A program made the position numbers and the translations under genes. 64,000 nt of DNA from Bacteroidota bacterium (GTDB lineage Bacteria; Bacteroidota; Bacteroidia; NS11-12g; UBA9320): positions 62,001 through 126,000 of the forward strand of contig CANIKO010000006.1 in the NCBI GenBank assembly GCA_947468275.1, read 5' to 3'. The notes beneath the pieces were generated by a model that made no database searches, was not told the DNA's origin, and was given only the letters and a program-made list of their open reading frames with translations. Position 1 is the first letter of the stretch, and each line of letters starts with the position of its first letter. Positions 1-64,000 of the stretch are shown here, piece after piece.

Positions 1-1
1 A

Positions 2-613
2 ATAACTTACCTGATTTCTTGTGGAACGGCAATTTGCGGTGGAAGTGCCATTGCTGCCGTTAGCCCAGTTATGGAAGCCGATGAAAAAGAAATATCAATG
101 GCTATGGCTACTGTTTTCACCTTGAATGCTATTGCCTTGCTCCTGTTTCCATACATAGGCCATATTTTAGGTTTATCGCAACATCAATTTGGCCTTTGGT
201 CGGCCATTGCCATTCATGATACAAGTTCTGTAGTTGGAGCTGCTGCTGCTTATGGCGATGAGGCGTTAACAATTGCTACTACTATAAAATTAGCCCGTGC
301 TTTATGGATTATCCCTATGGTAATCATTACGGCTATGATTTATGGTAAAAAAGCTGGAGTAAAATCGTTTCCAGTTTTTATTTTATTGTTTGTTTTAGCA
401 TCTTTGGCCAACACATATTTAAATATTTCCAAAGAAGTTTCAAGTGGAATTGTAAGCCTTTCCAAATCTGGTTTAAGTATTACCCTGTTGCTTATTGGAG
501 CCAATATTTCGATAAAAAACATTCGTGAAACGGGCGTTAAAGCACTTCTTCTTGGCTTTTTATTATGGTTCATTTTACTAATCGGAACTTTACTGGCGGT
601 GATGAATTTTTAG
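2..613 (+). CDS. YeiH/UPF0324 family putative sulfate exporter (5' truncated)
   Basis: This is the C-terminal part of a polytopic inner-membrane protein. The reading frame is open from base 2, so the gene starts before the window; the first ATG seen (71) is internal. The opening residues contain the pattern CGTAICGGSAIAAVSPV, close to the CGxSICGxSAIAA signature of the YeiH/UPF0324 family. At least five hydrophobic segments follow, with HDTSSVVGAAAAYG between two of them, also typical of the family. Members are annotated as putative sulfate exporters, but the substrate is poorly established. Nothing nearby suggests sulfur metabolism. The family call is firm, the substrate is not. Confidence 0.85.
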   Translation: MTYLISCGTAICGGSAIAAVSPVMEADEKEISMAMATVFTLNAIALLLFPYIGHILGLSQHQFGLWSAIAIHDTSSVVGAAAAYGDEALTIATTIKLARALWIIPMVIITAMIYGKKAGVKSFPVFILLFVLASLANTYLNISKEVSSGIVSLSKSGLSITLLLIGANISIKNIRETGVKALLLGFLLWFILLIGTLLAVMNF

Positions 614-702
614 AATCAATATTTTCTTAAATGTTTAATATTTCATTATTGATATAATCCGTTTTTTAATGATTTACTTTGTAGTAATAAATACGCAAAA
701 CA

Positions 703-1119
703 ATGAAAAACACAAAATTAAAAAGTGAAATTGAAGAGAAAATTGCCTCTAAAATTAATGAAATTGCTAAAGAACTGAAAGTAGAAGGACATGCTATAAG
801 CAAGTCCATTACTGATGCTTCAAAAAAAATTGCCAAACATCTTGCTAAGAAATTAAAAGAGTTTGAAAAGAATAATACCCCTGCAAAAAAGGTTAAACCA
901 ACACCAATTGCAAAAAAGTCATCAATGACTTTGACACCATCTAAAACACAAAAACCTGTCGCTAAAAAACAAAATAGGACTGCTTCTACAAATACGGTGG
1001 AAGCCTCCCCAAAAACGGTCGTTGCAAAAGTTGCGACAACAGCCCCAAAGCCAATAAATAAGAAGAGTGTAACTTTAAAAAAGGCAACTTCTACGATAAA
1101 AGGATCTACCAAAAAGTAA
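703..1119 (+). CDS. Lysine-rich histone H1-like protein
   Basis: A 138-residue very basic protein. Residues 1-62 are charged and predicted helical, alternating Lys/Glu with Ile/Ala/Leu, so they could form an amphipathic helix or coiled coil. Residues 63-138 are a disordered Lys/Ala/Pro/Thr tail with repeated AKK and KKxxxPxP units, like histone H1 C-termini and bacterial H1-like proteins such as AlgP. There is no signal peptide, so it should be cytoplasmic. Likely roles are binding DNA, RNA or polyphosphate; that is inferred from composition only. It lies 80 bp upstream of a ParA-type ATPase on the same strand, which raises the possibility that it is the cargo or adaptor partner. The overlapping minus-strand frame is hydrophobic and looks like a shadow. 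Confidence 0.75.
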   Translation: MKNTKLKSEIEEKIASKINEIAKELKVEGHAISKSITDASKKIAKHLAKKLKEFEKNNTPAKKVKPTPIAKKSSMTLTPSKTQKPVAKKQNRTASTNTVEASPKTVVAKVATTAPKPINKKSVTLKKATSTIKGSTKK

Positions 1120-1199
1120 GAATATATTTTCTAATACATCAATTAATGCCATACCAATTAAAGAAAATATTGGTTTGATAACTTAATCTGGATTAATGT

Positions 1200-1943
1200 A
1201 TGATAACCATTGCATTATATAATTTTAAAGGTGGTGTGGGCAAAACAACCTCCGCGGTAAATCTTGCATATCTGGCTTCAAATGAAGGAAAGACAACACT
1301 ATTGTGGGATTTTGACCCTCAGGGTTCCGCGTCCTATTTTTGCCAAGTTAACACTAAAATAAAGGGCGGTGCCAAAAATATTATTGGAGGCAAAAATGAT
1401 ATTTTAGAGGCTATAAAAGAAACGGATTATCAGGATTTAGATGTATTGCCGGCAGATTTTTCAATCCGCAATATGGACATCATTCTGGATGACACCAAAA
1501 AATCTAAAAAAAAGCTAAAATATATTACAGACCAATTTAGTAAAAAATATGATTTCACATTTATTGATTGTCCACCAGGACTATCACTTTTAACAGAACA
1601 TATTTTTCATACCGCCGATTATTTTATAGTTCCTATAATCCCTAGCACATTGTCCATTAGAACTTACCATCAGGTAGTGGATTATTTTAATAAAAACAAT
1701 CTGGATACTAAAAGAATTCTGCCCTTCTTTTCTATGGTTGATATCCGAAAAAGTATGCATAAAGAAACAATGGAAACTTATTTCAAAGAAGAATCAAATA
1801 TCTTAAAAACCATAATCAAATATTCTTCTGACATAGAAAAAATGGGCATTGAACTTGCTCCATTGCCTGCTTTTGCGCCAAATTCTAAATCAGCTTTGGC
1901 CTATAAAACTCTTTGGAAAGAAATTAAAAGGAAGATTAAGTAG
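1200..1943 (+). CDS. ParA/Soj family ATPase
   Basis: A 247-residue cytoplasmic P-loop ATPase of the ParA/MinD superfamily. The deviant Walker A motif KGGVGKTT is at residues 10-17, the switch I region WDFDPQGSAS near 39-48, and a Walker B-like FTFIDCPPG near 119-127. These enzymes dimerise on ATP, bind nucleoid DNA and position plasmids, chromosomes, carboxysomes or other cargo. The protein is short, like orphan ParA/McdA types, and no ParB gene is adjacent, so it is unlikely to be the main chromosome Soj. Its same-strand upstream neighbour is a lysine-rich H1-like protein. It ends 2 bp before the convergent aspS stop. The cargo is unknown. Confidence 0.9.
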   Translation: MITIALYNFKGGVGKTTSAVNLAYLASNEGKTTLLWDFDPQGSASYFCQVNTKIKGGAKNIIGGKNDILEAIKETDYQDLDVLPADFSIRNMDIILDDTKKSKKKLKYITDQFSKKYDFTFIDCPPGLSLLTEHIFHTADYFIVPIIPSTLSIRTYHQVVDYFNKNNLDTKRILPFFSMVDIRKSMHKETMETYFKEESNILKTIIKYSSDIEKMGIELAPLPAFAPNSKSALAYKTLWKEIKRKIK

Positions 1944-1945
1944 AT

Positions 1946-3682
1946 TTATTTCAACCCCAACTCTTTCTTTTGCTCATCACTAATCGCCGACGGGGCGTCA
2001 ATCATCACATCTCGGCCCATATTGTTTTTTGGGAAAGCTATAAAATCGCGAATGGTTTCGGAACCACCGAATAAGGAACATAAGCGGTCAAATCCAAAAG
2101 CAAGTCCTCCATGTGGCGGAGCTCCATATTCAAAGGCATTCATCAAAAATCCAAACTGTGCCTGAGCTTGCTCATCGGTAAATCCAAGAAGTGAAAACAT
2201 TTGTTTTTGTAAATCCTTGTTATGGATGCGAATGCTTCCACCACCTACTTCCACACCGTTTATTACCATATCATAAGCATTGGCTCTTATTCTGCCGGGG
2301 TCAGTTTGCATTAGCAAAATATCCTCTGGCTTGGGCGATGTGAATGGATGGTGCATGGCATGCCAGCGGTTCGTTTCATCATCATGCTCCAACAGCGGAA
2401 AATCAATAACCCAAAGGGCTTTATAATTATCCGGTTGGCGCAAGCCTAGTTGTTTCCCTATTTCCAAACGAAGTTCATTCATTTGCTTTTGGGTGGTATT
2501 TAGGTCGCCGCTCAATACTAATATCAAATCATTTTTTTCAGCTTTGCAGGCAGTAGCCCAAAGTTGCAACGCCTCCTGATCATAAAATTTATCAACCGAT
2601 GATTTTAAAGAACCGTCTTCACCCACGCGGCAATAAATCATTCCTTTAGCTCCTATCTGCGGCCGTTTTAGGTATTCAGTTAATTCATCCAATTGCTTGC
2701 GGGTATAGTTCGCAGCCCCTTTGGCATTTATAGCAATAATGGTTTCTGCAGTGTCAAAAATCCCAAAACCATTGCCTTTAGCCACTTCATCCAAATATAC
2801 AAACTGCATATCAAAACGAATATCTGGCTTATCACACCCATAGAGCCTCATAGCGTCATCATAACTTATGCGAGGTAAATCCGGAACAGAAATTCCCTTT
2901 ACCTCCTTAAAAAGGTATTTAATTAAATCTTCAAAGAGGTTTAAAATATCCTCCTGCTCCACAAAGCTCATCTCACAGTCAATTTGAGTAAATTCAGGTT
3001 GACGGTCGGCTCTCAAATCCTCATCTCTAAAGCATTTTACAATTTGATAGTATCTATCGAAACCACTTACCATTAGCAATTGTTTAAAAGTTTGGGGACT
3101 CTGTGGCAAAGCATACCATTCTCCTTCATTCATGCGAGAAGGCACAATAAAATCACGGGCCCCTTCGGGCGTAGATTTTATTAAAACAGGAGTTTCTACT
3201 TCTATAAAATTTTGAGCATCCAAAAACTGGCGTGTATATTTTGATACTTTATGGCGCAATTCTAAATTGCGGCGAACTACTTCGCGTCTCAAATCCAAAT
3301 AGCGGTACTTCATCCGCAACTCATCACCCCCATCGGTTTCTTCCTCAATGGTAAATGGCGGAGTTTTTGATTCGTTCAAAATTTCAACATTGGAAACCTG
3401 AACTTCAATATCACCCGTTGACATTTTAGGATTTTTAGCCGTTCGTTCAATTACAGTTCCTGTGATGCGCAAAACATATTCACGACCCAAATTTCTTGCT
3501 TTATCAAAAACAGCCTTGTCTCTGTTTTCGTCAAATGATAATTGCGTCATTCCATAGCGGTCGCGCAAGTCAATAAAACCAATGGTTCCAATATCGCGGC
3601 TTTTTTGCAACCAACCACTTAAAGTTACTACTTTTCCAACGTCTGAAAGGCGGAGTTCTCCGCAGGTATGAGTTCTTAACAT
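1946..3682 (-). CDS. aspS: Aspartyl-tRNA synthetase
   Basis: Class II aminoacyl-tRNA synthetase that charges tRNA-Asp in the cytoplasm. From the N-terminus there is an OB-fold anticodon-binding domain (about 1-105), the catalytic core with motif 2 [18 protein letters not shown], a bacterial-type GAD insertion (about 285-410), and motif 3 GLAFGFDRL near the C-terminus. I start it at the ATG at 3682 ([10 protein letters not shown], 578 aa) and not at the TTG four codons upstream, because that TTG lies inside a perfect -7 promoter element (3692-3699). The length is normal for a bacterial AspRS. It converges with the parA-like gene. Confidence 0.97.
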
Positions 3683-3691
3683 TTTAAGGTG

Positions 3692-3699
3692 CAAATATA
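3692..3699 (-). promoter_or_regulatory. aspS promoter -7 element TATATTTG
   Basis: Read on the minus strand this is a perfect match to the Bacteroidota -7 consensus TAnnTTTG. Only 9 bases separate its last G from the aspS ATG, so the leader would be only a few bases. It supports the choice of start at 3682. Confidence 0.65.
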
Positions 3700-3763
3700 T
3701 TATATGTAATTCATAACTATTTTTTAAATCAGGGTAAGATGTTTTTTGTATGGGTAATTTATT

Positions 3764-3771
3764 TAAATTTG
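3764..3771 (+). promoter_or_regulatory. Promoter -7 element TAAATTTG
   Basis: Perfect TAnnTTTG match 18 bases before the ATG at 3789. A TTG about 15 bases upstream (3746-3748) is a poorly spaced candidate for the -33 box. Confidence 0.5.
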
Positions 3772-3788
3772 TTAAAAAAATTACAGTT

Positions 3789-4226
3789 ATGAAAAGATTT
3801 GTTTATTCCTTATTATTCCTAGCATTACCAACATTTTTATTTGCGGGTGACACTGAATTCTCTTATGATAAAAGTTCTTTAACAAACGAATTTAGACAAT
3901 TGGACAAAGTCGCTGCTTATGTTGACGAAACCAATATTTCCTACACTGAACTTTCTAATTCCCACATTTTTAAAGGCAATATTGAACTAACCAATGCCAT
4001 AGCCGTTAAACCAAATTTAAAATTTGAAGATGTAGATTGGGGAGCATTTGCTTGGGGGTTTTGCTGCTGGCCTATTGGTATTTTTACGGTTATATTGAAG
4101 GAGGATGCAGATAAAAATAGCAAAAATTCTTTCTTCGCCGGTATTGCTAGTAAATATATTGCTACCGGAGTTGCCTATGTTATAATATATGCATATTCAC
4201 TAAGCTCGGGATTTGCTTTTTATTAA
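3789..4226 (+). CDS. Small exported TM2-like protein (paralog A)
   Basis: A 145-residue protein starting [20 protein letters not shown], a clear signal peptide. I use the ATG at 3789; the longer frame from 3750 puts 13 residues before the signal peptide and overlaps the promoter. The mature N-terminus has a Phe-Ser-Tyr-Asp-Lys motif followed by polar sequence. The C-terminal half has two hydrophobic segments, the first with [10 protein letters not shown], joined by a charged loop and GIASKYI, resembling a degenerate TM2-type helical hairpin. It shares this plan (signal peptide, Tyr/Phe-x-x-Asp-Glu/Lys motif, hairpin) with the genes at 14328 and 14862. Function unknown; probably an envelope protein. 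Confidence 0.6.
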
Positions 4227-4270
4227 AATTTGAAGATGAAAATAATTTTATTTCGATAACGAATTACATT

Positions 4271-4927
4271 TTATTTTCCAAATCTGTCCTTTTCAAGTTT
4301 CCGTTCGTTCAATAATTCTATAGCATTATTAAGATGCATATAATTTTTTAAATAGGTCTCAATAGTTAACCTATTCATTTTACACCGGTATTTTTTTATC
4401 AGTTCAATAGAAGCTTCAGCAAAGTGTTCAAAAAATCTTTTTTTCACCAAGCCTAAAGCTGCGGCATTGGCAATATGCGCTTTTTGTTTATAAAACTTTA
4501 AGGACAAATCCGTTTCTGAAATTTTTTCTGATTTTAAAGCATTGAATTTAAAATCATTGCTATTAAAGGCAGTTTTCCAATAAAAAACATACTCTTTATA
4601 GTTTTCTAATTTTGAAAAACGCGTGAACAAAATGGAATTTTCACTCAATAATTGCACATCCCTTAACACCTTCATGGTATCGAAACCTAAATCAAGTAAG
4701 GCATAAATATTGGCATTACGAATAATCATCGCCCTATTCCACTTATCTTTATTTTCGGATACTTTAGCCCAGTAATGATTTCTTTGATCAGTGAAAAAAC
4801 TGTCGGTTTTTTCGTCAAACCATTTATAGTTGCCATCATTATCCCTATATCCAAAATTTTTATTGGCAAAGCAATTGGATAGTGAAATCGATAAGAGTAA
4901 TACTAATATGAAACTTTTACACTTCAT
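4271..4927 (-). CDS. Hypothetical exported protein, possible lipoprotein
   Basis: A 218-residue protein I do not recognise. It begins MKCKSFILVLLLSISLSNCF, a hydrophobic signal sequence ending in Leu-Ser-Asn-Cys; Asn before the Cys is unusual for a lipobox, so lipidation is uncertain. The mature part has a Gly-Tyr-Arg-Asp-Asn-Asp-Gly-Asn-Tyr-Lys-Trp-Phe start and is otherwise charged and mostly helical, with a Lys/Arg-rich end. It converges with the small exported gene at 3789, 44 bp away. No promoter motif was found upstream. Confidence 0.6.
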   Translation of the reverse strand: MKCKSFILVLLLSISLSNCFANKNFGYRDNDGNYKWFDEKTDSFFTDQRNHYWAKVSENKDKWNRAMIIRNANIYALLDLGFDTMKVLRDVQLLSENSILFTRFSKLENYKEYVFYWKTAFNSNDFKFNALKSEKISETDLSLKFYKQKAHIANAAALGLVKKRFFEHFAEASIELIKKYRCKMNRLTIETYLKNYMHLNNAIELLNERKLEKDRFGK

Positions 4928-5030
4928 CTATTTAATGAGATTATTTTAAAAGTGAGACAATAACAAAAAGTTAATTTATTGCAGGATGGCTATAAAAAAC
5001 TTCAATTATTTTCTATTATTAAGTACAAAT

Positions 5031-6977
5031 TTACACCCTTTTTAAAGGAAAATCTTTCACCTTTCGATTAAAAATAAGCGGGTAGGTTTCTGTGGTTACT
5101 ATGGCTTGATCTAACCCAAAACCTTTTTCATCAGACAATCCAAAACGCTTAATAACGGAATGCCCAAATACCAAAAGTTTATCAAAAAAGCGCATTTCAT
5201 TTTCATATGAAAATTCTTTGGCTATCATCACATACCTAAAATCTCCACCAATAAAACTGTACTGGGTTCTGTACTCTTGATCTACGTCTAGTTCGTGGGT
5301 TGCTATTAAATCTTCAATAACCTTGCGAAGTAAAATATTTATTTTTTGCTCAACCCTAAAACCAAGTTTAAAATCAACACGGACAATATCATTGGGCACT
5401 ATCTGGGTCACTACATATTCGCAGGTATATGGCTGATCCTGAACATCTACATGCACTAGCCAATATACATCAGCTCGCTTAGGTTTGTTTTCAAAAATGG
5501 AATAAATAATCTTTTTTTCAACCTTATCCACCTTCTCACTACTAGTTAAAAACACTAAATTGGTTGCATTTTTTGGAAAAGAAGTATCATTACTCAATTT
5601 TTCTAGCATTGGTATAAAAGGTTTTAACTCTACAAATTCTACCAATTGGTTTCGAATTTGACGGGCCCTGTACCATACCATCATAATAGTTACTAATAGT
5701 GCAGCTATGATTATTGTAACATAACCACCATGACTAAATTTTTGAAGGTTTGCGAGTAAAAATGACACCTCTATAATTAAAAAAGTGATCATAAATAACG
5801 CCACTAATATGGAGCTTACCTTGAGCCTTGTTCGAAGATAAGTGCCAAAAAGCAAGGTGGTCATCATCATACACAATGTAATGGCTAATCCATATGCTGC
5901 CTCCATATTGGTTGATTCACGGAAAAAATAAACAATAAAAATACAACCAACCCACAAAAGAAAATTAATGGCAGGCACAAAAATTTGTCCTTTTTGCTCA
6001 GTAGGATAAACTACTCGCATTTTAGGCCAAAATCCCAATCGAATGGCTTCACTTATCAATGTAAATGAACCTGTTATAAGGGCCTGACTTGCTATAATAG
6101 CAGCCAAGGTAGCAATGATAACTCCAGGGATCAAGAACCAGGATGGCATAGTTTCAAAAAATACTCTTCTATCCCCTAATGGTTCTCCCAAATGAGAAAG
6201 TAACCAAGCCCCTTGCCCAAAATAATTAAGCACCAGACAGGTTTTTACAAAAATCCAACTAACTCTAATATTTTTTCTTCCGCAATGCCCTAGGTCACTA
6301 TATAATGCCTCGGCCCCCGTAGTACATAAAAATACGCCACCCAAAAGCAAGTATCCTTGGGGATAATTACGCAATAAATCATAGGCATAAAACGGGTTAA
6401 ATGCTTTAAAAACGTTTGGAAAAGTGGCAATTTGAGATATTCCCAATACGGCCAACATACCAAACCATATTACCATTACTGGAGCAAATGATTTGCCCAC
6501 TGCACGAGTTCCAAATTGCTGGATAAGAAAAAGTAAACTTAAAATCACCACAACAATCTGAACCGTTGGAAGGTTAGGTATTCTTTTTTCTAACCCCTCT
6601 ACAGCTGACGCCACAGAGATAGGCGGTGTAATAATACCATCGGCTAAAAGAGCACTCCCTCCTATAATTGCAGGAACGAGCATATATTTTGTTCTTCTCT
6701 TAATTAAAGCGTATAAAGAAAATATTCCGCCTTCCCCGTTGTTATCAGCCCTTAAAGTTAGCACAACATATTTAAGTGTTGTTTGTAACGTTAGGGTCCA
6801 AAAAACGCAACTTAAAGCCCCTAAAATAAGTTGTTCGGTAATTATTTTTTTCTCCCCAAGTATTGCATTAAATACATAAAGAGGAGATGTGCCTATATCG
6901 CCATATATAATGCCGATTGCAATTAGAACTCCGGCCATATTAAATGGAATATGGTGGGATCCATTTGTGTGTTTCAT
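5031..6977 (-). CDS. kup: Kup-type potassium transporter
   Basis: A 648-residue inner-membrane K+ uptake protein of the KUP/HAK/KT family, usually a K+/H+ symporter. The signature GIIYGDIGTSPLYVF lies at about residues 22-36, followed by about twelve hydrophobic segments to roughly residue 435. A soluble C-terminal domain of about 200 residues completes it. Family features GAEALYSDLGHCG and GEGGIFSLYAL are present. The length fits bacterial Kup. It is a single gene with its own promoter (TAATTTTG at 7000-7007, minus strand). Confidence 0.96.
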   Translation of the reverse strand: MKHTNGSHHIPFNMAGVLIAIGIIYGDIGTSPLYVFNAILGEKKIITEQLILGALSCVFWTLTLQTTLKYVVLTLRADNNGEGGIFSLYALIKRRTKYMLVPAIIGGSALLADGIITPPISVASAVEGLEKRIPNLPTVQIVVVILSLLFLIQQFGTRAVGKSFAPVMVIWFGMLAVLGISQIATFPNVFKAFNPFYAYDLLRNYPQGYLLLGGVFLCTTGAEALYSDLGHCGRKNIRVSWIFVKTCLVLNYFGQGAWLLSHLGEPLGDRRVFFETMPSWFLIPGVIIATLAAIIASQALITGSFTLISEAIRLGFWPKMRVVYPTEQKGQIFVPAINFLLWVGCIFIVYFFRESTNMEAAYGLAITLCMMMTTLLFGTYLRTRLKVSSILVALFMITFLIIEVSFLLANLQKFSHGGYVTIIIAALLVTIMMVWYRARQIRNQLVEFVELKPFIPMLEKLSNDTSFPKNATNLVFLTSSEKVDKVEKKIIYSIFENKPKRADVYWLVHVDVQDQPYTCEYVVTQIVPNDIVRVDFKLGFRVEQKINILLRKVIEDLIATHELDVDQEYRTQYSFIGGDFRYVMIAKEFSYENEMRFFDKLLVFGHSVIKRFGLSDEKGFGLDQAIVTTETYPLIFNRKVKDFPLKRV

Positions 6978-6999
6978 TTTTTTAAAAAATATAAGGGGG

Positions 7000-7007
7000 C
7001 AAAATTA
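7000..7007 (-). promoter_or_regulatory. kup promoter -7 element TAATTTTG
   Basis: Perfect TAnnTTTG match on the minus strand, 22 bases before the kup ATG. Confidence 0.55.
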
Positions 7008-7089
7008 AATGAACACTTAACACAAAATCAGATTTTTACTTAATTTTTATTCCCTAATTATCAACGCATTAAAACAGAATTTTAACTAT

Positions 7090-7548
7090 TCACAAAAAAC
7101 GGGTCATTAATTTAGCAACTATTGTTTTATCTATAGGAAAGGTGACATCCTTTTCTTCAATTGCTTTAATATCAATCCAAAAAAACTCAAGTTGGTGGGT
7201 TTCGCTTTGTGAAAGCAACATTGGAAAACTTTCAAAATCCGGACAGTTTAAAATATCAATAAAATAGTACACAGAAAGAAGTTGTTCGTTTTGATAAAAC
7301 GCACTGCGTTGAAAAAAATCAGTGGTATAAAAATGGTCGTTAATTTCGCAATCCAAGTTCAGTTCTTCACGAATTTCACGCTTCAACCCTTCTGTAAGTC
7401 CTTCGCCAAACTCAAGCCCGCCGCCCGGAAATTTTGTAAATTCATAACCATTCATATTTTCTTTTACCAACAATACTTTTTGGTATTTTATAAAAATCCC
7501 ATAAACACGAATATTAAACTTATCGATTGGCTCCGGTTCGTTACCCAT
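7090..7548 (-). CDS. Nudix hydrolase
   Basis: A 152-residue Nudix-fold protein, expected to hydrolyse a nucleoside diphosphate linked to another group. The Nudix box reads GGLEFGEGLTEGLKREIREE, matching Gx5Ex7REUxEE; the usual Gly after EE is Asn. Such boxes bind the catalytic Mg2+ with the REUxEE glutamates. The FPGGG just before the box also fits. The substrate (dNTP, NDP-sugar, other) cannot be told from sequence. A -7 box (7556-7563) sits 7 bases before the ATG, so the leader is very short. Confidence 0.9.
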   Translation of the reverse strand: MGNEPEPIDKFNIRVYGIFIKYQKVLLVKENMNGYEFTKFPGGGLEFGEGLTEGLKREIREELNLDCEINDHFYTTDFFQRSAFYQNEQLLSVYYFIDILNCPDFESFPMLLSQSETHQLEFFWIDIKAIEEKDVTFPIDKTIVAKLMTRFL

Positions 7549-7555
7549 TATTTTT

Positions 7556-7563
7556 CAAAAATA
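7556..7563 (-). promoter_or_regulatory. Nudix gene promoter -7 element TATTTTTG
   Basis: TAnnTTTG match on the minus strand with its final G 8 bases from the start ATG; transcription would begin at or next to the start codon. Confidence 0.45.
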
Positions 7564-7657
7564 ATTCTTCCCGACATGGTTCTTATAGAATATTTATAGT
7601 TGGATTGTTAAATGGCATTAACAATAGACCGTATTGTAGGTATGAAAAATTTCAGAC

Positions 7658-7719
7658 ATGATTGAAACGATATTTAAATATTTTCAATCATTATAGCCCA
7701 AGATTTAAATCGTGGGTTA
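7658..7719 (-). repeat. Two adjacent REP-like palindromes
   Basis: Two hairpins stand side by side. The first (7658-7691) pairs ATGATTGAAA with TTTCAATCAT around an AT-only centre. The second (7694-7719) pairs TAGCCCA with the end GTGGGTTA around GATTTAAATC. A similar TAGCCC...GGGCTA hairpin, also preceded by another palindrome, is at 14235-14297, and an ATGATT/AATCATT palindrome is at 16323-16360. They look like small dispersed intergenic repeats. Strand is arbitrary. Confidence 0.6.
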
Positions 7720-7787
7720 CAAATCATAAAGTCTTTTGTTTTTTGTTCTATAATTAGCTGAAATTTGCAATTAATTACAACCCGATT

Positions 7788-9125
7788 ATGAAACCCACAC
7801 TTATAAAAAACGCTTTAATTATTAACGAAGGAAAATCATTTACCGGCGATTTGCTTATAAAAAACGGACGAATAGAAAAAATAAGTCAGCAAGGGATAAG
7901 TGATAATAACTATGAAATAATAGAAGCCGGTGGACTTTGGCTTATGCCCGGTGTGATAGATGACCAAGTACATTTTCGCGAGCCGGGACTTATTCATAAA
8001 GCTACCATAGCCACTGAATCGGCTGCTGCCGTAGCCGGAGGAACTACCACTTTTATGGAAATGCCAAATACAGTGCCTCATGCGGTAACACAGGAATTGT
8101 TGCAACGCAAATACGACATTGCCCAAAATTGTTCACCGGCCAACTATTCGTTTTTTATGGGTACTACTAATGAAAATTTGGAGGAAGTATTAAAAACAAA
8201 TCCAAAGAATGTATGTGGAGTTAAAATTTTTATGGGCTCCAGCACCGGCAATATGCTGGTAGATGAACCCGATATTTTAGAAAATCTTTTTTCAAGATGT
8301 GAGTTGCTTATCGCCACGCATTGCGAAGATGAAGCAACCATTAAAGAAAACATGCGGATATATACCGCCAAATATCATGAAGATATTCTACCGCATTTTC
8401 ATCCTGAAATAAGAAGCCGCGAAGCCTGTTTAATTTCGTCATCATTTGCTGTAGAATTAGCCAAAAAATACGATACTCGATTACATGTACTGCACATTAC
8501 CACATTGGATGAAATTTCACTATTTTCAAATAGTATTCCTTTAAAAGACAAACGAATAACATCTGAAGTATGTGTGCATCACCTCACTTTTGATGCCGGG
8601 GATTATGAAACTTTGGGGAATAAAATAAAATGTAACCCGGCTATAAAATATGCTGAAGACCGCGATGCTCTTTGGCAAGCATTAAATAATAACCAATTGG
8701 ATATAGTGGCCACCGACCATGCCCCGCATACTTTGGAGGAAAAAAATCACCCTTACTTAACTTCACCATCCGGATTACCCTTGGTGCAACATAGTTTGCA
8801 GCAAATGATTGAACATGCCAATCATGGATTGATAACAAAAGAACGAATGGTTGAAAAAATGAGTCATGCACCCGCAGAATGCTTTAAAATTTCGAACCGG
8901 GGATATTTACGTGAAGGTTATTTTGCCGATTTGGTTTTGGTAAATCCTGATGAAAGTTATACGGTTTCACAAAACAATATTTTATACAAATGCGGTTGGT
9001 CTCCGTTTGAAGGAAAAACGTTTTCATCCAGTATTCACAGCACTTATGTGAATGGAATAAAGGTATTTGACAAAAATGGTTTAAAAAATGAATTGGCCGG
9101 AATGCGGCTTGAATTTGAACGATAA
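7788..9125 (+). CDS. pyrC: Dihydroorotase (Bacteroidota subtype)
   Basis: A 445-residue amidohydrolase that closes carbamoyl-aspartate to dihydroorotate, the third step of UMP synthesis. The metal-site region reads IDDQVHFREPG, followed by AAVAGGTTTFMEMPNT. Gln60 replaces the first His of the usual His-x-His pair while His62 remains; as I recall, this variant is shared by Bacteroidota dihydroorotases, so it is probably not a defect. Other ligands appear in IATHCEDE, LHVLHITT and DIVATDHAPH. Allantoinase or hydantoinase is less likely because DHAPH and the C-terminal CGWSPFEG match the dihydroorotase group. It converges with lptB, 4 bp between stops. Confidence 0.92.
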   Translation: MKPTLIKNALIINEGKSFTGDLLIKNGRIEKISQQGISDNNYEIIEAGGLWLMPGVIDDQVHFREPGLIHKATIATESAAAVAGGTTTFMEMPNTVPHAVTQELLQRKYDIAQNCSPANYSFFMGTTNENLEEVLKTNPKNVCGVKIFMGSSTGNMLVDEPDILENLFSRCELLIATHCEDEATIKENMRIYTAKYHEDILPHFHPEIRSREACLISSSFAVELAKKYDTRLHVLHITTLDEISLFSNSIPLKDKRITSEVCVHHLTFDAGDYETLGNKIKCNPAIKYAEDRDALWQALNNNQLDIVATDHAPHTLEEKNHPYLTSPSGLPLVQHSLQQMIEHANHGLITKERMVEKMSHAPAECFKISNRGYLREGYFADLVLVNPDESYTVSQNNILYKCGWSPFEGKTFSSSIHSTYVNGIKVFDKNGLKNELAGMRLEFER

Positions 9126-9129
9126 AAAA

Positions 9130-9855
9130 TTATTGTCTCAGCACAAAATTTTGCCCTAAATACACTTTTCTAACAATTGGATCAGCCGCTAATTCTTCTG
9201 CTGTTCCAGCCATCAGTATTTTTCCTTCAAATAATAAATATGCTCTATCAGTTATGGTTAAGGTTTCATGAACATTATGGTCGGTTATTAATACCCCGAT
9301 ATTTTTATCAATCAATTTTTTAACAATGGCCTGAATATCTTCCACAGCTATTGGGTCTACTCCGGCAAAGGGTTCATCCAATAAAATAAATTTCGGATTA
9401 ACAGCCAAAGCTCTTGCTATTTCAGTCCGTCTTCTTTCACCTCCTGATAATACAGCTCCCATATTTTTTCGCACATGGGTCAAGTGAAATTCGTCCATCA
9501 AAGTTTCCAAACGGTTGGCTTGCTCGGCTTTAGTGAGTTTAGTCATTTCTAGTATAGCTTTCACATTATCTTCCACACTCAGGTTTCTAAAAACCGAAGC
9601 TTCCTGTGGCAAATAGCCAATACCATATTGCGCCCTTTTGTACATGGGCATTTTAGTAAGTTCAATATCATCTAAAAAAATGCGACCCTGATCTGCCTTG
9701 ATTAATCCTACGGTCATATAAAAGCTTGTTGTTTTTCCAGCACCATTGGGGCCCAATAAACCTACAATTTCTCCTTGGCTCACTTCTATCGACACATCGT
9801 TTACAACCTTTCGACTGCCATATTGTTTTATAAGATGCTCGGCTCTTAGTTTCAT
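9130..9855 (-). CDS. lptB: LPS export ABC transporter ATPase LptB
   Basis: A 241-residue ABC ATPase that powers the LptB2FG complex, extracting lipopolysaccharide from the inner membrane and pushing it to the outer membrane. It has Walker [10 protein letters not shown] (about 35-43), Q-loop sequence [20 protein letters not shown], signature LSGGERRR, Walker [14 protein letters not shown] and an H-loop in ITDHNVHE. The stretch from GYLPQ to EDN and the GVDP after Walker B are diagnostic of LptB over other importer ATPases. No other lpt gene is in the window. It has its own promoter at 9872-9879. Confidence 0.96.
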
Positions 9856-9871
9856 TAGTTACTTAATTTGG

Positions 9872-9879
9872 CAAAGATA
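9872..9879 (-). promoter_or_regulatory. lptB promoter -7 element TATCTTTG
   Basis: Perfect TAnnTTTG match on the minus strand, 16 bases before the lptB ATG. Confidence 0.55.
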
Positions 9880-9927
9880 ATCCGATTTTAGATTTTAGTT
9901 CATTGGATAAAATCATATAAAACACAA

Positions 9928-9958
9928 TTGAACTCATAAAATAAACGTTATAATTTTG
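9928..9958 (+). promoter_or_regulatory. Promoter TTG-N20-TAATTTTG
   Basis: A TTG (9928-9930) lies 20 bases before a perfect -7 box TAATTTTG (9951-9958), matching the Bacteroidota two-box consensus. It precedes the outer-membrane barrel gene at 10004, giving a leader of about 40 bases. Confidence 0.65.
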
Positions 9959-10003
9959 CATTCATTAAAATTCTGATTACGTTTGTAAACTTTAATAAAA
10001 TAC

Positions 10004-10774
10004 ATGAGAAACAAGATTATATTATTGACCGTGCTTTTAGCCGCATCATTATTAAGCAATGCCCAGTTATTTCTAGGCGCTAAAGTAGGATTAAACGTTG
10101 CCAATGTATCGGCAAGTTTCCCTAAAACTTCATTTAGTACCAAAATGGGTATAAATGGCGGGGCTACTTTAAAATATAACTTTATGAGTACTTTTGGTTT
10201 GCAAATGGATATGTTGTATTCTCAAATGGGTGCCAATTCAAAAAAAGTGGAAGCACTTCCTGATGATGCAGGTGGCACAATTACCACAACTACCGAAACT
10301 GTTTATGATTTCAGTTATTTGCAAATTCCTATTTATGCGAATTGGGAAATCCCTATTAAATCAGAAAAATTAGTACCCTATCGTGTTAGAGAAAATGTTA
10401 TTTCCATTCATTTATTTGGAGGAGGTTTTTTTGGATACGGTCTTGGCAATAATGCGGCAACAAGTGTAAAAAAATATTTAGTAGATGTAGACGGAAATGC
10501 TTCAACCACTGTTATTCCAAAAGTAAGCGGAGCCAACTCCAAATTCAATTCTATAGATTTTGGAATTGCTGCTGGTGCGGGAGTTTCATTTAATATCAGT
10601 AAAGTTGGAAAACTTACTGTAGATCTTAGGTACATAATGGGTATGGGAAATTTCAATAGTAACAAGGCGTTTAATGATGGGGGTGGAAAATATCCAGTGA
10701 TGACCAATTCAGCCCCTCAAATACAACTAGGCTATATTCATAGAATTACCAAGCCTAAACGCTGGTCAAAGTAG
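10004..10774 (+). CDS. Outer-membrane beta-barrel protein (PorT-like family)
   Basis: A 256-residue exported protein. The signal peptide MRNKIILLTVLLAASLLSNA is followed by QLFLGAKVGLNVANVS, the usual first strand of small Bacteroidota barrel proteins (PorT/OMP beta-barrel group). Alternating hydrophobic/polar strands continue to the end, including LQMDMLYSQMGANS, IHLFGGGFFGYG and DFGIAAGAGVSF, and it finishes with a strand ending in a basic tail. It should sit in the outer membrane; transport, adhesion or T9SS roles cannot be told apart. A well-formed promoter precedes it, and the LolA-like gene starts 50 bp after its stop. Confidence 0.8.
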   Translation: MRNKIILLTVLLAASLLSNAQLFLGAKVGLNVANVSASFPKTSFSTKMGINGGATLKYNFMSTFGLQMDMLYSQMGANSKKVEALPDDAGGTITTTTETVYDFSYLQIPIYANWEIPIKSEKLVPYRVRENVISIHLFGGGFFGYGLGNNAATSVKKYLVDVDGNASTTVIPKVSGANSKFNSIDFGIAAGAGVSFNISKVGKLTVDLRYIMGMGNFNSNKAFNDGGGKYPVMTNSAPQIQLGYIHRITKPKRWSK

Positions 10775-10824
10775 TTATTTATTTTAAGCAAGGAAATCAA
10801 GCTTTTTCCTTTCCATTTGTTTAG

Positions 10825-11565
10825 ATGAATCTATCTTCAAAAAAGAATTTTTTAAACTTCTTTCTGCTTGCTTTTCTCTTTTTGTTAAATATTTCCTTTG
10901 TAGCTCCAGTTCCGATTGAAAGTATGTGTTTGGATATGAGTGCCAAAATATTGAATAAAGGAAAATATGTGGCTGTGAGTGGTCAGGTTTATTATAAAAA
11001 ATCAGGTGGATTAATGGTAACTAAATTTACTAAACCTTCTGAAACAATTACTATAACCAATGCTAATGGTGAAATGAAAATTTATGACATCAAAGCCAAT
11101 ACAGTAATGCAAATGCAAGGTTTGGATTTCAGTTCTGATAACAGTTTTTTTTATTATTTCTTATGTGGCAAAACTCAGGATATGGGTTTAAAATCGACCG
11201 GCTTTAAATTGGAAAGCACCAAAATTGAAGATGGTATGGTAGTGACCCAATGGGTACCCAACAAAAGCGAATCCAGTGATCTTAGCCGAATAGAAATGGT
11301 CCATGAAAAATACAAACCTATTTTTATGGCACTTTACAATGCTCAGAAAAAGGTTATAAAAAAAACCTATTACACCAATTATCAAAAAATTCAAGATATT
11401 TCATTTCCCTTAAATATTACTGAATTTACTTATACCACCAAAGGCGATTCCACCATTACCCGCCGATTATACAGTAATGTAAAAACCAATAAAGAAGTAG
11501 ATGGATCTGTGCTTAATTTTAAAATACCGAGTGATGCCAAGGTTTTAGCACCCGCAAAAAAATAG
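10825..11565 (+). CDS. LolA-like exported protein
   Basis: A 246-residue protein with a hydrophobic N-terminus (KKNFLNFFLLAFLFLLNISFVA) that should be a signal peptide or anchor. The mature part resembles the LolA/LolB half-barrel fold: GKYVAVSGQVYYKKSGGLMV followed by TITNANGEMKIYDIKANTV, then strands ending with LNFKIPSDAKV. LolA carries lipoproteins through the periplasm; divergent paralogs in Bacteroidota carry other lipids or have unknown cargo. It is the first gene of a tightly packed group (2 bp, 7 bp, then overlap) with a YidD-like protein and two DUF5683 proteins, suggesting a shared envelope job. Confidence 0.7.
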   Translation: MNLSSKKNFLNFFLLAFLFLLNISFVAPVPIESMCLDMSAKILNKGKYVAVSGQVYYKKSGGLMVTKFTKPSETITITNANGEMKIYDIKANTVMQMQGLDFSSDNSFFYYFLCGKTQDMGLKSTGFKLESTKIEDGMVVTQWVPNKSESSDLSRIEMVHEKYKPIFMALYNAQKKVIKKTYYTNYQKIQDISFPLNITEFTYTTKGDSTITRRLYSNVKTNKEVDGSVLNFKIPSDAKVLAPAKK

Positions 11566-11567
11566 AA

Positions 11568-12047
11568 ATGACAGCTAAAACACTTTTTAATTTCCTATTT
11601 CTATTCACTGTTATTTTTATTTCCAATGGTGTTTTTGCTCAAAACAAAAGTGATATTCAGTTAATAAAGGAGCAGGATTTTAAAGACAATTCATTTACAA
11701 CAAAGCGAAAGGTTTCTTTTTTATTTACCAAAAGCAATAATTTATTAGTCCGTTATAATCCAATAAGTTTATCATTAGGCGGAATGATGTATGTATATCA
11801 AAAATTTATTTCGGCACAAATAGGAGCCAATTGTCCTTATGAAATAAGTTGTTCAGCTTTCAGCAAACAATGCATTCAAAAATTTGGATTAATAAAAGGA
11901 GTGGCTTTAAGTGCCGACCGATTGATGCGATGCACCCGACTGGCTTCGGCAGATTTAAAACTTTCAGAAATTAGCGAGGAAACCCATGCTATTATTGATC
12001 AGCCAAACAGCTATCAAACATCCAAAAAATTAAAGTCCGACTATTAA
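11568..12047 (+). CDS. YidD-domain protein with signal peptide
   Basis: A 159-residue protein. Residues 75-125 match the YidD (membrane protein insertion efficiency factor) family: YQKFISAQIGANCPYEISCS, then QKFGLIKGVALSADRLMRCT, including the conserved Cys pattern N-C-P-x5-C-S and the final R-C. Normal YidD is a 70-100 residue cytoplasmic protein encoded near rnpA and yidC. Here the domain follows a signal peptide (MTAKTLFNFLFLFTVIFISNGVFAQ) and about 45 extra residues, so it should be exported. It starts 2 bp after the LolA-like gene and ends 7 bp before a DUF5683 gene. A role in envelope assembly is inferred. Confidence 0.8.
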   Translation: MTAKTLFNFLFLFTVIFISNGVFAQNKSDIQLIKEQDFKDNSFTTKRKVSFLFTKSNNLLVRYNPISLSLGGMMYVYQKFISAQIGANCPYEISCSAFSKQCIQKFGLIKGVALSADRLMRCTRLASADLKLSEISEETHAIIDQPNSYQTSKKLKSDY

Positions 12048-12054
12048 AAAACAA

Positions 12055-12930
12055 ATGCCAAAGGTTCTACTTCTATTCATAACCTGTTTGATTTTTTGCC
12101 TTCCAACTTCAGCTCAACAATCGTACTTATTTCAAAATGAAATAAAATTTGCAAGCCATTTGATTGATAATTATGAATACAATGATGCCACCTTGGTATT
12201 AAAAAGACTGGCGCAATCCAGAAATCTCAATAAGTCGCAATTGGATTCTGTCAACTATTTCAGAGGTTGGATTTATTACAATCTAAAAAAACTTGATAGT
12301 TCATCCAATTATCTAAAACTAGTTTCGCCCAACTCCAATTATTTTTACAAAAGCAAATTTTACTTTGCTTTTAATACTGCTTACAAAAGCCATTATACAG
12401 AAGCCATAGCTATTATTGACTCTGTAAAAACCGATTCAATAGCAGACTATCACAAGCTTAAAAATTTTGAAATGGCAGCTTTTTCATTGCTTCAGCAAAA
12501 TTATCCTAATTTCGAAAAACATGCGGCTCAATTTACCGGCAGTTATTTTCCAATATCCACTGAGGAAAAATCATTAACAGATTATTATTCCAAGATCCAA
12601 AATCATAATGCCAAATCTCGTTTACTTGCAGGAACCATGTCAGCTATTGTTCCCGGTTCCGGCAAATTCTATACTGGTTTTCGCGGGCAAGGAGCCACAG
12701 CTTTGGTTACCGTGCTATCGCTAGCAGCTATAAGTGCTGAAAGTTATTACCGTGCCGGCCCAAAAAGTATTCAGTTTATTTCTTTCAGCAGTATATTAAG
12801 TATATTTTATGTTGGCAATATTTGGGGCAGCGTTAATAGTGTAAAAAAAAGAAATGATTTATTTTATAAAGAACTTGAGCGGAATGTGTTGCTTGATATG
12901 CACATTCCTCTTAGGCGGGTATTCAATTAG
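12055..12930 (+). CDS. DUF5683-type membrane protein with N-terminal TPR-like region
   Basis: A 291-residue protein with signal peptide MPKVLLLFITCLIFCLPTSA. Residues 25-180 are helical and TPR-like (NYEYNDATLVLKRLAQSRN, RGWIYYNLKKLDSSSNYLKL). Residues 190-285 hold a DUF5683-like segment: AGTMSAIVPGSGKFYTGFRG, then a hydrophobic stretch, much like TM2-type small membrane domains. It is related in layout to the next gene, so the pair looks like an old tandem duplication. Membership of the LolA/YidD cluster suggests a role at the envelope. No enzymatic motif is visible. Confidence 0.7.
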   Translation: MPKVLLLFITCLIFCLPTSAQQSYLFQNEIKFASHLIDNYEYNDATLVLKRLAQSRNLNKSQLDSVNYFRGWIYYNLKKLDSSSNYLKLVSPNSNYFYKSKFYFAFNTAYKSHYTEAIAIIDSVKTDSIADYHKLKNFEMAAFSLLQQNYPNFEKHAAQFTGSYFPISTEEKSLTDYYSKIQNHNAKSRLLAGTMSAIVPGSGKFYTGFRGQGATALVTVLSLAAISAESYYRAGPKSIQFISFSSILSIFYVGNIWGSVNSVKKRNDLFYKELERNVLLDMHIPLRRVFN

Positions 12931-13732
12931 CAATGCCCAATCGGGAGTTTTTAATGAACCCGATAGTTTAATAAATATCAAATTATTCGACGAAGCTTTA
13001 GTAGCTTTTGAAAGGATAAATTATTTTTCGGAAGATGAAGGATTAAAAACTGAGGCACTTATCCAAAAAGCCGAATGCCTAAAACAATTAAAACGATCTA
13101 AAGAGGCTGAAAATTGTTTGAACCGAATAGATCTAAGTGTTTTACCAGACAGTATTTCATACAAAGTAAGGCATCAAACTGCTTTGTGCGCCTATCTTGG
13201 AGGCAACTTTACAGATGCCGAATCTTACTTAACCCAACTATTTTTTTTTCTACCCGACAGTAAATTAACCTATGCATCACTGCCCTTGTTTGCGTTGGTG
13301 CTTAATGAACTTCAAAAATGGAAAGAAGCTGAGCAGAAACTGATTTTTTATTCATCATCCGTAAACAAAAAGGATTCTTTAACAAACCAAATAAAGGCGT
13401 TATACAATCCTAAAAAAATTCCTAAACTTAGAAATATGGAAAAAGCTAAGCTCTTATCGAGCATTATTCCTGGTTCAGGACAAATGTATGCCGGCTATTT
13501 TTGGGAAGGATTAGGAAATGCTTCTTTGCAGGTAGTAAGTTTAGGAATTACCGGAGTGGCTATTTGGCAAAAATATTATATCTCCTCTTTGCTCGTGGGT
13601 TATTCTACTTTTTTTAGGTTTTATCAAGGCGGAGAATTAAGAACAGAATACCTTGTCAATAAAAAAAATTATCAATTAACGAGAAACTACAATGATTCGT
13701 TGAAGCCTTTAATTATTGCGTTAATGGATTAA
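12854..13732 (+). CDS. DUF5683-type membrane protein with N-terminal TPR-like region (second copy)
   Basis: A 292-residue protein overlapping the previous gene by 77 bp. The start at 12854 gives a lysine-containing n-region before the hydrophobic core (MCCLICTFLLGGYSISNA); an ATG at 12884 would still overlap and lacks positive charge, so the first is preferred but not certain. Residues 35-190 are TPR-like (SLINIKLFDEALVAFERINY, AYLGGNFTDAESYLTQL). Residues 195-265 contain LLSSIIPGSGQMYAGYFWEG, the DUF5683 signature, as in its neighbour. Long overlap implies translational coupling. It is the last gene of the cluster; a foldback repeat follows. Confidence 0.7.
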   Translation: MIYFIKNLSGMCCLICTFLLGGYSISNAQSGVFNEPDSLINIKLFDEALVAFERINYFSEDEGLKTEALIQKAECLKQLKRSKEAENCLNRIDLSVLPDSISYKVRHQTALCAYLGGNFTDAESYLTQLFFFLPDSKLTYASLPLFALVLNELQKWKEAEQKLIFYSSSVNKKDSLTNQIKALYNPKKIPKLRNMEKAKLLSSIIPGSGQMYAGYFWEGLGNASLQVVSLGITGVAIWQKYYISSLLVGYSTFFRFYQGGELRTEYLVNKKNYQLTRNYNDSLKPLIIALMD

Positions 13733-13772
13733 ATTAACCTTAATATTTTCTGCCCGCATAGCTCAATCCATA

Positions 13773-14091
13773 ATTAGGGGCTGTCAGCCCCTATAACCCT
13801 GACCTTCTTTTTTTCTTGACAAAAAAAGAAGGCAAAAAAGTCAAGCCAAAAATATACTCCCTCCGCACATGCTTGCCCACGCCCGTATTTTTGGCATCCC
13901 AACGCACCTTAAACCTAAATTTTTCATGTAAAACAAAACAATGTCATTTTTCAGCCGTGCGATGGGAGGTCAGAAATGCGGGCCAAGCCCCGGAATGAGC
14001 GTGGAAGCATATTTCTGACTTGATTTTTTTGTTTACTTTTTTTATCAAGAAAAAAAGTGAATAGGAGTTATAGTGGGCAAAGCCCTCTAAT
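13773..14091. repeat. Foldback (long inverted) repeat element, copy 1
   Basis: A 319-bp non-coding element. The left end reads ATTAGGGGCTGTCAGCCCCT and the right end, on the other strand, ATTAGAGGGCTTTGCCCACT. The match between arms continues for about 140 bp (shared blocks such as TTTTTTTCTTGA, CAAAAAA, AATAT, CGCACC/CGCACG), leaving a centre of roughly 40 bp, so a transcript could form one giant hairpin. A second full copy is at 52305-52672 and a one-arm copy at 51589-51751. It lies between two convergent genes. No obvious target-site duplication was seen. Small ORFs inside it differ between copies and are not credible. Confidence 0.8.
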
Positions 14092-14234
14092 CGAAGAATT
14101 TTTTTATTCAAAAAATTCAAGGTTTTTAATAACATTGCTCAAAATCTTGCAAATAAATTTGCCTTAAATTTTAAAGGGAATATCTTTATTATTGGACTTC
14201 ATAGATTTTTGACGCTCGACTAAATAATTAATTA

Positions 14235-14297
14235 AACGGTTGAAAACCGTTGAAAAAATTATAAACTAAATAGCCCATGATTTAAAACCGTGGGCTA
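14235..14297. repeat. REP-like palindrome pair
   Basis: Two hairpins: AACGGTT/AACCGTT with a GAA loop (14235-14251), then TAGCCCATGATTTAAAACC pairing into GTGGGCTA (14271-14297). The second is the same type as the one at 7694-7719. It lies after the foldback element and before the stop of the convergent gene at 14328. Confidence 0.6.
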
Positions 14298-14327
14298 TAA
14301 ATAAGATTTAAAGAAATACTAACTATT

Positions 14328-14774
14328 TTACTCTTTCCACATAATGATTTGGCCATTATCTTCATAGTTCGATTCATCCATGTGAATTAAAAGAAATATA
14401 GCATCCACTATTAACCCAACTCCGCAACCACTAGCTGTACAAAAATAAGCAAAGAAAATTGTCACATCATTTCCATTGGTTCCAAGTATAAATCTATGGA
14501 TAGGTACAAAAGCTCCAATTCCAGTAACTACTTGCACAATGGATACAATAGCGGCGGTTTTCTGCTTCGAATCTTCTTTAGGTTTATTGGAAGTTACCGA
14601 AAGTTCATTGGCCACAAATAATTGGCTAACTTCAGAAGTGATGTCCTGCCCTTGGTCAAACTGAGCGTCAATGGAAATTTCGTCAATTTTATACTGGCTA
14701 GGTTTACCATTTTCGGCTTTACTTACACTAAAGAAAATGGCAACAAAAACAAAGGAGGCTATTATTTTTTTCAT
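14328..14774 (-). CDS. Small exported TM2-like protein (paralog B)
   Basis: A 148-residue protein with signal peptide MKKIIASFVFVAIFFSVSKA. After it comes a Tyr-Lys-Ile-Asp-Glu motif and a polar stretch (to about residue 68), then two hydrophobic segments joined by HRFILGTNGND. The HRF-x-LG pattern is the core of the TM2 domain (usually GxHRFYLG). The C-terminal segment GCGVGLIVDAIFLLIH fits the second TM2 helix with its conserved Asp. It shares its N-terminal motif with the genes at 3789 and 14862, the latter immediately upstream. Function unknown; an envelope location is likely. Confidence 0.7.
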   Translation of the reverse strand: MKKIIASFVFVAIFFSVSKAENGKPSQYKIDEISIDAQFDQGQDITSEVSQLFVANELSVTSNKPKEDSKQKTAAIVSIVQVVTGIGAFVPIHRFILGTNGNDVTIFFAYFCTASGCGVGLIVDAIFLLIHMDESNYEDNGQIIMWKE

Positions 14775-14802
14775 AAAACAAAATTAATAAACCTATTTTA
14801 TA

Positions 14803-14838
14803 AAAAAAACGCTCCAAAGATTATTTGGAGCGTTTTTA
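14803..14838 (-). terminator. Intrinsic terminator
   Basis: CGCTCCAAA and TTTGGAGCG form a perfect 9-bp stem around GATTA. On the minus strand it is followed by a run of eight T, so it ends transcription of the gene at 14862-15263. The other side carries five T and could work weakly in reverse. Confidence 0.9.
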
Positions 14839-14861
14839 AATAATTATTTTATTATCCTCAT

Positions 14862-15263
14862 TTAATTCTTAGTTCTCCATACTACCCATTTAGGGTTATC
14901 AATAAAGACATCTAAAGCTTCCTGACCTTTGAAAACGGTGTACCAAAAATCAACGGTATTAACTAAACCGAAGGTGATGCAATATTTAAAAGCTAAACCT
15001 TTAGTACCCGCATAGCTTCTATGAACAGCAAAAATGCCACAAAAAAGACTTCTTAATAAAAATCCGCCCTTAGTAACATCAGTATTTGGGGCAAGAGCCA
15101 TAGTATTAACGTCGGCTAAAGCCATTTGTTCAACACTAATTTCGGTAGCAGCAGCAAATTTTTGATCTACGGCCGATTCATCTAATTTGTAGGGATTGGC
15201 CATAGCCACTTGCGAAGCAAACAGTACCCCGATACAAGCAAAAGTGATTAACAGTTTTTTCAT
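14862..15263 (-). CDS. Small exported TM2-like protein (paralog C)
   Basis: A 133-residue protein with signal peptide MKKLLITFACIGVLFASQVAMA. The mature start NPYKLDESAVDQKF carries the Tyr-Lys-Leu-Asp-Glu motif shared with the next gene downstream (14328). The second half is TM2-like: LFCGIFAVHRSYAGTKG, where HRSYAG stands for HRFYLG, followed by a hydrophobic stretch and VDFWYTVFKG with the usual Asp of the second helix. It is closed by a strong terminator, so it is probably transcribed alone. No enzymatic motif; role unknown. Confidence 0.7.
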   Translation of the reverse strand: MKKLLITFACIGVLFASQVAMANPYKLDESAVDQKFAAATEISVEQMALADVNTMALAPNTDVTKGGFLLRSLFCGIFAVHRSYAGTKGLAFKYCITFGLVNTVDFWYTVFKGQEALDVFIDNPKWVVWRTKN

Positions 15264-15337
15264 GATTTTTTTTATTTAAATACAATTATAACCCATTTAT
15301 TTTTATACTAAACGATAATTATCAACATCGCCTTTTT

Positions 15338-16180
15338 TTATTCGGCATTGAGTCTAATTCCTTCTGGCTCTATCGTTATAATCCGACTTTTGTATAATGA
15401 GCCCACCGCTTTTTTAAAGGTTTTTTTGCTCATACCCAGTTGATGGTATATTATTTCAGACGGGCTTTTGTCGGTCAATGGCAAAAATCCATCCCTTGCT
15501 TTTAATACATCCAACAGTTTTTGAGCAAGTTCGTCAATGGCGTGATAACCGGGCTTTTGAAGTAGCAAATCTATTTTCCCATCTTCCTTTATTTGCTTTA
15601 TATAACCTACCATTTCCAATCCCACATCCACATTCATAAATATATCGCTAGTATGAATAACTCCAATATGCTTTTGGTTAATAATCGCTTTGTAACCAAT
15701 ATCTGTTTTTTGATAAATTAAAAGGGTTACAGCTTCGCCTTCGGTATATTCAGCCGGCTCAAGATTTAGGTATTTTTCAAGTTTAGCCGTTCCCGCAATT
15801 CGTTTTGATTGTTCATCATAATATATATAAACAACGTATTTCCTTTTTTCGCCCATTTCCATTTTCTGTTCGCGAAAAGGAACCAAAAGATCTTTTGGTA
15901 AACCCCAACTTAAAAAAGCTCCGGTTGGATTGACCGATGTTACTTCTAAATAGGCAAATTCATCGACTTGGGCAAATGGCACCAAAGTGGTAGCGATGAT
16001 TCGGTCTTCCGAATCGAAGTATATAAAACAATCTAAATAATCGCCTGGAACCGTGTTGGCCGGAACATATTGCCGCGGCATTAGTATTTCTCCTTCATTT
16101 AACCCGTCAAGGTAGATACCAAAATCCAGCTCTTTGATAACTTTTAAGTGGTTTGTTCTTCCGATTTGTAAATTTTCCAT
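15338..16180 (-). CDS. cvfB: S1-like RNA-binding protein, CvfB family
   Basis: A 280-residue cytoplasmic protein of the CvfB (YitL) family, made of S1-type OB folds followed by a winged helix. The start MENLQIGRTNHLKVIKELDF and FGIYLDGLNEGEILMPRQYV match the first S1-like domain; FAYLEVTSVNPTGAFLSWGL and KDLLVPFREQKMEMGEKR match the second, where these sequences are conserved across the family. The C-terminal winged helix includes LTDKSPSEIIYHQLGMSKK. In staphylococci CvfB affects virulence gene expression; its molecular task is unclear. It stands alone. Confidence 0.9.
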   Translation of the reverse strand: MENLQIGRTNHLKVIKELDFGIYLDGLNEGEILMPRQYVPANTVPGDYLDCFIYFDSEDRIIATTLVPFAQVDEFAYLEVTSVNPTGAFLSWGLPKDLLVPFREQKMEMGEKRKYVVYIYYDEQSKRIAGTAKLEKYLNLEPAEYTEGEAVTLLIYQKTDIGYKAIINQKHIGVIHTSDIFMNVDVGLEMVGYIKQIKEDGKIDLLLQKPGYHAIDELAQKLLDVLKARDGFLPLTDKSPSEIIYHQLGMSKKTFKKAVGSLYKSRIITIEPEGIRLNAE

Positions 16181-16586
16181 TTGCTGTTTTTAGCCAATAC
16201 AAAACAAATGGAAATAAACGGAAGATGAATAGATATTTATAAAAAGATATTAGTTAATTATATATATCTCTATATTATAAAAATATAACCCTCTGAAAAT
16301 GGCAATTAAGTGGCCGTTCTCGAATGATTAAAATCAACTTAGATTTTGATTTCAATCATTACCCAAATAAAAATAGAAGCTGAAATTTGAATCGAAATTT
16401 AAATACCTAGAAGCTCCCCCTTAGATATATCCAAACAAAAAACAACAAAATAATACCTAAAAATAACATTTATAACAATTTCGTAACAATTTTTTTTTCA
16501 ATAAATAAAATGATTTAAATTTTGCAATATCAAATTAATCGAATTCAAAATACTACTGCTATTTCAATTACTAATTAATAAAAATC
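16181..16586. other. AT-rich intergenic region with a palindrome
   Basis: A 406-bp non-coding gap between the divergent cvfB and large adhesin genes. It holds a palindrome at 16323-16360 and, near 16516-16524, TAAATTTTG, a -7 box with one extra spacer base that may drive the adhesin gene with a leader of about 60 bases. I see no ORF or RNA gene in it. Confidence 0.5.
16323..16360. repeat. REP-like palindrome
   Basis: AATGATTAAAATCAA pairs with the end TTGATTTCAATCATT (14 of 15 positions) around a loop of 8 bases. Its outer arms resemble those of the palindrome at 7658-7691. Confidence 0.6.
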
Positions 16587-19500
16587 ATGACCCATTTAAA
16601 AAAACTTATCGTCTCAGCTCTTAGCTTTTTCTTAATTTTAGGAATTGCCAAAGCTCAATCCACCACTTTTACCAAAGGCTCCTATATTATTAATATGGGG
16701 CTTTCGCAAACTGAGGCCAATGCCTTAAAGCCTTACGGTTTGATATACGATTTATTAAAAAACTACAAAGTACCCGTGTATTGGGTTATCAATCAGTCCA
16801 AAATTAAAGATGGTATTGACTTTACCTACAATGGGGTGCCCTATAAGGGCGGAACCTTTATCGTAGCTAAGGGGTTTATTACTGATGCTGTAAGAGCACG
16901 TTTTGCTGCATTTGGATTGCAAACCAGCACCACTAGTACCGATACTGTAACCCCTTCAACTTCTTTAACTGTGGATGTAACCTATATTCTTAAGGCCGCA
17001 CCCCGCTGGACATTAGATGATCAAAATGGTGCAATTGCAGCGGTTTGGTTTTCTAAGGCGGGCATACCCAGCACGGCTTACAATTGGAAAAATCCGTCCG
17101 CTTTGGGCAATTGTGATGACATATTTGTTATGCCACATGCCGACCCCACTTGGGCTACACACAGTAATTTATATACCTGGAATCGCACCTATTTTGGTTC
17201 CATTTGGGCCGGTTGTCATGCCGTGAGTGTGTTGGAAAATTTATATAATCCTAGTAGCACTTCTCAGCAAATGAATTTTTTGGCTAACAATGTTGGCTCC
17301 GCCGGAAATGCCTTGGTATATTGGACCGACCATGCAGCGGCCTCTCCTCCTTATACCCATCAATATCCAACCGCCGGTGCTGCCCAATATATGGGAGTCA
17401 CTGATGGGGCTCAGACTAACGGCTCGGAGCAGGTATTTCTTCCTAAATTAGGTGGAAGTTGGAGATCTACTACTAAATTAATTGCCTATGACCCAACTCA
17501 AGCCAATGTACCTACCCTTTCTCCAGGGCCTGCCGCCATTATTGCCTGGGGTCGTGCTTTTGGAAACAATAATTACGGATGGGTCATGTATGAAGCCGGT
17601 CATAATATAGCAAAAGCCAGTAATCCTGAAAATATTGCGGCACAACGCGCCTTTTGGGATTTCTCGTTTATTTCCGATATTGACAAAACCCCTTTTGTTT
17701 CGGCCACTTCCGTTCCAAATCCCTTAACCATAAATACGGCGAATGCCGTCACCGTAACCTCTACTTCACCCATTGGTTCTACCTTATATTATGCTTGGAG
17801 CGCCACGCTTAATGGCACGGCAGTTTCATCCAGTTTGTTTGCTTCACCTACCAGTGCCACCACTACCTTTAGGCCTACCTCTACAGGTAATTATGTAGTT
17901 ACTTGCACCATTACCGATGCGTGTGGACATATCACCTTTGAATCAAAAGCAGTTGTGGTTCCCAGCGGACCTACAGCCAACGCTGACGCACTAACCATTA
18001 ACCCAGGATGCGGAGGTGTAAATGTTGGTTCAATAAATATACTATCCAATGATGTGGATGCCTCCGGAGGAACCTTAAATATCGTTAATAACTCGGTTCA
18101 ATACGGAACGCCATCTAGCCCCGGTTTAGGAACCTACACAGTTGATAATACCACAGGAGTGGTTACTTTTACAGTTACTTCAGGCGTTACTAGTGGAACT
18201 CAAACCCTAACCTATTCTGCGCATAGCAGCAATGGCGGAACCGATGCTACCAATGGTTTGCTAACTATAACTATTGGATCAACAGCTCCTACCGTTACCA
18301 ACGAAAGCTTTACCGTTGGGAAAAACAAAACAGCCACTTTTAGTGTAACCCTTGCAAGTGGTGTTACTATTAATAGAATATCCACTAATCCAAATAATGG
18401 AGGTTCAGTTTCTATTAACACTGCCGGAACAGCGATTGATTATGTGCCCGGATTAAATATTCCAGCCTCAGGTACTACGACCGAAACTTTCAGCTATGAA
18501 GTCATTCGAACTTCAGACGGTGTTACTAATACGGCAACAGTTACTGTTACAATAAATGATGAAGGTTGTGGAGATGGAAAATATCTATCAGGCACGGCTG
18601 CACCTGCACTTGTAAGTGGCAATGGCTGGAGTCATGTATATACAAAGTCTGCCGGTGCAGACCCAGCATCCTCTTCAGCGGCCTACACAGTTAATTCCGG
18701 TACCAATAGGTTATTAGTAGTGGGAGTAGAGGTATCGGTAGATGCGGCAAATACTGCCCCCACAACAAAAACTGTAACCTGGGGCGGCAAATCACTCACA
18801 TTTCTATCATCAAATCCGAGTGCAGGAAACCGAGTATTTGCCTATCTTTACTATCTAAAGGAATCAGACATAGCCTCGGCTAGCGGTACCAGTCTTGCGG
18901 TTACAATGGGTGGATCCACTATTTATGGATTTGTCACATTTGCAGCTGTTTATGAGAATGTAGATCAAACTCAAATTGTGAGGAACGGTGCTAGCCTTGA
19001 GGCAACTACAACCACTTCCACCACAGCATCAACAACTGCTAATTTTACTGCCGGAGATCAGGGAATATTTCTTGCTGGATTTGGATTGAATGCCGCAACG
19101 GCTGCTGCTTATAGTAGTACTGTCAGTGGCTGGACCGGCAGTTCAGGTCTGTTTGCCGGCGGTACTGTTAACCCTAGTGGGGGAAATAATGATGGCGCAT
19201 TTTACGGGGGCATAGGTACTAGAAACGCTACGGGCGCTGCTAGTGGTGAAACCGTATCGATGACCGTGAATGTTGCAGAAAGGACAAGTATGAGTATTGT
19301 GAGTTTAATACCCGGCAACACCTGTCCAACAGTAACCACTCGTGGCCCCATGGCCAACCCGGATTTTGGAACAGCCGTTAATGGTGGATCACCTATTAGT
19401 ATTACCGTGGGAACCAATGATTACTTTGTATCAGGAGCAACCTATTCCGTTACCTCTAGTCCAAGTGTGGGCACTCTTGGTAGTTTTACCGGAAGCACTA

Positions 19501-22500
19501 TCAGTTATACCCCACCTTCTTCCGGTGCATTGCCAGCAGGCAATAAAGTTACTTTTACCTATACCGTTACCAATAACAGCCAAACCGATGTAGGCCTAGT
19601 AACGGTAACTCTTACCAATGGCCCAATTGTAGCTAATAACGATGCACCAACAGCGGCCAATTCAGGAGTAACGCAAACGGTTACCGTTACAGGTAATGAC
19701 AGCGACCCCGAAGGAGTTATTGGTGCCAATACCCACGTGGTTACCATTACCACCCAGCCAACGCATGGCACTGCAAGTGTTAACGGCAGCAAACAAATTG
19801 TGTATGTACCAACCACAGGATATTACGGAACAGATGTATTAACCTATACCCTCTGCGAACCTACCCCAAGTTGCGGTCAGGCCAATTGCGATGATGCCAC
19901 TGTTACATTTACTATTAATAACCAACCCCCCCCTAATCCAGGAACAACCTCTGTGAATGTAGTATTGTGTTCCCCAAAAACAATAACCCTTATCATTTTA
20001 GTTGCCGATCCTGAAGGAAGCGCCTTAACCCTTTCGGCTCTTAGTGCCATAAGCGATGCCACCAAAGGAACGTTGGTAAATAACAACGATGGCACCGTTA
20101 CCTTCACTCCTGCCATAGGAGCTGCCACAGGCACAGGTGTTGCTACTTTTACATTTTCTTTAAGTGACGGCGTCAATACAGTTAACGGAACGGTAAGTTT
20201 AAACTTTACTAACCCAGGAAGCAATAGTGCCCCAGTTGCCTATCGTGACAGGCCGGATGCATTTACCTACAATCAAGATTTATATTATGATGTAAGAGAA
20301 AACGATTATGACCCCGACGGACAAGATTTGAGTACTCCATCCATCGTTTTTCAGCCTACAAACGGAACTGTAACAATTGAATCAAGCGGGTTAATTAAAT
20401 TTCATCCAACAAATGGCACTTATTTTTCTACAGATCAATTTGGATATAGAATATATGATATGGTAGTAAATACTGCCACTTGTGCCCTTACTCCCACCTT
20501 ATCGGATACTGCTTTTGTTTATCTTACTTTATTAAACACGCCTATTCAATTAAGTGGCACTGTGTATAATGACGTGAATGGTGTAAACGGCAGCCCCACC
20601 AATACCATTGATGGTGTCGGAATGGGTTCATTAACAGGAACTCCACTTTATGTATACTTAGTAAACGGTTCGGGCAATATAGTAGATGCTGCTCAGGTCA
20701 ATGAAAATGGCACTTATTTATTTAATAATGTAGCCGCAGCAACTTATAGTATTAGAATCAGTCCTACTTTAGCCACTGTTGGTGCTGCTGCACCTTCCTT
20801 AACTTTGCCATCAGGTTGGGTTAATACCGGCGAAAATAATGGAACCACTTATTCAGGAACTGTAGATGGTATAATACCAAGTGTGGTGGTTACAACAAGC
20901 AGTATCTCAACTTTAAACTTTGGAGTAGAACAACTTGCTACACCTTCGACTATAACTGCTGCAACAGCATCAGCTCCAGCTAGTACCAATCAAGTTTCTG
21001 TAGCATCTACATTATTTGCTGGTAGTGATCCTAGCACCAGTGGTGTTACAGGTAGTATTTCTTCAATAAGAGTTACAGCATTTCCTACCAACGCTACAAC
21101 AGTTGTTATTAATGGAACGTCATATACGAGCGGCACGTTTCCTGGAGGAGGAGTAACATTGACAACAAATTCTGATGGATCACTTGCAACAGGTCAAACA
21201 ATAACTGTTGACCCATCCGGTGATGCAGTTGAAATGACCGTTACCATTCCATATAAAGTAACTGACTTAGCTGGTTTTGAAAGTACAGCCAGTGGAAGCG
21301 CAATACTTCCTTATGGTAATACCCTAAGTATAACCGGAAGAGTATACAATGATGTAGATGGTATTTCTTCTACAGGTGTTGATAATCTTTCTGGATTAGG
21401 CAATCCTCAAGGCGTAACATTATATGCCAATTTGATTAATGGCAGTAATAGCGTTGTGGCCACAGTTGCTGTAAGTGGCAATGGAGTATATACCTTCTCT
21501 TCAGGAGTAGTTGCATCTACAACTTATACGGTGCAAATCGGCCTTAATCAGGGAGTAGCAAGCAGTGCAATGCCTACCACATTGCTTCCTGATGAATGGG
21601 TTAATACCGGCGAAAAACTTGGTACGGGCGCAGGAGGTACCGACGGAACACCTAATGGTTTATTAAGTGTTACCGTTAGTAGTTCAAGTATTTCCAATGC
21701 CAACTTTGGTATTGAAAAATTACCTTCTCCATTAACCCAAACCGCTGCCAGTGTTGTCAATCCGGGGGGCACAAATACGACGACAGTACCTGCCTCTGTT
21801 TTTGGCGCCACTGATGAATACAGCGGAACCATTGCCTCAATAAGAATAACTTCGTTTCCAACTAATGCCACAACTATATCTATAAACGGTACATCCTATA
21901 CTGCTTCCCAATTTGCTTCAGCAGGAAGCGTTACGGTACCAACCAACAGTAGTGGCCAACCAACACAAACTATACTTATTGACCCAATCGATGGAGCAGT
22001 AACTTCAGTTATTAGTTACAAAGCCACAGATAATGCCGGTAAAGAAAGCGCAACTACCGGTGTGGCTAATATACCTTTCTTTACAGTAGGGATAAGTGGA
22101 ACTGTATTAGATGATGCCGATGGATTAAAAGATAATTTAGTAGACGGAACCGGAAAAGGAAATCCTTCTTCTACTGCACTGTATGCGTATTTATTAAATG
22201 GAAGTAGTACCATTTTGGCCAAAGTAACCGTAAATGCTGATGGCACATACAGTTTTCCCGCCGTTGATCCCGGCACCTACAGTGTTCAGGTATCTTCAAC
22301 CTCAAAAAATGTAAGCGAAACAGCTATTGCATCCACTCTACCTGCTGGCTGGGTTAACACAGGTGAAAACTTGGGCATATCTGCAGGCAGCGATGGCACA
22401 GCCAATGGCATTTTAACAAGTATAACTGTTGCCAGCGGCGATATTATAAATGCTAACTTTGGTATTGACAATACTCCAACGGCTTACAATAAAACCTATT

Positions 22501-23531
22501 CTGCGCTAGATCCTGCTATCGTTACCGGATCTGGAAATAGTAATTATTCAGGCAAAATAAGTTTATCAGATAATTCAGGAAATAATGATGGGGCCGTTAA
22601 TTCTAGTAATCCAAATATTAAACCTGGTAAATTATCCGGTTCTGACACTGAAGATGGTCTTTACGCAGGTGCCACCGGAAGTTCATTAGGCAGAGTGGTG
22701 TTAACACAACTTCCACTTGTTGCAAAAGCAGTGTTGGTTTATAAGCCTGCAGCTACAGACATTTTACTTATCCCTAGTCCACAGCCTTCAGACCCTTCCT
22801 ATATTTATTGGAATAGCAGCACAGCATTTTATGAAATACCTAAATACTCAGGTTCATTACTTAGTTTATTTTTAAAACCAGGAACAGACAGTGTTTCCTT
22901 TAAATATGCATTTAAGGATACTGCGGGGATAATGAGCAATTTAGCCACCTATACAATTATTGGTGCCACACCACTTCCAGTGAAGCTTCTGAATTTTGAC
23001 GCGATAAAACTTAACGCTGAAGTATTAACTCAATGGGTTACCGCTACTGAAATAAACAATAGCCATTTTGATTTACAACGCAGTGTTGATACTAAAAATT
23101 GGATAACCCTTGGAACAGTTTTTGGAAATGGAAATTCAAACTCTAATATTCATTATTCTTTTGTAGATACTAAACCATTTAACGGTATTAACTATTATCG
23201 TCTTAATCAGGTAGACCATAACGGGGTATCCGAATACAGCGATATTCGATGGGTTAATTTTGATAAAGAAGGCAACAATAATGCAATTGTTTATCCGAAT
23301 CCAACAGACGGAATAGTGACTGTGAGCATGACGAATCAAAATTATTTTGAGGATGTTACTATTAAAATATTTGATATGGCTGGAAGAGTGGTTTTTGCGA
23401 ACACATACACAGAGACCATCAATAATAAATTTGAAGAAACCATTAATTTGAAAGACCTTGAAAAAGGTTTCTATCAGGTGACTATTTCAAATTCAAGTTT
23501 TACAAAAACCGTGAAGGTTTTAAAATTATAA
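16587..23531 (+). CDS. Giant secreted adhesin-like protein with T9SS sorting domain
   Basis: A 2314-residue protein exported by Sec (MTHLKKLIVSALSFFLILGIAKAQ) and then by T9SS. Residues 25-355 look like a glutamine-amidotransferase/ThuA-type fold, with IWAGCHAVSVLEN placing Cys210 on a possible nucleophile elbow. A PKD-like domain (370-460) and several cadherin/Ig-like domains follow (465-1310), recognisable by TITVGTNDYF, VTVTGNDSDPEG and YDVRENDYDPDGQD. Residues 1320-1970 hold two and a half copies of a ~257-residue unit: an SdrD B-like domain (SGTVYNDVNG, WVNTGENNGT, LNFGVE) plus a second domain containing SIRVTAFPTNATT. The end, from YPNPTDG at 2236, is a type A sorting domain. Likely a cell-surface or released adhesin; catalysis is unproven. 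Confidence 0.9.
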   Translation: MTHLKKLIVSALSFFLILGIAKAQSTTFTKGSYIINMGLSQTEANALKPYGLIYDLLKNYKVPVYWVINQSKIKDGIDFTYNGVPYKGGTFIVAKGFITDAVRARFAAFGLQTSTTSTDTVTPSTSLTVDVTYILKAAPRWTLDDQNGAIAAVWFSKAGIPSTAYNWKNPSALGNCDDIFVMPHADPTWATHSNLYTWNRTYFGSIWAGCHAVSVLENLYNPSSTSQQMNFLANNVGSAGNALVYWTDHAAASPPYTHQYPTAGAAQYMGVTDGAQTNGSEQVFLPKLGGSWRSTTKLIAYDPTQANVPTLSPGPAAIIAWGRAFGNNNYGWVMYEAGHNIAKASNPENIAAQRAFWDFSFISDIDKTPFVSATSVPNPLTINTANAVTVTSTSPIGSTLYYAWSATLNGTAVSSSLFASPTSATTTFRPTSTGNYVVTCTITDACGHITFESKAVVVPSGPTANADALTINPGCGGVNVGSINILSNDVDASGGTLNIVNNSVQYGTPSSPGLGTYTVDNTTGVVTFTVTSGVTSGTQTLTYSAHSSNGGTDATNGLLTITIGSTAPTVTNESFTVGKNKTATFSVTLASGVTINRISTNPNNGGSVSINTAGTAIDYVPGLNIPASGTTTETFSYEVIRTSDGVTNTATVTVTINDEGCGDGKYLSGTAAPALVSGNGWSHVYTKSAGADPASSSAAYTVNSGTNRLLVVGVEVSVDAANTAPTTKTVTWGGKSLTFLSSNPSAGNRVFAYLYYLKESDIASASGTSLAVTMGGSTIYGFVTFAAVYENVDQTQIVRNGASLEATTTTSTTASTTANFTAGDQGIFLAGFGLNAATAAAYSSTVSGWTGSSGLFAGGTVNPSGGNNDGAFYGGIGTRNATGAASGETVSMTVNVAERTSMSIVSLIPGNTCPTVTTRGPMANPDFGTAVNGGSPISITVGTNDYFVSGATYSVTSSPSVGTLGSFTGSTISYTPPSSGALPAGNKVTFTYTVTNNSQTDVGLVTVTLTNGPIVANNDAPTAANSGVTQTVTVTGNDSDPEGVIGANTHVVTITTQPTHGTASVNGSKQIVYVPTTGYYGTDVLTYTLCEPTPSCGQANCDDATVTFTINNQPPPNPGTTSVNVVLCSPKTITLIILVADPEGSALTLSALSAISDATKGTLVNNNDGTVTFTPAIGAATGTGVATFTFSLSDGVNTVNGTVSLNFTNPGSNSAPVAYRDRPDAFTYNQDLYYDVRENDYDPDGQDLSTPSIVFQPTNGTVTIESSGLIKFHPTNGTYFSTDQFGYRIYDMVVNTATCALTPTLSDTAFVYLTLLNTPIQLSGTVYNDVNGVNGSPTNTIDGVGMGSLTGTPLYVYLVNGSGNIVDAAQVNENGTYLFNNVAAATYSIRISPTLATVGAAAPSLTLPSGWVNTGENNGTTYSGTVDGIIPSVVVTTSSISTLNFGVEQLATPSTITAATASAPASTNQVSVASTLFAGSDPSTSGVTGSISSIRVTAFPTNATTVVINGTSYTSGTFPGGGVTLTTNSDGSLATGQTITVDPSGDAVEMTVTIPYKVTDLAGFESTASGSAILPYGNTLSITGRVYNDVDGISSTGVDNLSGLGNPQGVTLYANLINGSNSVVATVAVSGNGVYTFSSGVVASTTYTVQIGLNQGVASSAMPTTLLPDEWVNTGEKLGTGAGGTDGTPNGLLSVTVSSSSISNANFGIEKLPSPLTQTAASVVNPGGTNTTTVPASVFGATDEYSGTIASIRITSFPTNATTISINGTSYTASQFASAGSVTVPTNSSGQPTQTILIDPIDGAVTSVISYKATDNAGKESATTGVANIPFFTVGISGTVLDDADGLKDNLVDGTGKGNPSSTALYAYLLNGSSTILAKVTVNADGTYSFPAVDPGTYSVQVSSTSKNVSETAIASTLPAGWVNTGENLGISAGSDGTANGILTSITVASGDIINANFGIDNTPTAYNKTYSALDPAIVTGSGNSNYSGKISLSDNSGNNDGAVNSSNPNIKPGKLSGSDTEDGLYAGATGSSLGRVVLTQLPLVAKAVLVYKPAATDILLIPSPQPSDPSYIYWNSSTAFYEIPKYSGSLLSLFLKPGTDSVSFKYAFKDTAGIMSNLATYTIIGATPLPVKLLNFDAIKLNAEVLTQWVTATEINNSHFDLQRSVDTKNWITLGTVFGNGNSNSNIHYSFVDTKPFNGINYYRLNQVDHNGVSEYSDIRWVNFDKEGNNNAIVYPNPTDGIVTVSMTNQNYFEDVTIKIFDMAGRVVFANTYTETINNKFEETINLKDLEKGFYQVTISNSSFTKTVKVLKL

Positions 23532-23560
23532 ATTTTGCAAATAATATTATTGAGTACTAA

Positions 23561-23592
23561 AAAACTCCCGGCTAGTCTGGGAGTTTTTTTTT
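23561..23592 (+). terminator. Bidirectional intrinsic terminator
   Basis: AAAACTCCC and GGGAGTTTT form a 9-bp stem around GGCTAGTCT, with nine T on the right and six A on the left. It sits between the convergent adhesin and lectin genes and can stop both. Confidence 0.9.
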
Positions 23593-23621
23593 ATACCAAA
23601 TTTCTATAACCTAAAATCCTC

Positions 23622-24446
23622 TTATTTTTCAATCACATTAAACGATTGCTTTTCAAGTTCACCAATGGCAATAAAATAATTGCCAGATGACAATTCACTA
23701 AGATTAAGAGTTGATATTTCAGCTTCTATTCGTCCGATTTTTATCACCTTGCCATTATTATCTGTAATACTATAAAACGAATCCAATAAATTTAGATTAA
23801 CCTTGATGGTAATAAAATTACTAGCCGGATTAGGAAAAATAAAAAAAGTTAAGTTCCCCTTTTTAATTTCAGAAATTGAAGAAGTAGATGGGTATTCGAC
23901 AATATAGTATAAGGTATTTTCCTCGTTCAAATCATTCCACTGCCCCGCCACTCCTAATGGCCAGTTGGTAAAGGCCAACCCCAAACAATCCTGATTTAGG
24001 TAATCGTCGGGTTCATTACCCCAATTATTATAAAATCCACCAACGGCTGAACCTGTCCTTGTCCCCTGCCAAAACTGAACTGATGTTCCGCTATTATCTC
24101 CATCCCAAATCCATTTTCCTTCTATGGCTCTGTCATTACCACCAAGCCATAAATAGGAAGCACCGCCACCATCGGGAGCGACAGTATTAAACGATAAAAT
24201 GCCCGCATTATTTACATAAAAAAACAAACTGTCTTGTTCAACCTTTGAATTTATTTCGGCCAGTTTTCCTCCACGATACATAGCACAAGCAGCTGCGTTT
24301 ACCCAATTCAGCTTTTCTTTTATTATTTCATACTTGGTTCCTTTAATAGTAACCGTATAAATATTGGCTAAAATTGGCGAACATTGAGATTGAGCTACCT
24401 GGTTGGTAACTAAAAATAACAAGATAAGTAGGACTGAATTTTTCAT
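23622..24446 (-). CDS. Secreted C-type lectin-like protein with T9SS sorting domain
   Basis: A 274-residue protein with signal peptide (MKNSVLLILLFLVTNQVAQS). Residues 30-190 form a C-type lectin-like domain: YEIIKEKLNWVNAAACAM with GGKLAEINSKVEQD, then WLGGNDRAIEGKWIWDG, FYNNWGNEPDD and GQWNDLN. EPDD stands where EPN or QPD contacts Ca2+ and sugar, and WNDL matches the second calcium-site motif, so glycan binding is plausible. Residues 205-274 are a T9SS type A sorting domain starting IFPNPASNF and ending with a short basic-hydrophobic strand. A surface or secreted carbohydrate-binding role is likely. Confidence 0.88.
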   Translation of the reverse strand: MKNSVLLILLFLVTNQVAQSQCSPILANIYTVTIKGTKYEIIKEKLNWVNAAACAMYRGGKLAEINSKVEQDSLFFYVNNAGILSFNTVAPDGGGASYLWLGGNDRAIEGKWIWDGDNSGTSVQFWQGTRTGSAVGGFYNNWGNEPDDYLNQDCLGLAFTNWPLGVAGQWNDLNEENTLYYIVEYPSTSSISEIKKGNLTFFIFPNPASNFITIKVNLNLLDSFYSITDNNGKVIKIGRIEAEISTLNLSELSSGNYFIAIGELEKQSFNVIEK

Positions 24447-24699
24447 TATTTTAAAATAAATGGTTGATTAGTATTTCAATATTAATTTTTTTATAAGACT
24501 TTATTAAGTGATTATCGTTCTACCACCATAAATTATCCGAAACGGTATCGATGTATTCTGAATTTGCTCTGCTAAATATTTTGTCCTTAGGAAACCAGGC
24601 CTACCTATTACCTTAATGGACTAAGTTTTTATTATCCTTTTTTGATATTTATCACTAACTAAAATGCTGCTAATCATTTTATTAGAACCTATACCATTC

Positions 24700-24707
24700 T
24701 AGCTTTG
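24700..24707 (+). promoter_or_regulatory. Promoter -7 element TAGCTTTG
   Basis: Perfect TAnnTTTG match 19 bases before the ATG at 24727. No clear TTG lies at the right distance upstream. The rest of the 280-bp gap (24447-24726) shows no other feature. Confidence 0.55.
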
Positions 24708-24726
24708 TGGTGTAAATAATAAAATC

Positions 24727-27189
24727 ATGAAAAAGAAATCATTTACTTTAGGATTAATTGCTTTTTTGGCATTAACAGCAACAAGTGGATTTGCACAAAA
24801 AGGAGTTTGGGTTCCTGCAGGTGGAGATATAGAAGGCTTTCAAATAGCGACGGGTACTTTCCAAAATAATTTATATGTTTCGGGTATGGATTATAAGTCT
24901 GCTATGCCCAAAAGCTATATAAAAAAATTTAACGGAGTTTTTTGGACCACTTTGGTAGAAATTGGCGGATTCAATAATTCAATCAGCGTAATGAAAGAGT
25001 ATAACGGTGAACTTTACGTTGGTGGCCAATTTATAGAATTTGAAGGTATTACCAATGCTAACAGTCTTGTGAAATGGAATGGCTCAAAATGGTCAGCTGT
25101 TGGTACGGGATTTGGCAAAACCTCTTTTGCTCAGGTTAGAACACTCGAGGTTTTTAATAATAAACTTTATGTGGGTGGAGGATTTGATAGTATTGCAGGA
25201 ATTCAATTAAAAAATATAGCTGTATGGAACGGTACCGCTTGGTCAGCTGGTCCAAAATGTGAATCAAGTGTTGGTACCTATACTATTGTTCAAAGTTTAA
25301 AAACCTTTAACGGCAATTTGTTTATTGGTGGTACTTTTGATAAATTAGTTGGAGTGCCTCATACGGTTAATAGTAAAAATGCAGCTAGATTTGATGGAAC
25401 AGAGATATACTCTTTAAGCAATGGCCTCAGTAATGGCACCAATTCTGAGGTTTCCGGCTTTGAGATTTTCAAAAACGAATTATATCTTTATGGATATTTT
25501 TCATTACTTGACACCATCCCTGTTAATGGAATAGCAAAATGGGATAATTCAATACTTAAAAAATTAACAAAACAACCTAGCGGAGGCACTCAATCAATGA
25601 AAGCCTTAGGCAATAATCTTTTTAGTTGCGGTAGCGGTTGGAACTCAAATGTGGAATATTATGATGGGAGTATTTGGGATGCAGCTGGACAAAGCAAATT
25701 GGTAGGTGAAGGAGCCAAACTTGAAGTATTTAAAGACCGACTTTATGTATTTGGTGGATTTATTTCATCCGACTCTTCTTCCTTTGTGTTTTCAGGTTCA
25801 GCTATGTTGCTTGATGCTAGTGATGCCTGCAAAGTAGAAGGTGTTGTATTTCTTGATTCTGATAAATCATGTACCAAAAATAATGGGGAAAAAGGTATTG
25901 CCAAAAGAACCATTGAAATAAAGCCAATTGGATTAAAAATATTTACCGATAGCATTGGCTATTTCAGTTTGTTTTTGGAAAAAGGTAATTACTCAGCCAA
26001 ATTACTTCCTTACCCATATTATTATAAAACTTGTAAGGACTCTATAGCTTTTTCTTTTACCCAAAAGGGTGAAAAAACAGATACTTTATATTTTGGTTCC
26101 TATATAAAAGATACAGTGTTTGATGGCAGTGTAAAAATCACTTCAAGCAATGCCCGCCCTGGATTTACAATTTATTATTATGTAAATGCTGTAAACAAAG
26201 GAACTGCCTCTCAAAATTGCACTTTAAAAGTAATTTTAGATAATAATTTCACCTATTCATCCTTAAAAGGCCGGAATTATTCTCGTTTTTCAGGAAACAC
26301 AATGGAATGGGATATTGCAGCATTTAAACCCAATGAAATAATACATTTGGATTTAATCGGCACAGTTAAAATCGGCACCCCAATTGGCACTAAAATGAAA
26401 ACATATTCAGTAATTGTACCTGCAACAGCCGATGCCAATATGAGTAATAATTCAGATACTGCATTTAATTATGTCCGCAGTTCATTTGACCCAAATGATA
26501 AACAAGTTTATCCTATTGGAATCGGAGCAAATGGGTTTGTAGGTAAAAACACAAATCAATCTTTACGATATCATATTCGTTTTCAAAATACAGGAAACGA
26601 CACTGCCTTTAATATTGTGATTATAGATACTCTTAGTAGTAATTTGGATCCTTCTACATTTGAGGAAGTCGGAGCTTCACATTCATATATTTACGAACTA
26701 CTTAATGGCAATGTGTTAAAATTCACCTTCCCCAATATACTATTAGCCGACAGCGCTATCAACAAGGCTGAAAGTCATGGCTATGTAACGTTTAATATAA
26801 ACCCTATAAAAGGGTTGGTCATTGGGTCAAAAATCAAAAACAATGCCGATATATACTTCGATTTTAATGAACCCGTGAGAACCAACACAACTATTACAAG
26901 TTTTGATAATGCGGCATCTGTAAATTCTATAATTACTAATGATATATTAAAAATATATCCAAATCCAGGTTTAGGAGTTGCCACAATTGAGTTGACAAGT
27001 CCTATTAATTGCGATGAAATAGTTACCCTTGAAATAACTGATTTATATGGCAAAGTGATTTATCAAACAACTGTGAAAAACAACAAATTTGAAATAGATA
27101 TGACTGGATTTGTCAATTCTGTATATATATTTAAAATTAACAGAAATAACGACAAAACGATTAACGTCAGATATATTAAGGCTAATTAG
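24727..27189 (+). CDS. Secreted beta-propeller-like protein with T9SS sorting domain
   Basis: An 820-residue protein. Signal peptide MKKKSFTLGLIAFLALTATSGFA is followed (25-360) by repeats of about 50 residues such as NGELYVGGQFIEFEGI, VKWNGSKWSAVGTGF, NNKLYVGGGFDSIAGI and AVWNGTAWSAG, which suggest a kelch/galactose-oxidase type propeller. Next come a carboxypeptidase-regulatory/SdrD B-like domain (VEGVVFLDSDKSCTKNNGEK), a DUF11-like domain, and a domain starting RSSFDPNDKQVYP with RYHIRFQNTGNDTAFNIVI (I believe DUF7619). The last 75 residues (IYPNPGLGVA onward) are a T9SS type A sorting domain. Probably surface exposed; no catalytic residues are evident. Confidence 0.85.
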   Translation: MKKKSFTLGLIAFLALTATSGFAQKGVWVPAGGDIEGFQIATGTFQNNLYVSGMDYKSAMPKSYIKKFNGVFWTTLVEIGGFNNSISVMKEYNGELYVGGQFIEFEGITNANSLVKWNGSKWSAVGTGFGKTSFAQVRTLEVFNNKLYVGGGFDSIAGIQLKNIAVWNGTAWSAGPKCESSVGTYTIVQSLKTFNGNLFIGGTFDKLVGVPHTVNSKNAARFDGTEIYSLSNGLSNGTNSEVSGFEIFKNELYLYGYFSLLDTIPVNGIAKWDNSILKKLTKQPSGGTQSMKALGNNLFSCGSGWNSNVEYYDGSIWDAAGQSKLVGEGAKLEVFKDRLYVFGGFISSDSSSFVFSGSAMLLDASDACKVEGVVFLDSDKSCTKNNGEKGIAKRTIEIKPIGLKIFTDSIGYFSLFLEKGNYSAKLLPYPYYYKTCKDSIAFSFTQKGEKTDTLYFGSYIKDTVFDGSVKITSSNARPGFTIYYYVNAVNKGTASQNCTLKVILDNNFTYSSLKGRNYSRFSGNTMEWDIAAFKPNEIIHLDLIGTVKIGTPIGTKMKTYSVIVPATADANMSNNSDTAFNYVRSSFDPNDKQVYPIGIGANGFVGKNTNQSLRYHIRFQNTGNDTAFNIVIIDTLSSNLDPSTFEEVGASHSYIYELLNGNVLKFTFPNILLADSAINKAESHGYVTFNINPIKGLVIGSKIKNNADIYFDFNEPVRTNTTITSFDNAASVNSIITNDILKIYPNPGLGVATIELTSPINCDEIVTLEITDLYGKVIYQTTVKNNKFEIDMTGFVNSVYIFKINRNNDKTINVRYIKAN

Positions 27190-27211
27190 GGGGTTTTTAT
27201 TATTTATAGTT

Positions 27212-27250
27212 TCCTCAGGTCTCTATAAAGAAGGCCTGGGGATTTTTTTT
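27212..27250 (+). terminator. Intrinsic terminator
   Basis: TCCTCAGG pairs with CCTGGGGA (8 bp, one G-T) around a 14-base loop, followed by eight T. It lies 23 bases after the stop of the 820-aa protein gene. Confidence 0.75.
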
Positions 27251-27256
27251 ACTGGT

Positions 27257-27289
27257 TTGATGGCTCAATTATATTTTCACGTAAGTTTG
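27257..27289 (+). promoter_or_regulatory. Promoter TTG-N22-TAAGTTTG
   Basis: TTG at 27257-27259 and a perfect -7 box TAAGTTTG at 27282-27289, 14 bases before the VOC gene ATG. Confidence 0.6.
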
Positions 27290-27303
27290 CCAAAAAAAAA
27301 TTT

Positions 27304-27720
27304 ATGACAAATGAAATTTGGATAAACTTACCCGTTAGAGACATTAATAAATCTGTTGCTTTTTTTACCCATCTTGGGTTTTCCTTAAATCCAAATCACG
27401 GACAAAGTGACGAATCCGCTTCTTTTGTCATTGGAAATAAAAATGTTGTAATCATGCTTTTTGAAGAGCCAACCTTTGCTAAATTTTCGAGAAATGAAAT
27501 TTCTGATGTAACCAAAGGCACAGAGGTTTTATTTTCGATTGATGCTGAAAGCAAGGAGGAAATAGATGAAATGGCAAAAAAAGTGGAACAAGCCGGAGGA
27601 ATAATTTATGGTGGACCTACGGAAAATTACGGATGGTTGTATGGATGTGGCTTTCTTGATTTGGATGGGCATCGTTGGAATTTGTTGTATATGGATATGA
27701 GTAAAATGCCTCAGCCTTAA
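27304..27720 (+). CDS. VOC (glyoxalase/bleomycin-resistance fold) family protein
   Basis: A 138-residue cytoplasmic protein of the vicinal oxygen chelate fold. WINLPVRDINKSVAFFTHLGF is the typical first beta-alpha unit, NKNVVIMLFEEPTFAKF the mid part, and GGPTENYGWLYGCGFLDLDGHRW the final metal-proximal strand. The family includes glyoxalases, dioxygenases and antibiotic-binding proteins; this subgroup, with LDLDGHRW, is usually annotated as glyoxalase/bleomycin resistance without known substrate. It has its own promoter and terminates near the convergent DUF3109 gene (14 bp). Confidence 0.88.
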   Translation: MTNEIWINLPVRDINKSVAFFTHLGFSLNPNHGQSDESASFVIGNKNVVIMLFEEPTFAKFSRNEISDVTKGTEVLFSIDAESKEEIDEMAKKVEQAGGIIYGGPTENYGWLYGCGFLDLDGHRWNLLYMDMSKMPQP

Positions 27721-27734
27721 TTGAAGAATAAATC

Positions 27735-28310
27735 TTACTGATTTCCCTTCCAATCCTCCGCCACACTCTCCAATACCTCATACCATTCGGCACCCATTTT
27801 TCGAACCAATGGCTCTTTAAGAAATTGATAAACCGGAAAATTAAGTTCCTCGCCTAGACTGCAAGCCGGGCTACAAATATCCCATTTGTCATAATTGAGC
27901 ACGGTATAATCGCCATAATGGGCAGCACGTATAGGGTAAAGGTGACACGACATGGGCTTTTTAAAATCTGTTTTTCCAGCTTTATGCGCTTTTTCAATAG
28001 CACATTGGGTAATACCTTTTTCAAAAATCACAAATACACAGGCTCCCCCTTCGCGGCAAGTGGTTATCAATTCACCATCATCGGGATCTATTTCATGAAA
28101 GCCATTTTTGCTTAATAAATCCAAACCAGCCGCATCCATAAAGGGCTTTATTGCCTCTATATTATTTTGAATAATAACAATTTCTTCCCCCACCAAAGGA
28201 GCTCCCCTATCACCCGATACACAACATTGTCCCTTGCATTTTTCCAAATGACAAACAAAATTTTTTTCAAATATATCCTCCGATACGAGGGCTTCGCCAA
28301 TTATGAGCAT
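27735..28310 (-). CDS. DUF3109 family cysteine-rich protein
   Basis: A 191-residue cytoplasmic protein. It has a cysteine pattern FVCHLEKCKGQCCVSGDRGA near the start, TTCREGGACVF in the middle, then QCAIE, MSCHLYPIR and DICSPACSLG, which together match DUF3109, related to the YkgJ zinc/iron-binding group. The many paired Cys suggest a metal site or Fe-S cluster. No function is established. It lies downstream of purK-purE on the same strand with a 65-bp gap, but a link to purine synthesis is not implied. Confidence 0.88.
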   Translation of the reverse strand: MLIIGEALVSEDIFEKNFVCHLEKCKGQCCVSGDRGAPLVGEEIVIIQNNIEAIKPFMDAAGLDLLSKNGFHEIDPDDGELITTCREGGACVFVIFEKGITQCAIEKAHKAGKTDFKKPMSCHLYPIRAAHYGDYTVLNYDKWDICSPACSLGEELNFPVYQFLKEPLVRKMGAEWYEVLESVAEDWKGNQ

Positions 28311-28375
28311 TAATTCGTAATGTTAAGATTAAAAGGTAAAACGCAGTTTTAATAACTTAATAACCAATAACTAAC

Positions 28376-28885
28376 CTACAACTCCTTCAAATACTCCGCA
28401 AATCCTTCTCTTTCCAATCGTAATGCCTTTACTTCAACTTCCTCCATCATTGATTTTTTATAGTCAATCATTTTGTTTGTCAGATCCGTATTGGCCGTTG
28501 CTAAAATTTGAATCGCTAATAAACCGGCATTTTTTGCACCGTTAATTGCCACTGTGGCCACAGGAACACCTGGAGGCATTTGAACAATTGACAATAAAGA
28601 ATCTTCTCCGTTAAGATTACTTGATTTTACAGGAACACCTATTACAGGAAGATGAGTAAGTGATGCCACCATACCTGGCAAATGCGCTGCTCCGCCGGCT
28701 CCAGCTATTATAACTTTTATACCTTTAGTATGTGCATTGGTGGCATAATCATACATTCGCTTAGGAGTTCTATGGGCTGAAACTACAGTTAAATCATAGC
28801 TTACACCAAAGTGTTCCAAAACCAAAGCGGCTTCTTTCATTACTGGAAGGTCGCTATCGCTACCCATTATTATTGCTACATTCAT
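28376..28885 (-). CDS. purE: 5-(carboxyamino)imidazole ribonucleotide mutase PurE
   Basis: A 169-residue class I PurE, which moves the carboxylate of N5-CAIR to give CAIR in purine synthesis. Motifs [24 protein letters not shown] and [25 protein letters not shown] hold the CAIR-binding Ser, Asp and His. Its ATG overlaps the purK stop by 4 bases (ATGA type), so the two enzymes of this step are translationally coupled. The length is normal. Confidence 0.97.
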
Positions 28886-30033
28886 TTCGAGGATATTTTT
28901 AATGTTTCTTTTATTTCTAATGCTTTTTTTATGGCTTCGTCCACAGTAGCTGCCAACACTGTATAATGTCCCATTTTTCGTCCAGGACGAGTTTCATTCT
29001 TTTTATATAAATGCAAATAAAAACCAGGTATTTGCATGGCTGTCTCTAATCCTTCTAATTTATAATCGCCGGTAATATTATCCGGTCCTATAAGGTTTAC
29101 CATTGCGGCAGGCATTATTAAATCGGTATTTCCTAAAGGCAAATTTAATAAAATGCGGTTGAGTTGCTCATATTGTGAAGTAATGCTCGCTTCAATAGTA
29201 TGGTGTCCAGAATTATGAGGTCGCGGAGCTATTTCATTTATTAAAACTTGTCCATCAGGAGTAATAAATAATTCAACAGCAAAAACACCTTTTCCATTTA
29301 AGGCTTTTATGGCAGATACCGATATTTTTGAAGCTTTTTTTTCGGAATTACCATCCAAATTTCCAGGAGAAAACAAAAGGTCAACCAAATTAAGTTTTGG
29401 GTCAAAATCCATTTCTATACTTGGCCATGTTACCGTTTCCTGGCCATTACTTGCTACCAAAATAGCTATTTCGCGACAGCCTGAAATAAACTCTTCAATA
29501 ATGCACGGCTCATCAAAAGGTATTATCCCGGCTTCAATATCTTTTTTGTTACATATAGAAACGCCTTTGCCATCATATCCGCCTTTACAAAGTTTTGCTA
29601 CTATTTTATCACCTTCAAACTGATTTAAAACGTTACACCAGTCTTCCTTTTTTTCAACTAATCTATATTTAGCCGTTGGTAAATCATTGTCACTGTAAAA
29701 TTGTTTTTGTAATCCCTTGTCTTGAATAATCCTAAGAACGGAAGGAGATGGAATTATCGTTTTGCCTTGGCACTCCAACTCTAACAATACCTCTGTATTA
29801 ACATGCTCAATTTCATAGGTAATAACATCACTTATCTTAGCTAATTCCTTAATAGCCTCACCATCTTTTAGTCCAGCATTGATAAAGGTATTTGCATAAA
29901 ATCTACAGGAAGCATTAGGGTCAGGGTCTATTACATTGTATTGTAGGTTCCAAGGCATGCCACTTTCTATAAGCATTTTACCTAATTGCCCGCCTCCTAT
30001 GATTCCTATTATGGGATGAAATGGTTGTTTCAT
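28882..30033 (-). CDS. purK: N5-carboxyaminoimidazole ribonucleotide synthase PurK
   Basis: A 383-residue ATP-grasp enzyme that makes N5-CAIR from AIR, bicarbonate and ATP; the next gene, purE, uses its product. It starts with [19 protein letters not shown], the PurK N-terminal nucleotide fold. ATP-grasp elements include [30 protein letters not shown] and [20 protein letters not shown], followed by [14 protein letters not shown], which is diagnostic for PurK. It is the first gene of a two-gene operon with a -7 box at 30044-30051. Confidence 0.97.
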
Positions 30034-30043
30034 GTTATGGGTG

Positions 30044-30051
30044 CAAAGTTA
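30044..30051 (-). promoter_or_regulatory. purKE promoter -7 element TAACTTTG
   Basis: Perfect TAnnTTTG match on the minus strand, 10 bases before the purK ATG. No purine-riboswitch-like structure fits in such a short leader. Confidence 0.6.
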
Positions 30052-30164
30052 ATTTATTATCTAAAGTATTTAAGTCCTGAAAGGTTTTAAAACACGTTAA
30101 GACTTAATAGCAAGTTGCTTATTAAATTTTTAACAACGTAATTTGACCTTTTATACTCCCACAT

Positions 30165-32666
30165 ATGATCAGAAGCACACTTATACTCTTAATTTTTAGT
30201 ATTACATCAAAATTTAGTTTCAGCCAATGTGCCATTGAGCCGTGGTCATTGCAAAAACGAATTGACTTATCCTCGTTGGTAATTGAAGGGAAAGTTATTG
30301 ACCAATATCCATTTCGAGAAGTTGGTAAAAATGCTATATATACCGCTTCAGTTATTGAGGTGTATAAAGTTTTTAAAGGACAAGTAAATAGCCCTTATAC
30401 TATTGAAATTATCACATTTGGTGGACAAATAGGATTAGAGAAACACCATGCCAGCCCTGAATTAGAATTACAAAAAGAGGCAGTTGGCATATTTTTGCTA
30501 AATACCAACCAATTGGATGTTCCTGATTTTATAAAAAATAATAGCCGTGCTAAATATCAAGGAACAGCCAGTGTTCAATCAATAATTACATATGATTTGG
30601 ACGAAAATAAAGCATATGATATTTCAAATTCAATTAATGGGATTTCTACAACACTTTATGAAACGATTCAAACGTTAACTAAACAAAAATTTACGCAAGT
30701 AAAATCATTTGGATACAATCCTGAACGATTAAAATACAGACCCGTTAGTTCACCTGTAGTGACGGACTTTACTCCCAGCAGCGCCAATGCAGGAACAGGA
30801 GATATTATTACTATTAATGGCATTTATTTTGGCACTACTCGCGGCAATGGTAGGGTTGAGTTTTTGGACGCAAATTATGGAACAGGACAAAGAATTAAAA
30901 CACCTTATGCGGCAGATTATATAGTTTGGAATGATACTCAGATAAAAGTAAGAATACCAAGCAGAGCAGGAACAGGAACTGTAAAAGTAGCTACCAACGA
31001 TAGCGGTTCGTCTACAAGTTTTACAAGTTTTAAAGTTAATTTTTCTCACCTCAATGCTAGCTATACTCCGAGCGGCGGCTCTGAACAATATTATACCACC
31101 GACCACAATAATGATAATAATAAAGGAGGGTATACCTTTCAAATGAACAACCGTTTTAAGGCTAATAATAATATGGTAAATTCTTTTTTAAGATCTCTGG
31201 AAACATGGCGTTGCGGGACTTTAATAAACTGGGAAGTTGGAAGGGATACTACCATAAAAGTAACTGCCGGTGATCAAGTAAATATTGTTAGACCAACAAA
31301 ATATACCGATAGTCGTTTAGCTGTTTGTTATAGCTACTGGCAAGGTTGCTATATTAGTGGAACCAATATGGAATGGTATGTAAGTGAATTGGACATAGAA
31401 GCCGACAGTACAAGAAACTGGTATTATGGAACAGGAACCCCAGGGGGGGCACAATATGATTTCCAATCCGTTCTTACTCACGAATTAGGACATGGACATC
31501 AACTGGGACATGTTATTGCATCCTCCGAAATGATGCATTATTCGATTAGCAATGGACAAAAAAAATCATCTTTAAGCACCAATGATCTTAGCGGTGGAAA
31601 TTATGTAATGGGAAAAAGTGTAAAGTCAAACACTTGTTCGGGTGGATCTATGAAAGCCCTCACAACTAAAAATTGCGGATACACAAAACCATTTTCAGGG
31701 TTTAAAGCAGATAACACAGTCATTTGCCCGAATAGCAATATAATATTTACAGATACATCCGCAGGAATTGTAAAAACCTATTTATGGAATTTCGGCAAAG
31801 ATGCCACTCCTTCCACAGCCAATACCCAAGGACCCCATACTGTTAAATACAGTACCGATGGCTCAAAAATTATTAAATTTTTCACCACCAATGATTTTGG
31901 CACAGATTCAACGATAAAAAATAATTATGTAACTGTATTACCCTCCAAGCCCATTGCTCCAGTTAACTTGACCTATGAAGATACAGCATGTCTAGCATTA
32001 GCAGTTTTAAAGGTAGATAGTTTTTCAGGACCAAATACATTAAGTTGGCAATTGCCAGCCGAAGCGAGTGTATTGGGAAGTACAAAATATACGACTACTA
32101 TAAGTTGGACAAGCGCCGGGGGGCCCTATAAATTTTTGGCAAGGACAGTGAACCTTTGTGGAAGCAGTGACTCCTTGGTGGGTAAGGTTTTAGTTTTAAA
32201 TAATCCAACTAGTTCGTTCACAGCAGTTGAGAATGGAAGAACTGTAACTTTTACCAATATAAGCCAATTTGCTACTTCCTATAAATGGTATTTTGGCGAT
32301 GGGGATAGCAGCCAGCAAACCAATCCTGTGCACATATATCCGATGGGTAAAGCTTATACTGCCAATTTAAAAGCAATTAATAATTGCAAAAAAACATCAT
32401 TTAATAAAGTGGTAAACCCTTTTCATCCAGCAGGTATTAACACATCAGAAATATTGAACACACTTATTTATCCTAACCCAACCCATGACTTCTTATATCT
32501 ACCTAAGCAAGTGGTTTCCTATACTTTGATGGATGCAAGTGGAAGGGTATTATTGGAAGGAAACGTCAACTGTATAGATTTATCTAATAAAGCAAATGGT
32601 ATTTATTTATTACGCATCATAATAAATAGTGGTGAAAAAACTTTTATCAAAGTTGTAAAAAACTAA
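30165..32666 (+). CDS. Secreted matrixin-like metallopeptidase with T9SS sorting domain
   Basis: An 833-residue protein with signal peptide MIRSTLILLIFSITSKFSFS. Residues 25-170 are a cysteine-poor beta domain I cannot name. Residues 200-295 form an IPT/TIG Ig domain (VTDFTPSSANAGTGDIITING). The zinc site HELGHGHQLGH at 439-449 matches HExxHxxxxxH; SEMMHYS at 454-460 would be the Met-turn. The usual metzincin Gly three residues after the second His is Gln here. Two PKD domains follow (IVKTYLWNFGKDATPS, and YKWYFGDGDSSQQTNP), then a type A sorting domain from YPNPTHDF. Likely secreted and proteolytic. Confidence 0.87.
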   Translation: MIRSTLILLIFSITSKFSFSQCAIEPWSLQKRIDLSSLVIEGKVIDQYPFREVGKNAIYTASVIEVYKVFKGQVNSPYTIEIITFGGQIGLEKHHASPELELQKEAVGIFLLNTNQLDVPDFIKNNSRAKYQGTASVQSIITYDLDENKAYDISNSINGISTTLYETIQTLTKQKFTQVKSFGYNPERLKYRPVSSPVVTDFTPSSANAGTGDIITINGIYFGTTRGNGRVEFLDANYGTGQRIKTPYAADYIVWNDTQIKVRIPSRAGTGTVKVATNDSGSSTSFTSFKVNFSHLNASYTPSGGSEQYYTTDHNNDNNKGGYTFQMNNRFKANNNMVNSFLRSLETWRCGTLINWEVGRDTTIKVTAGDQVNIVRPTKYTDSRLAVCYSYWQGCYISGTNMEWYVSELDIEADSTRNWYYGTGTPGGAQYDFQSVLTHELGHGHQLGHVIASSEMMHYSISNGQKKSSLSTNDLSGGNYVMGKSVKSNTCSGGSMKALTTKNCGYTKPFSGFKADNTVICPNSNIIFTDTSAGIVKTYLWNFGKDATPSTANTQGPHTVKYSTDGSKIIKFFTTNDFGTDSTIKNNYVTVLPSKPIAPVNLTYEDTACLALAVLKVDSFSGPNTLSWQLPAEASVLGSTKYTTTISWTSAGGPYKFLARTVNLCGSSDSLVGKVLVLNNPTSSFTAVENGRTVTFTNISQFATSYKWYFGDGDSSQQTNPVHIYPMGKAYTANLKAINNCKKTSFNKVVNPFHPAGINTSEILNTLIYPNPTHDFLYLPKQVVSYTLMDASGRVLLEGNVNCIDLSNKANGIYLLRIIINSGEKTFIKVVKN

Positions 32667-32971
32667 TCTGATTACAAATCTTATATCCTATCCTTCACTT
32701 TTAATCAAGGCCTAGGCAAATCTATGATTTGATAATGAAAGCCAAATTTCATTCTGCTTTTACTAGCGCAAGGTGGTTATCAGCAATGGAATAAACGAAA
32801 CATTTTCAGTTTTTGTTTGCAGTTTTTTTATATTAAAGCAGTTAACGGATGAATTTTTAACTTTAACCAGGTTTTGCCTTAAGTTAAAATACTAACCAAT
32901 GCCGATGGATGGACTAATATTAGAACCAACAAAAAACTATATGGCTAATAAATAGATTCAATTATTAATTC
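32667..32971. other. Non-coding gap between convergent genes
   Basis: A 305-bp gap after the metallopeptidase and before the menE stop. No credible ORF is present. The only structure I see is TTTTAACTT (32855-32863) pairing with AAGTTAAAA (32881-32889), a weak AT stem that might end transcription. Confidence 0.4.
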
Positions 32972-34054
32972 TTAAGGAATAACGCGTAATATAATATTGC
33001 GCAATTCTAATCGGTCTATTTTACCACCTTCATTTAAAGGTATAGATTCTATTTTTACAATCCTTTTAGGTAACTCGTAGTTCTTTAGAATTGGTCTTAG
33101 AACTTCGAAAATTTCAGAATCAGAATGAAGGTTATTAATAAATATTAACACTATCTCTTCACCCCATTTATCATTAGGTATTGAGGTAATAGCCAAATTA
33201 ATATCCCAATTATTTTTATTTAGAATATTTTTTATCTTAATTTCTAATTGTTCAGGAAACACCTTGAATCCTCCGGTATTAATTAAAAAATCAGCTCTTC
33301 CTAGGAAATCAAAACTACCATTAGGGTATAATTTTACAACATCATTAGTATCTACCCATTCATTGCCTGTTTGATACGCTTTAATGGAAAGCAAACCATT
33401 TGAATTGGTCTTTAATTCAACAAAGGGATTGGGTTTAAATGACGCCCAAGCATTATTATTTAGTTTTTTTAAAGCAATATGACTGCACGTTTCGGTCATT
33501 CCATAGGTATGGAAAACATTTGGCCTCAAAGTTTGAATTCCTAACAAAAGCTGATTATTAATATCTGCCCCTCCTAAAAGTATATTTTTAAAACGATTTA
33601 ACTTTACAACGCTTTCAGGTGATTCAAGTATAATTTTTAATTGTGATGGAACCAATGAAACAAACGAAAATAAATGATCAATATCAATTTCTGCCATTGG
33701 ATCAGATTTAGGTTCTATAATTTGAATATCAAAATCTGCGATTAATGCTCTAATAATCATCATTAATCCTCCTATTTTATAGATAGGTAAGCAACATAAA
33801 ACCTTTTCATTCCAAAGATTTAACAAATTGATGGTTTGCAAGGCACTTACTTCCAGCCATTCACGTTTCAAGATTATATTTTTAGTTTCCCCAGTTGACC
33901 CAGAAGTGGATATTTCAAACTCCTTTACTCCTAAAATCCATATCCTAAATAACTTTAAAATATGCTTATTTAGAGGGTAATTCTCATCCATAATATGGCT
34001 ATTTGTCGAAATATTTTTCAATTCATATCTAATATTATTAATTATTATCGTCAT
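32972..34054 (-). CDS. menE: O-succinylbenzoate-CoA ligase-like AMP-binding enzyme
   Basis: A 360-residue adenylate-forming enzyme. The ATP loop is ISTSGSTGETKNIILKR, the central motif HTYGMTETCSHIALKKL, then FLGRADFLINTGGFKVFPEQ with the hinge, and the final catalytic lysine in LNEGGKIDRLEL. The compact length and these motifs fit Bacteroidota MenE, which activates O-succinylbenzoate for menaquinone synthesis. No other men gene is adjacent, so the assignment rests on sequence only; another small acyl-CoA ligase is possible. Confidence 0.82.
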   Translation of the reverse strand: MTIIINNIRYELKNISTNSHIMDENYPLNKHILKLFRIWILGVKEFEISTSGSTGETKNIILKREWLEVSALQTINLLNLWNEKVLCCLPIYKIGGLMMIIRALIADFDIQIIEPKSDPMAEIDIDHLFSFVSLVPSQLKIILESPESVVKLNRFKNILLGGADINNQLLLGIQTLRPNVFHTYGMTETCSHIALKKLNNNAWASFKPNPFVELKTNSNGLLSIKAYQTGNEWVDTNDVVKLYPNGSFDFLGRADFLINTGGFKVFPEQLEIKIKNILNKNNWDINLAITSIPNDKWGEEIVLIFINNLHSDSEIFEVLRPILKNYELPKRIVKIESIPLNEGGKIDRLELRNIILRVIP

Positions 34055-34175
34055 ATTACATTCATATTCAGAACACTATACTGTTATTTTTTAAAATTGA
34101 AAATATTTTTCTAAAAATTTCTTTTTATTAAAATTAGAACTAATATTGCTACTCAAAATAGATATATTTAAATTT

Positions 34176-35243
34176 ATGAACAAAAAGTTACTTCTGTCCA
34201 TTTTCACTTTATTAGTGATATTAAGTTCAAACCAAACACAAGCGCAAAATTACGCTCATCGATTGGGAATTGAAGCATATGGTGGTATAAATGAATATGG
34301 TGGCGATAGAGGAACTCGCTACTTTTTTGCCTCAAAGCCCACCTACCAAGGCGGTGGCGGAGCAATAAGCTATTACCTCACCCCATCTTTTGATGGATTA
34401 TTAGGTGTTGATGTTGGTGACATTGGTCATATTGATGGGTCTTTTGAAGTAGAAGGATTTAGAGCTCATATATTAAGTGTTATGCCAGGTGTGAGATATA
34501 AATTTGCTAATAATAAAATATTAAGCGAACAATCTAAACTTAAACCATACTTGCAAGGTAGCTGGGGAGTGATCAATTATACAACGCACATTAGAAATGC
34601 CCCAAGTCCTGCTAGGCCTAAAAGAGATTTCAGCCGTTCTGCTGTGCAATGGGCGGTTGGAGCTGGAGTTAAATATTCTATTACCGAATCATTTGATGTA
34701 ATGGCTCAAATCTTGTATAATTATATGTATGACGATAATATAGATGGATTACCATACGATCCGTTTGTGCATACCCGTCATCAATTAATGGATGCTTATT
34801 TAACCCATCGTATTGGTATCGCTTACAACTTTGGAAAGGGAACCGGTTATGTTCCTGGTCCTGAAGATAATGATGTTCCTAAAGAGGTTAGAACCAAATT
34901 GGATTTATTTTCAAAGCAAATACAGTTCGAAACTGGAAAATCGACTATTACTCCAGACTCATATGCTGCTTTAGATTCTGTGGTTATGATAATGTTAGCT
35001 TATCCAACTGTTAACGCTTTCATTGAAGGCCATACTGATAATGTTGGTGTTGAAGAGGAAAATTTAGCTCTTTCTCAACAAAGAGCGGATGCTGTAATGA
35101 AATATCTTACAGATAAAAAAGTGGATTCTGCTAGACTTACAGCTCAAGGTTTTGGACAAACTCAACCTATAAGCACTAATAAAACAGAAGAAGGAAGAGC
35201 ATTAAACAGAAGATGTGTTGTAAAAGCATATATTAAGAAATAA
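34176..35243 (+). CDS. OmpA family outer-membrane protein
   Basis: A 355-residue protein starting at the ATG at 34176 (MNKKLLLSIFTLLVILSSNQ), which gives a proper signal peptide; the longer frame adds ten residues in front. Residues 22-225 are a beta-barrel-like domain (HRLGIEAYGGINEYGGDRGT, YYLTPSFDGLLGVDVGD). Residues 245-355 are an OmpA-type peptidoglycan-binding domain: IQFETGKSTITPDSYAALDS, IEGHTDNVG, LSQQRADAVMKYL and ALNRRCVV, with the Asp and Arg that bind diaminopimelate. It should tie the outer membrane to the wall. A terminator follows. Confidence 0.93.
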   Translation: MNKKLLLSIFTLLVILSSNQTQAQNYAHRLGIEAYGGINEYGGDRGTRYFFASKPTYQGGGGAISYYLTPSFDGLLGVDVGDIGHIDGSFEVEGFRAHILSVMPGVRYKFANNKILSEQSKLKPYLQGSWGVINYTTHIRNAPSPARPKRDFSRSAVQWAVGAGVKYSITESFDVMAQILYNYMYDDNIDGLPYDPFVHTRHQLMDAYLTHRIGIAYNFGKGTGYVPGPEDNDVPKEVRTKLDLFSKQIQFETGKSTITPDSYAALDSVVMIMLAYPTVNAFIEGHTDNVGVEEENLALSQQRADAVMKYLTDKKVDSARLTAQGFGQTQPISTNKTEEGRALNRRCVVKAYIKK

Positions 35244-35263
35244 AATTTAAATCATAACATTTT

Positions 35264-35298
35264 AAGGTCTGTTCTGTTAATATGGAACAGGCCTTTTT
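35264..35298 (+). terminator. Intrinsic terminator
   Basis: AAGGTCTGTTC and GAACAGGCCTT form an 11-bp stem (one G-T) around a short AT-rich loop, followed by T. It ends transcription of the OmpA family gene. Confidence 0.88.
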
Positions 35299-35319
35299 AT
35301 TTAATATTATTTGAGAATC

Positions 35320-36339
35320 ATGAATTATAAATTATTAGGAAAATCAGGATTAAAAGTTTCAGAATTATGTTTGGGAACCATGGGCTTTGGTGAAGATTGG
35401 AAATGGGGGGCAGATTATGATACGAGTAAAAAAATATTTGATACTTTTTCAGATAACGGGGGTAATTTTATTGATACGGCCAATCTATATACCAACGGTA
35501 CCAGTGAAAAATATTTAGCAAACTTTCTAGCATCTCAAAGAGACCACTATGTATTAGCGACGAAATATACATTGAGTGACACTCGATCAAACGTTAATGT
35601 AAATGGGGCAGGTAATAACCGCAAAAACATGATGCGAAGTGTGGAGCAAAGTCTTAAGCGGCTGAATACTGATTTTATTGATCTGTTTTATCTACATGCT
35701 TGGGATAGTCTTACTCCTATTGACGAAGTTATGAGAGGGCTAGATGATTTGGTAACTCAAGGAAAAGTAAATTACATAGCTCTTTCAGACACTCCGGCTT
35801 GGGTCGTAGCTTCAGCACAAACTATGTCTGAATTAATGGGTTGGAATAAATTGGTAGCATTACAAGTAGAGTATAGTTTAATGCAACGCACCCCTGAACG
35901 TGACCTAATTCCAATGGCCAAGCATTTTGGACTTAGCATTACGCCTTGGGCGCCTTTAGCTGGCGGTGCACTAACTGGTAAGTATCTAAAAGGAGAAAAA
36001 GGCAGACTTCCAGAAACTAGTCAAAGATTAAATGAAAGAAATACAGCAATTGTTAACACAGTAATAGATATTGCAAACGAAATTGGCACAAAACCTTCCA
36101 GCGTGGCGTTAAAATGGGTAATTCAAAAGAATTTTAGTTGTATACCAATAGTTGGGGCAACTAAGGTTTCGCAAATTGAAGAAAATTTAGAGTGCTTATC
36201 AATTAATTTAACAGATAAACATATTGATTTACTTAATAAAATCAGTGTAATTGAACTTGGGTTTCCTCACGATTTTTTGTTAGCTGAAGGAACACGCGAA
36301 GTAATTTATGGTGGCTTTGATAAGAATATTAATAGTTAA
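35320..36339 (+). CDS. Aldo/keto reductase
   Basis: A 339-residue NADPH-dependent oxidoreductase of the AKR fold. I take the ATG at 35320 (MNYKLLGKSGLKVSELCLGT); the TTG three codons upstream is less likely. The catalytic tetrad is visible as Asp in FIDTANLY, Tyr in the same motif, Lys in VLATKYTL and His in FYLHAWD. NADP contacts lie in IPIVGATKVSQIEENL. The size and pattern suggest the YajO/Tas-like branch. Substrate unknown. It overlaps the convergent panC stop by 4 bases. Confidence 0.92.
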   Translation: MNYKLLGKSGLKVSELCLGTMGFGEDWKWGADYDTSKKIFDTFSDNGGNFIDTANLYTNGTSEKYLANFLASQRDHYVLATKYTLSDTRSNVNVNGAGNNRKNMMRSVEQSLKRLNTDFIDLFYLHAWDSLTPIDEVMRGLDDLVTQGKVNYIALSDTPAWVVASAQTMSELMGWNKLVALQVEYSLMQRTPERDLIPMAKHFGLSITPWAPLAGGALTGKYLKGEKGRLPETSQRLNERNTAIVNTVIDIANEIGTKPSSVALKWVIQKNFSCIPIVGATKVSQIEENLECLSINLTDKHIDLLNKISVIELGFPHDFLLAEGTREVIYGGFDKNINS

Positions 36340-37178
36340 ATATAGATATTATCTAATAACCTAACTCCAAAATAATTAACAACTACCAAAGCTAATGAAC
36401 TATTCTCAGTAGTTAAAGATTCTTCAGGTAAAAGCGTTTGCGGATTTACAATAGTTAAATAATCAATTTGCACTCCTTCCTCTTTCAAAAGTACATTTTC
36501 GGCCTTTATTAGCGCATCTTTTATTGTCAAAACCTTAACATCCTCCTTTAATTGCAATAACATATTATAAATAAAAGAGGCGTGTTCTCTTTGCTCGTTA
36601 TTGAGTCTTATATTTCTAGAACTCATAGCTAATCCATTCTCGTCTCTAAGAATATTACAAACTGCTACCTCCGTTGGAATATTAAATTGTTTAACTATTT
36701 CTTTTATAACCAAGGTTTGCTGATAATCCTTTTGGCCAAAATATGCTATATCCGGCTTCACACAATCAAAAAGCCGTTTTACAACCAGCGCAACCCCCTT
36801 AAAATGCCCTGGTCTTATCAAGCCTTCCAATACATTATCCAATCCATAAAGATTAATTTCAGGTTCAATATAGGTCTCAGGATATATATCTTCGTAATTT
36901 GGCAAGAAAATTATATCAGTTCCAACCTCTGTCAATAGTTTTAAATCATTTTCAATTGGTTTTGGATAATTTTCAAGATCATTAGAATTATTAAATTGTT
37001 TGGGATTTATAAAAATACTGCAAACCGTTGTATCATTTTCTATTTTGCTGCGTTCTATCAATGAAATATGCCCACCATGTAGAGCTCCCATAGTGGCAAC
37101 AAATCCAATTTTTTTATTATCAACCCTAGACTTTAGTAATAAATTTTCAAGGTCAACAGGGGATTTTATTACAATCAT
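36336..37178 (-). CDS. panC: Pantothenate synthetase PanC
   Basis: A 280-residue ligase that joins pantoate and beta-alanine using ATP to make pantothenate for coenzyme A. The motif VATMGALHGGHISLIERSK holds the HIGH-type nucleotide site, with SIFINPKQFNNSNDLENYPK, ERRNIRL-like AMSSRNIRLN and YFGQKDYQQ as family marks. It is divergent from the glycogen-synthase-like gene, an arrangement I recall from other Bacteroidota. panD is also in the window but distant (56759). Confidence 0.96.
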   Translation of the reverse strand: MIVIKSPVDLENLLLKSRVDNKKIGFVATMGALHGGHISLIERSKIENDTTVCSIFINPKQFNNSNDLENYPKPIENDLKLLTEVGTDIIFLPNYEDIYPETYIEPEINLYGLDNVLEGLIRPGHFKGVALVVKRLFDCVKPDIAYFGQKDYQQTLVIKEIVKQFNIPTEVAVCNILRDENGLAMSSRNIRLNNEQREHASFIYNMLLQLKEDVKVLTIKDALIKAENVLLKEEGVQIDYLTIVNPQTLLPEESLTTENSSLALVVVNYFGVRLLDNIYI

Positions 37179-37239
37179 AATAGTAAAAAATAATTATAAA
37201 ACAAGTGCTTTTGTTTAAAATAATGCCGAAAATATGCTA

Positions 37240-37247
37240 TAAATTTG
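37240..37247 (+). promoter_or_regulatory. Promoter -7 element TAAATTTG
   Basis: Perfect TAnnTTTG match 29 bases before the ATG at 37277. Confidence 0.55.
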
Positions 37248-37276
37248 TATAACCTTTAAAAATTTATAAATCCAAC

Positions 37277-38098
37277 ATGGAAAATACCCGTAAAAAAGTT
37301 CTGTTTGTGTGTTCCGAAATGAATCCTTTTTTAAACACATCCAACATTTCTGACATTGCACGCATGGTTCCGCAAGCAATCCAAGAAAACGACAATGAAG
37401 TTAGAATTATGGTTCCAAGGTTTGGTGTTATTAACGAACGCAGAAACCGTTTACACGAGGTAGTTAGGTTATCGGGAATGAATATTTCTATTGATGATAA
37501 TGACAATCCTTTAATTATTAAAGTGGCTTCTATTCCGGGTACAAAGATGCAAGTTTATTTTCTAGACAACGAAGATTATTTTCATCGTAAACATGTTTAT
37601 ACCGACGAAAATGACAATTATTTTGCAGACAACGACGAACGCACTATTTTCTTTTGTAAAGGAGCTATTGAAACTGTTAAAAAACTAGGTTGGTATCCAG
37701 ATATTATTCACTGTAAAGGTTGGATGACCAGCTTAATCCCTCTTTATTTAAAAACTATTTACAAAGATGAACCTGTATTTAGAGGATCACGGGTAATTTA
37801 TTCTGTTTTCAATAATGAAGTTCACGGTGATCTTGGTTTGGATTTTACTAGAAAAGCAAGTTTAAACTCAATTTCTGATGAAGATCTTGAAACATTTGGG
37901 GTGGGTGAACTTACAAATCTTCACATTAGCGCTATGAAGCACGCTGATGCTGTCGTTAGATGTGGCGAGTCATTGCATCCGCAAGTTGAAAAACATTTAA
38001 GTGAAAACTCTGAAAAACCGGTAATGCAACACGAAGAAGAGGAATTAGCCAGCAAGTATTTAAACTTCTATGATTCAGTTTTGGCGGCAGGCAGCTAA
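37277..38098 (+). CDS. Half-length glycogen/starch synthase-like protein (GT5 N-terminal domain)
   Basis: A 273-residue protein matching only the N-terminal Rossmann domain of GT5 glycogen synthase: KKVLFVCSEMNPFLNTSNIS, NEVRIMVPRFG, MQVYFLDNEDYFHRK, then GWYPDIIHCKGWMTSLIPL. The usual KTGGL loop that binds ADP-glucose reads NTSNI, and the whole C-terminal GT-B domain is missing, so it is probably not a working synthase. The same short form is, from memory, common in Bacteroidota beside panC and a DUF4270 gene, as here. It may be regulatory or structural. The downstream gene overlaps its end by 29 bp. Confidence 0.82.
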   Translation: MENTRKKVLFVCSEMNPFLNTSNISDIARMVPQAIQENDNEVRIMVPRFGVINERRNRLHEVVRLSGMNISIDDNDNPLIIKVASIPGTKMQVYFLDNEDYFHRKHVYTDENDNYFADNDERTIFFCKGAIETVKKLGWYPDIIHCKGWMTSLIPLYLKTIYKDEPVFRGSRVIYSVFNNEVHGDLGLDFTRKASLNSISDEDLETFGVGELTNLHISAMKHADAVVRCGESLHPQVEKHLSENSEKPVMQHEEEELASKYLNFYDSVLAAGS

Positions 38099-39470
38099 GC
38101 AACCTTTTTTTCTTAAGCCAAACGGCTTAATTTATTTCCTTACCTTAATAATTCTGATTTTTGCATTATCGTGCAAAAATACAGAGTCTGACCTAGGACT
38201 AAATTTAAGGCCCGATAAAGGCGAGTTTTATTCCGCTATTACCGATACTTTTACGGTGAATGCTTTTACGGTAAAATCAGATTCTATTAAAACAGATTCT
38301 TTAAGCACAAATATACTTGGTGCTATGAACGACCCTGAATTTGGAATTAGCACGGCAGGTGTCGCATCTCAACTTACCATTACTCAAGTAAATTTAAGCT
38401 TTGGCAAAACACCTAAAATAGATTCTGTTATACTTTATCTGCGTTGGGATAAAGATTATTACTACGGCAATCTTAATACACCACAGGCAATGAGTATTTA
38501 TTATGCAAATGAAGATATTGAAGATGCTAAAAAATATTTTTCAAATTATAAGATAAAATTAGGTGCTGAAATTGGTACATGGAATGGTTCGTTTAATCTT
38601 AAAGATAGCGTAAATCTTCGAATAGGTAAAACAACACTTAAAAAAGCCCCTGGCTTAAAAATAAAACTATTTAATAAAGCAGGAGAAGATCTTGCGGGTG
38701 CAGATTCAAGCATATTTAGCTCTGTAGCTTCATTTAAAACATTTTTGAAAGGAATTGTTTTAATACCTCAAAAAAGTGGAATAGCGATTGGCCAAGGCGC
38801 AATAGCAGGAGTTGATTTTTTTACCGGGAATTCACAACTTATAGTTCATTACAATGATTCAATGCAGCATTCATTTGTCTTTAACAATAACTGTGAAAAT
38901 TTCAATATCTATGATAAATTTCACACCAATTCGAAATTAATAAATCAATTGGCAAATCCAGGTAAGCATTATAATACAACCTATGTTCAATCCATGGGAG
39001 GCTGTAAAACAAAAATTGAAATCCCTCATTTACTAAATTTAGTAAAAAATATTTCAAACGAACGGTTGATAGTGAATGAAGCGGCATTGGTGTTTACACC
39101 GCAAAATGGATCTGTAAGTTCTGCCTATTCTTTACCATATCGACTAAATTTATTCCAACCAGGCAAATTAAATCAGGACACCACAATTATTGATTTTATT
39201 GACTATTTAAATCCTCAATTAGGTATTTATTCTATCTATGGTGGAGTTTATAATCCCCTTTCCGGAGATTATACCATTCGATTTACCCGCCAGTTACAAT
39301 ACATGCTTGATCAATATGTAATTAATGGTCAAAACCTTAATAGAGGTTTCTTTGTTACCATACCAAGTGACAAACCAATTACCCCAACTCGGTTGATTTT
39401 GGACAACACAAGATTACCCAATTACAAGGCATTAAAATTTAGAGTTACTTATTCAAAAATTAAAAAATAA
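38070..39470 (+). CDS. DUF4270 family lipoprotein
   Basis: A 466-residue protein with a lipoprotein signal; LIILIFALSC ends in a good lipobox with Cys at about residue 35. After it comes ESDLGLNLRPDKGEFYSAIT, characteristic of DUF4270, with long beta-rich sequence and no catalytic motif. Starting at 38070 it overlaps the upstream GT5-like gene by 29 bp, suggesting coupling. It should face the periplasm or be surface exposed on the outer membrane. The role is unknown; the link to the GT5-like protein and panC hints at a conserved but unexplained gene set. Confidence 0.85.
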   Translation: MIQFWRQAAKQPFFLKPNGLIYFLTLIILIFALSCKNTESDLGLNLRPDKGEFYSAITDTFTVNAFTVKSDSIKTDSLSTNILGAMNDPEFGISTAGVASQLTITQVNLSFGKTPKIDSVILYLRWDKDYYYGNLNTPQAMSIYYANEDIEDAKKYFSNYKIKLGAEIGTWNGSFNLKDSVNLRIGKTTLKKAPGLKIKLFNKAGEDLAGADSSIFSSVASFKTFLKGIVLIPQKSGIAIGQGAIAGVDFFTGNSQLIVHYNDSMQHSFVFNNNCENFNIYDKFHTNSKLINQLANPGKHYNTTYVQSMGGCKTKIEIPHLLNLVKNISNERLIVNEAALVFTPQNGSVSSAYSLPYRLNLFQPGKLNQDTTIIDFIDYLNPQLGIYSIYGGVYNPLSGDYTIRFTRQLQYMLDQYVINGQNLNRGFFVTIPSDKPITPTRLILDNTRLPNYKALKFRVTYSKIKK

Positions 39471-39472
39471 TC

Positions 39473-40330
39473 ATGGCATTTAACAATGCTTTCCCTCTAA
39501 CTAAAAAAACAACAGAAAACCCACAAACCATTATTGAAGTCAATGGAATTAAAATTGGGGGTGAAGATTTGGCAATTATTGCCGGACCATGTGCAGTAGA
39601 ATCAGAAGAGCAACTTTACACAATTGGAGCATTTTTGGCTAATAAAGGAATAAAAATAATGCGGGGAGGCGCCTATAAACCTAGAACATCTCCTTATTCT
39701 TTTCAAGGTATGATGCTAGACGGGCTTAAGCTACTAAAGGGCGTTTCTCAAAAGTATGATATGGCCATTATCACAGAAGTGCTTGATTTAAGCTTATTAG
39801 ATACCGTTTATCCTTATACCGACATCCTTCAAATTGGCGCAAGGAATATGAAAAATTATCATTTTTTGAAAGAACTTGGCAAAACGGATAAACCCATAAT
39901 GCTGAAACGCGGCATGGATGCCACACTTGAAGAATGGTTATTGGCTGCCGAATATATTTTGATGGGGGGAAATCAACAGGTTATTTTATGCGAAAGAGGA
40001 ATCCGCACTTTTGACCACACTACTCGCAACACTATGGATATTGCGGCAATTCCTCTGATTAAACAATTAAGTCATTTACCAGTAATAGCGGATCCAAGTC
40101 AAGCAACAGGGAATAGAGAAATAGTTGGCCCATTATCCTTAGCTGCTATGGCTGCAGGCGCTGATGGACTTATGATTGAAGTACACAACGACCCTGAAAA
40201 AGCATTGAGCGACGGCCCACAATCTCTTTATTTTGAACAGTTTTCTAACCTTTTAGAAAAATTAAAACTACTAGGTAGAATAAATGGAAAACAAATACCT
40301 GAAACAATTTTAAAAACTCAATTTATTTAA
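39473..40330 (+). CDS. aroF: 3-deoxy-7-phosphoheptulonate synthase (DAHP synthase, type I beta)
   Basis: A 285-residue enzyme that condenses phosphoenolpyruvate with erythrose 4-phosphate, the first step of aromatic amino acid synthesis. Motifs LAIIAGPCAVESEEQLY, MRGGAYKPRTSPYSFQG, LKRGMDATLEEWLLAAEYIL, LCERGIRTFDHTTRNTMDI and VIADPSQATGNREIV are those of the KDO8PS-like DAHP synthases, with metal ligands Cys, His, Glu, Asp among them. There is no ACT or ferredoxin-like regulatory domain and no chorismate mutase fusion. It starts 2 bp after DUF4270 and 3 bp before asd. Confidence 0.94.
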   Translation: MAFNNAFPLTKKTTENPQTIIEVNGIKIGGEDLAIIAGPCAVESEEQLYTIGAFLANKGIKIMRGGAYKPRTSPYSFQGMMLDGLKLLKGVSQKYDMAIITEVLDLSLLDTVYPYTDILQIGARNMKNYHFLKELGKTDKPIMLKRGMDATLEEWLLAAEYILMGGNQQVILCERGIRTFDHTTRNTMDIAAIPLIKQLSHLPVIADPSQATGNREIVGPLSLAAMAAGADGLMIEVHNDPEKALSDGPQSLYFEQFSNLLEKLKLLGRINGKQIPETILKTQFI

Positions 40331-40333
40331 TCC

Positions 40334-41326
40334 ATGTATAAAGTAGCCGTAATTGGAGCTACCGGTTTAGTAGGTAGCACCATGCTTAAAGTTTTGGAAG
40401 AACGCAATTTTCCAATTTCAGAATTAATTCCAGTAGCCAGCGAAAAATCTGTTGGAAATACCTTAAAGTTTCAGAACAAAGAATTTAAGATAGTAAGTAT
40501 GGCCAATGCCATTGCTCAAAAACCGAATATTGCTATTTTCTCAGCAGGGGGAAACGTATCCGCAGAATACGCTCCTTTGTTTGCCGAAGTTGGAACAACA
40601 GTTATTGATAATTCATCGGCTTGGCGTATGGACCCAACAAAAAAATTAGTAGTTCCTGAAGTAAATGCCAATGTTTTAACCAAAAGTGATAAAATTATTG
40701 CTAACCCCAATTGCAGCACCATCCAAATGGTGGTGGCCTTAAAACCATTGCACGATGCTTTAAAAATTAAGCGTGTAGTTGTTTCCACCTACCAATCCGT
40801 TACCGGAACTGGCATTAAAGCAGTTAATCAATTAATGAATGAACGCAGCGGAGCAGCTGGTGAAATGGCTTATAAATATAAAATAGACCTTAATGTCATT
40901 CCTCAAATAGATGTGTTTATGGATAATGGATACACCAAAGAGGAAATGAAAATGGTGAATGAAACCAAAAAGATAATGGGCGACGATTCCATTAAATTAA
41001 CGGCAACAACTGTTAGAATCCCAGTGATGGGCGGTCATTCAGAATCTGTAAATATTGAATTTGAAAATGAATTTGAAATACCTCAAATTTTAAAACTTTT
41101 ACAAAACTTCCCAGGCATTACAGTTGAGGATGATATAGCCAACAACATTTATCCAATGCCTATGAATGCTGAAGGAAAGGACGATGTGTTTGTTGGAAGA
41201 ATACGAAGAGACGAATCACAATCAAAAACCTTAAATATGTGGATTGTGTCTGATAATTTAAGAAAAGGAGCTGCTACCAATGCCGTTCAAATAGCTGAAT
41301 ATTTAGCTGCGAACAAACTTATTTAA
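40334..41326 (+). CDS. asd: Aspartate-semialdehyde dehydrogenase
   Basis: A 330-residue NADP enzyme that reduces aspartyl phosphate to the semialdehyde for Lys, Thr, Met and diaminopimelate. It has VAVIGATGLVGSTMLKVLEE at the N-terminus, the catalytic Cys127 in NPNCSTIQM, SAGGNVSAEYAP for phosphate binding and TTVRIPVMGGHSESVNIEF with the active-site His. It sits 3 bp after the DAHP synthase gene, so both amino acid enzymes are probably cotranscribed with the upstream GT5-like/DUF4270 pair. Confidence 0.97.
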   Translation: MYKVAVIGATGLVGSTMLKVLEERNFPISELIPVASEKSVGNTLKFQNKEFKIVSMANAIAQKPNIAIFSAGGNVSAEYAPLFAEVGTTVIDNSSAWRMDPTKKLVVPEVNANVLTKSDKIIANPNCSTIQMVVALKPLHDALKIKRVVVSTYQSVTGTGIKAVNQLMNERSGAAGEMAYKYKIDLNVIPQIDVFMDNGYTKEEMKMVNETKKIMGDDSIKLTATTVRIPVMGGHSESVNIEFENEFEIPQILKLLQNFPGITVEDDIANNIYPMPMNAEGKDDVFVGRIRRDESQSKTLNMWIVSDNLRKGAATNAVQIAEYLAANKLI

Positions 41327-41387
41327 AACACTCTATTTACGATTTTTGGTGGTATTCTTTTATTATTAAAGAATTAACAAAATAATT

Positions 41388-41729
41388 TTAAATTTTCTTT
41401 TTCCAAAAGGGCTCACTTATCAGGTAGTAATACCCTACGGCTAAAAATCCCAAGTAAAAAAAAACCATAGCAAAAGGTCGGGTAGTATCTTTAAAATAGA
41501 ACTCTCCTATCATCCATAAGCTATTGGCACTTATCCAGCATACTATGGCTAAATTATGCCACAATTCCGCAACTAAACTTCGATTCTTATAAGTGATACA
41601 AATGGCAACAGATACAGTTGGAACAATCATTATCAACCCTAAAATTTTAAAATTGGAAATCCAACAATAATCTTTGATTAACCATAGTAAAATATGAAGA
41701 TTTTCGAGGCGGCGAAAGGGCAAGTACAT
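41388..41729 (-). CDS. Small membrane protein of unknown function
   Basis: A 113-residue protein I do not recognise. It has three hydrophobic segments at about 28-47, 56-79 and 84-105, several Trp/Tyr and a basic C-terminus (FWKKKI), so it should lie in the inner membrane. It begins 11 bp after the WbqC gene on the same strand and is the last gene of an operon with LD-carboxypeptidase, GtrA, FolK and WbqC. Confidence 0.6.
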   Translation of the reverse strand: MYLPFRRLENLHILLWLIKDYCWISNFKILGLIMIVPTVSVAICITYKNRSLVAELWHNLAIVCWISANSLWMIGEFYFKDTTRPFAMVFFYLGFLAVGYYYLISEPFWKKKI

Positions 41730-41740
41730 GGTATTAAAAT

Positions 41741-42310
41741 TTAAATATAATCTTTTGATAAAGGACCTTCATTAAAAATCAAATCCAAAATACTGAGGTT
41801 AGGTAAAAAGCCGTTTTTTTCAACAAATACCTGATTGTAGTTTGAAGAAAGTTTAAAATTTAAAGGTTTCAAAGTCTCCCGATATTCATTATTCAGTTCT
41901 ATAGAAATTTTAAGCTTTGCTATTTTTAAAATTGTTTGAATGGCTTCCAAATTTAACTCTGCCAATAAAAAATATTTTTTCGTAAAAAGCGGTTCAAAGT
42001 AATGGGCATAAAACTCAAAAAAGGGAGCCCGGCGATAAGCTGTTTCTATGCTTCGCCAATGTTTCACGTTCCAGTTTTGCGAGTAATCTAATTGCACTTC
42101 GGCATTGGAAGCATGTGTACTTTTATGAACCAAAGGAATACTTAATAATTGACGGCCTTGCGGACCGGCTATTTCAAAACGGCTGCGATAGGTTTGCTTT
42201 TCAAACCGTTCACCCAATAAGATTTCGGCATTGGGCATGGCTGATAACTTGGAAATAAATCCAACCGAGGGCAAACAATATAAAGGAAATGGATTTATGA
42301 TTTGTTCCAT
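41741..42310 (-). CDS. WbqC family protein
   Basis: A 189-residue protein of the WbqC-like family, found in O-antigen and other polysaccharide clusters. The start LYCLPSVGFISKLSAMPNAE and the middle YRSRFEIAGPQGRQLLSIPL, LDYSQNWNVKHWRSIETAYR are family features. Members may act in sugar N-acylation, but the biochemistry is not settled. It overlaps folK by 16 bp. Confidence 0.85.
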   Translation of the reverse strand: MEQIINPFPLYCLPSVGFISKLSAMPNAEILLGERFEKQTYRSRFEIAGPQGRQLLSIPLVHKSTHASNAEVQLDYSQNWNVKHWRSIETAYRRAPFFEFYAHYFEPLFTKKYFLLAELNLEAIQTILKIAKLKISIELNNEYRETLKPLNFKLSSNYNQVFVEKNGFLPNLSILDLIFNEGPLSKDYI

Positions 42311-42789
42311 TTTTCTACGTTTAAATTATCGGCACATTGCTTTAATAATTTAGCAACGGTGTTATTTAACAAAGGATGAATATACTCCGGACAAATTTCA
42401 TTTAAAGGCACCAATACAAATTTACGGTTGTGCATTTGGGCATGAGGAATCTCTAAATTTTGTTCCTTAACAATTTTATTCCCATAAAAAATAATATCAA
42501 TGTCTATTTCACGTTCATGCCAATTTTCACGGGGTTTTCTGCCTATTCCTGTTTCCAGTTTTTTAATGGTTTTCAAAATAGTTTGGGGTAAAATAGCCGT
42601 TTCATAAATAGCTGCTAGATTCAAAAAATCAGCTTGATGAGTATTTCCCCAAGCCTTGGTTTCATAGATGCTTGAAATTTTTAAAGCTTTTTCCAACTCC
42701 GATTCCAATAATTTTAAAGCATTATTTAAATAATTAATACGGTTACCCATATTACTTCCCAAATGCAAAACAAGAAGTTGCTTATCCAA
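42295..42789 (-). CDS. folK: 6-hydroxymethyl-7,8-dihydropterin pyrophosphokinase FolK
   Basis: A 164-residue HPPK that pyrophosphorylates hydroxymethyl-dihydropterin for folate. It begins LVLHLGSNMGNRINYLNNAL, includes SSIYETKAWGNTHQADFLN and the active-site block GRKPRENWHEREIDIDIIFYG, where the two Asp bind Mg2+, and LEIPHAQMHNRKFVLVPL. The length is typical for a stand-alone enzyme. Confidence 0.96.
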   Translation of the reverse strand: MDKQLLVLHLGSNMGNRINYLNNALKLLESELEKALKISSIYETKAWGNTHQADFLNLAAIYETAILPQTILKTIKKLETGIGRKPRENWHEREIDIDIIFYGNKIVKEQNLEIPHAQMHNRKFVLVPLNEICPEYIHPLLNNTVAKLLKQCADNLNVEKWNKS

Positions 42790-42799
42790 AATTAGAGAA

Positions 42800-43294
42800 T
42801 TATTTAGAAGACGACAATCGTTTCTTCATCTTTGCTGTTAGTGATACATCGGGATTAAAAACCCACAGTTTTTGTCCCAAAAAATTTATTATAACACTTA
42901 AACTAGTAGCAAATAAAAAAGCTGAATCTTTCACTTTTATAATAGGAACTAAATCATCCGGCCAAGTCAACGCCCATTTATTCCCTAAAATATTCATCAC
43001 AAACGAAATAAAATAAAGGGCAAAAAAACGTGCTAACCGCCGATTATTGCGGTCCTTCTTTTTCCAGGTAAACCGCTTATTCATGTAATAGGTATACATG
43101 GAACCACACATAAATCCAGCAGCTTTCGCCAAATCAGCGCTGTTAAAATTTAGAAAATATTTCTTAAAATTAGTTTCATCAGCGCAACCGGGGCACAACC
43201 AATCCAACACGTAATTATAAACTACAAAGTCGAGTGCAACGGCTGAGCAACCTATGATAAAAAATATAGCGAACTGTTTTACTGCAACTTTCAT
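42800..43294 (-). CDS. GtrA family membrane protein
   Basis: A 164-residue GtrA-like protein with four hydrophobic segments: KQFAIFFIIGCSAVALDFVV, a second after ADLAKAAGFMCGSMYTYYMN, a third around ALYFISFVMNILG and a fourth in LFATSLSVIINFLGQKLWVF. The NKRFTWKKK and GQKLWVF motifs mark the family, proposed to flip lipid-linked sugars. It starts 3 bp after the LD-carboxypeptidase gene. Confidence 0.88.
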   Translation of the reverse strand: MKVAVKQFAIFFIIGCSAVALDFVVYNYVLDWLCPGCADETNFKKYFLNFNSADLAKAAGFMCGSMYTYYMNKRFTWKKKDRNNRRLARFFALYFISFVMNILGNKWALTWPDDLVPIIKVKDSAFLFATSLSVIINFLGQKLWVFNPDVSLTAKMKKRLSSSK

Positions 43295-43297
43295 TTG

Positions 43298-44209
43298 TTA
43301 ATGAGTAGTGCCAAAAATAAGGCAATTATTTTCAATTTTTACGTGGGTGCCAAATATTAAAGGATGATTCATGCGCATGTGGCCAGCATCAAAACCAAAA
43401 TAACTTGGTATGCCTAAATCTTCGGTATGTTCTTTTATGATTTCTTCAGCCGTTTTGCCAAACGGGGTTCCCCTATCATGCATATCATTCATATGGCCAA
43501 CGATTATTCCACGCAACGAATTAAGTTTTCCGGCCCGTTTCAGGCCCACCATCATGCGGTCAATATGATACAGATATTCATCCAAATCTTCTAAAAAAAG
43601 GATGGCATCTGTGGTGTCAATTTCAGATACCGAACCCATAGTAGAATAAATAACAGATAAATTTCCTCCAACCAACGTTCCATTGCAGTTGCCTGCATTA
43701 TTTAAAGGATGTTCCGGTAATTGGTACATTGGTATGTTACCTTGTAAAACCTCTAACATTTCTGTGAAAGACTGAGCCACTTCGGGCTTGCTGTCAGGCT
43801 TTAAAAAAGCCGGCATAGCAGCATGCAGCGTTGGTATTTTATAGCGGCAATTTACTTGAGTATGAATAACCGTAAAATCACTAAATCCCATTAACCACTT
43901 TGGCTTTTCGATAAAGCGAGAAAAATCTATTCCATCTACCATTCGCGCAGTGCCATAGCCACCACGTGCCAGTAAAATGGCTTTTACACCCTTATCATCC
44001 AACCAATGTTGAAAATCGGCTGCACGGTGTTCGTCCGTTCCGGCAAACTGGCGTTCCTCATTAAAAAGTTCGGGAGTATATACCACTTCAAATCCTGCAT
44101 TTTTAGCCATTCCAATAAATGGCTGCAACTCGTCAAGGTTGGTTTTGCGGGCTGTAGCTACAATGGCTATTTTATCACCTTTGGTTAAAAAGGGAGGATA
44201 GAGGAACAT
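43298..44209 (-). CDS. LD-carboxypeptidase (peptidase S66)
   Basis: A 303-residue serine peptidase of family S66 that trims D-Ala from tetrapeptide stems in murein recycling. It has PPFLTKGDKIAIVATARK at the N-terminus, LLARGGYGTARMVDGIDF, the nucleophile Ser in LMGFSDFTVIH, and LFLEDLDEYLYHIDRMM and HMRMNHPLIFGTHV with the expected Glu and His. No signal peptide, so it is cytoplasmic. It heads a five-gene operon. The -7 box ends 5 bases before the ATG, so its mRNA may be leaderless. Confidence 0.93.
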   Translation of the reverse strand: MFLYPPFLTKGDKIAIVATARKTNLDELQPFIGMAKNAGFEVVYTPELFNEERQFAGTDEHRAADFQHWLDDKGVKAILLARGGYGTARMVDGIDFSRFIEKPKWLMGFSDFTVIHTQVNCRYKIPTLHAAMPAFLKPDSKPEVAQSFTEMLEVLQGNIPMYQLPEHPLNNAGNCNGTLVGGNLSVIYSTMGSVSEIDTTDAILFLEDLDEYLYHIDRMMVGLKRAGKLNSLRGIIVGHMNDMHDRGTPFGKTAEEIIKEHTEDLGIPSYFGFDAGHMRMNHPLIFGTHVKIENNCLIFGTTH

Positions 44210-44213
44210 GGTG

Positions 44214-44241
44214 CAAATGTAATTTCTTTTAACTTTTCCAA
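44214..44241 (-). promoter_or_regulatory. Promoter TTG-N17-TACATTTG of the LD-carboxypeptidase operon
   Basis: On the minus strand, TTG (44239-44241) is 17 bases before a perfect -7 box TACATTTG (44214-44221). The start ATG is 5 bases after that box. The -33 part lies inside the palindrome at 44231-44263. Confidence 0.65.
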
Positions 44242-44263
44242 AGTTTGAAACTTTGGAAAAGTT
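44231..44263. repeat. Perfect 33-bp palindrome
   Basis: AACTTTTCCAAAGTTT is followed by a single G and its exact reverse complement. It overlaps the -33 region of the operon promoter. It could be an operator, a foldback repeat, or both. The rest of the gap up to 44536 shows no ORF. Confidence 0.8.
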
Positions 44264-44536
44264 TGCTTTAATGCGAAATATGTTTAACTCCGCTATTAAT
44301 TAACTGCTAAATATGATTTCCTGAGTTTTTTAGCGGAACCAAAAATAGCATTCCAAAACGCCAGTCAAATTTATTTTAGCAGTTTCCATAATAAGTTTTT
44401 GGACGCTTATGCCCGAGGTTAAGGATATTTCTCTGATAAATGTTTTTGGTTTTTCATTATATAACTAATCTTGGGGCATTAAACGATGTCTAATTAAAAA
44501 TTTAGATGAACGCACTTTTTATACGTGCTTTGCAAA

Positions 44537-45238
44537 ATGATTTTTCGGTTTAAACAATTTGCTGTAAGCCATGCCAACAGTAGCATGAGGGTAGGAACCG
44601 ATGCCGTAATTTTAGGTTCGTGGGTTGAATTAAAAAATTCTAAAAAAATTTTAGATATTGGAACCGGAAGTGGAATAATTGCTATGATGATGGCTCAAAA
44701 AAATGAAGGAGCCCAAATAAAAGCCATTGATATTGATGAAAATTCAATCAGTGAAGCATCACAAAATTTTAAACAAAGCCCTTGGAGTGAAAGATTGGAA
44801 GCGGAGTGTATTGCTTTACAAAATTATGGTTTAAGCCATAAAAATCAGTTTGACCATATCGTCAGCAATCCTCCTTTTTTTAGTAAAAGCACACCTTCTC
44901 CGGAAAAGGCTCGTCATAATGCACGACACACGGATACTTTATCAGCCGTTGATTTTTTTAACTATTCAAAATTGCTTTTGAGCGAGATCGGAAGAATTTC
45001 TTTAATTATCCCATTTGATTCATCGGCTTATTGGATAAAAACTGCGGAAAGATGTACCCTGTTTCCATCACGAATTACGAATGTTATATCCTATCCCGGT
45101 AAACCCTTAGAACGGCTTTTAATAGAATTTTCAAACGAAAAACTCATAATTGAATCCAGTGAGTTTTGCATTAGAAAAGGTAAAGGTTTGGCCTATTCGG
45201 AGGATTACATGCAACTGACGCAAGATTTTTATTTATAG
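44537..45238 (+). CDS. tRNA1(Val) (adenine(37)-N6)-methyltransferase-like protein
   Basis: A 233-residue SAM-dependent methyltransferase of the YfiC/TrmN6 group, which makes m6A37 in tRNA-Val. Visible are FRFKQFAVSHANSSMRVGTD, AVILGSWVE, motif I ILDIGTGSGIIAMMMAQ, and the adenine-N6 catalytic motif NPPFF in VSNPPFFSKSTPSPEKARHN. I start it at the ATG at 44537; the GTG four codons earlier is less likely. It is divergent from the LD-carboxypeptidase operon. Confidence 0.9.
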   Translation: MIFRFKQFAVSHANSSMRVGTDAVILGSWVELKNSKKILDIGTGSGIIAMMMAQKNEGAQIKAIDIDENSISEASQNFKQSPWSERLEAECIALQNYGLSHKNQFDHIVSNPPFFSKSTPSPEKARHNARHTDTLSAVDFFNYSKLLLSEIGRISLIIPFDSSAYWIKTAERCTLFPSRITNVISYPGKPLERLLIEFSNEKLIIESSEFCIRKGKGLAYSEDYMQLTQDFYL

Positions 45239-45252
45239 ATTTTGAAAACTTC

Positions 45253-47847
45253 TTATTTCCCTCCAATGGTCACAGTTTTCTTTTTTACATGTTTTTTTCC
45301 ATCCAAACCAAACAACTCCGCATAAACAATATAAATTCCTATGGCGGTTTTTTTTCCGTCTTTATCCATTCCGTCCCAAAACCAGGTTTGATTAGTTCCA
45401 ATTGGCGCATTATTAACCAAAGTAATTACTAATTTTCCATAGGTATCGAATATAATAAGCGAGGCTTGCTGATTTTGCGAAGTGGATTGAATAGTAAATG
45501 ATACCAAATCATCCACACCATCCTCATCTGGCGAAAACAAGGTTGGTGAAATACTTAACCAATCGTCCGATTTATTTACCAATAATTTATGAGAATTAAC
45601 TAACCCCGGAGTGGCAAAACCACTTGTGGCAGCCGACGAAGTCCAGTTTGAAATTTCTGAAGATAAAATATCATAACTAATCCTTTCCAAAGAAACGCCT
45701 TCAAAATCAGTAAGAAATTGTAAGTGCATGGATTTGCTATAATCCAATTCATCAATGATGGTTTTTGTTTCATCCGCCAAACTTATATGTCCATAGTCAT
45801 CAGCCATTGTTGGTAGAGAATACATTTTAAAAAAAACCGTTGAATCACAATTTTTATAGTAGTCAGAAACCCAAGTAGGATTGGTTGTAAAAACCATAAA
45901 CGCATTTGGCAAAAGTACTGCTCCCGAAGTATCAATTAGGGTAATATCATCGGGTTGTTTATCCTTATCCAAATTATAAAGTATTAGATTTTTTAAAGAA
46001 AGAATTTTATCCGTTCTATTATAAATCTCAATAAAATCACAACCGCCTGTGGCTGGATTAAATAATATTTCATTAATAACGATATCGCCGGGTTTTGGCC
46101 TTTCGGCCATGATAATTTGAATACTCGTGTCGGAAACATTATTGCAATTGTCCATTATCCCTTTTACAATTAGGGTATAAAATTTATTCGGTTTCATTGG
46201 ATGAACAAGCTTTAATTCGAATATTTTCATAGTTACCAATACACTTTCAATAGTATTTTCGGTAATTAAATAATTTTTAATATCAGATGCCTTCAAACTA
46301 TCTATTGATTCATTAAAAGTTAGCTGAATTAACACATCCGATTTAATAGTTACTTTTTTTATAAATGGCTTTTCATTGTCAGGATTTAATTTTTTAACCG
46401 AATTTTTTTGGCCGGGACTTCCGCCAATTTTAGCTACCGATGCTTTAAAATTATTTGGATTACAAAGATTGTTATCATCAACCAACTCTATACTCCAACC
46501 GCCATCGGCTTTTAATTCATCTTGATAACTAGCTAAATCATATTTCACACCATGGATCAATTCTCCAGCAGCATTTTTCAGAAAAATTTCATCACCTGAA
46601 TTGTTAAGAGATGGAAATCCTTTTATGCCCAATGTTTTTCCAAACGGAGTAAACAAATTTTCATTACCAGCTTCACAAATAATTATAAAACTATCAGGTT
46701 CTAAAATACAATAAGGCAATTTTCCACCTGAAGTATTATCAGATAAAACACAATTTTGTACTTGCAATATTTTACCAGAACGATTATATAATTCAACATA
46801 TTCCTCTTTTGGTAATCCAACTAAAGGTTCAGGGTCGGGCATCAATTCATTTATAACAATATCATATTTTTGAGGCTTTTCAGTTTGAAACCATTTGAGT
46901 TGAAAAATGGTATCAGTTAACAGATTTCCAGCCTTGTCCACACAATTTTTAAGACCAAAATTATAAGTAGTATTAGCTGCCAAACTATTTACCATTGCTA
47001 ACTCTACAACCGAGCTATCGGCTGAAATAAACCGGCCGCTAAAAGGATTGCCAATAGTATTATTGATCTCAAAATTCAAAAGGTTTAAGGATTTCGAACT
47101 GAGTTTTTCCGAAAAGAAAATTTGTAGAGTATCGGGACTTTTTATTTCTACATTTTTTACAAATGGCTTGATGGTATCAGTAATTATTTTACCAATATAA
47201 AAATCATCAAAAATATGGCGGTTATGAAAACTAGTGGTGGATTGGCGAACTACAATTCCAAAATAATTAGATTTCTTAATTGTTGTATCCAAAACTGAGC
47301 CTACATAAATAAAATTATCGCCCAACCCGGTACTATCAAGCCATAGCATAAAATTTCGTTTTGCGTCGGAGGTTACTTTTATTTTAAAAACAGAACTTGA
47401 GTGATTCGTTGTTCCAACTTTTCCGTTTATTAAAGGGTTGTATAAATTACCCATCTTTTTGAGCAAACTTATATTATCGCTTGTGGTTCCAATTCGTAAT
47501 AAATACCCTGAATTATTACTTAATAAATTTGAAGAATCAGAAGTTAAAAACACCTCAACGTAATTAGTCGATGACGTATTAAATTGAAGATTAATGAAAA
47601 ATTCCCATTGGGTATTTTCAACAGATTTAGAAACCGTAGAAAGATTAAACCTATCGTTTAAAACTGAGCTATTAGATTGAAGTTTACCTGTAATAACTTT
47701 AAATTTTGCAGTATCACCAACCCATTGAGGATTAGATAGAAAATTGCCATCATCAAAGTTTTCAATGAATTGGGCATTGGAATCAATTGCTATAAATATT
47801 AAAACAAATGCCCAAATGCCATCAAACAAACAATTATATAATTTCAT
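45253..47847 (-). CDS. Secreted lamin-tail-domain protein with T9SS type B sorting domain
   Basis: An 864-residue protein with a hydrophobic N-terminus. Residues 25-215 resemble a LamG-like sandwich (FIENFDDGNFLSNPQWVGDT). Residues 225-330 form an Ig-like domain (VKNVEIKSPDTLQIFFSEKL). Lamin-tail domains follow at about 330-460 (DIVINELMPDPEPLVGLPKE) and 583-720 (GDIVINEILFNPATGGCDFI), separated by a second Ig-like unit. The C-terminus from SPTLFSPDEDGVDD with FDTYGKLV and WFWDGMDKDGKK is the gliding-motility/CHU-type (type B) sorting domain. Lamin-tail domains in bacteria often accompany secreted nucleases or phytases, but no enzyme domain is seen here. Confidence 0.86.
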   Translation of the reverse strand: MKLYNCLFDGIWAFVLIFIAIDSNAQFIENFDDGNFLSNPQWVGDTAKFKVITGKLQSNSSVLNDRFNLSTVSKSVENTQWEFFINLQFNTSSTNYVEVFLTSDSSNLLSNNSGYLLRIGTTSDNISLLKKMGNLYNPLINGKVGTTNHSSSVFKIKVTSDAKRNFMLWLDSTGLGDNFIYVGSVLDTTIKKSNYFGIVVRQSTTSFHNRHIFDDFYIGKIITDTIKPFVKNVEIKSPDTLQIFFSEKLSSKSLNLLNFEINNTIGNPFSGRFISADSSVVELAMVNSLAANTTYNFGLKNCVDKAGNLLTDTIFQLKWFQTEKPQKYDIVINELMPDPEPLVGLPKEEYVELYNRSGKILQVQNCVLSDNTSGGKLPYCILEPDSFIIICEAGNENLFTPFGKTLGIKGFPSLNNSGDEIFLKNAAGELIHGVKYDLASYQDELKADGGWSIELVDDNNLCNPNNFKASVAKIGGSPGQKNSVKKLNPDNEKPFIKKVTIKSDVLIQLTFNESIDSLKASDIKNYLITENTIESVLVTMKIFELKLVHPMKPNKFYTLIVKGIMDNCNNVSDTSIQIIMAERPKPGDIVINEILFNPATGGCDFIEIYNRTDKILSLKNLILYNLDKDKQPDDITLIDTSGAVLLPNAFMVFTTNPTWVSDYYKNCDSTVFFKMYSLPTMADDYGHISLADETKTIIDELDYSKSMHLQFLTDFEGVSLERISYDILSSEISNWTSSAATSGFATPGLVNSHKLLVNKSDDWLSISPTLFSPDEDGVDDLVSFTIQSTSQNQQASLIIFDTYGKLVITLVNNAPIGTNQTWFWDGMDKDGKKTAIGIYIVYAELFGLDGKKHVKKKTVTIGGK

Positions 47848-47991
47848 TATAATTGCGGATTAGACCTCAATTATAAGGGTTATAAACCAAATTTCCCAAT
47901 AATATTCATTGAAAACAATCAACTACATAAAAAGTCTTTTATTTTTGCTAATAAATTAGTATCTATTAAGAATTATAATTGAGTATTAATA

Positions 47992-49215
47992 ATGCCCGAA
48001 AAACACCCCAAACTTCTCATTCGTGATTCCTTTCTTTCTTCGGTATTTGTATTTTTTTGCATAGCTTTCTTTGCTTTGAATCCCTTTAATTTTAATGTAT
48101 TTAATGTTATAGGCGATAGTTTTAAGGACATTGAAATAACCGATATTATTTTCTCGGGCAAAAACCCAAAACGCCCCGAAATTGAAGCCAAAATATCAAA
48201 TGATATCGTTTTAATAAATGCTGCCGAACGAAGCCGTTCAGAAATTGCATTATTGATAAATAAAATTAATCTTGAAAATCCAGCTGTTATTGGCGTTGAT
48301 TTTATTTTTGAAGGGCCTAAAAACTCATTTGACGATAGTATATTGAAAGCTGCATTCGACAATACTCCTAAATTAGTATTAGCCTCGAAATTTAAAAATG
48401 AGGAAGAAAATCCCAAAGTGACATACATAGAAACCTCGCCAAGTTTGGGAAAGCAAACAGAAGGATATGCTAATCTAATGATTTCCTCGATGTATAATAC
48501 CGTAAGATATTTTAGAAAGAGTGATAACAATGGAAAAAATAAGGTAAATCCATTTGCCCTTGAAATAGTTAAGCATTTTGATTCTTCTAAGGCAGAATCT
48601 TTTATAAAAAGAGAAAATCAATTTGAAATTATTAATTATGAAGGCAATCTTAACACCCTGTATCATTTTAATGGAAATGATATAGAAAGCAACAACTTCC
48701 CAAAAGGATTTTTAAAAAATAAAATTGTACTGGTAGGATTTTTTGGATCCGATTGTAATGCCAATCCTGTATTGGATGATTATTTTTATACGCCATTAAA
48801 TGAAAAATTAGTAGACCGCAAATTGCCAGATACTTATGGAATAGTTATTCAAGCCAATATTATTAATATGATTTTGAAACAAAATTATATTAATAAAACT
48901 CCTGTGTGGTTTGAATGGATTTTCGGATTTTTAATATGCTTTCTCCATAATTTTATCTTTTTACGACATTATGTACACCGCCATCTTTGGTATCATTTTT
49001 ATGCTAAAATAATTCAATTGGCTACCACATTTCTGCTAATTTTATTTTGCATTTACCTTTTTAGGCAATTCCAGATTAAACTAAGTGCGTCGCCATTTAT
49101 TATTCCAGTTTTACTTACGGTTGATCTTTTGTATTTTTATGACACCTTAGTGAAATGGTTGAATAAAAAGTATAAAATAAGCACCTATTTCCTTACAGGG
49201 CCAATGCATCATTAA
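47992..49215 (+). CDS. CHASE2 domain membrane protein without output domain
   Basis: A 407-residue protein. An N-terminal hydrophobic segment (about 13-32) is followed by a periplasmic CHASE2 sensor domain, marked by DIVLINAAERSRSEIALLIN, NPAVIGVDFIFEG, FLKNKIVLVGFFG and YFYTPLNEK. Three transmembrane helices follow (about 300-390). CHASE2 proteins normally end in a cyclase, kinase or diguanylate cyclase; this one stops about 20 residues after the last helix. A FecR-like protein gene begins 5 bp downstream, a pairing that recurs with CHASE2. Confidence 0.83.
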   Translation: MPEKHPKLLIRDSFLSSVFVFFCIAFFALNPFNFNVFNVIGDSFKDIEITDIIFSGKNPKRPEIEAKISNDIVLINAAERSRSEIALLINKINLENPAVIGVDFIFEGPKNSFDDSILKAAFDNTPKLVLASKFKNEEENPKVTYIETSPSLGKQTEGYANLMISSMYNTVRYFRKSDNNGKNKVNPFALEIVKHFDSSKAESFIKRENQFEIINYEGNLNTLYHFNGNDIESNNFPKGFLKNKIVLVGFFGSDCNANPVLDDYFYTPLNEKLVDRKLPDTYGIVIQANIINMILKQNYINKTPVWFEWIFGFLICFLHNFIFLRHYVHRHLWYHFYAKIIQLATTFLLILFCIYLFRQFQIKLSASPFIIPVLLTVDLLYFYDTLVKWLNKKYKISTYFLTGPMHH

Positions 49216-49220
49216 AAACA

Positions 49221-50111
49221 ATGTTTAAAAAATATATAACGATACTATTTATCCTTACAAGCATTTTGGCTCAAGCCCAAAAGGTAAAAGTAGAATGGAT
49301 TTCTGGCAATGTAACCATTTATAAAAAAGGAACTACTTCATCTGCCAAAATTAAGAAGAACGAATATGTGGATTTGGCTGACCGGGTTTTTATGGGCGAC
49401 AAAGCTTTGTTAGTTGTTTCTGATAATTCAAAAAAACTTTATGAGGTAAAAAAGAAGGGTTATGTTACGGGAAAAGAACTTTCAGAAGGGCTTGAAAAAA
49501 CTAAAGATAGCGAGTATCAAAGATACATGGCATATATTTTAAAAGAGCTTAAAAGCCATGAGGGGGACATGAAATCTACTGAAAAAGGAATACCTGGGGC
49601 ACCCAGCCGCGGCGATGAATTTATGATTACAATGCCCGACACTATTAGAGTTTTTACATACGAACAACTGCCCGTGAGATGGATCAGCAGTATTAATACC
49701 GAAATGATAAATGTGCAATTGGTAACTGAAGCAAAACATATACTTTTGGATTTGGATGTTAATGGCGATCAGTTTTGGTTTAATAATATCAATACTTATT
49801 TTTTAGTTAAAAAAACACTAAATCTTTTGGTGTATGAACTCAAAACAGATGGCACAAAAACACTTAAAAGCAAAATTGTAATTAAGCAAGCAACTATTGA
49901 CGAAGAAAAGACTAAAAAAGAATTTGATTCAGAATTTTTAGAAATTCAAGATGTTCGTCTAAACCGCATCGCTAAAGCCGTAAAATGGGAAATAAATCAA
50001 TATTATCTCAAGGCCTTGGATGTATATAAAATACTATTACTCGACTATCCTGAAGATGAAATGGTAAAAACCAGTTTTGCTGCATTTACAGAACGAACTG
50101 GCTTGGAATAG
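49221..50111 (+). CDS. Exported FecR-like protein partnered with CHASE2
   Basis: A 296-residue protein with signal peptide MFKKYITILFILTSILAQA. The mature start KVKVEWISGNVTIYKKGTTS followed by KIKKNEYVDLADRVFMGDKA resembles the small beta domain of FecR proteins. The middle has an Ig-like unit (IRVFTYEQLPVRWISS). The C-terminal 60 residues are helical and may be a TPR pair (AVKWEINQYYLKALDVYKIL). It should lie in the periplasm and could bind the CHASE2 domain of the gene 5 bp upstream. The family identity is moderate. Confidence 0.65.
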   Translation: MFKKYITILFILTSILAQAQKVKVEWISGNVTIYKKGTTSSAKIKKNEYVDLADRVFMGDKALLVVSDNSKKLYEVKKKGYVTGKELSEGLEKTKDSEYQRYMAYILKELKSHEGDMKSTEKGIPGAPSRGDEFMITMPDTIRVFTYEQLPVRWISSINTEMINVQLVTEAKHILLDLDVNGDQFWFNNINTYFLVKKTLNLLVYELKTDGTKTLKSKIVIKQATIDEEKTKKEFDSEFLEIQDVRLNRIAKAVKWEINQYYLKALDVYKILLLDYPEDEMVKTSFAAFTERTGLE

Positions 50112-50247
50112 ATAAAATTAATAGCGGTCTGTTCTTTAAAATGAAGGTCACCGCTCAAATATTAGTATAAAGTCTTTGTTTTAATTTTTCGTTCCCTTGT
50201 AATTTTATTAAAATTACTGTTGGTTTGAAACACCTTAATTTTTATTC

Positions 50248-51528
50248 ATGATTTCGCAGGTAGTTTTCTTAATTCTTTTTAGTATAGCCGTTTATTTCTT
50301 TGTAAAAAACATTGGTAAAATTCGCCGCAATATCCTTTTGGGAAAGGATAAAGACCTAACCAACAACAAATCGGCTCGCTGGAAAAATATGGCACTTATG
50401 GCTTTGGGCCAAAAACGAATGTTTGATCGACCTGTTTCGGCCTTTTTTCATATTCTTATTTATGTTGGATTTATCCTTATTAATCTGGAAGTTTTAGAAA
50501 TATTTATAGATGGGGCGGCCGGAACACATCGTTTTTTTGAAGAATACTTAGGTGATTTTTATTTTTTCCTGATTGGATTTTTTGAGGTTTTGGCCTTGGG
50601 AGTTTTTGTGGCTGCCGTAGCTTTTTTAGCCCGAAGATATATTACCAAAGTTCCACGATTGCGACATTCTGATTTGGCAGGTTTTCCTGTAAAAGATGCA
50701 ACCTTAATTTTAGTAATTGAATTGGTATTGATGGGAGCTGTTTTGATAATGAACATTACCGATGTGGAGTTGCAAAGCCAAGCGTGGTTGCCCGTTAGCA
50801 TGTGGTTTGCTCCTTTTGTTGAAAATTTGGACACTTTAGCATTACATTCTATCGAACGGTTTGCCTGGTGGAGCCACCTTGTAGGTATTTTACTATTCCT
50901 TAATTATCTTCCTTTTTCTAAGCATTTCCATATTATCACAGCATTTCCTAATACATGGTATGCTAATTTAAACCCAAAAGGACAGTTTGAAAATATGGCT
51001 TCTGTTCAGCAGGAAGTTACCTTAATGATGGATCCATCCGCTCAGCCACCTGATGGCTATGAGCCTCCTACTAGTTTTGGGGTAAAAGATGTTTTTGACC
51101 TAAGTTGGAAAAACTTACTCGACGCCTATTCATGCACCGAATGTGGCCGTTGCACCTCCGTTTGCCCGGCCAATACTACCGGCAAATTATTGTCACCTCG
51201 CCGTGTGGTAATGCAGGTGCGTGATCGATTGGAAGAAGTGGGCAGAAACATTGACAAACATGGCAACGATTTTAAAGATGATAAAGACCTTCACAGTTAT
51301 ATATCTGCTGAAGAACTTTGGGCCTGCACCACTTGCAATGCCTGCGTGCAAGCTTGTCCGGTTCAAATAAATCCTATGGAAATTATTTACGACATGCGCC
51401 AGTATTTGGTAATGGAAAAATCCGAAGCACCAACTGAACTAAACGGTATGTTTACCAACCTTGAAAACAACGGAGCCCCTTGGCAATTTTCAGCGATGGA
51501 CCGGGGAAATTGGGCGAAGGACGTATAA
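50248..51528 (+). CDS. HdrD/GlcF-like iron-sulfur membrane protein
   Basis: A 426-residue protein. The N-terminal half has about five membrane segments resembling the heme-binding nitrate reductase gamma-type subunit (FFHILIYVGFILINLEVLEI, HSIERFAWWSHLVGILLF). Two 4Fe-4S ferredoxin motifs follow: Cys296, 299, 302 and 306 (CTECGRCTSVCP) and Cys360, 363, 366 and 370 (CTTCNACVQACP). It likely passes electrons between the membrane pool and a cytoplasmic partner. In other Bacteroidota I recall a CCG-domain Fe-S gene immediately downstream; here that place is taken by repeat sequence. Confidence 0.88.
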   Translation: MISQVVFLILFSIAVYFFVKNIGKIRRNILLGKDKDLTNNKSARWKNMALMALGQKRMFDRPVSAFFHILIYVGFILINLEVLEIFIDGAAGTHRFFEEYLGDFYFFLIGFFEVLALGVFVAAVAFLARRYITKVPRLRHSDLAGFPVKDATLILVIELVLMGAVLIMNITDVELQSQAWLPVSMWFAPFVENLDTLALHSIERFAWWSHLVGILLFLNYLPFSKHFHIITAFPNTWYANLNPKGQFENMASVQQEVTLMMDPSAQPPDGYEPPTSFGVKDVFDLSWKNLLDAYSCTECGRCTSVCPANTTGKLLSPRRVVMQVRDRLEEVGRNIDKHGNDFKDDKDLHSYISAEELWACTTCNACVQACPVQINPMEIIYDMRQYLVMEKSEAPTELNGMFTNLENNGAPWQFSAMDRGNWAKDV

Positions 51529-51588
51529 TCAATCTTTTTTTTATGTAAACCTTTCTTATTGTTTTTAACAACCATGGCTTTGGGTTCT

Positions 51589-51751
51589 GGAGCGTTGGGT
51601 TGCCAGACCGAGGAACGAGGTTAGCGAATACCCGTAAAAATAAATATTAATGAATGAGACAAAAATACGGGCGTGTGCTTTGTTGTGCGGTAGGAGTATA
51701 TTTCTGGCTTGATTTTTTTTGTTACTTTTTTCATCTAAGGAAAAAAGTGAC
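51589..51751. repeat. Foldback element, partial one-arm copy
   Basis: This stretch resembles one arm of the elements at 13773 and 52305: GGAGCGTTGGGTTGCC is the complement of the block near GGCATCCCAACGCACC, then AAAATACGGGCGTGTG and GGAGTATATTTCTGGCTTGA with TTACTTTTTTCATC. It carries about 50 bp of extra sequence in the middle. It lies between the HdrD-like gene and the convergent gene at 51826; nothing else is seen in that 297-bp gap. Confidence 0.65.
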
Positions 51752-51825
51752 ACAGTATCAAAAGGCAAAATATAGCTACAACAAACTACTTAGCTATCAA
51801 AATTAATTTCACCACGATAGTATTC

Positions 51826-52203
51826 CTAATTTTCTTCCGGATTAATACTAATTTCATAGGGTACAAACACAAAGCTTGCCCCACCTTCTGAAATTATAAA
51901 GATGCAGATATTTTTTTCAGGGTCTTTATAACTGGTTTTAAACAATTCATCTTTACCGGCTTCAATAAGTTTGTGCTCCATAAATTCTTCAATGGTAGAA
52001 GCACTTATACTCCAGCTCATGGCCAGTTCAGCGTGGTCTAATATTATCTCACCAATCGGAATTTTTACTTGATGTGCTATAAAAATCGGGTATTCCGATA
52101 ATCCTTCTTTAATAATATCCCGCGATACTTCTTTTATCGAAGGTTTAAAAAGTATTAAATCACCTTTAAGGCTTTGTAAGTCGGCTTTTAGTATGTCGTT
52201 CAT
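51826..52203 (-). CDS. Hypothetical protein between repeat copies
   Basis: A 125-residue soluble acidic protein I do not recognise, with sequence such as SWSISASTIEEFMEHKLIEA and SEGGASFVFVPYEISINPEE. No signal peptide or membrane segment. A perfect -7 box (52215-52222) lies 11 bases before its ATG, which supports it being a gene. It is flanked by the one-arm repeat on one side and the full foldback copy on the other. Confidence 0.6.
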   Translation of the reverse strand: MNDILKADLQSLKGDLILFKPSIKEVSRDIIKEGLSEYPIFIAHQVKIPIGEIILDHAELAMSWSISASTIEEFMEHKLIEAGKDELFKTSYKDPEKNICIFIISEGGASFVFVPYEISINPEEN

Positions 52204-52214
52204 TTATGAATGTT

Positions 52215-52222
52215 CAAAATTA
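52215..52222 (-). promoter_or_regulatory. Promoter -7 element TAATTTTG
   Basis: Perfect TAnnTTTG match on the minus strand, 11 bases before the ATG at 52203. Confidence 0.5.
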
Positions 52223-52304
52223 ATACTTCTAAAATCTTTAATCGATGTTCTTTCTTGTTAAATAACTTTTTAAATTATTTTCAACTTAGAAGATATTGAC
52301 TTGC

Positions 52305-52672
52305 ATTAGGGGCTGTCCGCCCCTATAACCCTGACCTTCTTTTTTGCTTGACAAAAAAAGAAGGCAAAAAAGTCAAGCTAAAAATATACTCCAACCGCAC
52401 TATCTAAAACACGCCCGTATTTTTAGCAACCCATCACACCTTAACCCGAAGGATTTGATATCAAACAAAAATTTGTCAGTTTATAGCCGTGTGGTGGGAG
52501 GTCAGAAATGCGGGCCGAGCTCCGGAATGAGCGTGGAAGCATTTTTCTGACTTGATTTTTTTGTTTACTTTTTTCATCAAGGACACCGTAGGTTCATGAA
52601 CACCTTTAAAATAAATAGCAAATCAGTGAATAAAAAAGTAAATAGGAGTTATAGAGGGCAAAGCCCTCTAAT
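52305..52672. repeat. Foldback (long inverted) repeat element, copy 2
   Basis: A 368-bp copy of the element at 13773-14091. Ends are ATTAGGGGCTGTCCGCCCCT and, inverted, ATTAGAGGGCTTTGCCCTCT. Conserved blocks include TATAACCCTGACCTTCTTTT, GGGAGGTCAGAAATGCGGGC and GGAATGAGCGTGGAAGCAT. It carries about 50 bp not in copy 1, starting GGACACCGTAGGTTCATGAA, inserted in the right arm. It lies between the starts of the gene at 51826 and the end of selD. ORFs inside it do not match those in copy 1. Confidence 0.8.
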
Positions 52673-52697
52673 TCTATTAAATGAATAATGCTAATAA

Positions 52698-53726
52698 TTA
52701 TTTAAAACTAACCCCTTCTCCATTCATAAAAACCCCAATCTTGTAAATTTGGATTTTATTTTCTTTACAAAAAGTCTCAAAATTATTGGTGAAATTTGAA
52801 TCAATAGCAACCATTAATCCTCCGTTGGTTTGCGGGTCGTTAACAATCGCAAATAAATCATCGGGCAAGTTAAATGTGAATTTTTCAAATGAATTCCAGT
52901 TGCGGGTGGTATTGCCGGGAATAATAAATTGCGCAGCCAATTGTTTGGATTCTTCAATTACAGGTAAGGATTTTGAGATAATTTCTGCTCCTAAATTTGC
53001 TCCCTTGCACATTTCCAAAAGATGCCCTAATAAGCCAAATCCTGTAACATCAGTCATTGCATTTACATAACTTAGACTACCGAACAAATTACCCTCACTG
53101 TTGATTTGTGTTGTAATGGAAATAAGTGTTTTTAATCCATCTTCACTTAGTTTTCCTTTTTTAATAGCCGTAGCTAAAATGCCTGTTCCAATGGGTTTAG
53201 TAATATAAATAACATCACCGGTCATTGCCCCGTTATTTGTTTTAAGTTGATTTGGGCTACAAATTCCTGTAACAGACAATCCAAAAATAGGTTCCTGAAT
53301 TTTTATGCTATGGCCTCCGGCTAAAGGAATATTTACCCTGTCACAAATTTCAATGGCTCCCCGCAAAACCTTATTTGCTATTTCGGGCGAAAGTTTATCG
53401 GTGGGCCAACCCAAAAGTGCATTGGCCATCAATGGTTTTCCACCCATAGCAAAAATATCACTGATGGCATTTGCTGCCGCTATTTGGCCATAAATATAAG
53501 GGTCATCTACAATCGGAGTAAAAAAATCAGCAGTTTGAATTAATAAGTCCCCATTGGGCAATTTCATTACGGAAGCATCGTCGGCACTATTATTACCAAC
53601 TATTAAACCCGGAAAGTCGGCTCCTGTTTTAAGGTCTTTAATTATCTCTTCTAACTCACTCGGATGTATTTTACATCCGCATCCTGCGCCACTGCTAAAT
53701 TGGGTAAGCTTTACTGATTCTGTCAT
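52698..53726 (-). CDS. selD: Selenide, water dikinase (selenophosphate synthetase)
   Basis: A 342-residue enzyme that makes selenophosphate from selenide and ATP. The N-terminal loop LTQFSSGAGCGCKIHP carries catalytic Cys16 and Lys19, equivalent to E. coli Cys17 and Lys20; it is a Cys, not Sec, form. DDASVMKLPNGDLLIQTADF, ANAISDIFAMGGKP and LAGGHSIKIQEPIFGLSV supply the Asp residues binding Mg-ATP. Its start overlaps the selU stop by 4 bases. No selA, selB or tRNA-Sec is seen, so here the product probably serves tRNA 2-selenouridine. Confidence 0.97.
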   Translation of the reverse strand: MTESVKLTQFSSGAGCGCKIHPSELEEIIKDLKTGADFPGLIVGNNSADDASVMKLPNGDLLIQTADFFTPIVDDPYIYGQIAAANAISDIFAMGGKPLMANALLGWPTDKLSPEIANKVLRGAIEICDRVNIPLAGGHSIKIQEPIFGLSVTGICSPNQLKTNNGAMTGDVIYITKPIGTGILATAIKKGKLSEDGLKTLISITTQINSEGNLFGSLSYVNAMTDVTGFGLLGHLLEMCKGANLGAEIISKSLPVIEESKQLAAQFIIPGNTTRNWNSFEKFTFNLPDDLFAIVNDPQTNGGLMVAIDSNFTNNFETFCKENKIQIYKIGVFMNGEGVSFK

Positions 53727-54742
53727 TTCGTTTTTTCTGTTAATTTTTTTGCAATTTTCAAGGGGTTCAAGATCTTAAAGGGAAAATAGGAAATATTGGT
53801 AGTGTCCTTATTTTCCAAGCCATACAAATAGGCTTTATCATAATAAATTAAGGCAATGGAAGCAGCTGAAACCAAATCATCGTTATCAATCATTTCAAGG
53901 GCAAGCTTCACATTTTGCCCGCCCAATTTTTTACCAATCCGTTCATAGGCTTCCTTTATTTCCTGCACATTGTAGTTTCCGTAAATGGTCATCAAATGAT
54001 TGAGACGTTCTTCAAACGGAATATCCAAAACATACAAGGGCGCTTTTCGATAGTTATAATAAAATTCGGAAGGGATAAAAACCGTTCCGATGGTATGGCT
54101 TTCATCTTCTACCCAAATGGTTTTTTGAGCATCGAAATTTTGAAGCATTTTGTAAAGATTATTCCCGAATTGTTCGGTAGTTGGTTGGGGCGATTCGCCT
54201 ATGCGCCCAAAGGCCGAGCCTTTGTGATTGGCCAAAGCTTCCAGGTCTATTACTTGTTCATTTTGCTTGGCCAATTCAGCCAATACTTGTGTTTTTCCGC
54301 TGCCTGTTTTTCCGCCTATTACTTTAAAATTCCAGGGCTTTTTAAATTCGGATAAAATATGGTTTCTGTAGGCTTTATAGCCCCCTTTTAAAACCACACA
54401 GTCAATACCCGCGGTTTGTAATAATATGGCCATACTTCCGCTTCGCATGCCACCCCGCCAGCAGTGAATGTATAACGGTTTTCCATTACTTAATTTTAAA
54501 GCTTTTTCGGCAAAGTCTTTTAATTTTGGACCCACAATTTCCAAACCTTTCAGCAACGCTTCGGTTTTGCCTTTTTGCTTGTAAAGCGTGCCTACAATGG
54601 CTCGTTCTTCATTGGTAAATAAGGGGAAAGAAATGGCCTCGGGTATGTGTCCGTTTTCAAATTCCTTAGGCGACCGAACATCCAAAACAACTCCGCCTGT
54701 AGAAGCTGATAAAAACGATGCAGGTGCGAGTGATTGTGCCAA
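53723..54742 (-). CDS. selU: tRNA 2-selenouridine synthase
   Basis: A 339-residue enzyme (MnmH/YbbB) that replaces sulfur with selenium at U34 of tRNA-Lys, Glu and Gln, using selenophosphate from SelD. A rhodanese domain comes first (VVLDVRSPKEFENGHIPEAI) with catalytic Cys94 in HCWRGGMRS; a P-loop domain follows with Walker A GGKTGSGKT at 143-151. The first credible start is a TTG at 54742; there is no upstream ATG in frame before the tRNA gene, and the next Met is deep inside the rhodanese domain. It lies 20 bases after tRNA-Arg on the same strand. Confidence 0.95.
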   Translation of the reverse strand: MAQSLAPASFLSASTGGVVLDVRSPKEFENGHIPEAISFPLFTNEERAIVGTLYKQKGKTEALLKGLEIVGPKLKDFAEKALKLSNGKPLYIHCWRGGMRSGSMAILLQTAGIDCVVLKGGYKAYRNHILSEFKKPWNFKVIGGKTGSGKTQVLAELAKQNEQVIDLEALANHKGSAFGRIGESPQPTTEQFGNNLYKMLQNFDAQKTIWVEDESHTIGTVFIPSEFYYNYRKAPLYVLDIPFEERLNHLMTIYGNYNVQEIKEAYERIGKKLGGQNVKLALEMIDNDDLVSAASIALIYYDKAYLYGLENKDTTNISYFPFKILNPLKIAKKLTEKTK

Positions 54743-54762
54743 AGATACCGAAGGAAAAGAAG

Positions 54763-54834
54763 CGGCTTCGGAGGGAATCGAACCCCCACCGTGAGTACCG
54801 GAAACTCAAGTTCTATCCATTAAACTACGAAGCC
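54763..54834 (-). tRNA. tRNA-Arg (anticodon CCG)
   Basis: A 72-nt cloverleaf: acceptor GGCTTCG/CGAAGCC with discriminator G, D arm with TAATGGATA, anticodon stem TGAGT/ACTCA with loop TTCCGGT (anticodon CCG, reading CGG), and T arm GGGGGTTCGATTCCCTC. CCA is not encoded. It is the first gene of a unit with selU and selD. Confidence 0.95.
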
Positions 54835-54846
54835 GTTTGTAAGCTG

Positions 54847-54876
54847 CAAAGTTAGGGTTTAAAAAATTCGTATCAA
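54847..54876 (-). promoter_or_regulatory. Promoter TTG-N19-TAACTTTG of tRNA-Arg/selU/selD
   Basis: On the minus strand a TTG (54874-54876) is 19 bases before the perfect -7 box TAACTTTG (54847-54854), whose end is 12 bases from the tRNA 5' end. No other promoter is seen before selU, so the unit is probably cotranscribed and the tRNA cut out. Confidence 0.75.
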
Positions 54877-55030
54877 ATGACTTTATAAAACTCCATTCTC
54901 CCGCACCGATTCATGTCCTCAAGAATCAGAACTTTAAGCCCAAAATTATTCTTTATCATTTTTTCACCTTTAAAAACTACATTTGATTCTTAAAAGAATT
55001 CCTAGGATGTATTTTGAAAATAACTATTCC

Positions 55031-55050
55031 GATTCGTGGGGACACGAATC
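55031..55050. repeat. Perfect hairpin GATTCGTG/CACGAATC
   Basis: An 8-bp perfect stem with a GGGA loop, 61 bp upstream of the T9SS gene at 55111. It has no T run, so it is not a standard terminator; it may be a structured leader or an operator. Confidence 0.55.
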
Positions 55051-55110
55051 AGGGCTGAGAAGCATCGAAACCCATAAGGTATTACTTACAAAATAATTAA
55101 TTATTAAAAC

Positions 55111-56697
55111 ATGAGGGCTATTTTATTGTGGGTATGGTTATTTTCTTTTGCTGCATCTTATGGGCAGAATACTTGGTTCAAGCACTTGCCGGGGTGGAGA
55201 GCTAAAAGTACTATAGTCATAAACGATACGCTATTAACCTGTGGGATGAATAGTTGGGATGATAAATTTGGTCACAAGCTCGGCACTTTTTTAACTTGGA
55301 ATAGTATTAAGGGAGATAGTATAGATTATTATAAAATTAGTTTAGATAGTTTGGAAAAGGATTCTTCCCGCTCTACTACAATTTCATATAAATATGCTTC
55401 ATCAGCATTAATAGGTGAACGGCCTTCATTTTTTTTGGCTTTAAGTAATGGAGATAAAAAGGAAAGGGCTTTTTTATTTACATTAGATAAATTTCATACT
55501 AATAATTATAAAATGAAAGAGCATACAATAGATACTTTCAATACCTATATCAATAACTTGGTTTACAATCCATCGTGTCATATTCTTTTTCTTCCTTATG
55601 TGCTATATACAAAACCACTAGAAACAGAAGTAAATACAATTATTTATAAAGAAAGGAATGGTATACGAGTGAAGATTAATGAAATCAATAATTCATCATC
55701 CTATAAGTATGAAACTACTTGTCACATAAAAAATGCTAAATCAGATAAGTCATTTTTCTTTTTAAAAAGGCAGATGTGGGACTATGCTGGTGCCCCAAGG
55801 ATGTGGGCCGATTATATTATTAAAATGGATACAAATGGAAATCAATTGTGGCAATGCTATCCTAATAACAGAGATAGTATAAATACTGAAGGCATGCAAA
55901 TGGTACAAAAACCTAACGGAAACCTATTAGTAAGTTGGTGTGATTATTGGTATAGACCTTATAAAAATATGATAGGTAGCCAACAGCCACAACTTAATCG
56001 CAGAAATACTGTTTGGTTTGCGGAAATTGATAGTTCAGGAAAAGTGCTCTGGCGGAAGAACATAAAAAATTATCTTAGTGGTAAAATAAAGGATACAACA
56101 CAAAGTTTGGAACATAATAAAGCAATAGTAACTAGGAATGGCGTTATTTGGACTGGAAATTACTCCTATTACTATAATCATAATTATTTATTAAAAACCG
56201 ATTTTGATGGCAACCCAATATGGTACAGAGAATATGAATTATATTCAAGTAATACAGCCGAACAAGAGTTTAAGCCTTATGATGTATCGGCAACATCAGA
56301 TGGAGGCTATGTTTTAACAGGCGAATACATAAGTGATAAAGGAAATATTTTTAAAAATGGCTGCCAGTTGGCTACTATTATTAAGGTAGATAGCTTTGGG
56401 TGCTTGGAGCCGGGCTGCCAAAAGGCGGATAGTGCTACTACCAAAATAAGCCTATTGCAAAAAAGTGGTTTTAAAATTTACCCAAATCCCAACTCCGGCA
56501 ACTTTACCATTGAAATAGAGAATCCTGCAAATGACGTATCCATTGAGGTTTTGGATATGATGGGAAAACATGTAGCCAACGTTGAAAGGGTTGAAAAAGT
56601 GAATAATTTAGACCTGGATATAGCCGATGGAATGTATTGGGTGAGGGTAAAAAATGGCGGAGCGTTCTATAATCAAAAGGTGAGTATTGTGAAGTAG
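55111..56697 (+). CDS. Secreted protein with T9SS sorting domain
   Basis: A 528-residue protein with signal peptide MRAILLWVWLFSFAASYG. The body is beta-rich, with repeats such as SFFFLKRQMWDYAGAPRM, IIKMDTNGNQLWQCYPNN, WFAEIDSSGKVLWRKNIKNY and LLKTDFDGNPIWYREYELYS; the xxDxxGNxxW units recall propeller blades of secreted T9SS proteins. Near the end is CQLATIIKVDSFGCLEPGC. The last 75 residues, from IYPNPNSGNFTI, are a type A sorting domain. No catalytic site is evident. Confidence 0.83.
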   Translation: MRAILLWVWLFSFAASYGQNTWFKHLPGWRAKSTIVINDTLLTCGMNSWDDKFGHKLGTFLTWNSIKGDSIDYYKISLDSLEKDSSRSTTISYKYASSALIGERPSFFLALSNGDKKERAFLFTLDKFHTNNYKMKEHTIDTFNTYINNLVYNPSCHILFLPYVLYTKPLETEVNTIIYKERNGIRVKINEINNSSSYKYETTCHIKNAKSDKSFFFLKRQMWDYAGAPRMWADYIIKMDTNGNQLWQCYPNNRDSINTEGMQMVQKPNGNLLVSWCDYWYRPYKNMIGSQQPQLNRRNTVWFAEIDSSGKVLWRKNIKNYLSGKIKDTTQSLEHNKAIVTRNGVIWTGNYSYYYNHNYLLKTDFDGNPIWYREYELYSSNTAEQEFKPYDVSATSDGGYVLTGEYISDKGNIFKNGCQLATIIKVDSFGCLEPGCQKADSATTKISLLQKSGFKIYPNPNSGNFTIEIENPANDVSIEVLDMMGKHVANVERVEKVNNLDLDIADGMYWVRVKNGGAFYNQKVSIVK

Positions 56698-56715
56698 TAT
56701 CTATAAATTCCTTCT

Positions 56716-56746
56716 TTGGGGGTTACAGGGCTTTGAATTACTTTTG
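56716..56746 (+). promoter_or_regulatory. Promoter TTG-N20-TACTTTTG of panD
   Basis: A TTG (56716-56718) lies 20 bases before the perfect -7 box TACTTTTG (56739-56746); the panD ATG is 12 bases downstream. Confidence 0.65.
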
Positions 56747-56758
56747 CAGCCTTAAACT

Positions 56759-57106
56759 ATGCAAATAGAAATATTAAAATCAAAGCTTCATAATGTTAAG
56801 GTTACCCAAACCGAATTGCATTATGTGGGAAGTTTAACCCTTGACGAAGACCTGATGGATGCTTCCAACCTTATTGAAAACGAAAAAGTGTTGGTGGTAA
56901 ATAATAACAATGGCGAACGTTTGGAAACCTATATTATCAAAGGAAAACGCGGAAGTAAAATTGTGTGCCTAAACGGTGCTGCTGCCCGCAAAGCGCAGGT
57001 TGGCGATATTATAATTGTTATATCCTTTGCCCACATGGATTTTGAAGAAGCCAAAACCTTTAAGCCTGCCTTGGCCTTTGTAAGTCCTGATAATTCTTTA
57101 CTTTAG
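56759..57106 (+). CDS. panD: Aspartate 1-decarboxylase PanD
   Basis: A 115-residue pyruvoyl enzyme that makes beta-alanine from aspartate for pantothenate. The self-cleavage site is Gly-Ser in [23 protein letters not shown]-like sequence precedes it and [19 protein letters not shown] follows, both as in the family. Its partner enzyme panC is about 20 kb away. It starts a likely operon with a flippase-like gene (3 bp) and rfaE2. Confidence 0.96.
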
Positions 57107-57109
57107 TAT

Positions 57110-58120
57110 ATGGAGTTCAATCTGAAAAATGTTATAAAATTTGTGCTTTTCCTTGGTTTGGGATTGGCTCTTTTGGGTTGGGCATTCAAAAATATGGACC
57201 TTAAACAGATGTTTGAGGAAATAAAACATGCCAATTATTTATGGATTGCAGTTGCCATGCTTTGCGGTATTTTGGCTCACGCCAGCCGAGCCTTGCGCTG
57301 GAATTTGTTATTAAAACCATTGGGCTACCAGGCCAATAATTGGAATGCATTTTACGCCGTAATGATTGGCTATTTTTCAAATAATTTGGTACCTCGCTTG
57401 GGCGAAGTAACGCGTTGCGCAGCATTGGCCAAAACCGATAAAATACCGGTAGAAAAATTATTTGGAACTGTATTTATTGAGCGGGTGATTGATTTAATCA
57501 TCACGATGATTGTTACCGTTTTTATTTTCGTTTCCCAGTTTGATTTATTGAATGGTTTTTTGAACGATACCATTTACCCGATGCTGGGAAGCGGTTCGGC
57601 AAATGGCTCTTACTTTAAATATATAATTTTAGGAGTTTTGATCATTGGTGGTTTGGCAATTTTTATTATGCGAAACAAAATCAAAAATCTCACCCTTTAT
57701 AAAAAAGCTGCCAATATTGCTTTAGGATTTATGGATGGAATTAAAAGTGTCCTTAAATTGGAAAAACCTTTACTATTTATCGCCCATTCTATTTTTATCT
57801 GGAGCATGTATTTTGCCATGGCTTATTTTACTTTTTTCTCTTATCAGCCCACAGCACATTTAGGATATCAGGCGGGATTGATTGTTTTATTTTTAGGAAC
57901 AGTAGCCATTATTCTTCCGGTTCCGGGAGGTATTGGGGTATATCATAATTTGGTAGGTTTAGGATTGGTGTTGTTTGGGGTAACAGAAAAAGAAGGCATA
58001 ACCTACGCCACTATTAGTCACGCTTCGCAAATGATTATGATTTTTGTGGTGGGATTAATAAGCATGGTTTTAATAAGCAATAAGCTTCGCAAACGCATTA
58101 CGGCTGATGACGTTTTATAA
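57110..58120 (+). CDS. Flippase-like/LPG synthase transmembrane domain protein (UPF0104)
   Basis: A 336-residue polytopic inner-membrane protein with about eight helices. ASRALRWNLLLKPLGY, GYFSNNLVPRLGEVTRCAAL, FGTVFIERVIDLI and LPVPGGIGVYHNLVG are hallmarks of the lysylphosphatidylglycerol synthase transmembrane/UPF0104 family. There is no C-terminal aminoacyl-transfer domain, so it probably moves a lipid. The next gene overlaps it by 14 bp, suggesting a tie to LPS core sugar. Confidence 0.88.
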   Translation: MEFNLKNVIKFVLFLGLGLALLGWAFKNMDLKQMFEEIKHANYLWIAVAMLCGILAHASRALRWNLLLKPLGYQANNWNAFYAVMIGYFSNNLVPRLGEVTRCAALAKTDKIPVEKLFGTVFIERVIDLIITMIVTVFIFVSQFDLLNGFLNDTIYPMLGSGSANGSYFKYIILGVLIIGGLAIFIMRNKIKNLTLYKKAANIALGFMDGIKSVLKLEKPLLFIAHSIFIWSMYFAMAYFTFFSYQPTAHLGYQAGLIVLFLGTVAIILPVPGGIGVYHNLVGLGLVLFGVTEKEGITYATISHASQMIMIFVVGLISMVLISNKLRKRITADDVL

Positions 58121-58589
58121 ATTAAAAATAGTAAGTCTTGAGGCTTTATCCGTTTTAAGAAAAACATGGAAGGAAGCAGGAGAAACTGTTGTTTTCACCA
58201 ATGGGTGTTTTGATATATTGCACCGCGGCCATGTGGATTATTTAAATAAAGCAGCAGTATTAGGTACCAAACTAGTCGTTGCCGTAAATTCTGATAGCTC
58301 TATTTCAACCATCAAAAGCCCAACACGCCCTATTCAGGATGAAATTTCAAGGTCTGAAATAATGGCTTCATTGGGTTGTATAGATGCTGTAATTCTTTTT
58401 GATGAGGATACCCCTTACGAACTAATAAAAACATTGGTTCCTGATATTTTGGTAAAAGGTGCTGATTATAAACCCGAAGAAATTGTAGGCTATGATATAG
58501 TAACAGGTAATGGAGGCAAAGTATTAACCATTGATTTTTTACCTGGATATTCCACCAGTTTAATTGAGAAAAAAATTAAAGAAGGGTAG
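58107..58589 (+). CDS. rfaE2: D-glycero-beta-D-manno-heptose 1-phosphate adenylyltransferase
   Basis: A 160-residue nucleotidyltransferase equal to the C-terminal domain of HldE. VVFTNGCFDILHRGHVDYLN has the HxGH motif (His39-His42), then GTKLVVAVNSDSSISTIKSP and the conserved KGADYKPEEIVGYDIV. It makes ADP-heptose for the LPS core. The kinase half (rfaE1) is separate and not in this window. It overlaps the flippase-like gene by 14 bp. Confidence 0.95.
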   Translation: MTFYKLKIVSLEALSVLRKTWKEAGETVVFTNGCFDILHRGHVDYLNKAAVLGTKLVVAVNSDSSISTIKSPTRPIQDEISRSEIMASLGCIDAVILFDEDTPYELIKTLVPDILVKGADYKPEEIVGYDIVTGNGGKVLTIDFLPGYSTSLIEKKIKEG

Positions 58590-58681
58590 GTAAAAGAAAT
58601 GTAATTCCTTGTCATTGGCGTCTCTTATAACTAATGTCTGTATATCTGTAATCTTATCACATATCTATCAATCTAATATCT

Positions 58682-58689
58682 TAATTTTG
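58682..58689 (+). promoter_or_regulatory. metK promoter -7 element TAATTTTG
   Basis: Perfect TAnnTTTG match 18 bases before the metK ATG. No SAM-riboswitch structure fits in so short a leader. Confidence 0.55.
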
Positions 58690-58707
58690 CACTCTTTATA
58701 AAAAAAC

Positions 58708-59991
58708 ATGTCATATTTATTTACATCTGAATCTGTTTCTGAAGGTCATCCTGATAAAGTAGCCGACCAAATTTCTGACGCTTTAATTGATAATTTTTTG
58801 GCTTGGGATCCTGAATCCAAAGTAGCTTGTGAAACTCTTGTTACCACAGGGTTGGTAGTTTTGGCCGGTGAAGTAAAAACTAACACATATCTCGATGTTC
58901 AAAAAATAGCAAGAGAAGTAGTTCGCAAAATTGGGTATACCAAATCTGAATATATGTTTGAAGCTAATTCATGTGGCGTAATTTCCGCTATTCATGATCA
59001 GTCTGCCGATATTAATCAAGGCGTTGACAGAGTAGTTGCCAATCAAGATTTTGAATCAAAGGCAAATGCACAAGGTGCCGGCGACCAAGGAATGATGTTT
59101 GGTTATGCTACAAAGGAAACAGAAAATTACATGCCTTTAGCCTTAGATTTGGCGCATAAAGTATTACAGGAATTATCTTTTATACGTAATAATGAACCAA
59201 ATTTAATTCCTTATTTACGTCCAGATGCCAAATCACAAGTTACCATTGAATATTCTGATGAAAACGTTCCTCAACGAATTGATTCCATTGTGGTATCAAC
59301 CCAACACGATGATTTTGATGACGAACAAAAAATGCTTGCTAAGATAAAAACGGATGTCATTAATATTGTCATCCCAAGAGTTAAAGCAAAATTAAAACAT
59401 GAATTACAAGCACTTTTTACTGATAAAATCACCTACCATATTAACCCTACTGGAAAATTTGTAATTGGTGGTCCACACGGTGATACTGGTTTAACCGGTC
59501 GCAAAATTATTGTAGATACTTATGGTGGAAAAGGCGCTCATGGTGGTGGAGCTTTTTCAGGAAAAGATCCTTCAAAAGTAGACCGCTCAGCCGCATATGC
59601 TACCCGTCATATTGCTAAAAATATGGTGGCAGCAGGTTTATGTGATGAGGTTTTAGTTCAAATATCCTATGCAATTGGTGTTGCTAAACCTTGCGGATTG
59701 TATATTAATACCAATGGTACTGCTAAAGTTAGTATGCATGATGGCGAAATTGCCAAAGTAATTGAAGGCCTTTTTGATATGCGTCCTTACGCTATTGAAA
59801 GTCGTTTAAAACTGAGAAATCCTATTTATTCTGAAACCGCAGCATACGGTCACATGGGTAGGACTAATGAAACTATTGAAAAAACCTTTATTAGCCCTGA
59901 TGGACAAACCAAAAAACTAATTGTAGAATTGTTTACCTGGGAAAAATTGGATTACACAGATAAAATAAAAGAAGCATTCAAGTTGAAATAA
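58708..59991 (+). CDS. metK: S-adenosylmethionine synthase
   Basis: A 427-residue enzyme that makes SAM from methionine and [23 protein letters not shown] opens the ATP site; [13 protein letters not shown] and [20 protein letters not shown], then [19 protein letters not shown] complete the signature motifs, with Asp and Lys for Mg2+ and K+. The length is slightly above E. coli MetK. It ends 34 bp before glmS. Confidence 0.98.
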
Positions 59992-60025
59992 TTATAACTT
60001 TACATTTCAAACTAAACAATAATTT

Positions 60026-61870
60026 ATGTGTGGAATAGTAGCGTATATAGGACCTAACCAAGCTTACAATTTTTTAATTCAGGGTCTTAAAAGATTAGAA
60101 TACCGCGGATACGACAGTGCTGGAATAGCCTTGCTCGACGGGGATATGAAAGTATATAAAGAACATGGCAAAGTTCAGGATTTAGAGAATAAAATTGGCA
60201 ACCAAAATATAGAAGGAACAAAAGGAATAGGCCACACTCGCTGGGCCACTCATGGTGAACCCAATCAAAAAAACGCACATCCTCATTTATCTCAATCTGG
60301 CAATTTAGCAGTCATACATAATGGTATTATTGAAAATTATGCAACACTGAAAGAAGCCCTTATAAAAACCGGTCATATTTTTATAAGCGATACCGATACT
60401 GAAGTATTGATTCATTTAATTGAAGAGATACGAGATCACGAAAAATGCTCCTTATTCGAAGCCGTTCGTCTGGCATTGAACCAAGTTGTTGGAGCTTATG
60501 CAATTGTTATCTTATCAAAAAACGACCCCGATGTATTGATTGGTGCCCGCAAAGGAAGCCCTTTAGTTTTAGGAATTGGCGAAAATCCAGGCGAATATTT
60601 CATGGCAAGTGATGCTACACCAATCGTTGAATACACACGCAAGGTTAGTTATTTAGAAGATAATGAGATAGCCGTAATAACTAACGGTGAATTGATAGTA
60701 AAAACAATTGCCAACGTAAAAAAGACACCATTTATACAGCAATTAGAAATCAGTTTAGACGCCATTGAAAAAGGGGGTTATGAGCATTTCATGCTTAAAG
60801 AAATTTTTGAACAACCAAAATCCATTCTCGATAGTTTCAGAGGAAGAATAGATTCAAATACTTTGCAAATAGAAATGCGAAGCTTGAATGAATTTGAAAA
60901 TAAAATTAAGAACCTTAAGCGTATAATTATTATTGGCTGCGGGACTTCATGGCATGCTGGTTTAGTTGGCGAATATTTATTTGAAGATTTTGCACGAATA
61001 CCCGTAGAGGTTGAGTACGCTTCTGAATTTAGATACCGGAATCCAATTTTATATTCCGATGATTTGGTAATTGCAATTTCCCAATCCGGCGAAACAGCCG
61101 ATACGCTTGCGGCACTTGAATTAGCCAAAAAAGCAGGAGCAACTATTTTTGGAGTGTGTAATGTGGTGGGGTCATCTATTCCACGCATGACAGATGCCGG
61201 GGCTTATACCCATGCCGGTCCTGAAATTGGAGTAGCTTCTACCAAAGCGTTTACGGCCCAAGTTACCGTTCTTACTCTTTTAGCATTGGGTTTTGCCCAA
61301 CGTCGTGGCACTATTTCTGATTCTAAATTACGGTCTATTTTACAAGAATTGGAACGCATTCCTGCTAAAGTTGAAAAAGTGCTTAAATCTTGCCAAGACA
61401 GTGTTTTGGCAATAGCAAAAGAATATAGTAATGTTTCAAATTTTCTTTATTTAGGAAGAGGTTATAATTTTCCGGTGGCATTGGAAGGTGCTTTAAAGCT
61501 TAAAGAAATATCATACATACATGCCGAAGGTTATCCTGCTGCAGAAATGAAGCATGGCCCAATTGCATTAATTGATGCTGAAATGCCAGTAGTCGTTATT
61601 GCGACTCAAAATGATATCTACGAAAAAGTATTAAGTAATATTCAGGAAGTAAAAGCGCGTAAAGGGAGATTAATTGCCATTGTTACCGAAGGTGATACCA
61701 AGGTTAAAGAATTGGCTGAGCATATTATTGAAATACCTGAAACAGAAGATGCTTTGGTTCCATTATTAAGTACCTTACCACTTCAATTATTATCTTATCA
61801 AATAGCTGTTATGCGCGGTTGCAATGTTGACCAACCACGGAATTTGGCCAAGTCGGTTACGGTGGAATAA
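60026..61870 (+). CDS. glmS: Glutamine-fructose-6-phosphate aminotransferase GlmS
   Basis: A 614-residue enzyme that makes glucosamine 6-phosphate for peptidoglycan and LPS. The N-terminal nucleophile Cys follows the initiator Met (MCGIVAYIG), and GIGHTRWATHGEPNQKNAHP completes the glutaminase domain (to about 220). Two SIS domains follow: CGTSWHAGLVGEYLFEDFAR with ISQSGETADTLAALE, and YLGRGYNFPVALEGALKLKE with HAEGYPAAEMKHGP. The C-terminal NLAKSVTVE is as expected. No glmS ribozyme can fit in the short upstream gap. Confidence 0.98.
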   Translation: MCGIVAYIGPNQAYNFLIQGLKRLEYRGYDSAGIALLDGDMKVYKEHGKVQDLENKIGNQNIEGTKGIGHTRWATHGEPNQKNAHPHLSQSGNLAVIHNGIIENYATLKEALIKTGHIFISDTDTEVLIHLIEEIRDHEKCSLFEAVRLALNQVVGAYAIVILSKNDPDVLIGARKGSPLVLGIGENPGEYFMASDATPIVEYTRKVSYLEDNEIAVITNGELIVKTIANVKKTPFIQQLEISLDAIEKGGYEHFMLKEIFEQPKSILDSFRGRIDSNTLQIEMRSLNEFENKIKNLKRIIIIGCGTSWHAGLVGEYLFEDFARIPVEVEYASEFRYRNPILYSDDLVIAISQSGETADTLAALELAKKAGATIFGVCNVVGSSIPRMTDAGAYTHAGPEIGVASTKAFTAQVTVLTLLALGFAQRRGTISDSKLRSILQELERIPAKVEKVLKSCQDSVLAIAKEYSNVSNFLYLGRGYNFPVALEGALKLKEISYIHAEGYPAAEMKHGPIALIDAEMPVVVIATQNDIYEKVLSNIQEVKARKGRLIAIVTEGDTKVKELAEHIIEIPETEDALVPLLSTLPLQLLSYQIAVMRGCNVDQPRNLAKSVTVE

Positions 61871-61876
61871 CCAACC

Positions 61877-61892
61877 AACGGTTTATACCGTT
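61877..61892. repeat. Short hairpin after glmS
   Basis: AACGGT and ACCGTT pair around TTAT, seven bases after the glmS stop. There is no direct T run, so it may be a weak terminator or a relative of the AACGGTT hairpin at 14235. Confidence 0.45.
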
Positions 61893-62054
61893 TACTATTA
61901 AATCAAATTTCTTTTTCTTTTTTTAGGCTCAATTATGTAGCCATAAATAGACAATATCAGCCGTTCTAAATTTGGCGTATAAAATTAATCTGCAGATTTT
62001 AAGCGATTTAATAGAAACTAAATACTACGGATTTTTATTTGAGTAATACAAGAA

Positions 62055-62060
62055 AGGAGG
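62055..62060 (+). promoter_or_regulatory. Strong Shine-Dalgarno AGGAGG
   Basis: AGGAGG nine bases before the ATG at 62070. Such a perfect SD stands out because most starts in this window have none. Confidence 0.8.
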
Positions 62061-62069
62061 AAACAAATT

Positions 62070-62990
62070 ATGCAACTCATTACTCAAAACCCATTTAGTA
62101 AGGCTAAAATAGTAGCCTTATTCGTAGTCATCTTTAGTGTGACAAGTGCCATTGCCGGTCCTAACCATAATCAGGGCTCATCGCTTCGGTTATTACTTCC
62201 GCCAACAGGCGAACATACCATTTTGATTGACAACATACCTTACACCGGAGTTTATAATAATTTTAAACTCGACAATCTACATCAGGGGAACCACAGACTA
62301 AAAATTGTTCAACTGATAATGAACCGCAGAGGTTATGTCGTGAACAAAATGGTGCTCTATCAAGGAATAGTTTTTATACCAAGAAATGCGAAAGTTTGGG
62401 CATCAGTTAGTAACAACGGTTGTTTTACAATTGAAAGAACTTATTGCAGAGATAATTATAGCGGAGGGGGAAATAACCAAAACAGACGTTATGACAACCG
62501 AGATTATCACAACAACAGCAACTATGACCAAAGAAGGGAAGACCAAGATGAACGACATGATGATTACTATGATGACGATTGGTATGGATACAATAACCAA
62601 AACAGCGGAAACAGAGATGTAAACTATGGACACAATGATGACCAACAGTATTCAAATAACCGAAACAGTGACCAGCAGAATACAATAAACTATAACCAAC
62701 GCAGTGATGAAACCTTAGCCCTTACTTTAAATGCTATAAAAAAACAATCCTTTGATACCGAACGATTGAAAATAGCAAAGAATACCATAGTTCAAGGAAA
62801 CATGCTAAGTAGCGAAGTTTCTGAAATCACCAAACTATTCTCTTTTGAATCCACTCGATTGGAGTTTGCCAAATATGCCTATACTTATACTACCGATAAA
62901 AAAAATTACGTTATAGTACAAGACGCCTTTCAGTTTAGTAGCAGCACATCCGAATTACAGGACTATATAACCCAAGTGGGTAAACGTTAA
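62070..62990 (+). CDS. DUF4476 exported protein with Asn/Asp/Tyr-rich linker
   Basis: A 306-residue protein. A signal-like stretch (KAKIVALFVVIFSVTSAIAG) is followed by a beta domain (SSLRLLLPPTGEHTILIDNI), a low-complexity linker (about 128-212) rich in Asn, Asp, Arg, Tyr and Gly, and a DUF4476 helical domain from IKKQSFDTERLKIAKNTIVQ to AFQFSSSTSELQDYI. The start has a strong Shine-Dalgarno AGGAGG (62055-62060), nine bases before the ATG, unusual here. A terminator follows. Function unknown. Confidence 0.85.
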   Translation: MQLITQNPFSKAKIVALFVVIFSVTSAIAGPNHNQGSSLRLLLPPTGEHTILIDNIPYTGVYNNFKLDNLHQGNHRLKIVQLIMNRRGYVVNKMVLYQGIVFIPRNAKVWASVSNNGCFTIERTYCRDNYSGGGNNQNRRYDNRDYHNNSNYDQRREDQDERHDDYYDDDWYGYNNQNSGNRDVNYGHNDDQQYSNNRNSDQQNTINYNQRSDETLALTLNAIKKQSFDTERLKIAKNTIVQGNMLSSEVSEITKLFSFESTRLEFAKYAYTYTTDKKNYVIVQDAFQFSSSTSELQDYITQVGKR

Positions 62991-62994
62991 AAAC

Positions 62995-63027
62995 AAAAAA
63001 GCCGTTCCTTGGAGGAGCGGCTTTTTT
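62995..63027 (+). terminator. Intrinsic terminator
   Basis: AAAAAGCCGTTCC pairs with GGAGCGGCTTTTT (13 bp, one G-T) around a short loop, followed by T. It ends the DUF4476 gene. Confidence 0.92.
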
Positions 63028-63167
63028 ATGGTATTTTAACCTTGCTATAGCTCTCATCTTTCAATCCATTTTATATTATGCCTCCGGCAATTTTAGGCAA
63101 GATTCCATATTTTTCTCCATTGCAAGAGGCAAGCCAGAGCTGAAGATACTAATTTTAGAATATCTTA

Positions 63168-63221
63168 TTTTGCGATAAATTTATTAAACATATTTTTGCG
63201 ATATGCTTTATAAAACATATT
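63168..63221 (+). repeat. Tandem ~27-bp repeat at the ModE-like promoter
   Basis: TTTTGCGATAAATTTATTAA with AACATATT (63168-63193) is followed at once by TTTTGCGATATGCTTTATAA with AACATATT (63194-63221). The second unit ends one base before the ATG and the junction holds the -7 box TATTTTTG (63191-63198). Likely a paired operator for the gene's own product. Confidence 0.75.
63191..63198 (+). promoter_or_regulatory. Promoter -7 element TATTTTTG
   Basis: Perfect TAnnTTTG match 24 bases before the ATG at 63223, embedded in the tandem repeat, so a bound regulator would block it. Confidence 0.55.
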
Positions 63222-63222
63222 G

Positions 63223-63570
63223 ATGGTAAAGAATATTAAATACAATGTAAGTTTTAGGGTTTGGATTTATTCAGGAGAAAACAAGTTTCTTGGCATCGGT
63301 CGTGTTGAATTGCTTGAAAGAATAAAAGCTACCGGTTCTATTTCTAACGCAGCTAAAGAAATGAAAATGTCGTATCGCCAAGCATGGCAAATGGTTACTG
63401 AAATGAATCAGCGTTCGAACTATCCTTTAGTTGAGAAACAGCTTGGAGGGAAAGGTGGCGGGGGCACAATCATTACCCCTGCGGGTATAAAAGCCATTGA
63501 AACATTCCATGAATTGGAAAATAAAGTTAGACTTTTCATAGAAAATGAAACTGAAAAATTTAATCTATAA
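63223..63570 (+). CDS. ModE-type winged-helix regulator (DNA-binding domain only)
   Basis: A 115-residue protein equal to the N-terminal domain of ModE. After FRVWIYSGENKFLGIGRVEL come LLERIKATGSISNAAKEMKM, SYRQAWQMVTEMNQ and the near-invariant PLVEKQLGGKGGGGTIITPA, where GGKGGGG is the wing. The molybdate-binding MOP domains are absent, so how it senses a ligand is unclear. I start it at the ATG at 63223; the preceding TTG lies in the repeat. A TonB-dependent receptor gene begins 39 bp after its stop. Confidence 0.92.
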   Translation: MVKNIKYNVSFRVWIYSGENKFLGIGRVELLERIKATGSISNAAKEMKMSYRQAWQMVTEMNQRSNYPLVEKQLGGKGGGGTIITPAGIKAIETFHELENKVRLFIENETEKFNL

Positions 63571-63609
63571 TATTTTTTACTACCGCTATACATTTACAAA
63601 CCCATCGAA

Positions 63610-64000
63610 ATGCTAAATAACAGGAAACCATTACTTATTTTTAGCGCCGCACTATTTACTATCAATAGTTTTGCGCAAGTAAAAAGTGATAACCTACTTG
63701 TAACCTCTGATAGCTTGAAACACCGCATACTCACTGAAATTGTTATTTCATCTTCACGTAATCCGGAAACAATTTTACGTTCATCTATCAGTATCGTACA
63801 ATTAAATTGCATCGATGCAAGAAATATGGGTTCACCAACCTGCTTTGATGCAATTGAAAACATGAAAGGAGTACAAATTATTACCCCCAGCTTGGGGTTT
63901 AAAGTAATAAACACAAGAGGTTTTGCAAATACAACCAATGTTCGCTTTACGCAATTGATTGATGGAGTAGATAATCAGGCCCCTCACATTGGCGCCCCTA
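63610..64000 (+). CDS. TonB-dependent receptor (3' truncated)
   Basis: An open frame running off the window end, at least 130 residues. The signal peptide MLNNRKPLLIFSAALFTINS is followed by FAQVKSD. A possible TonB box is LTEIVISSSRN, then the plug domain with NMGSPTCFDAIENMKGVQII and VINTRGFANTTNVRFTQLID, ending GVDNQAPHIGAP. There is no carboxypeptidase-like N-terminal domain, so it is not SusC-type. It lies directly after a ModE-type regulator, which suggests, but does not prove, uptake of molybdate, tungstate or a metal complex. Confidence 0.87.
   Translation, partial: MLNNRKPLLIFSAALFTINSFAQVKSDNLLVTSDSLKHRILTEIVISSSRNPETILRSSISIVQLNCIDARNMGSPTCFDAIENMKGVQIITPSLGFKVINTRGFANTTNVRFTQLIDGVDNQAPHIGAP

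Follow-up and report, generated by a model that had tools for sequence, protein, structure and literature searches.

An intergenic foldback repeat of Bacteroidota is probably part of a MITE-like element that carries nested hairpin inserts

What kind of unit is a stretch of some 320 nucleotides that lies between two genes of a Bacteroidota bacterium and is almost one complete inverted repeat? An earlier note, made from the sequence alone, had described such a foldback at 13773-14091 of the window (the whole 64,000-nucleotide stretch of DNA analysed here) and had proposed a non-autonomous mobile element, a transcript-ending hairpin or a source of double-stranded RNA. The inverted repeat was borne out. 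Its arms (13773-13861 against 14003-14091) are 73% complementary across 89 nt without gaps, and with bulges allowed the 319 nt fold as RNA into one rod of 114 pairs (minimum free energy -130.1 kcal/mol). This RNA fold had a z-score of -12.9 against dinucleotide shuffles, none of which equalled it, and folding of the same segment as DNA gave a z-score of -9.9. The other copies that the note had placed in the window were also recovered (Table 1). The second full copy (copy B) matches the first (copy A) at 87% across 277 nt and at 95% across the final 41 nt, the two blocks being parted by an insert of about 50 bp. The half copy proved slightly longer than described, at 51579-51752 against the matched 51660-51745, and it too holds a 50-bp insert. 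Every copy within the window is intergenic, as had been stated.

Table 1 Features of the foldback element and its surroundings in the window
Feature	Position	Strand	Basis or remark
Left neighbour gene, TPR-like (sub-threshold Pfam matches)	12854..13732	+	convergent on copy A
Foldback core, copy A	13773..14091	+	all six insert slots empty; fold, repeats, ~20 genomic copies
Slot sites of copy A	near 13813, 13840, 13893 (left); 13975, 14023, 14050 (right)		
Right extension of copy A	14092..14220	+	aligned right flanks of copies; TIR pairs
Right TIR of copy A, TTTTTGACGCTCGAC	14206-14220		closes the right extension
TAAATA adjoining the right TIR of copy A	14221..14226	unassigned	candidate right target duplication
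Right neighbour gene, no Pfam match	14328..14774	-	convergent on copy A
Partial copy, one arm	51579..51752	-	intergenic
Nested ~51-bp insert, slot-121 type, inside the partial copy	51608..51658	-	
Copy B of the foldback core, one nested insert	52305..52672	+	both flanks common with the G005 ortholog
Nested 49-bp insert, slot 278 of copy B	52583..52631	-	alignment; insert HMM E 5.8e-9

We found that the foldback core is dispersed well beyond these sites. It matches about 20 places in the source genome (G000) and about 15 in each of two congeners (G004 and G005), which bears out the expectation that it would occur at more than one site. Copy numbers are lower bounds, since the repeat breaks the assembly: the end of contig C4 (L017) and the start of contig C24 (L023) both fall inside one copy and overlap there. 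Of the other congeners, two had copies that were few or weaker; the core found no match in two more, although a partial copy carrying inserts was present in G002. Weaker relatives of the core, with the same left-end hairpins, were detected in several other genera of the family. An exact-pattern scan of the contig collection returned only two loci, both from one MAG, which is G005, and nothing in the phage or plasmid collections matched the element. In G037, from another genus, we observed more than 20 near-identical copies, each of ~46 bp, of arm segment 240-288 (for example in L057 and L064); these sit in a related foldback that has a different centre.

We next consider where the element ends. 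The earlier note was right about the foldback core but had taken it for the whole element, without its terminal inverted repeats (TIRs), right extension and nested inserts. Alignment of flanks showed that similarity continues past both 13773 and 14091, so that neither is an end; on the right, the extension reaches a TIR (Table 1). Better-preserved copies start with a 15-bp TIR, GTCGAACCTCAAAAA, and close with its reverse complement; the TIR (GTYGARCCTCAAAAA) is found at both ends and is perfect in L164. In the papers searched, neither the TIR GTCGAACCTCAAAAA nor the ~50-bp inserts are described. The TIR-bounded units are 180-782 bp long, a spread that arises because the interior is modular. 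Copy A has kept its right TIR and lost its left one; its G005 ortholog has both, and the right extension is 93.8% identical between the two. With that left TIR gone, the TAAATA beside the right TIR of copy A has no possible left match.

Direct repeats of 6 bp with the pattern TAnnTA adjoin the TIRs, and the two members of the pair are identical in seven copies: L073, L087, L092, L094 (TACTTA), L099, L164 (TAACTA) and the copy that is divided between contigs C4 and C24, flanked by TAAATA. Several further copies have a pair mismatched at one base. Since neither TACTTA nor TAACTA is self-complementary, these repeats are true duplications. We also detected orthologous sites that lack the element. 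The site of the copy at 117 kb of contig C1 (L013) is empty in both G005 and G004; the junction in G005 holds a single TAATTA, whereas the filled site has TAATTA and TATTTA. Neither G000 nor G004 has L071, a G005 copy; the short intergenic remnants there have diverged. Two copies (L018 and L019), each with one flank moved or missing in the relatives, were kept out of this comparison. Both the empty sites and the target duplications that the earlier note had proposed to look for were thus found, one of the empty sites (L013 in G005) being clean.

No transposase is encoded in the TIR-bounded units, which contain only chance open reading frames of ~90-120 amino acids. A TIR-pattern search of 38 genomes of the family, including G000, G004 and G005, found TIR pairs no more than ~0.8 kb apart and neither an autonomous copy nor a transposase between these TIRs; MAG assemblies may miss IS copies, and an autonomous partner is customary for MITEs rather than strictly required. 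A transposase was identified neither for the outer element nor for the 50-bp insert. As none was found between such TIRs, we infer the enzyme, and a DDE-type transposase acting in trans may move the outer element. On the basis of the TIRs, the TAnnTA duplications and the empty orthologous sites, we conclude, with a probability of roughly 0.85, that the outer unit is a MITE-like non-autonomous transposable element with a long imperfect palindrome as its interior. The dispersed copies point the same way, in support of the first of the earlier proposals.

The core and the TIR-bounded unit do not have the same range. The TIR is confined to three species but core-like palindromes reach other genera, and a route other than the TIR-bounded unit may therefore account for the spread of the core. 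Copies of the core without TIRs exist, for example on contig C22, where the orthologous sites are without the element and the intergenic DNA is not cleanly alignable. In five loci (L164, L016, L090, L028 and L166), one pair of TIRs encloses arms of the first palindrome together with a second palindrome module (...GTTGGTTTTGTTGGTGCCTTTTTTTGCTCC...) joined to them, which makes the elements mosaics. We did not retain homogenisation of the arms as a possibility, as inspection showed that the left arm and the right arm stay distinct in sequence across copies.

The core has six mirrored slots, at about 42, 68 and 121 in the left arm and 203, 251 and 278 in the right arm, and any of them can contain an insert of ~50 bp. 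Inserts of all slots are related, each mirrored slot pair having its own subfamily, and a profile (HMM) of the insert family gave 72 matches. Many inserts follow a T-run (TTT or TTTG) that recurs at the other end of the insert. Orthologous copies differ in their inserts. The insert of copy B is exactly missing from the G005 ortholog, the remaining core being ~95% identical, and an insert on C3 of G000 has none corresponding to it in G005. Three inserts at locus A in G005 are missing from G000, and a copy on C14 has three inserts in G000 and one different insert in G005. On C20 an insert is present in G000, and G005 and G004 have an exact empty site in common; by parsimony, this is the only locus where a direction of gain or loss is suggested. 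Orthologous copies also differ by whole arms, as in the swapped left end of copy A.

In contig tiles chosen regardless of the element, related inserts occur by themselves between genes as well; examples of such solo inserts lie at C1:54797, C1:241662 and C1:198055 of G000. On contig C7, an unrelated REP palindrome next to a gene for a REP-associated tyrosine transposase (RAYT) has its loop, GAGTTT/GTAACTCG, split by a 52-bp insert, and an identical uninterrupted loop is present nearby. A short tandem array of inserts lies at C1:289427-289573 of G000 (in L194); each of its units starts AGCAATTAA directly after the preceding GATTT. The inserts begin with ACTCA, ATTCAC, AGCAAT or GATAAT. Their 5′ end forms a stem with a segment inside the insert (AGCAAT/ATTGCT, GATAAT/ATTATC, GCGAAT/ATTCGC or CATAAG/CTTATG, according to subfamily) and their 3′ end forms a hairpin (AATC/GATT, AACC/GGTT or AATGC/GCATT). 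Both stems covary, with mean stem lengths above those of all 300 partner swaps. The insert is therefore a short palindrome dispersed between genes, as REP sequences of RAYT systems are. A GTAG or GTGG 5′ tag is absent from the foot of the insert hairpin, and inspection of three IS200-type loci of the genome revealed no significant insert-like match and no ends in common.

The source genome has two closely related RAYT-type genes, L223 (C7:111054), which matches NF047646, and L224 (C20:9250). Their flanks hold repeated CGAGTT...AACTCG palindromes, and the arrangement is an atypical REPtron with the motif YIHNNP. A third, more divergent RAYT-like gene (L225, C1:80291) falls below the family cut-off and is flanked by a different palindrome family (CCCAGCCAACGTCTCGCC...).

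The insert looks like a separate tiny hairpin repeat that favours T-runs in hairpin loops. It would enter such T-runs as a unit of its own, perhaps on single-stranded DNA, and inserts may then spread among copies partly via recombination; recombination between copies is suggested as well, both by the subfamilies peculiar to each mirrored slot pair and by the left end of copy A, which has been swapped. In its strongest form, which we put forward tentatively, this reading makes the insert an autonomously recognised, minimal mobile 'hairpin parasite' that enters the loop T-runs of unrelated palindromes (MITE foldbacks and REP hairpins), leaves exact empty sites and would be moved in trans by an HUH enzyme (RAYT or IS200-type) acting on single-stranded hairpins. 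What links the insert to RAYT is adjacency on C7, and we infer any HUH link. Inserts might instead have no mobility of their own and be ancestral parts of the palindrome that were precisely deleted and shuffled between copies by recombination, a possibility to which we give somewhat less than even odds. A separate subfamily for each mirrored slot pair, and differences of whole arms between orthologs such as that at the left end of copy A, are what such shuffling predicts. Ancestral parts are harder to reconcile with related inserts found solo in intergenic DNA, with an insert that interrupts an unrelated REP palindrome at its loop, the empty form of this palindrome being present as well, and with an exact empty site on C20 in two of three species. 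If the insert is a separate repeat, the exactly filled and empty orthologous slots are a natural assay for the movement of very small hairpin repeats, and the system allows direct tests of what mobilises REP-like repeats in Bacteroidota and of a preference for single-stranded hairpin loops.

The outer element is strongly biased in where it lands. Of 17 TIR-bounded units with readable flanks, 13 lie between convergent genes, four between co-directional genes and none between divergent genes. The background in 850 kb of G000 (the window together with 786 kb of contig tiles), taken as intergenic gaps of more than 60 bp, was 52 convergent, 222 co-directional and 92 divergent (about one in seven convergent; Fisher p = 4e-8 for the excess). 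The duplicated 6-mer overlaps the stop codon of a neighbour in seven units. In L164, the target TAACTA consists of the two abutting stops of a convergent pair, and the stops of both genes survive the duplication. Every insertion creates a TAG at each of its two edges, given a target that ends in TA and an element whose first base is G.

The convergent position fits the transcript-ending hairpin of the earlier note, but copy A yielded no intrinsic terminator in a simple scan. It seems unlikely to us that the element is kept by the host as a selected bidirectional terminator between convergent genes, with its mobility incidental. The strong convergent bias and the presence of several hairpins with T-runs behind them speak for such a terminator; against it, the simple scan gave no intrinsic terminator in copy A, relatives with the same convergent genes have empty sites, and a TAnnTA target on stop codons would account for the bias without selection. 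For a MITE-like element, clustering at gene ends would follow from a TA-rich target and tolerance there, and any bidirectional termination would be a side effect. Long hairpins of this kind in the Bacteroidota studied here can be mobile DNA that comes to rest between convergent genes, in many cases on their stop codons, where its cost is low and where it may act on transcript ends.

We also asked whether the palindrome is kept as RNA. Across 19 copies of the core, the pairs of copy A were formed in 84.6% of cells, compared with 84.8% after the 3′ letters had been re-dealt. Double changes were at the shuffled level, yet well above slid controls, as expected because pairing is inherited. As compensatory changes did not exceed shuffles, there is no sign of RNA upkeep, and we dropped the reading as a conserved RNA. 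In their divergence, orthologous cores are close to the neighbouring genes; the exception is the left arm of the C20 copy (L020:1907-2027 in G000), which is 99.1% identical in three species while the flanking genes are ~92% identical; constraint or recent conversion is possible there. Within the genus, we saw nothing to indicate that the fold is under selection. That the repeat is a structured non-coding RNA or long double-stranded RNA under selection, with copies spread by duplication, is highly improbable: its very stable fold, the core-like palindromes with the same left-end hairpins in other genera and the C20 arm speak for it, but compensatory changes at the level of shuffles, otherwise neighbour-like divergence, the absence of the element from Rfam (which gave only a tRNA in the window) and the TIRs, target duplications and empty sites speak against it.

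Within the phylum, the nearest described elements are BrickBuilt and the related MITEs of Porphyromonas gingivalis, MITE239, MITE464 and MITE700 (PMC4596501). Like the outer element, these are short, intergenic and transposase-less, with short TIRs and 10-20 copies, and some hold internal repeats (PMC4596501). The outer element differs in its TIR (GTCGAACCTCAAAAA), in its uniform 6-bp TAnnTA duplication and in its interior, a long palindrome with nested inserts where BrickBuilt has a tandem minisatellite; no parent IS was found for it, whereas the P. gingivalis MITEs match the ends of IS5-family elements (PMC4596501). Every MITE feature that we tested is present except an autonomous partner. 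The unusual feature is the exact nesting of hairpin inserts in palindrome loops.

For the nested inserts, the nearest analogues are REP/RAYT systems and REP-targeting IS (PMC6006769, PMC3116915, PMC1525189), a placement by analogy. REPs, REPINs and BIMEs with their RAYT (TnpA_REP) are likewise intergenic palindromes; the 50-bp insert has hairpins and adjoins a RAYT gene once, and the YIHNNP motif of the RAYTs in the source genome resembles Bacteroidetes subclass 2.6 (PMC6006769, PMC3116915). REPs have no TIRs or target duplications, whereas the outer element has both. Unlike a canonical REP, the insert has no 5′ GTAG-type tag, and its link to RAYT is positional; REPs of subclass 2.6 are reported without that tag (PMC6006769). 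IS1397 and other REP-targeting IS are similar as mobile sequences that enter defined points of palindromic repeats (PMC1525189). The insert differs from IS1397 in being only ~50 bp long and gene-less and in entering at least three unrelated palindrome types. PATEs are tiny, gene-less hairpin units that insert precisely beside a short target motif, and the insert is like them in each of these respects. It differs in that inspection revealed no ends in common with the IS200-type loci of the genome, in its target, TTT, and in its length of only ~50 bp; IS200/IS605-derived PATEs are mentioned in PMC3119063. Both the outer element and the insert seem to be new forms of mobile repeats of kinds already known from bacteria.
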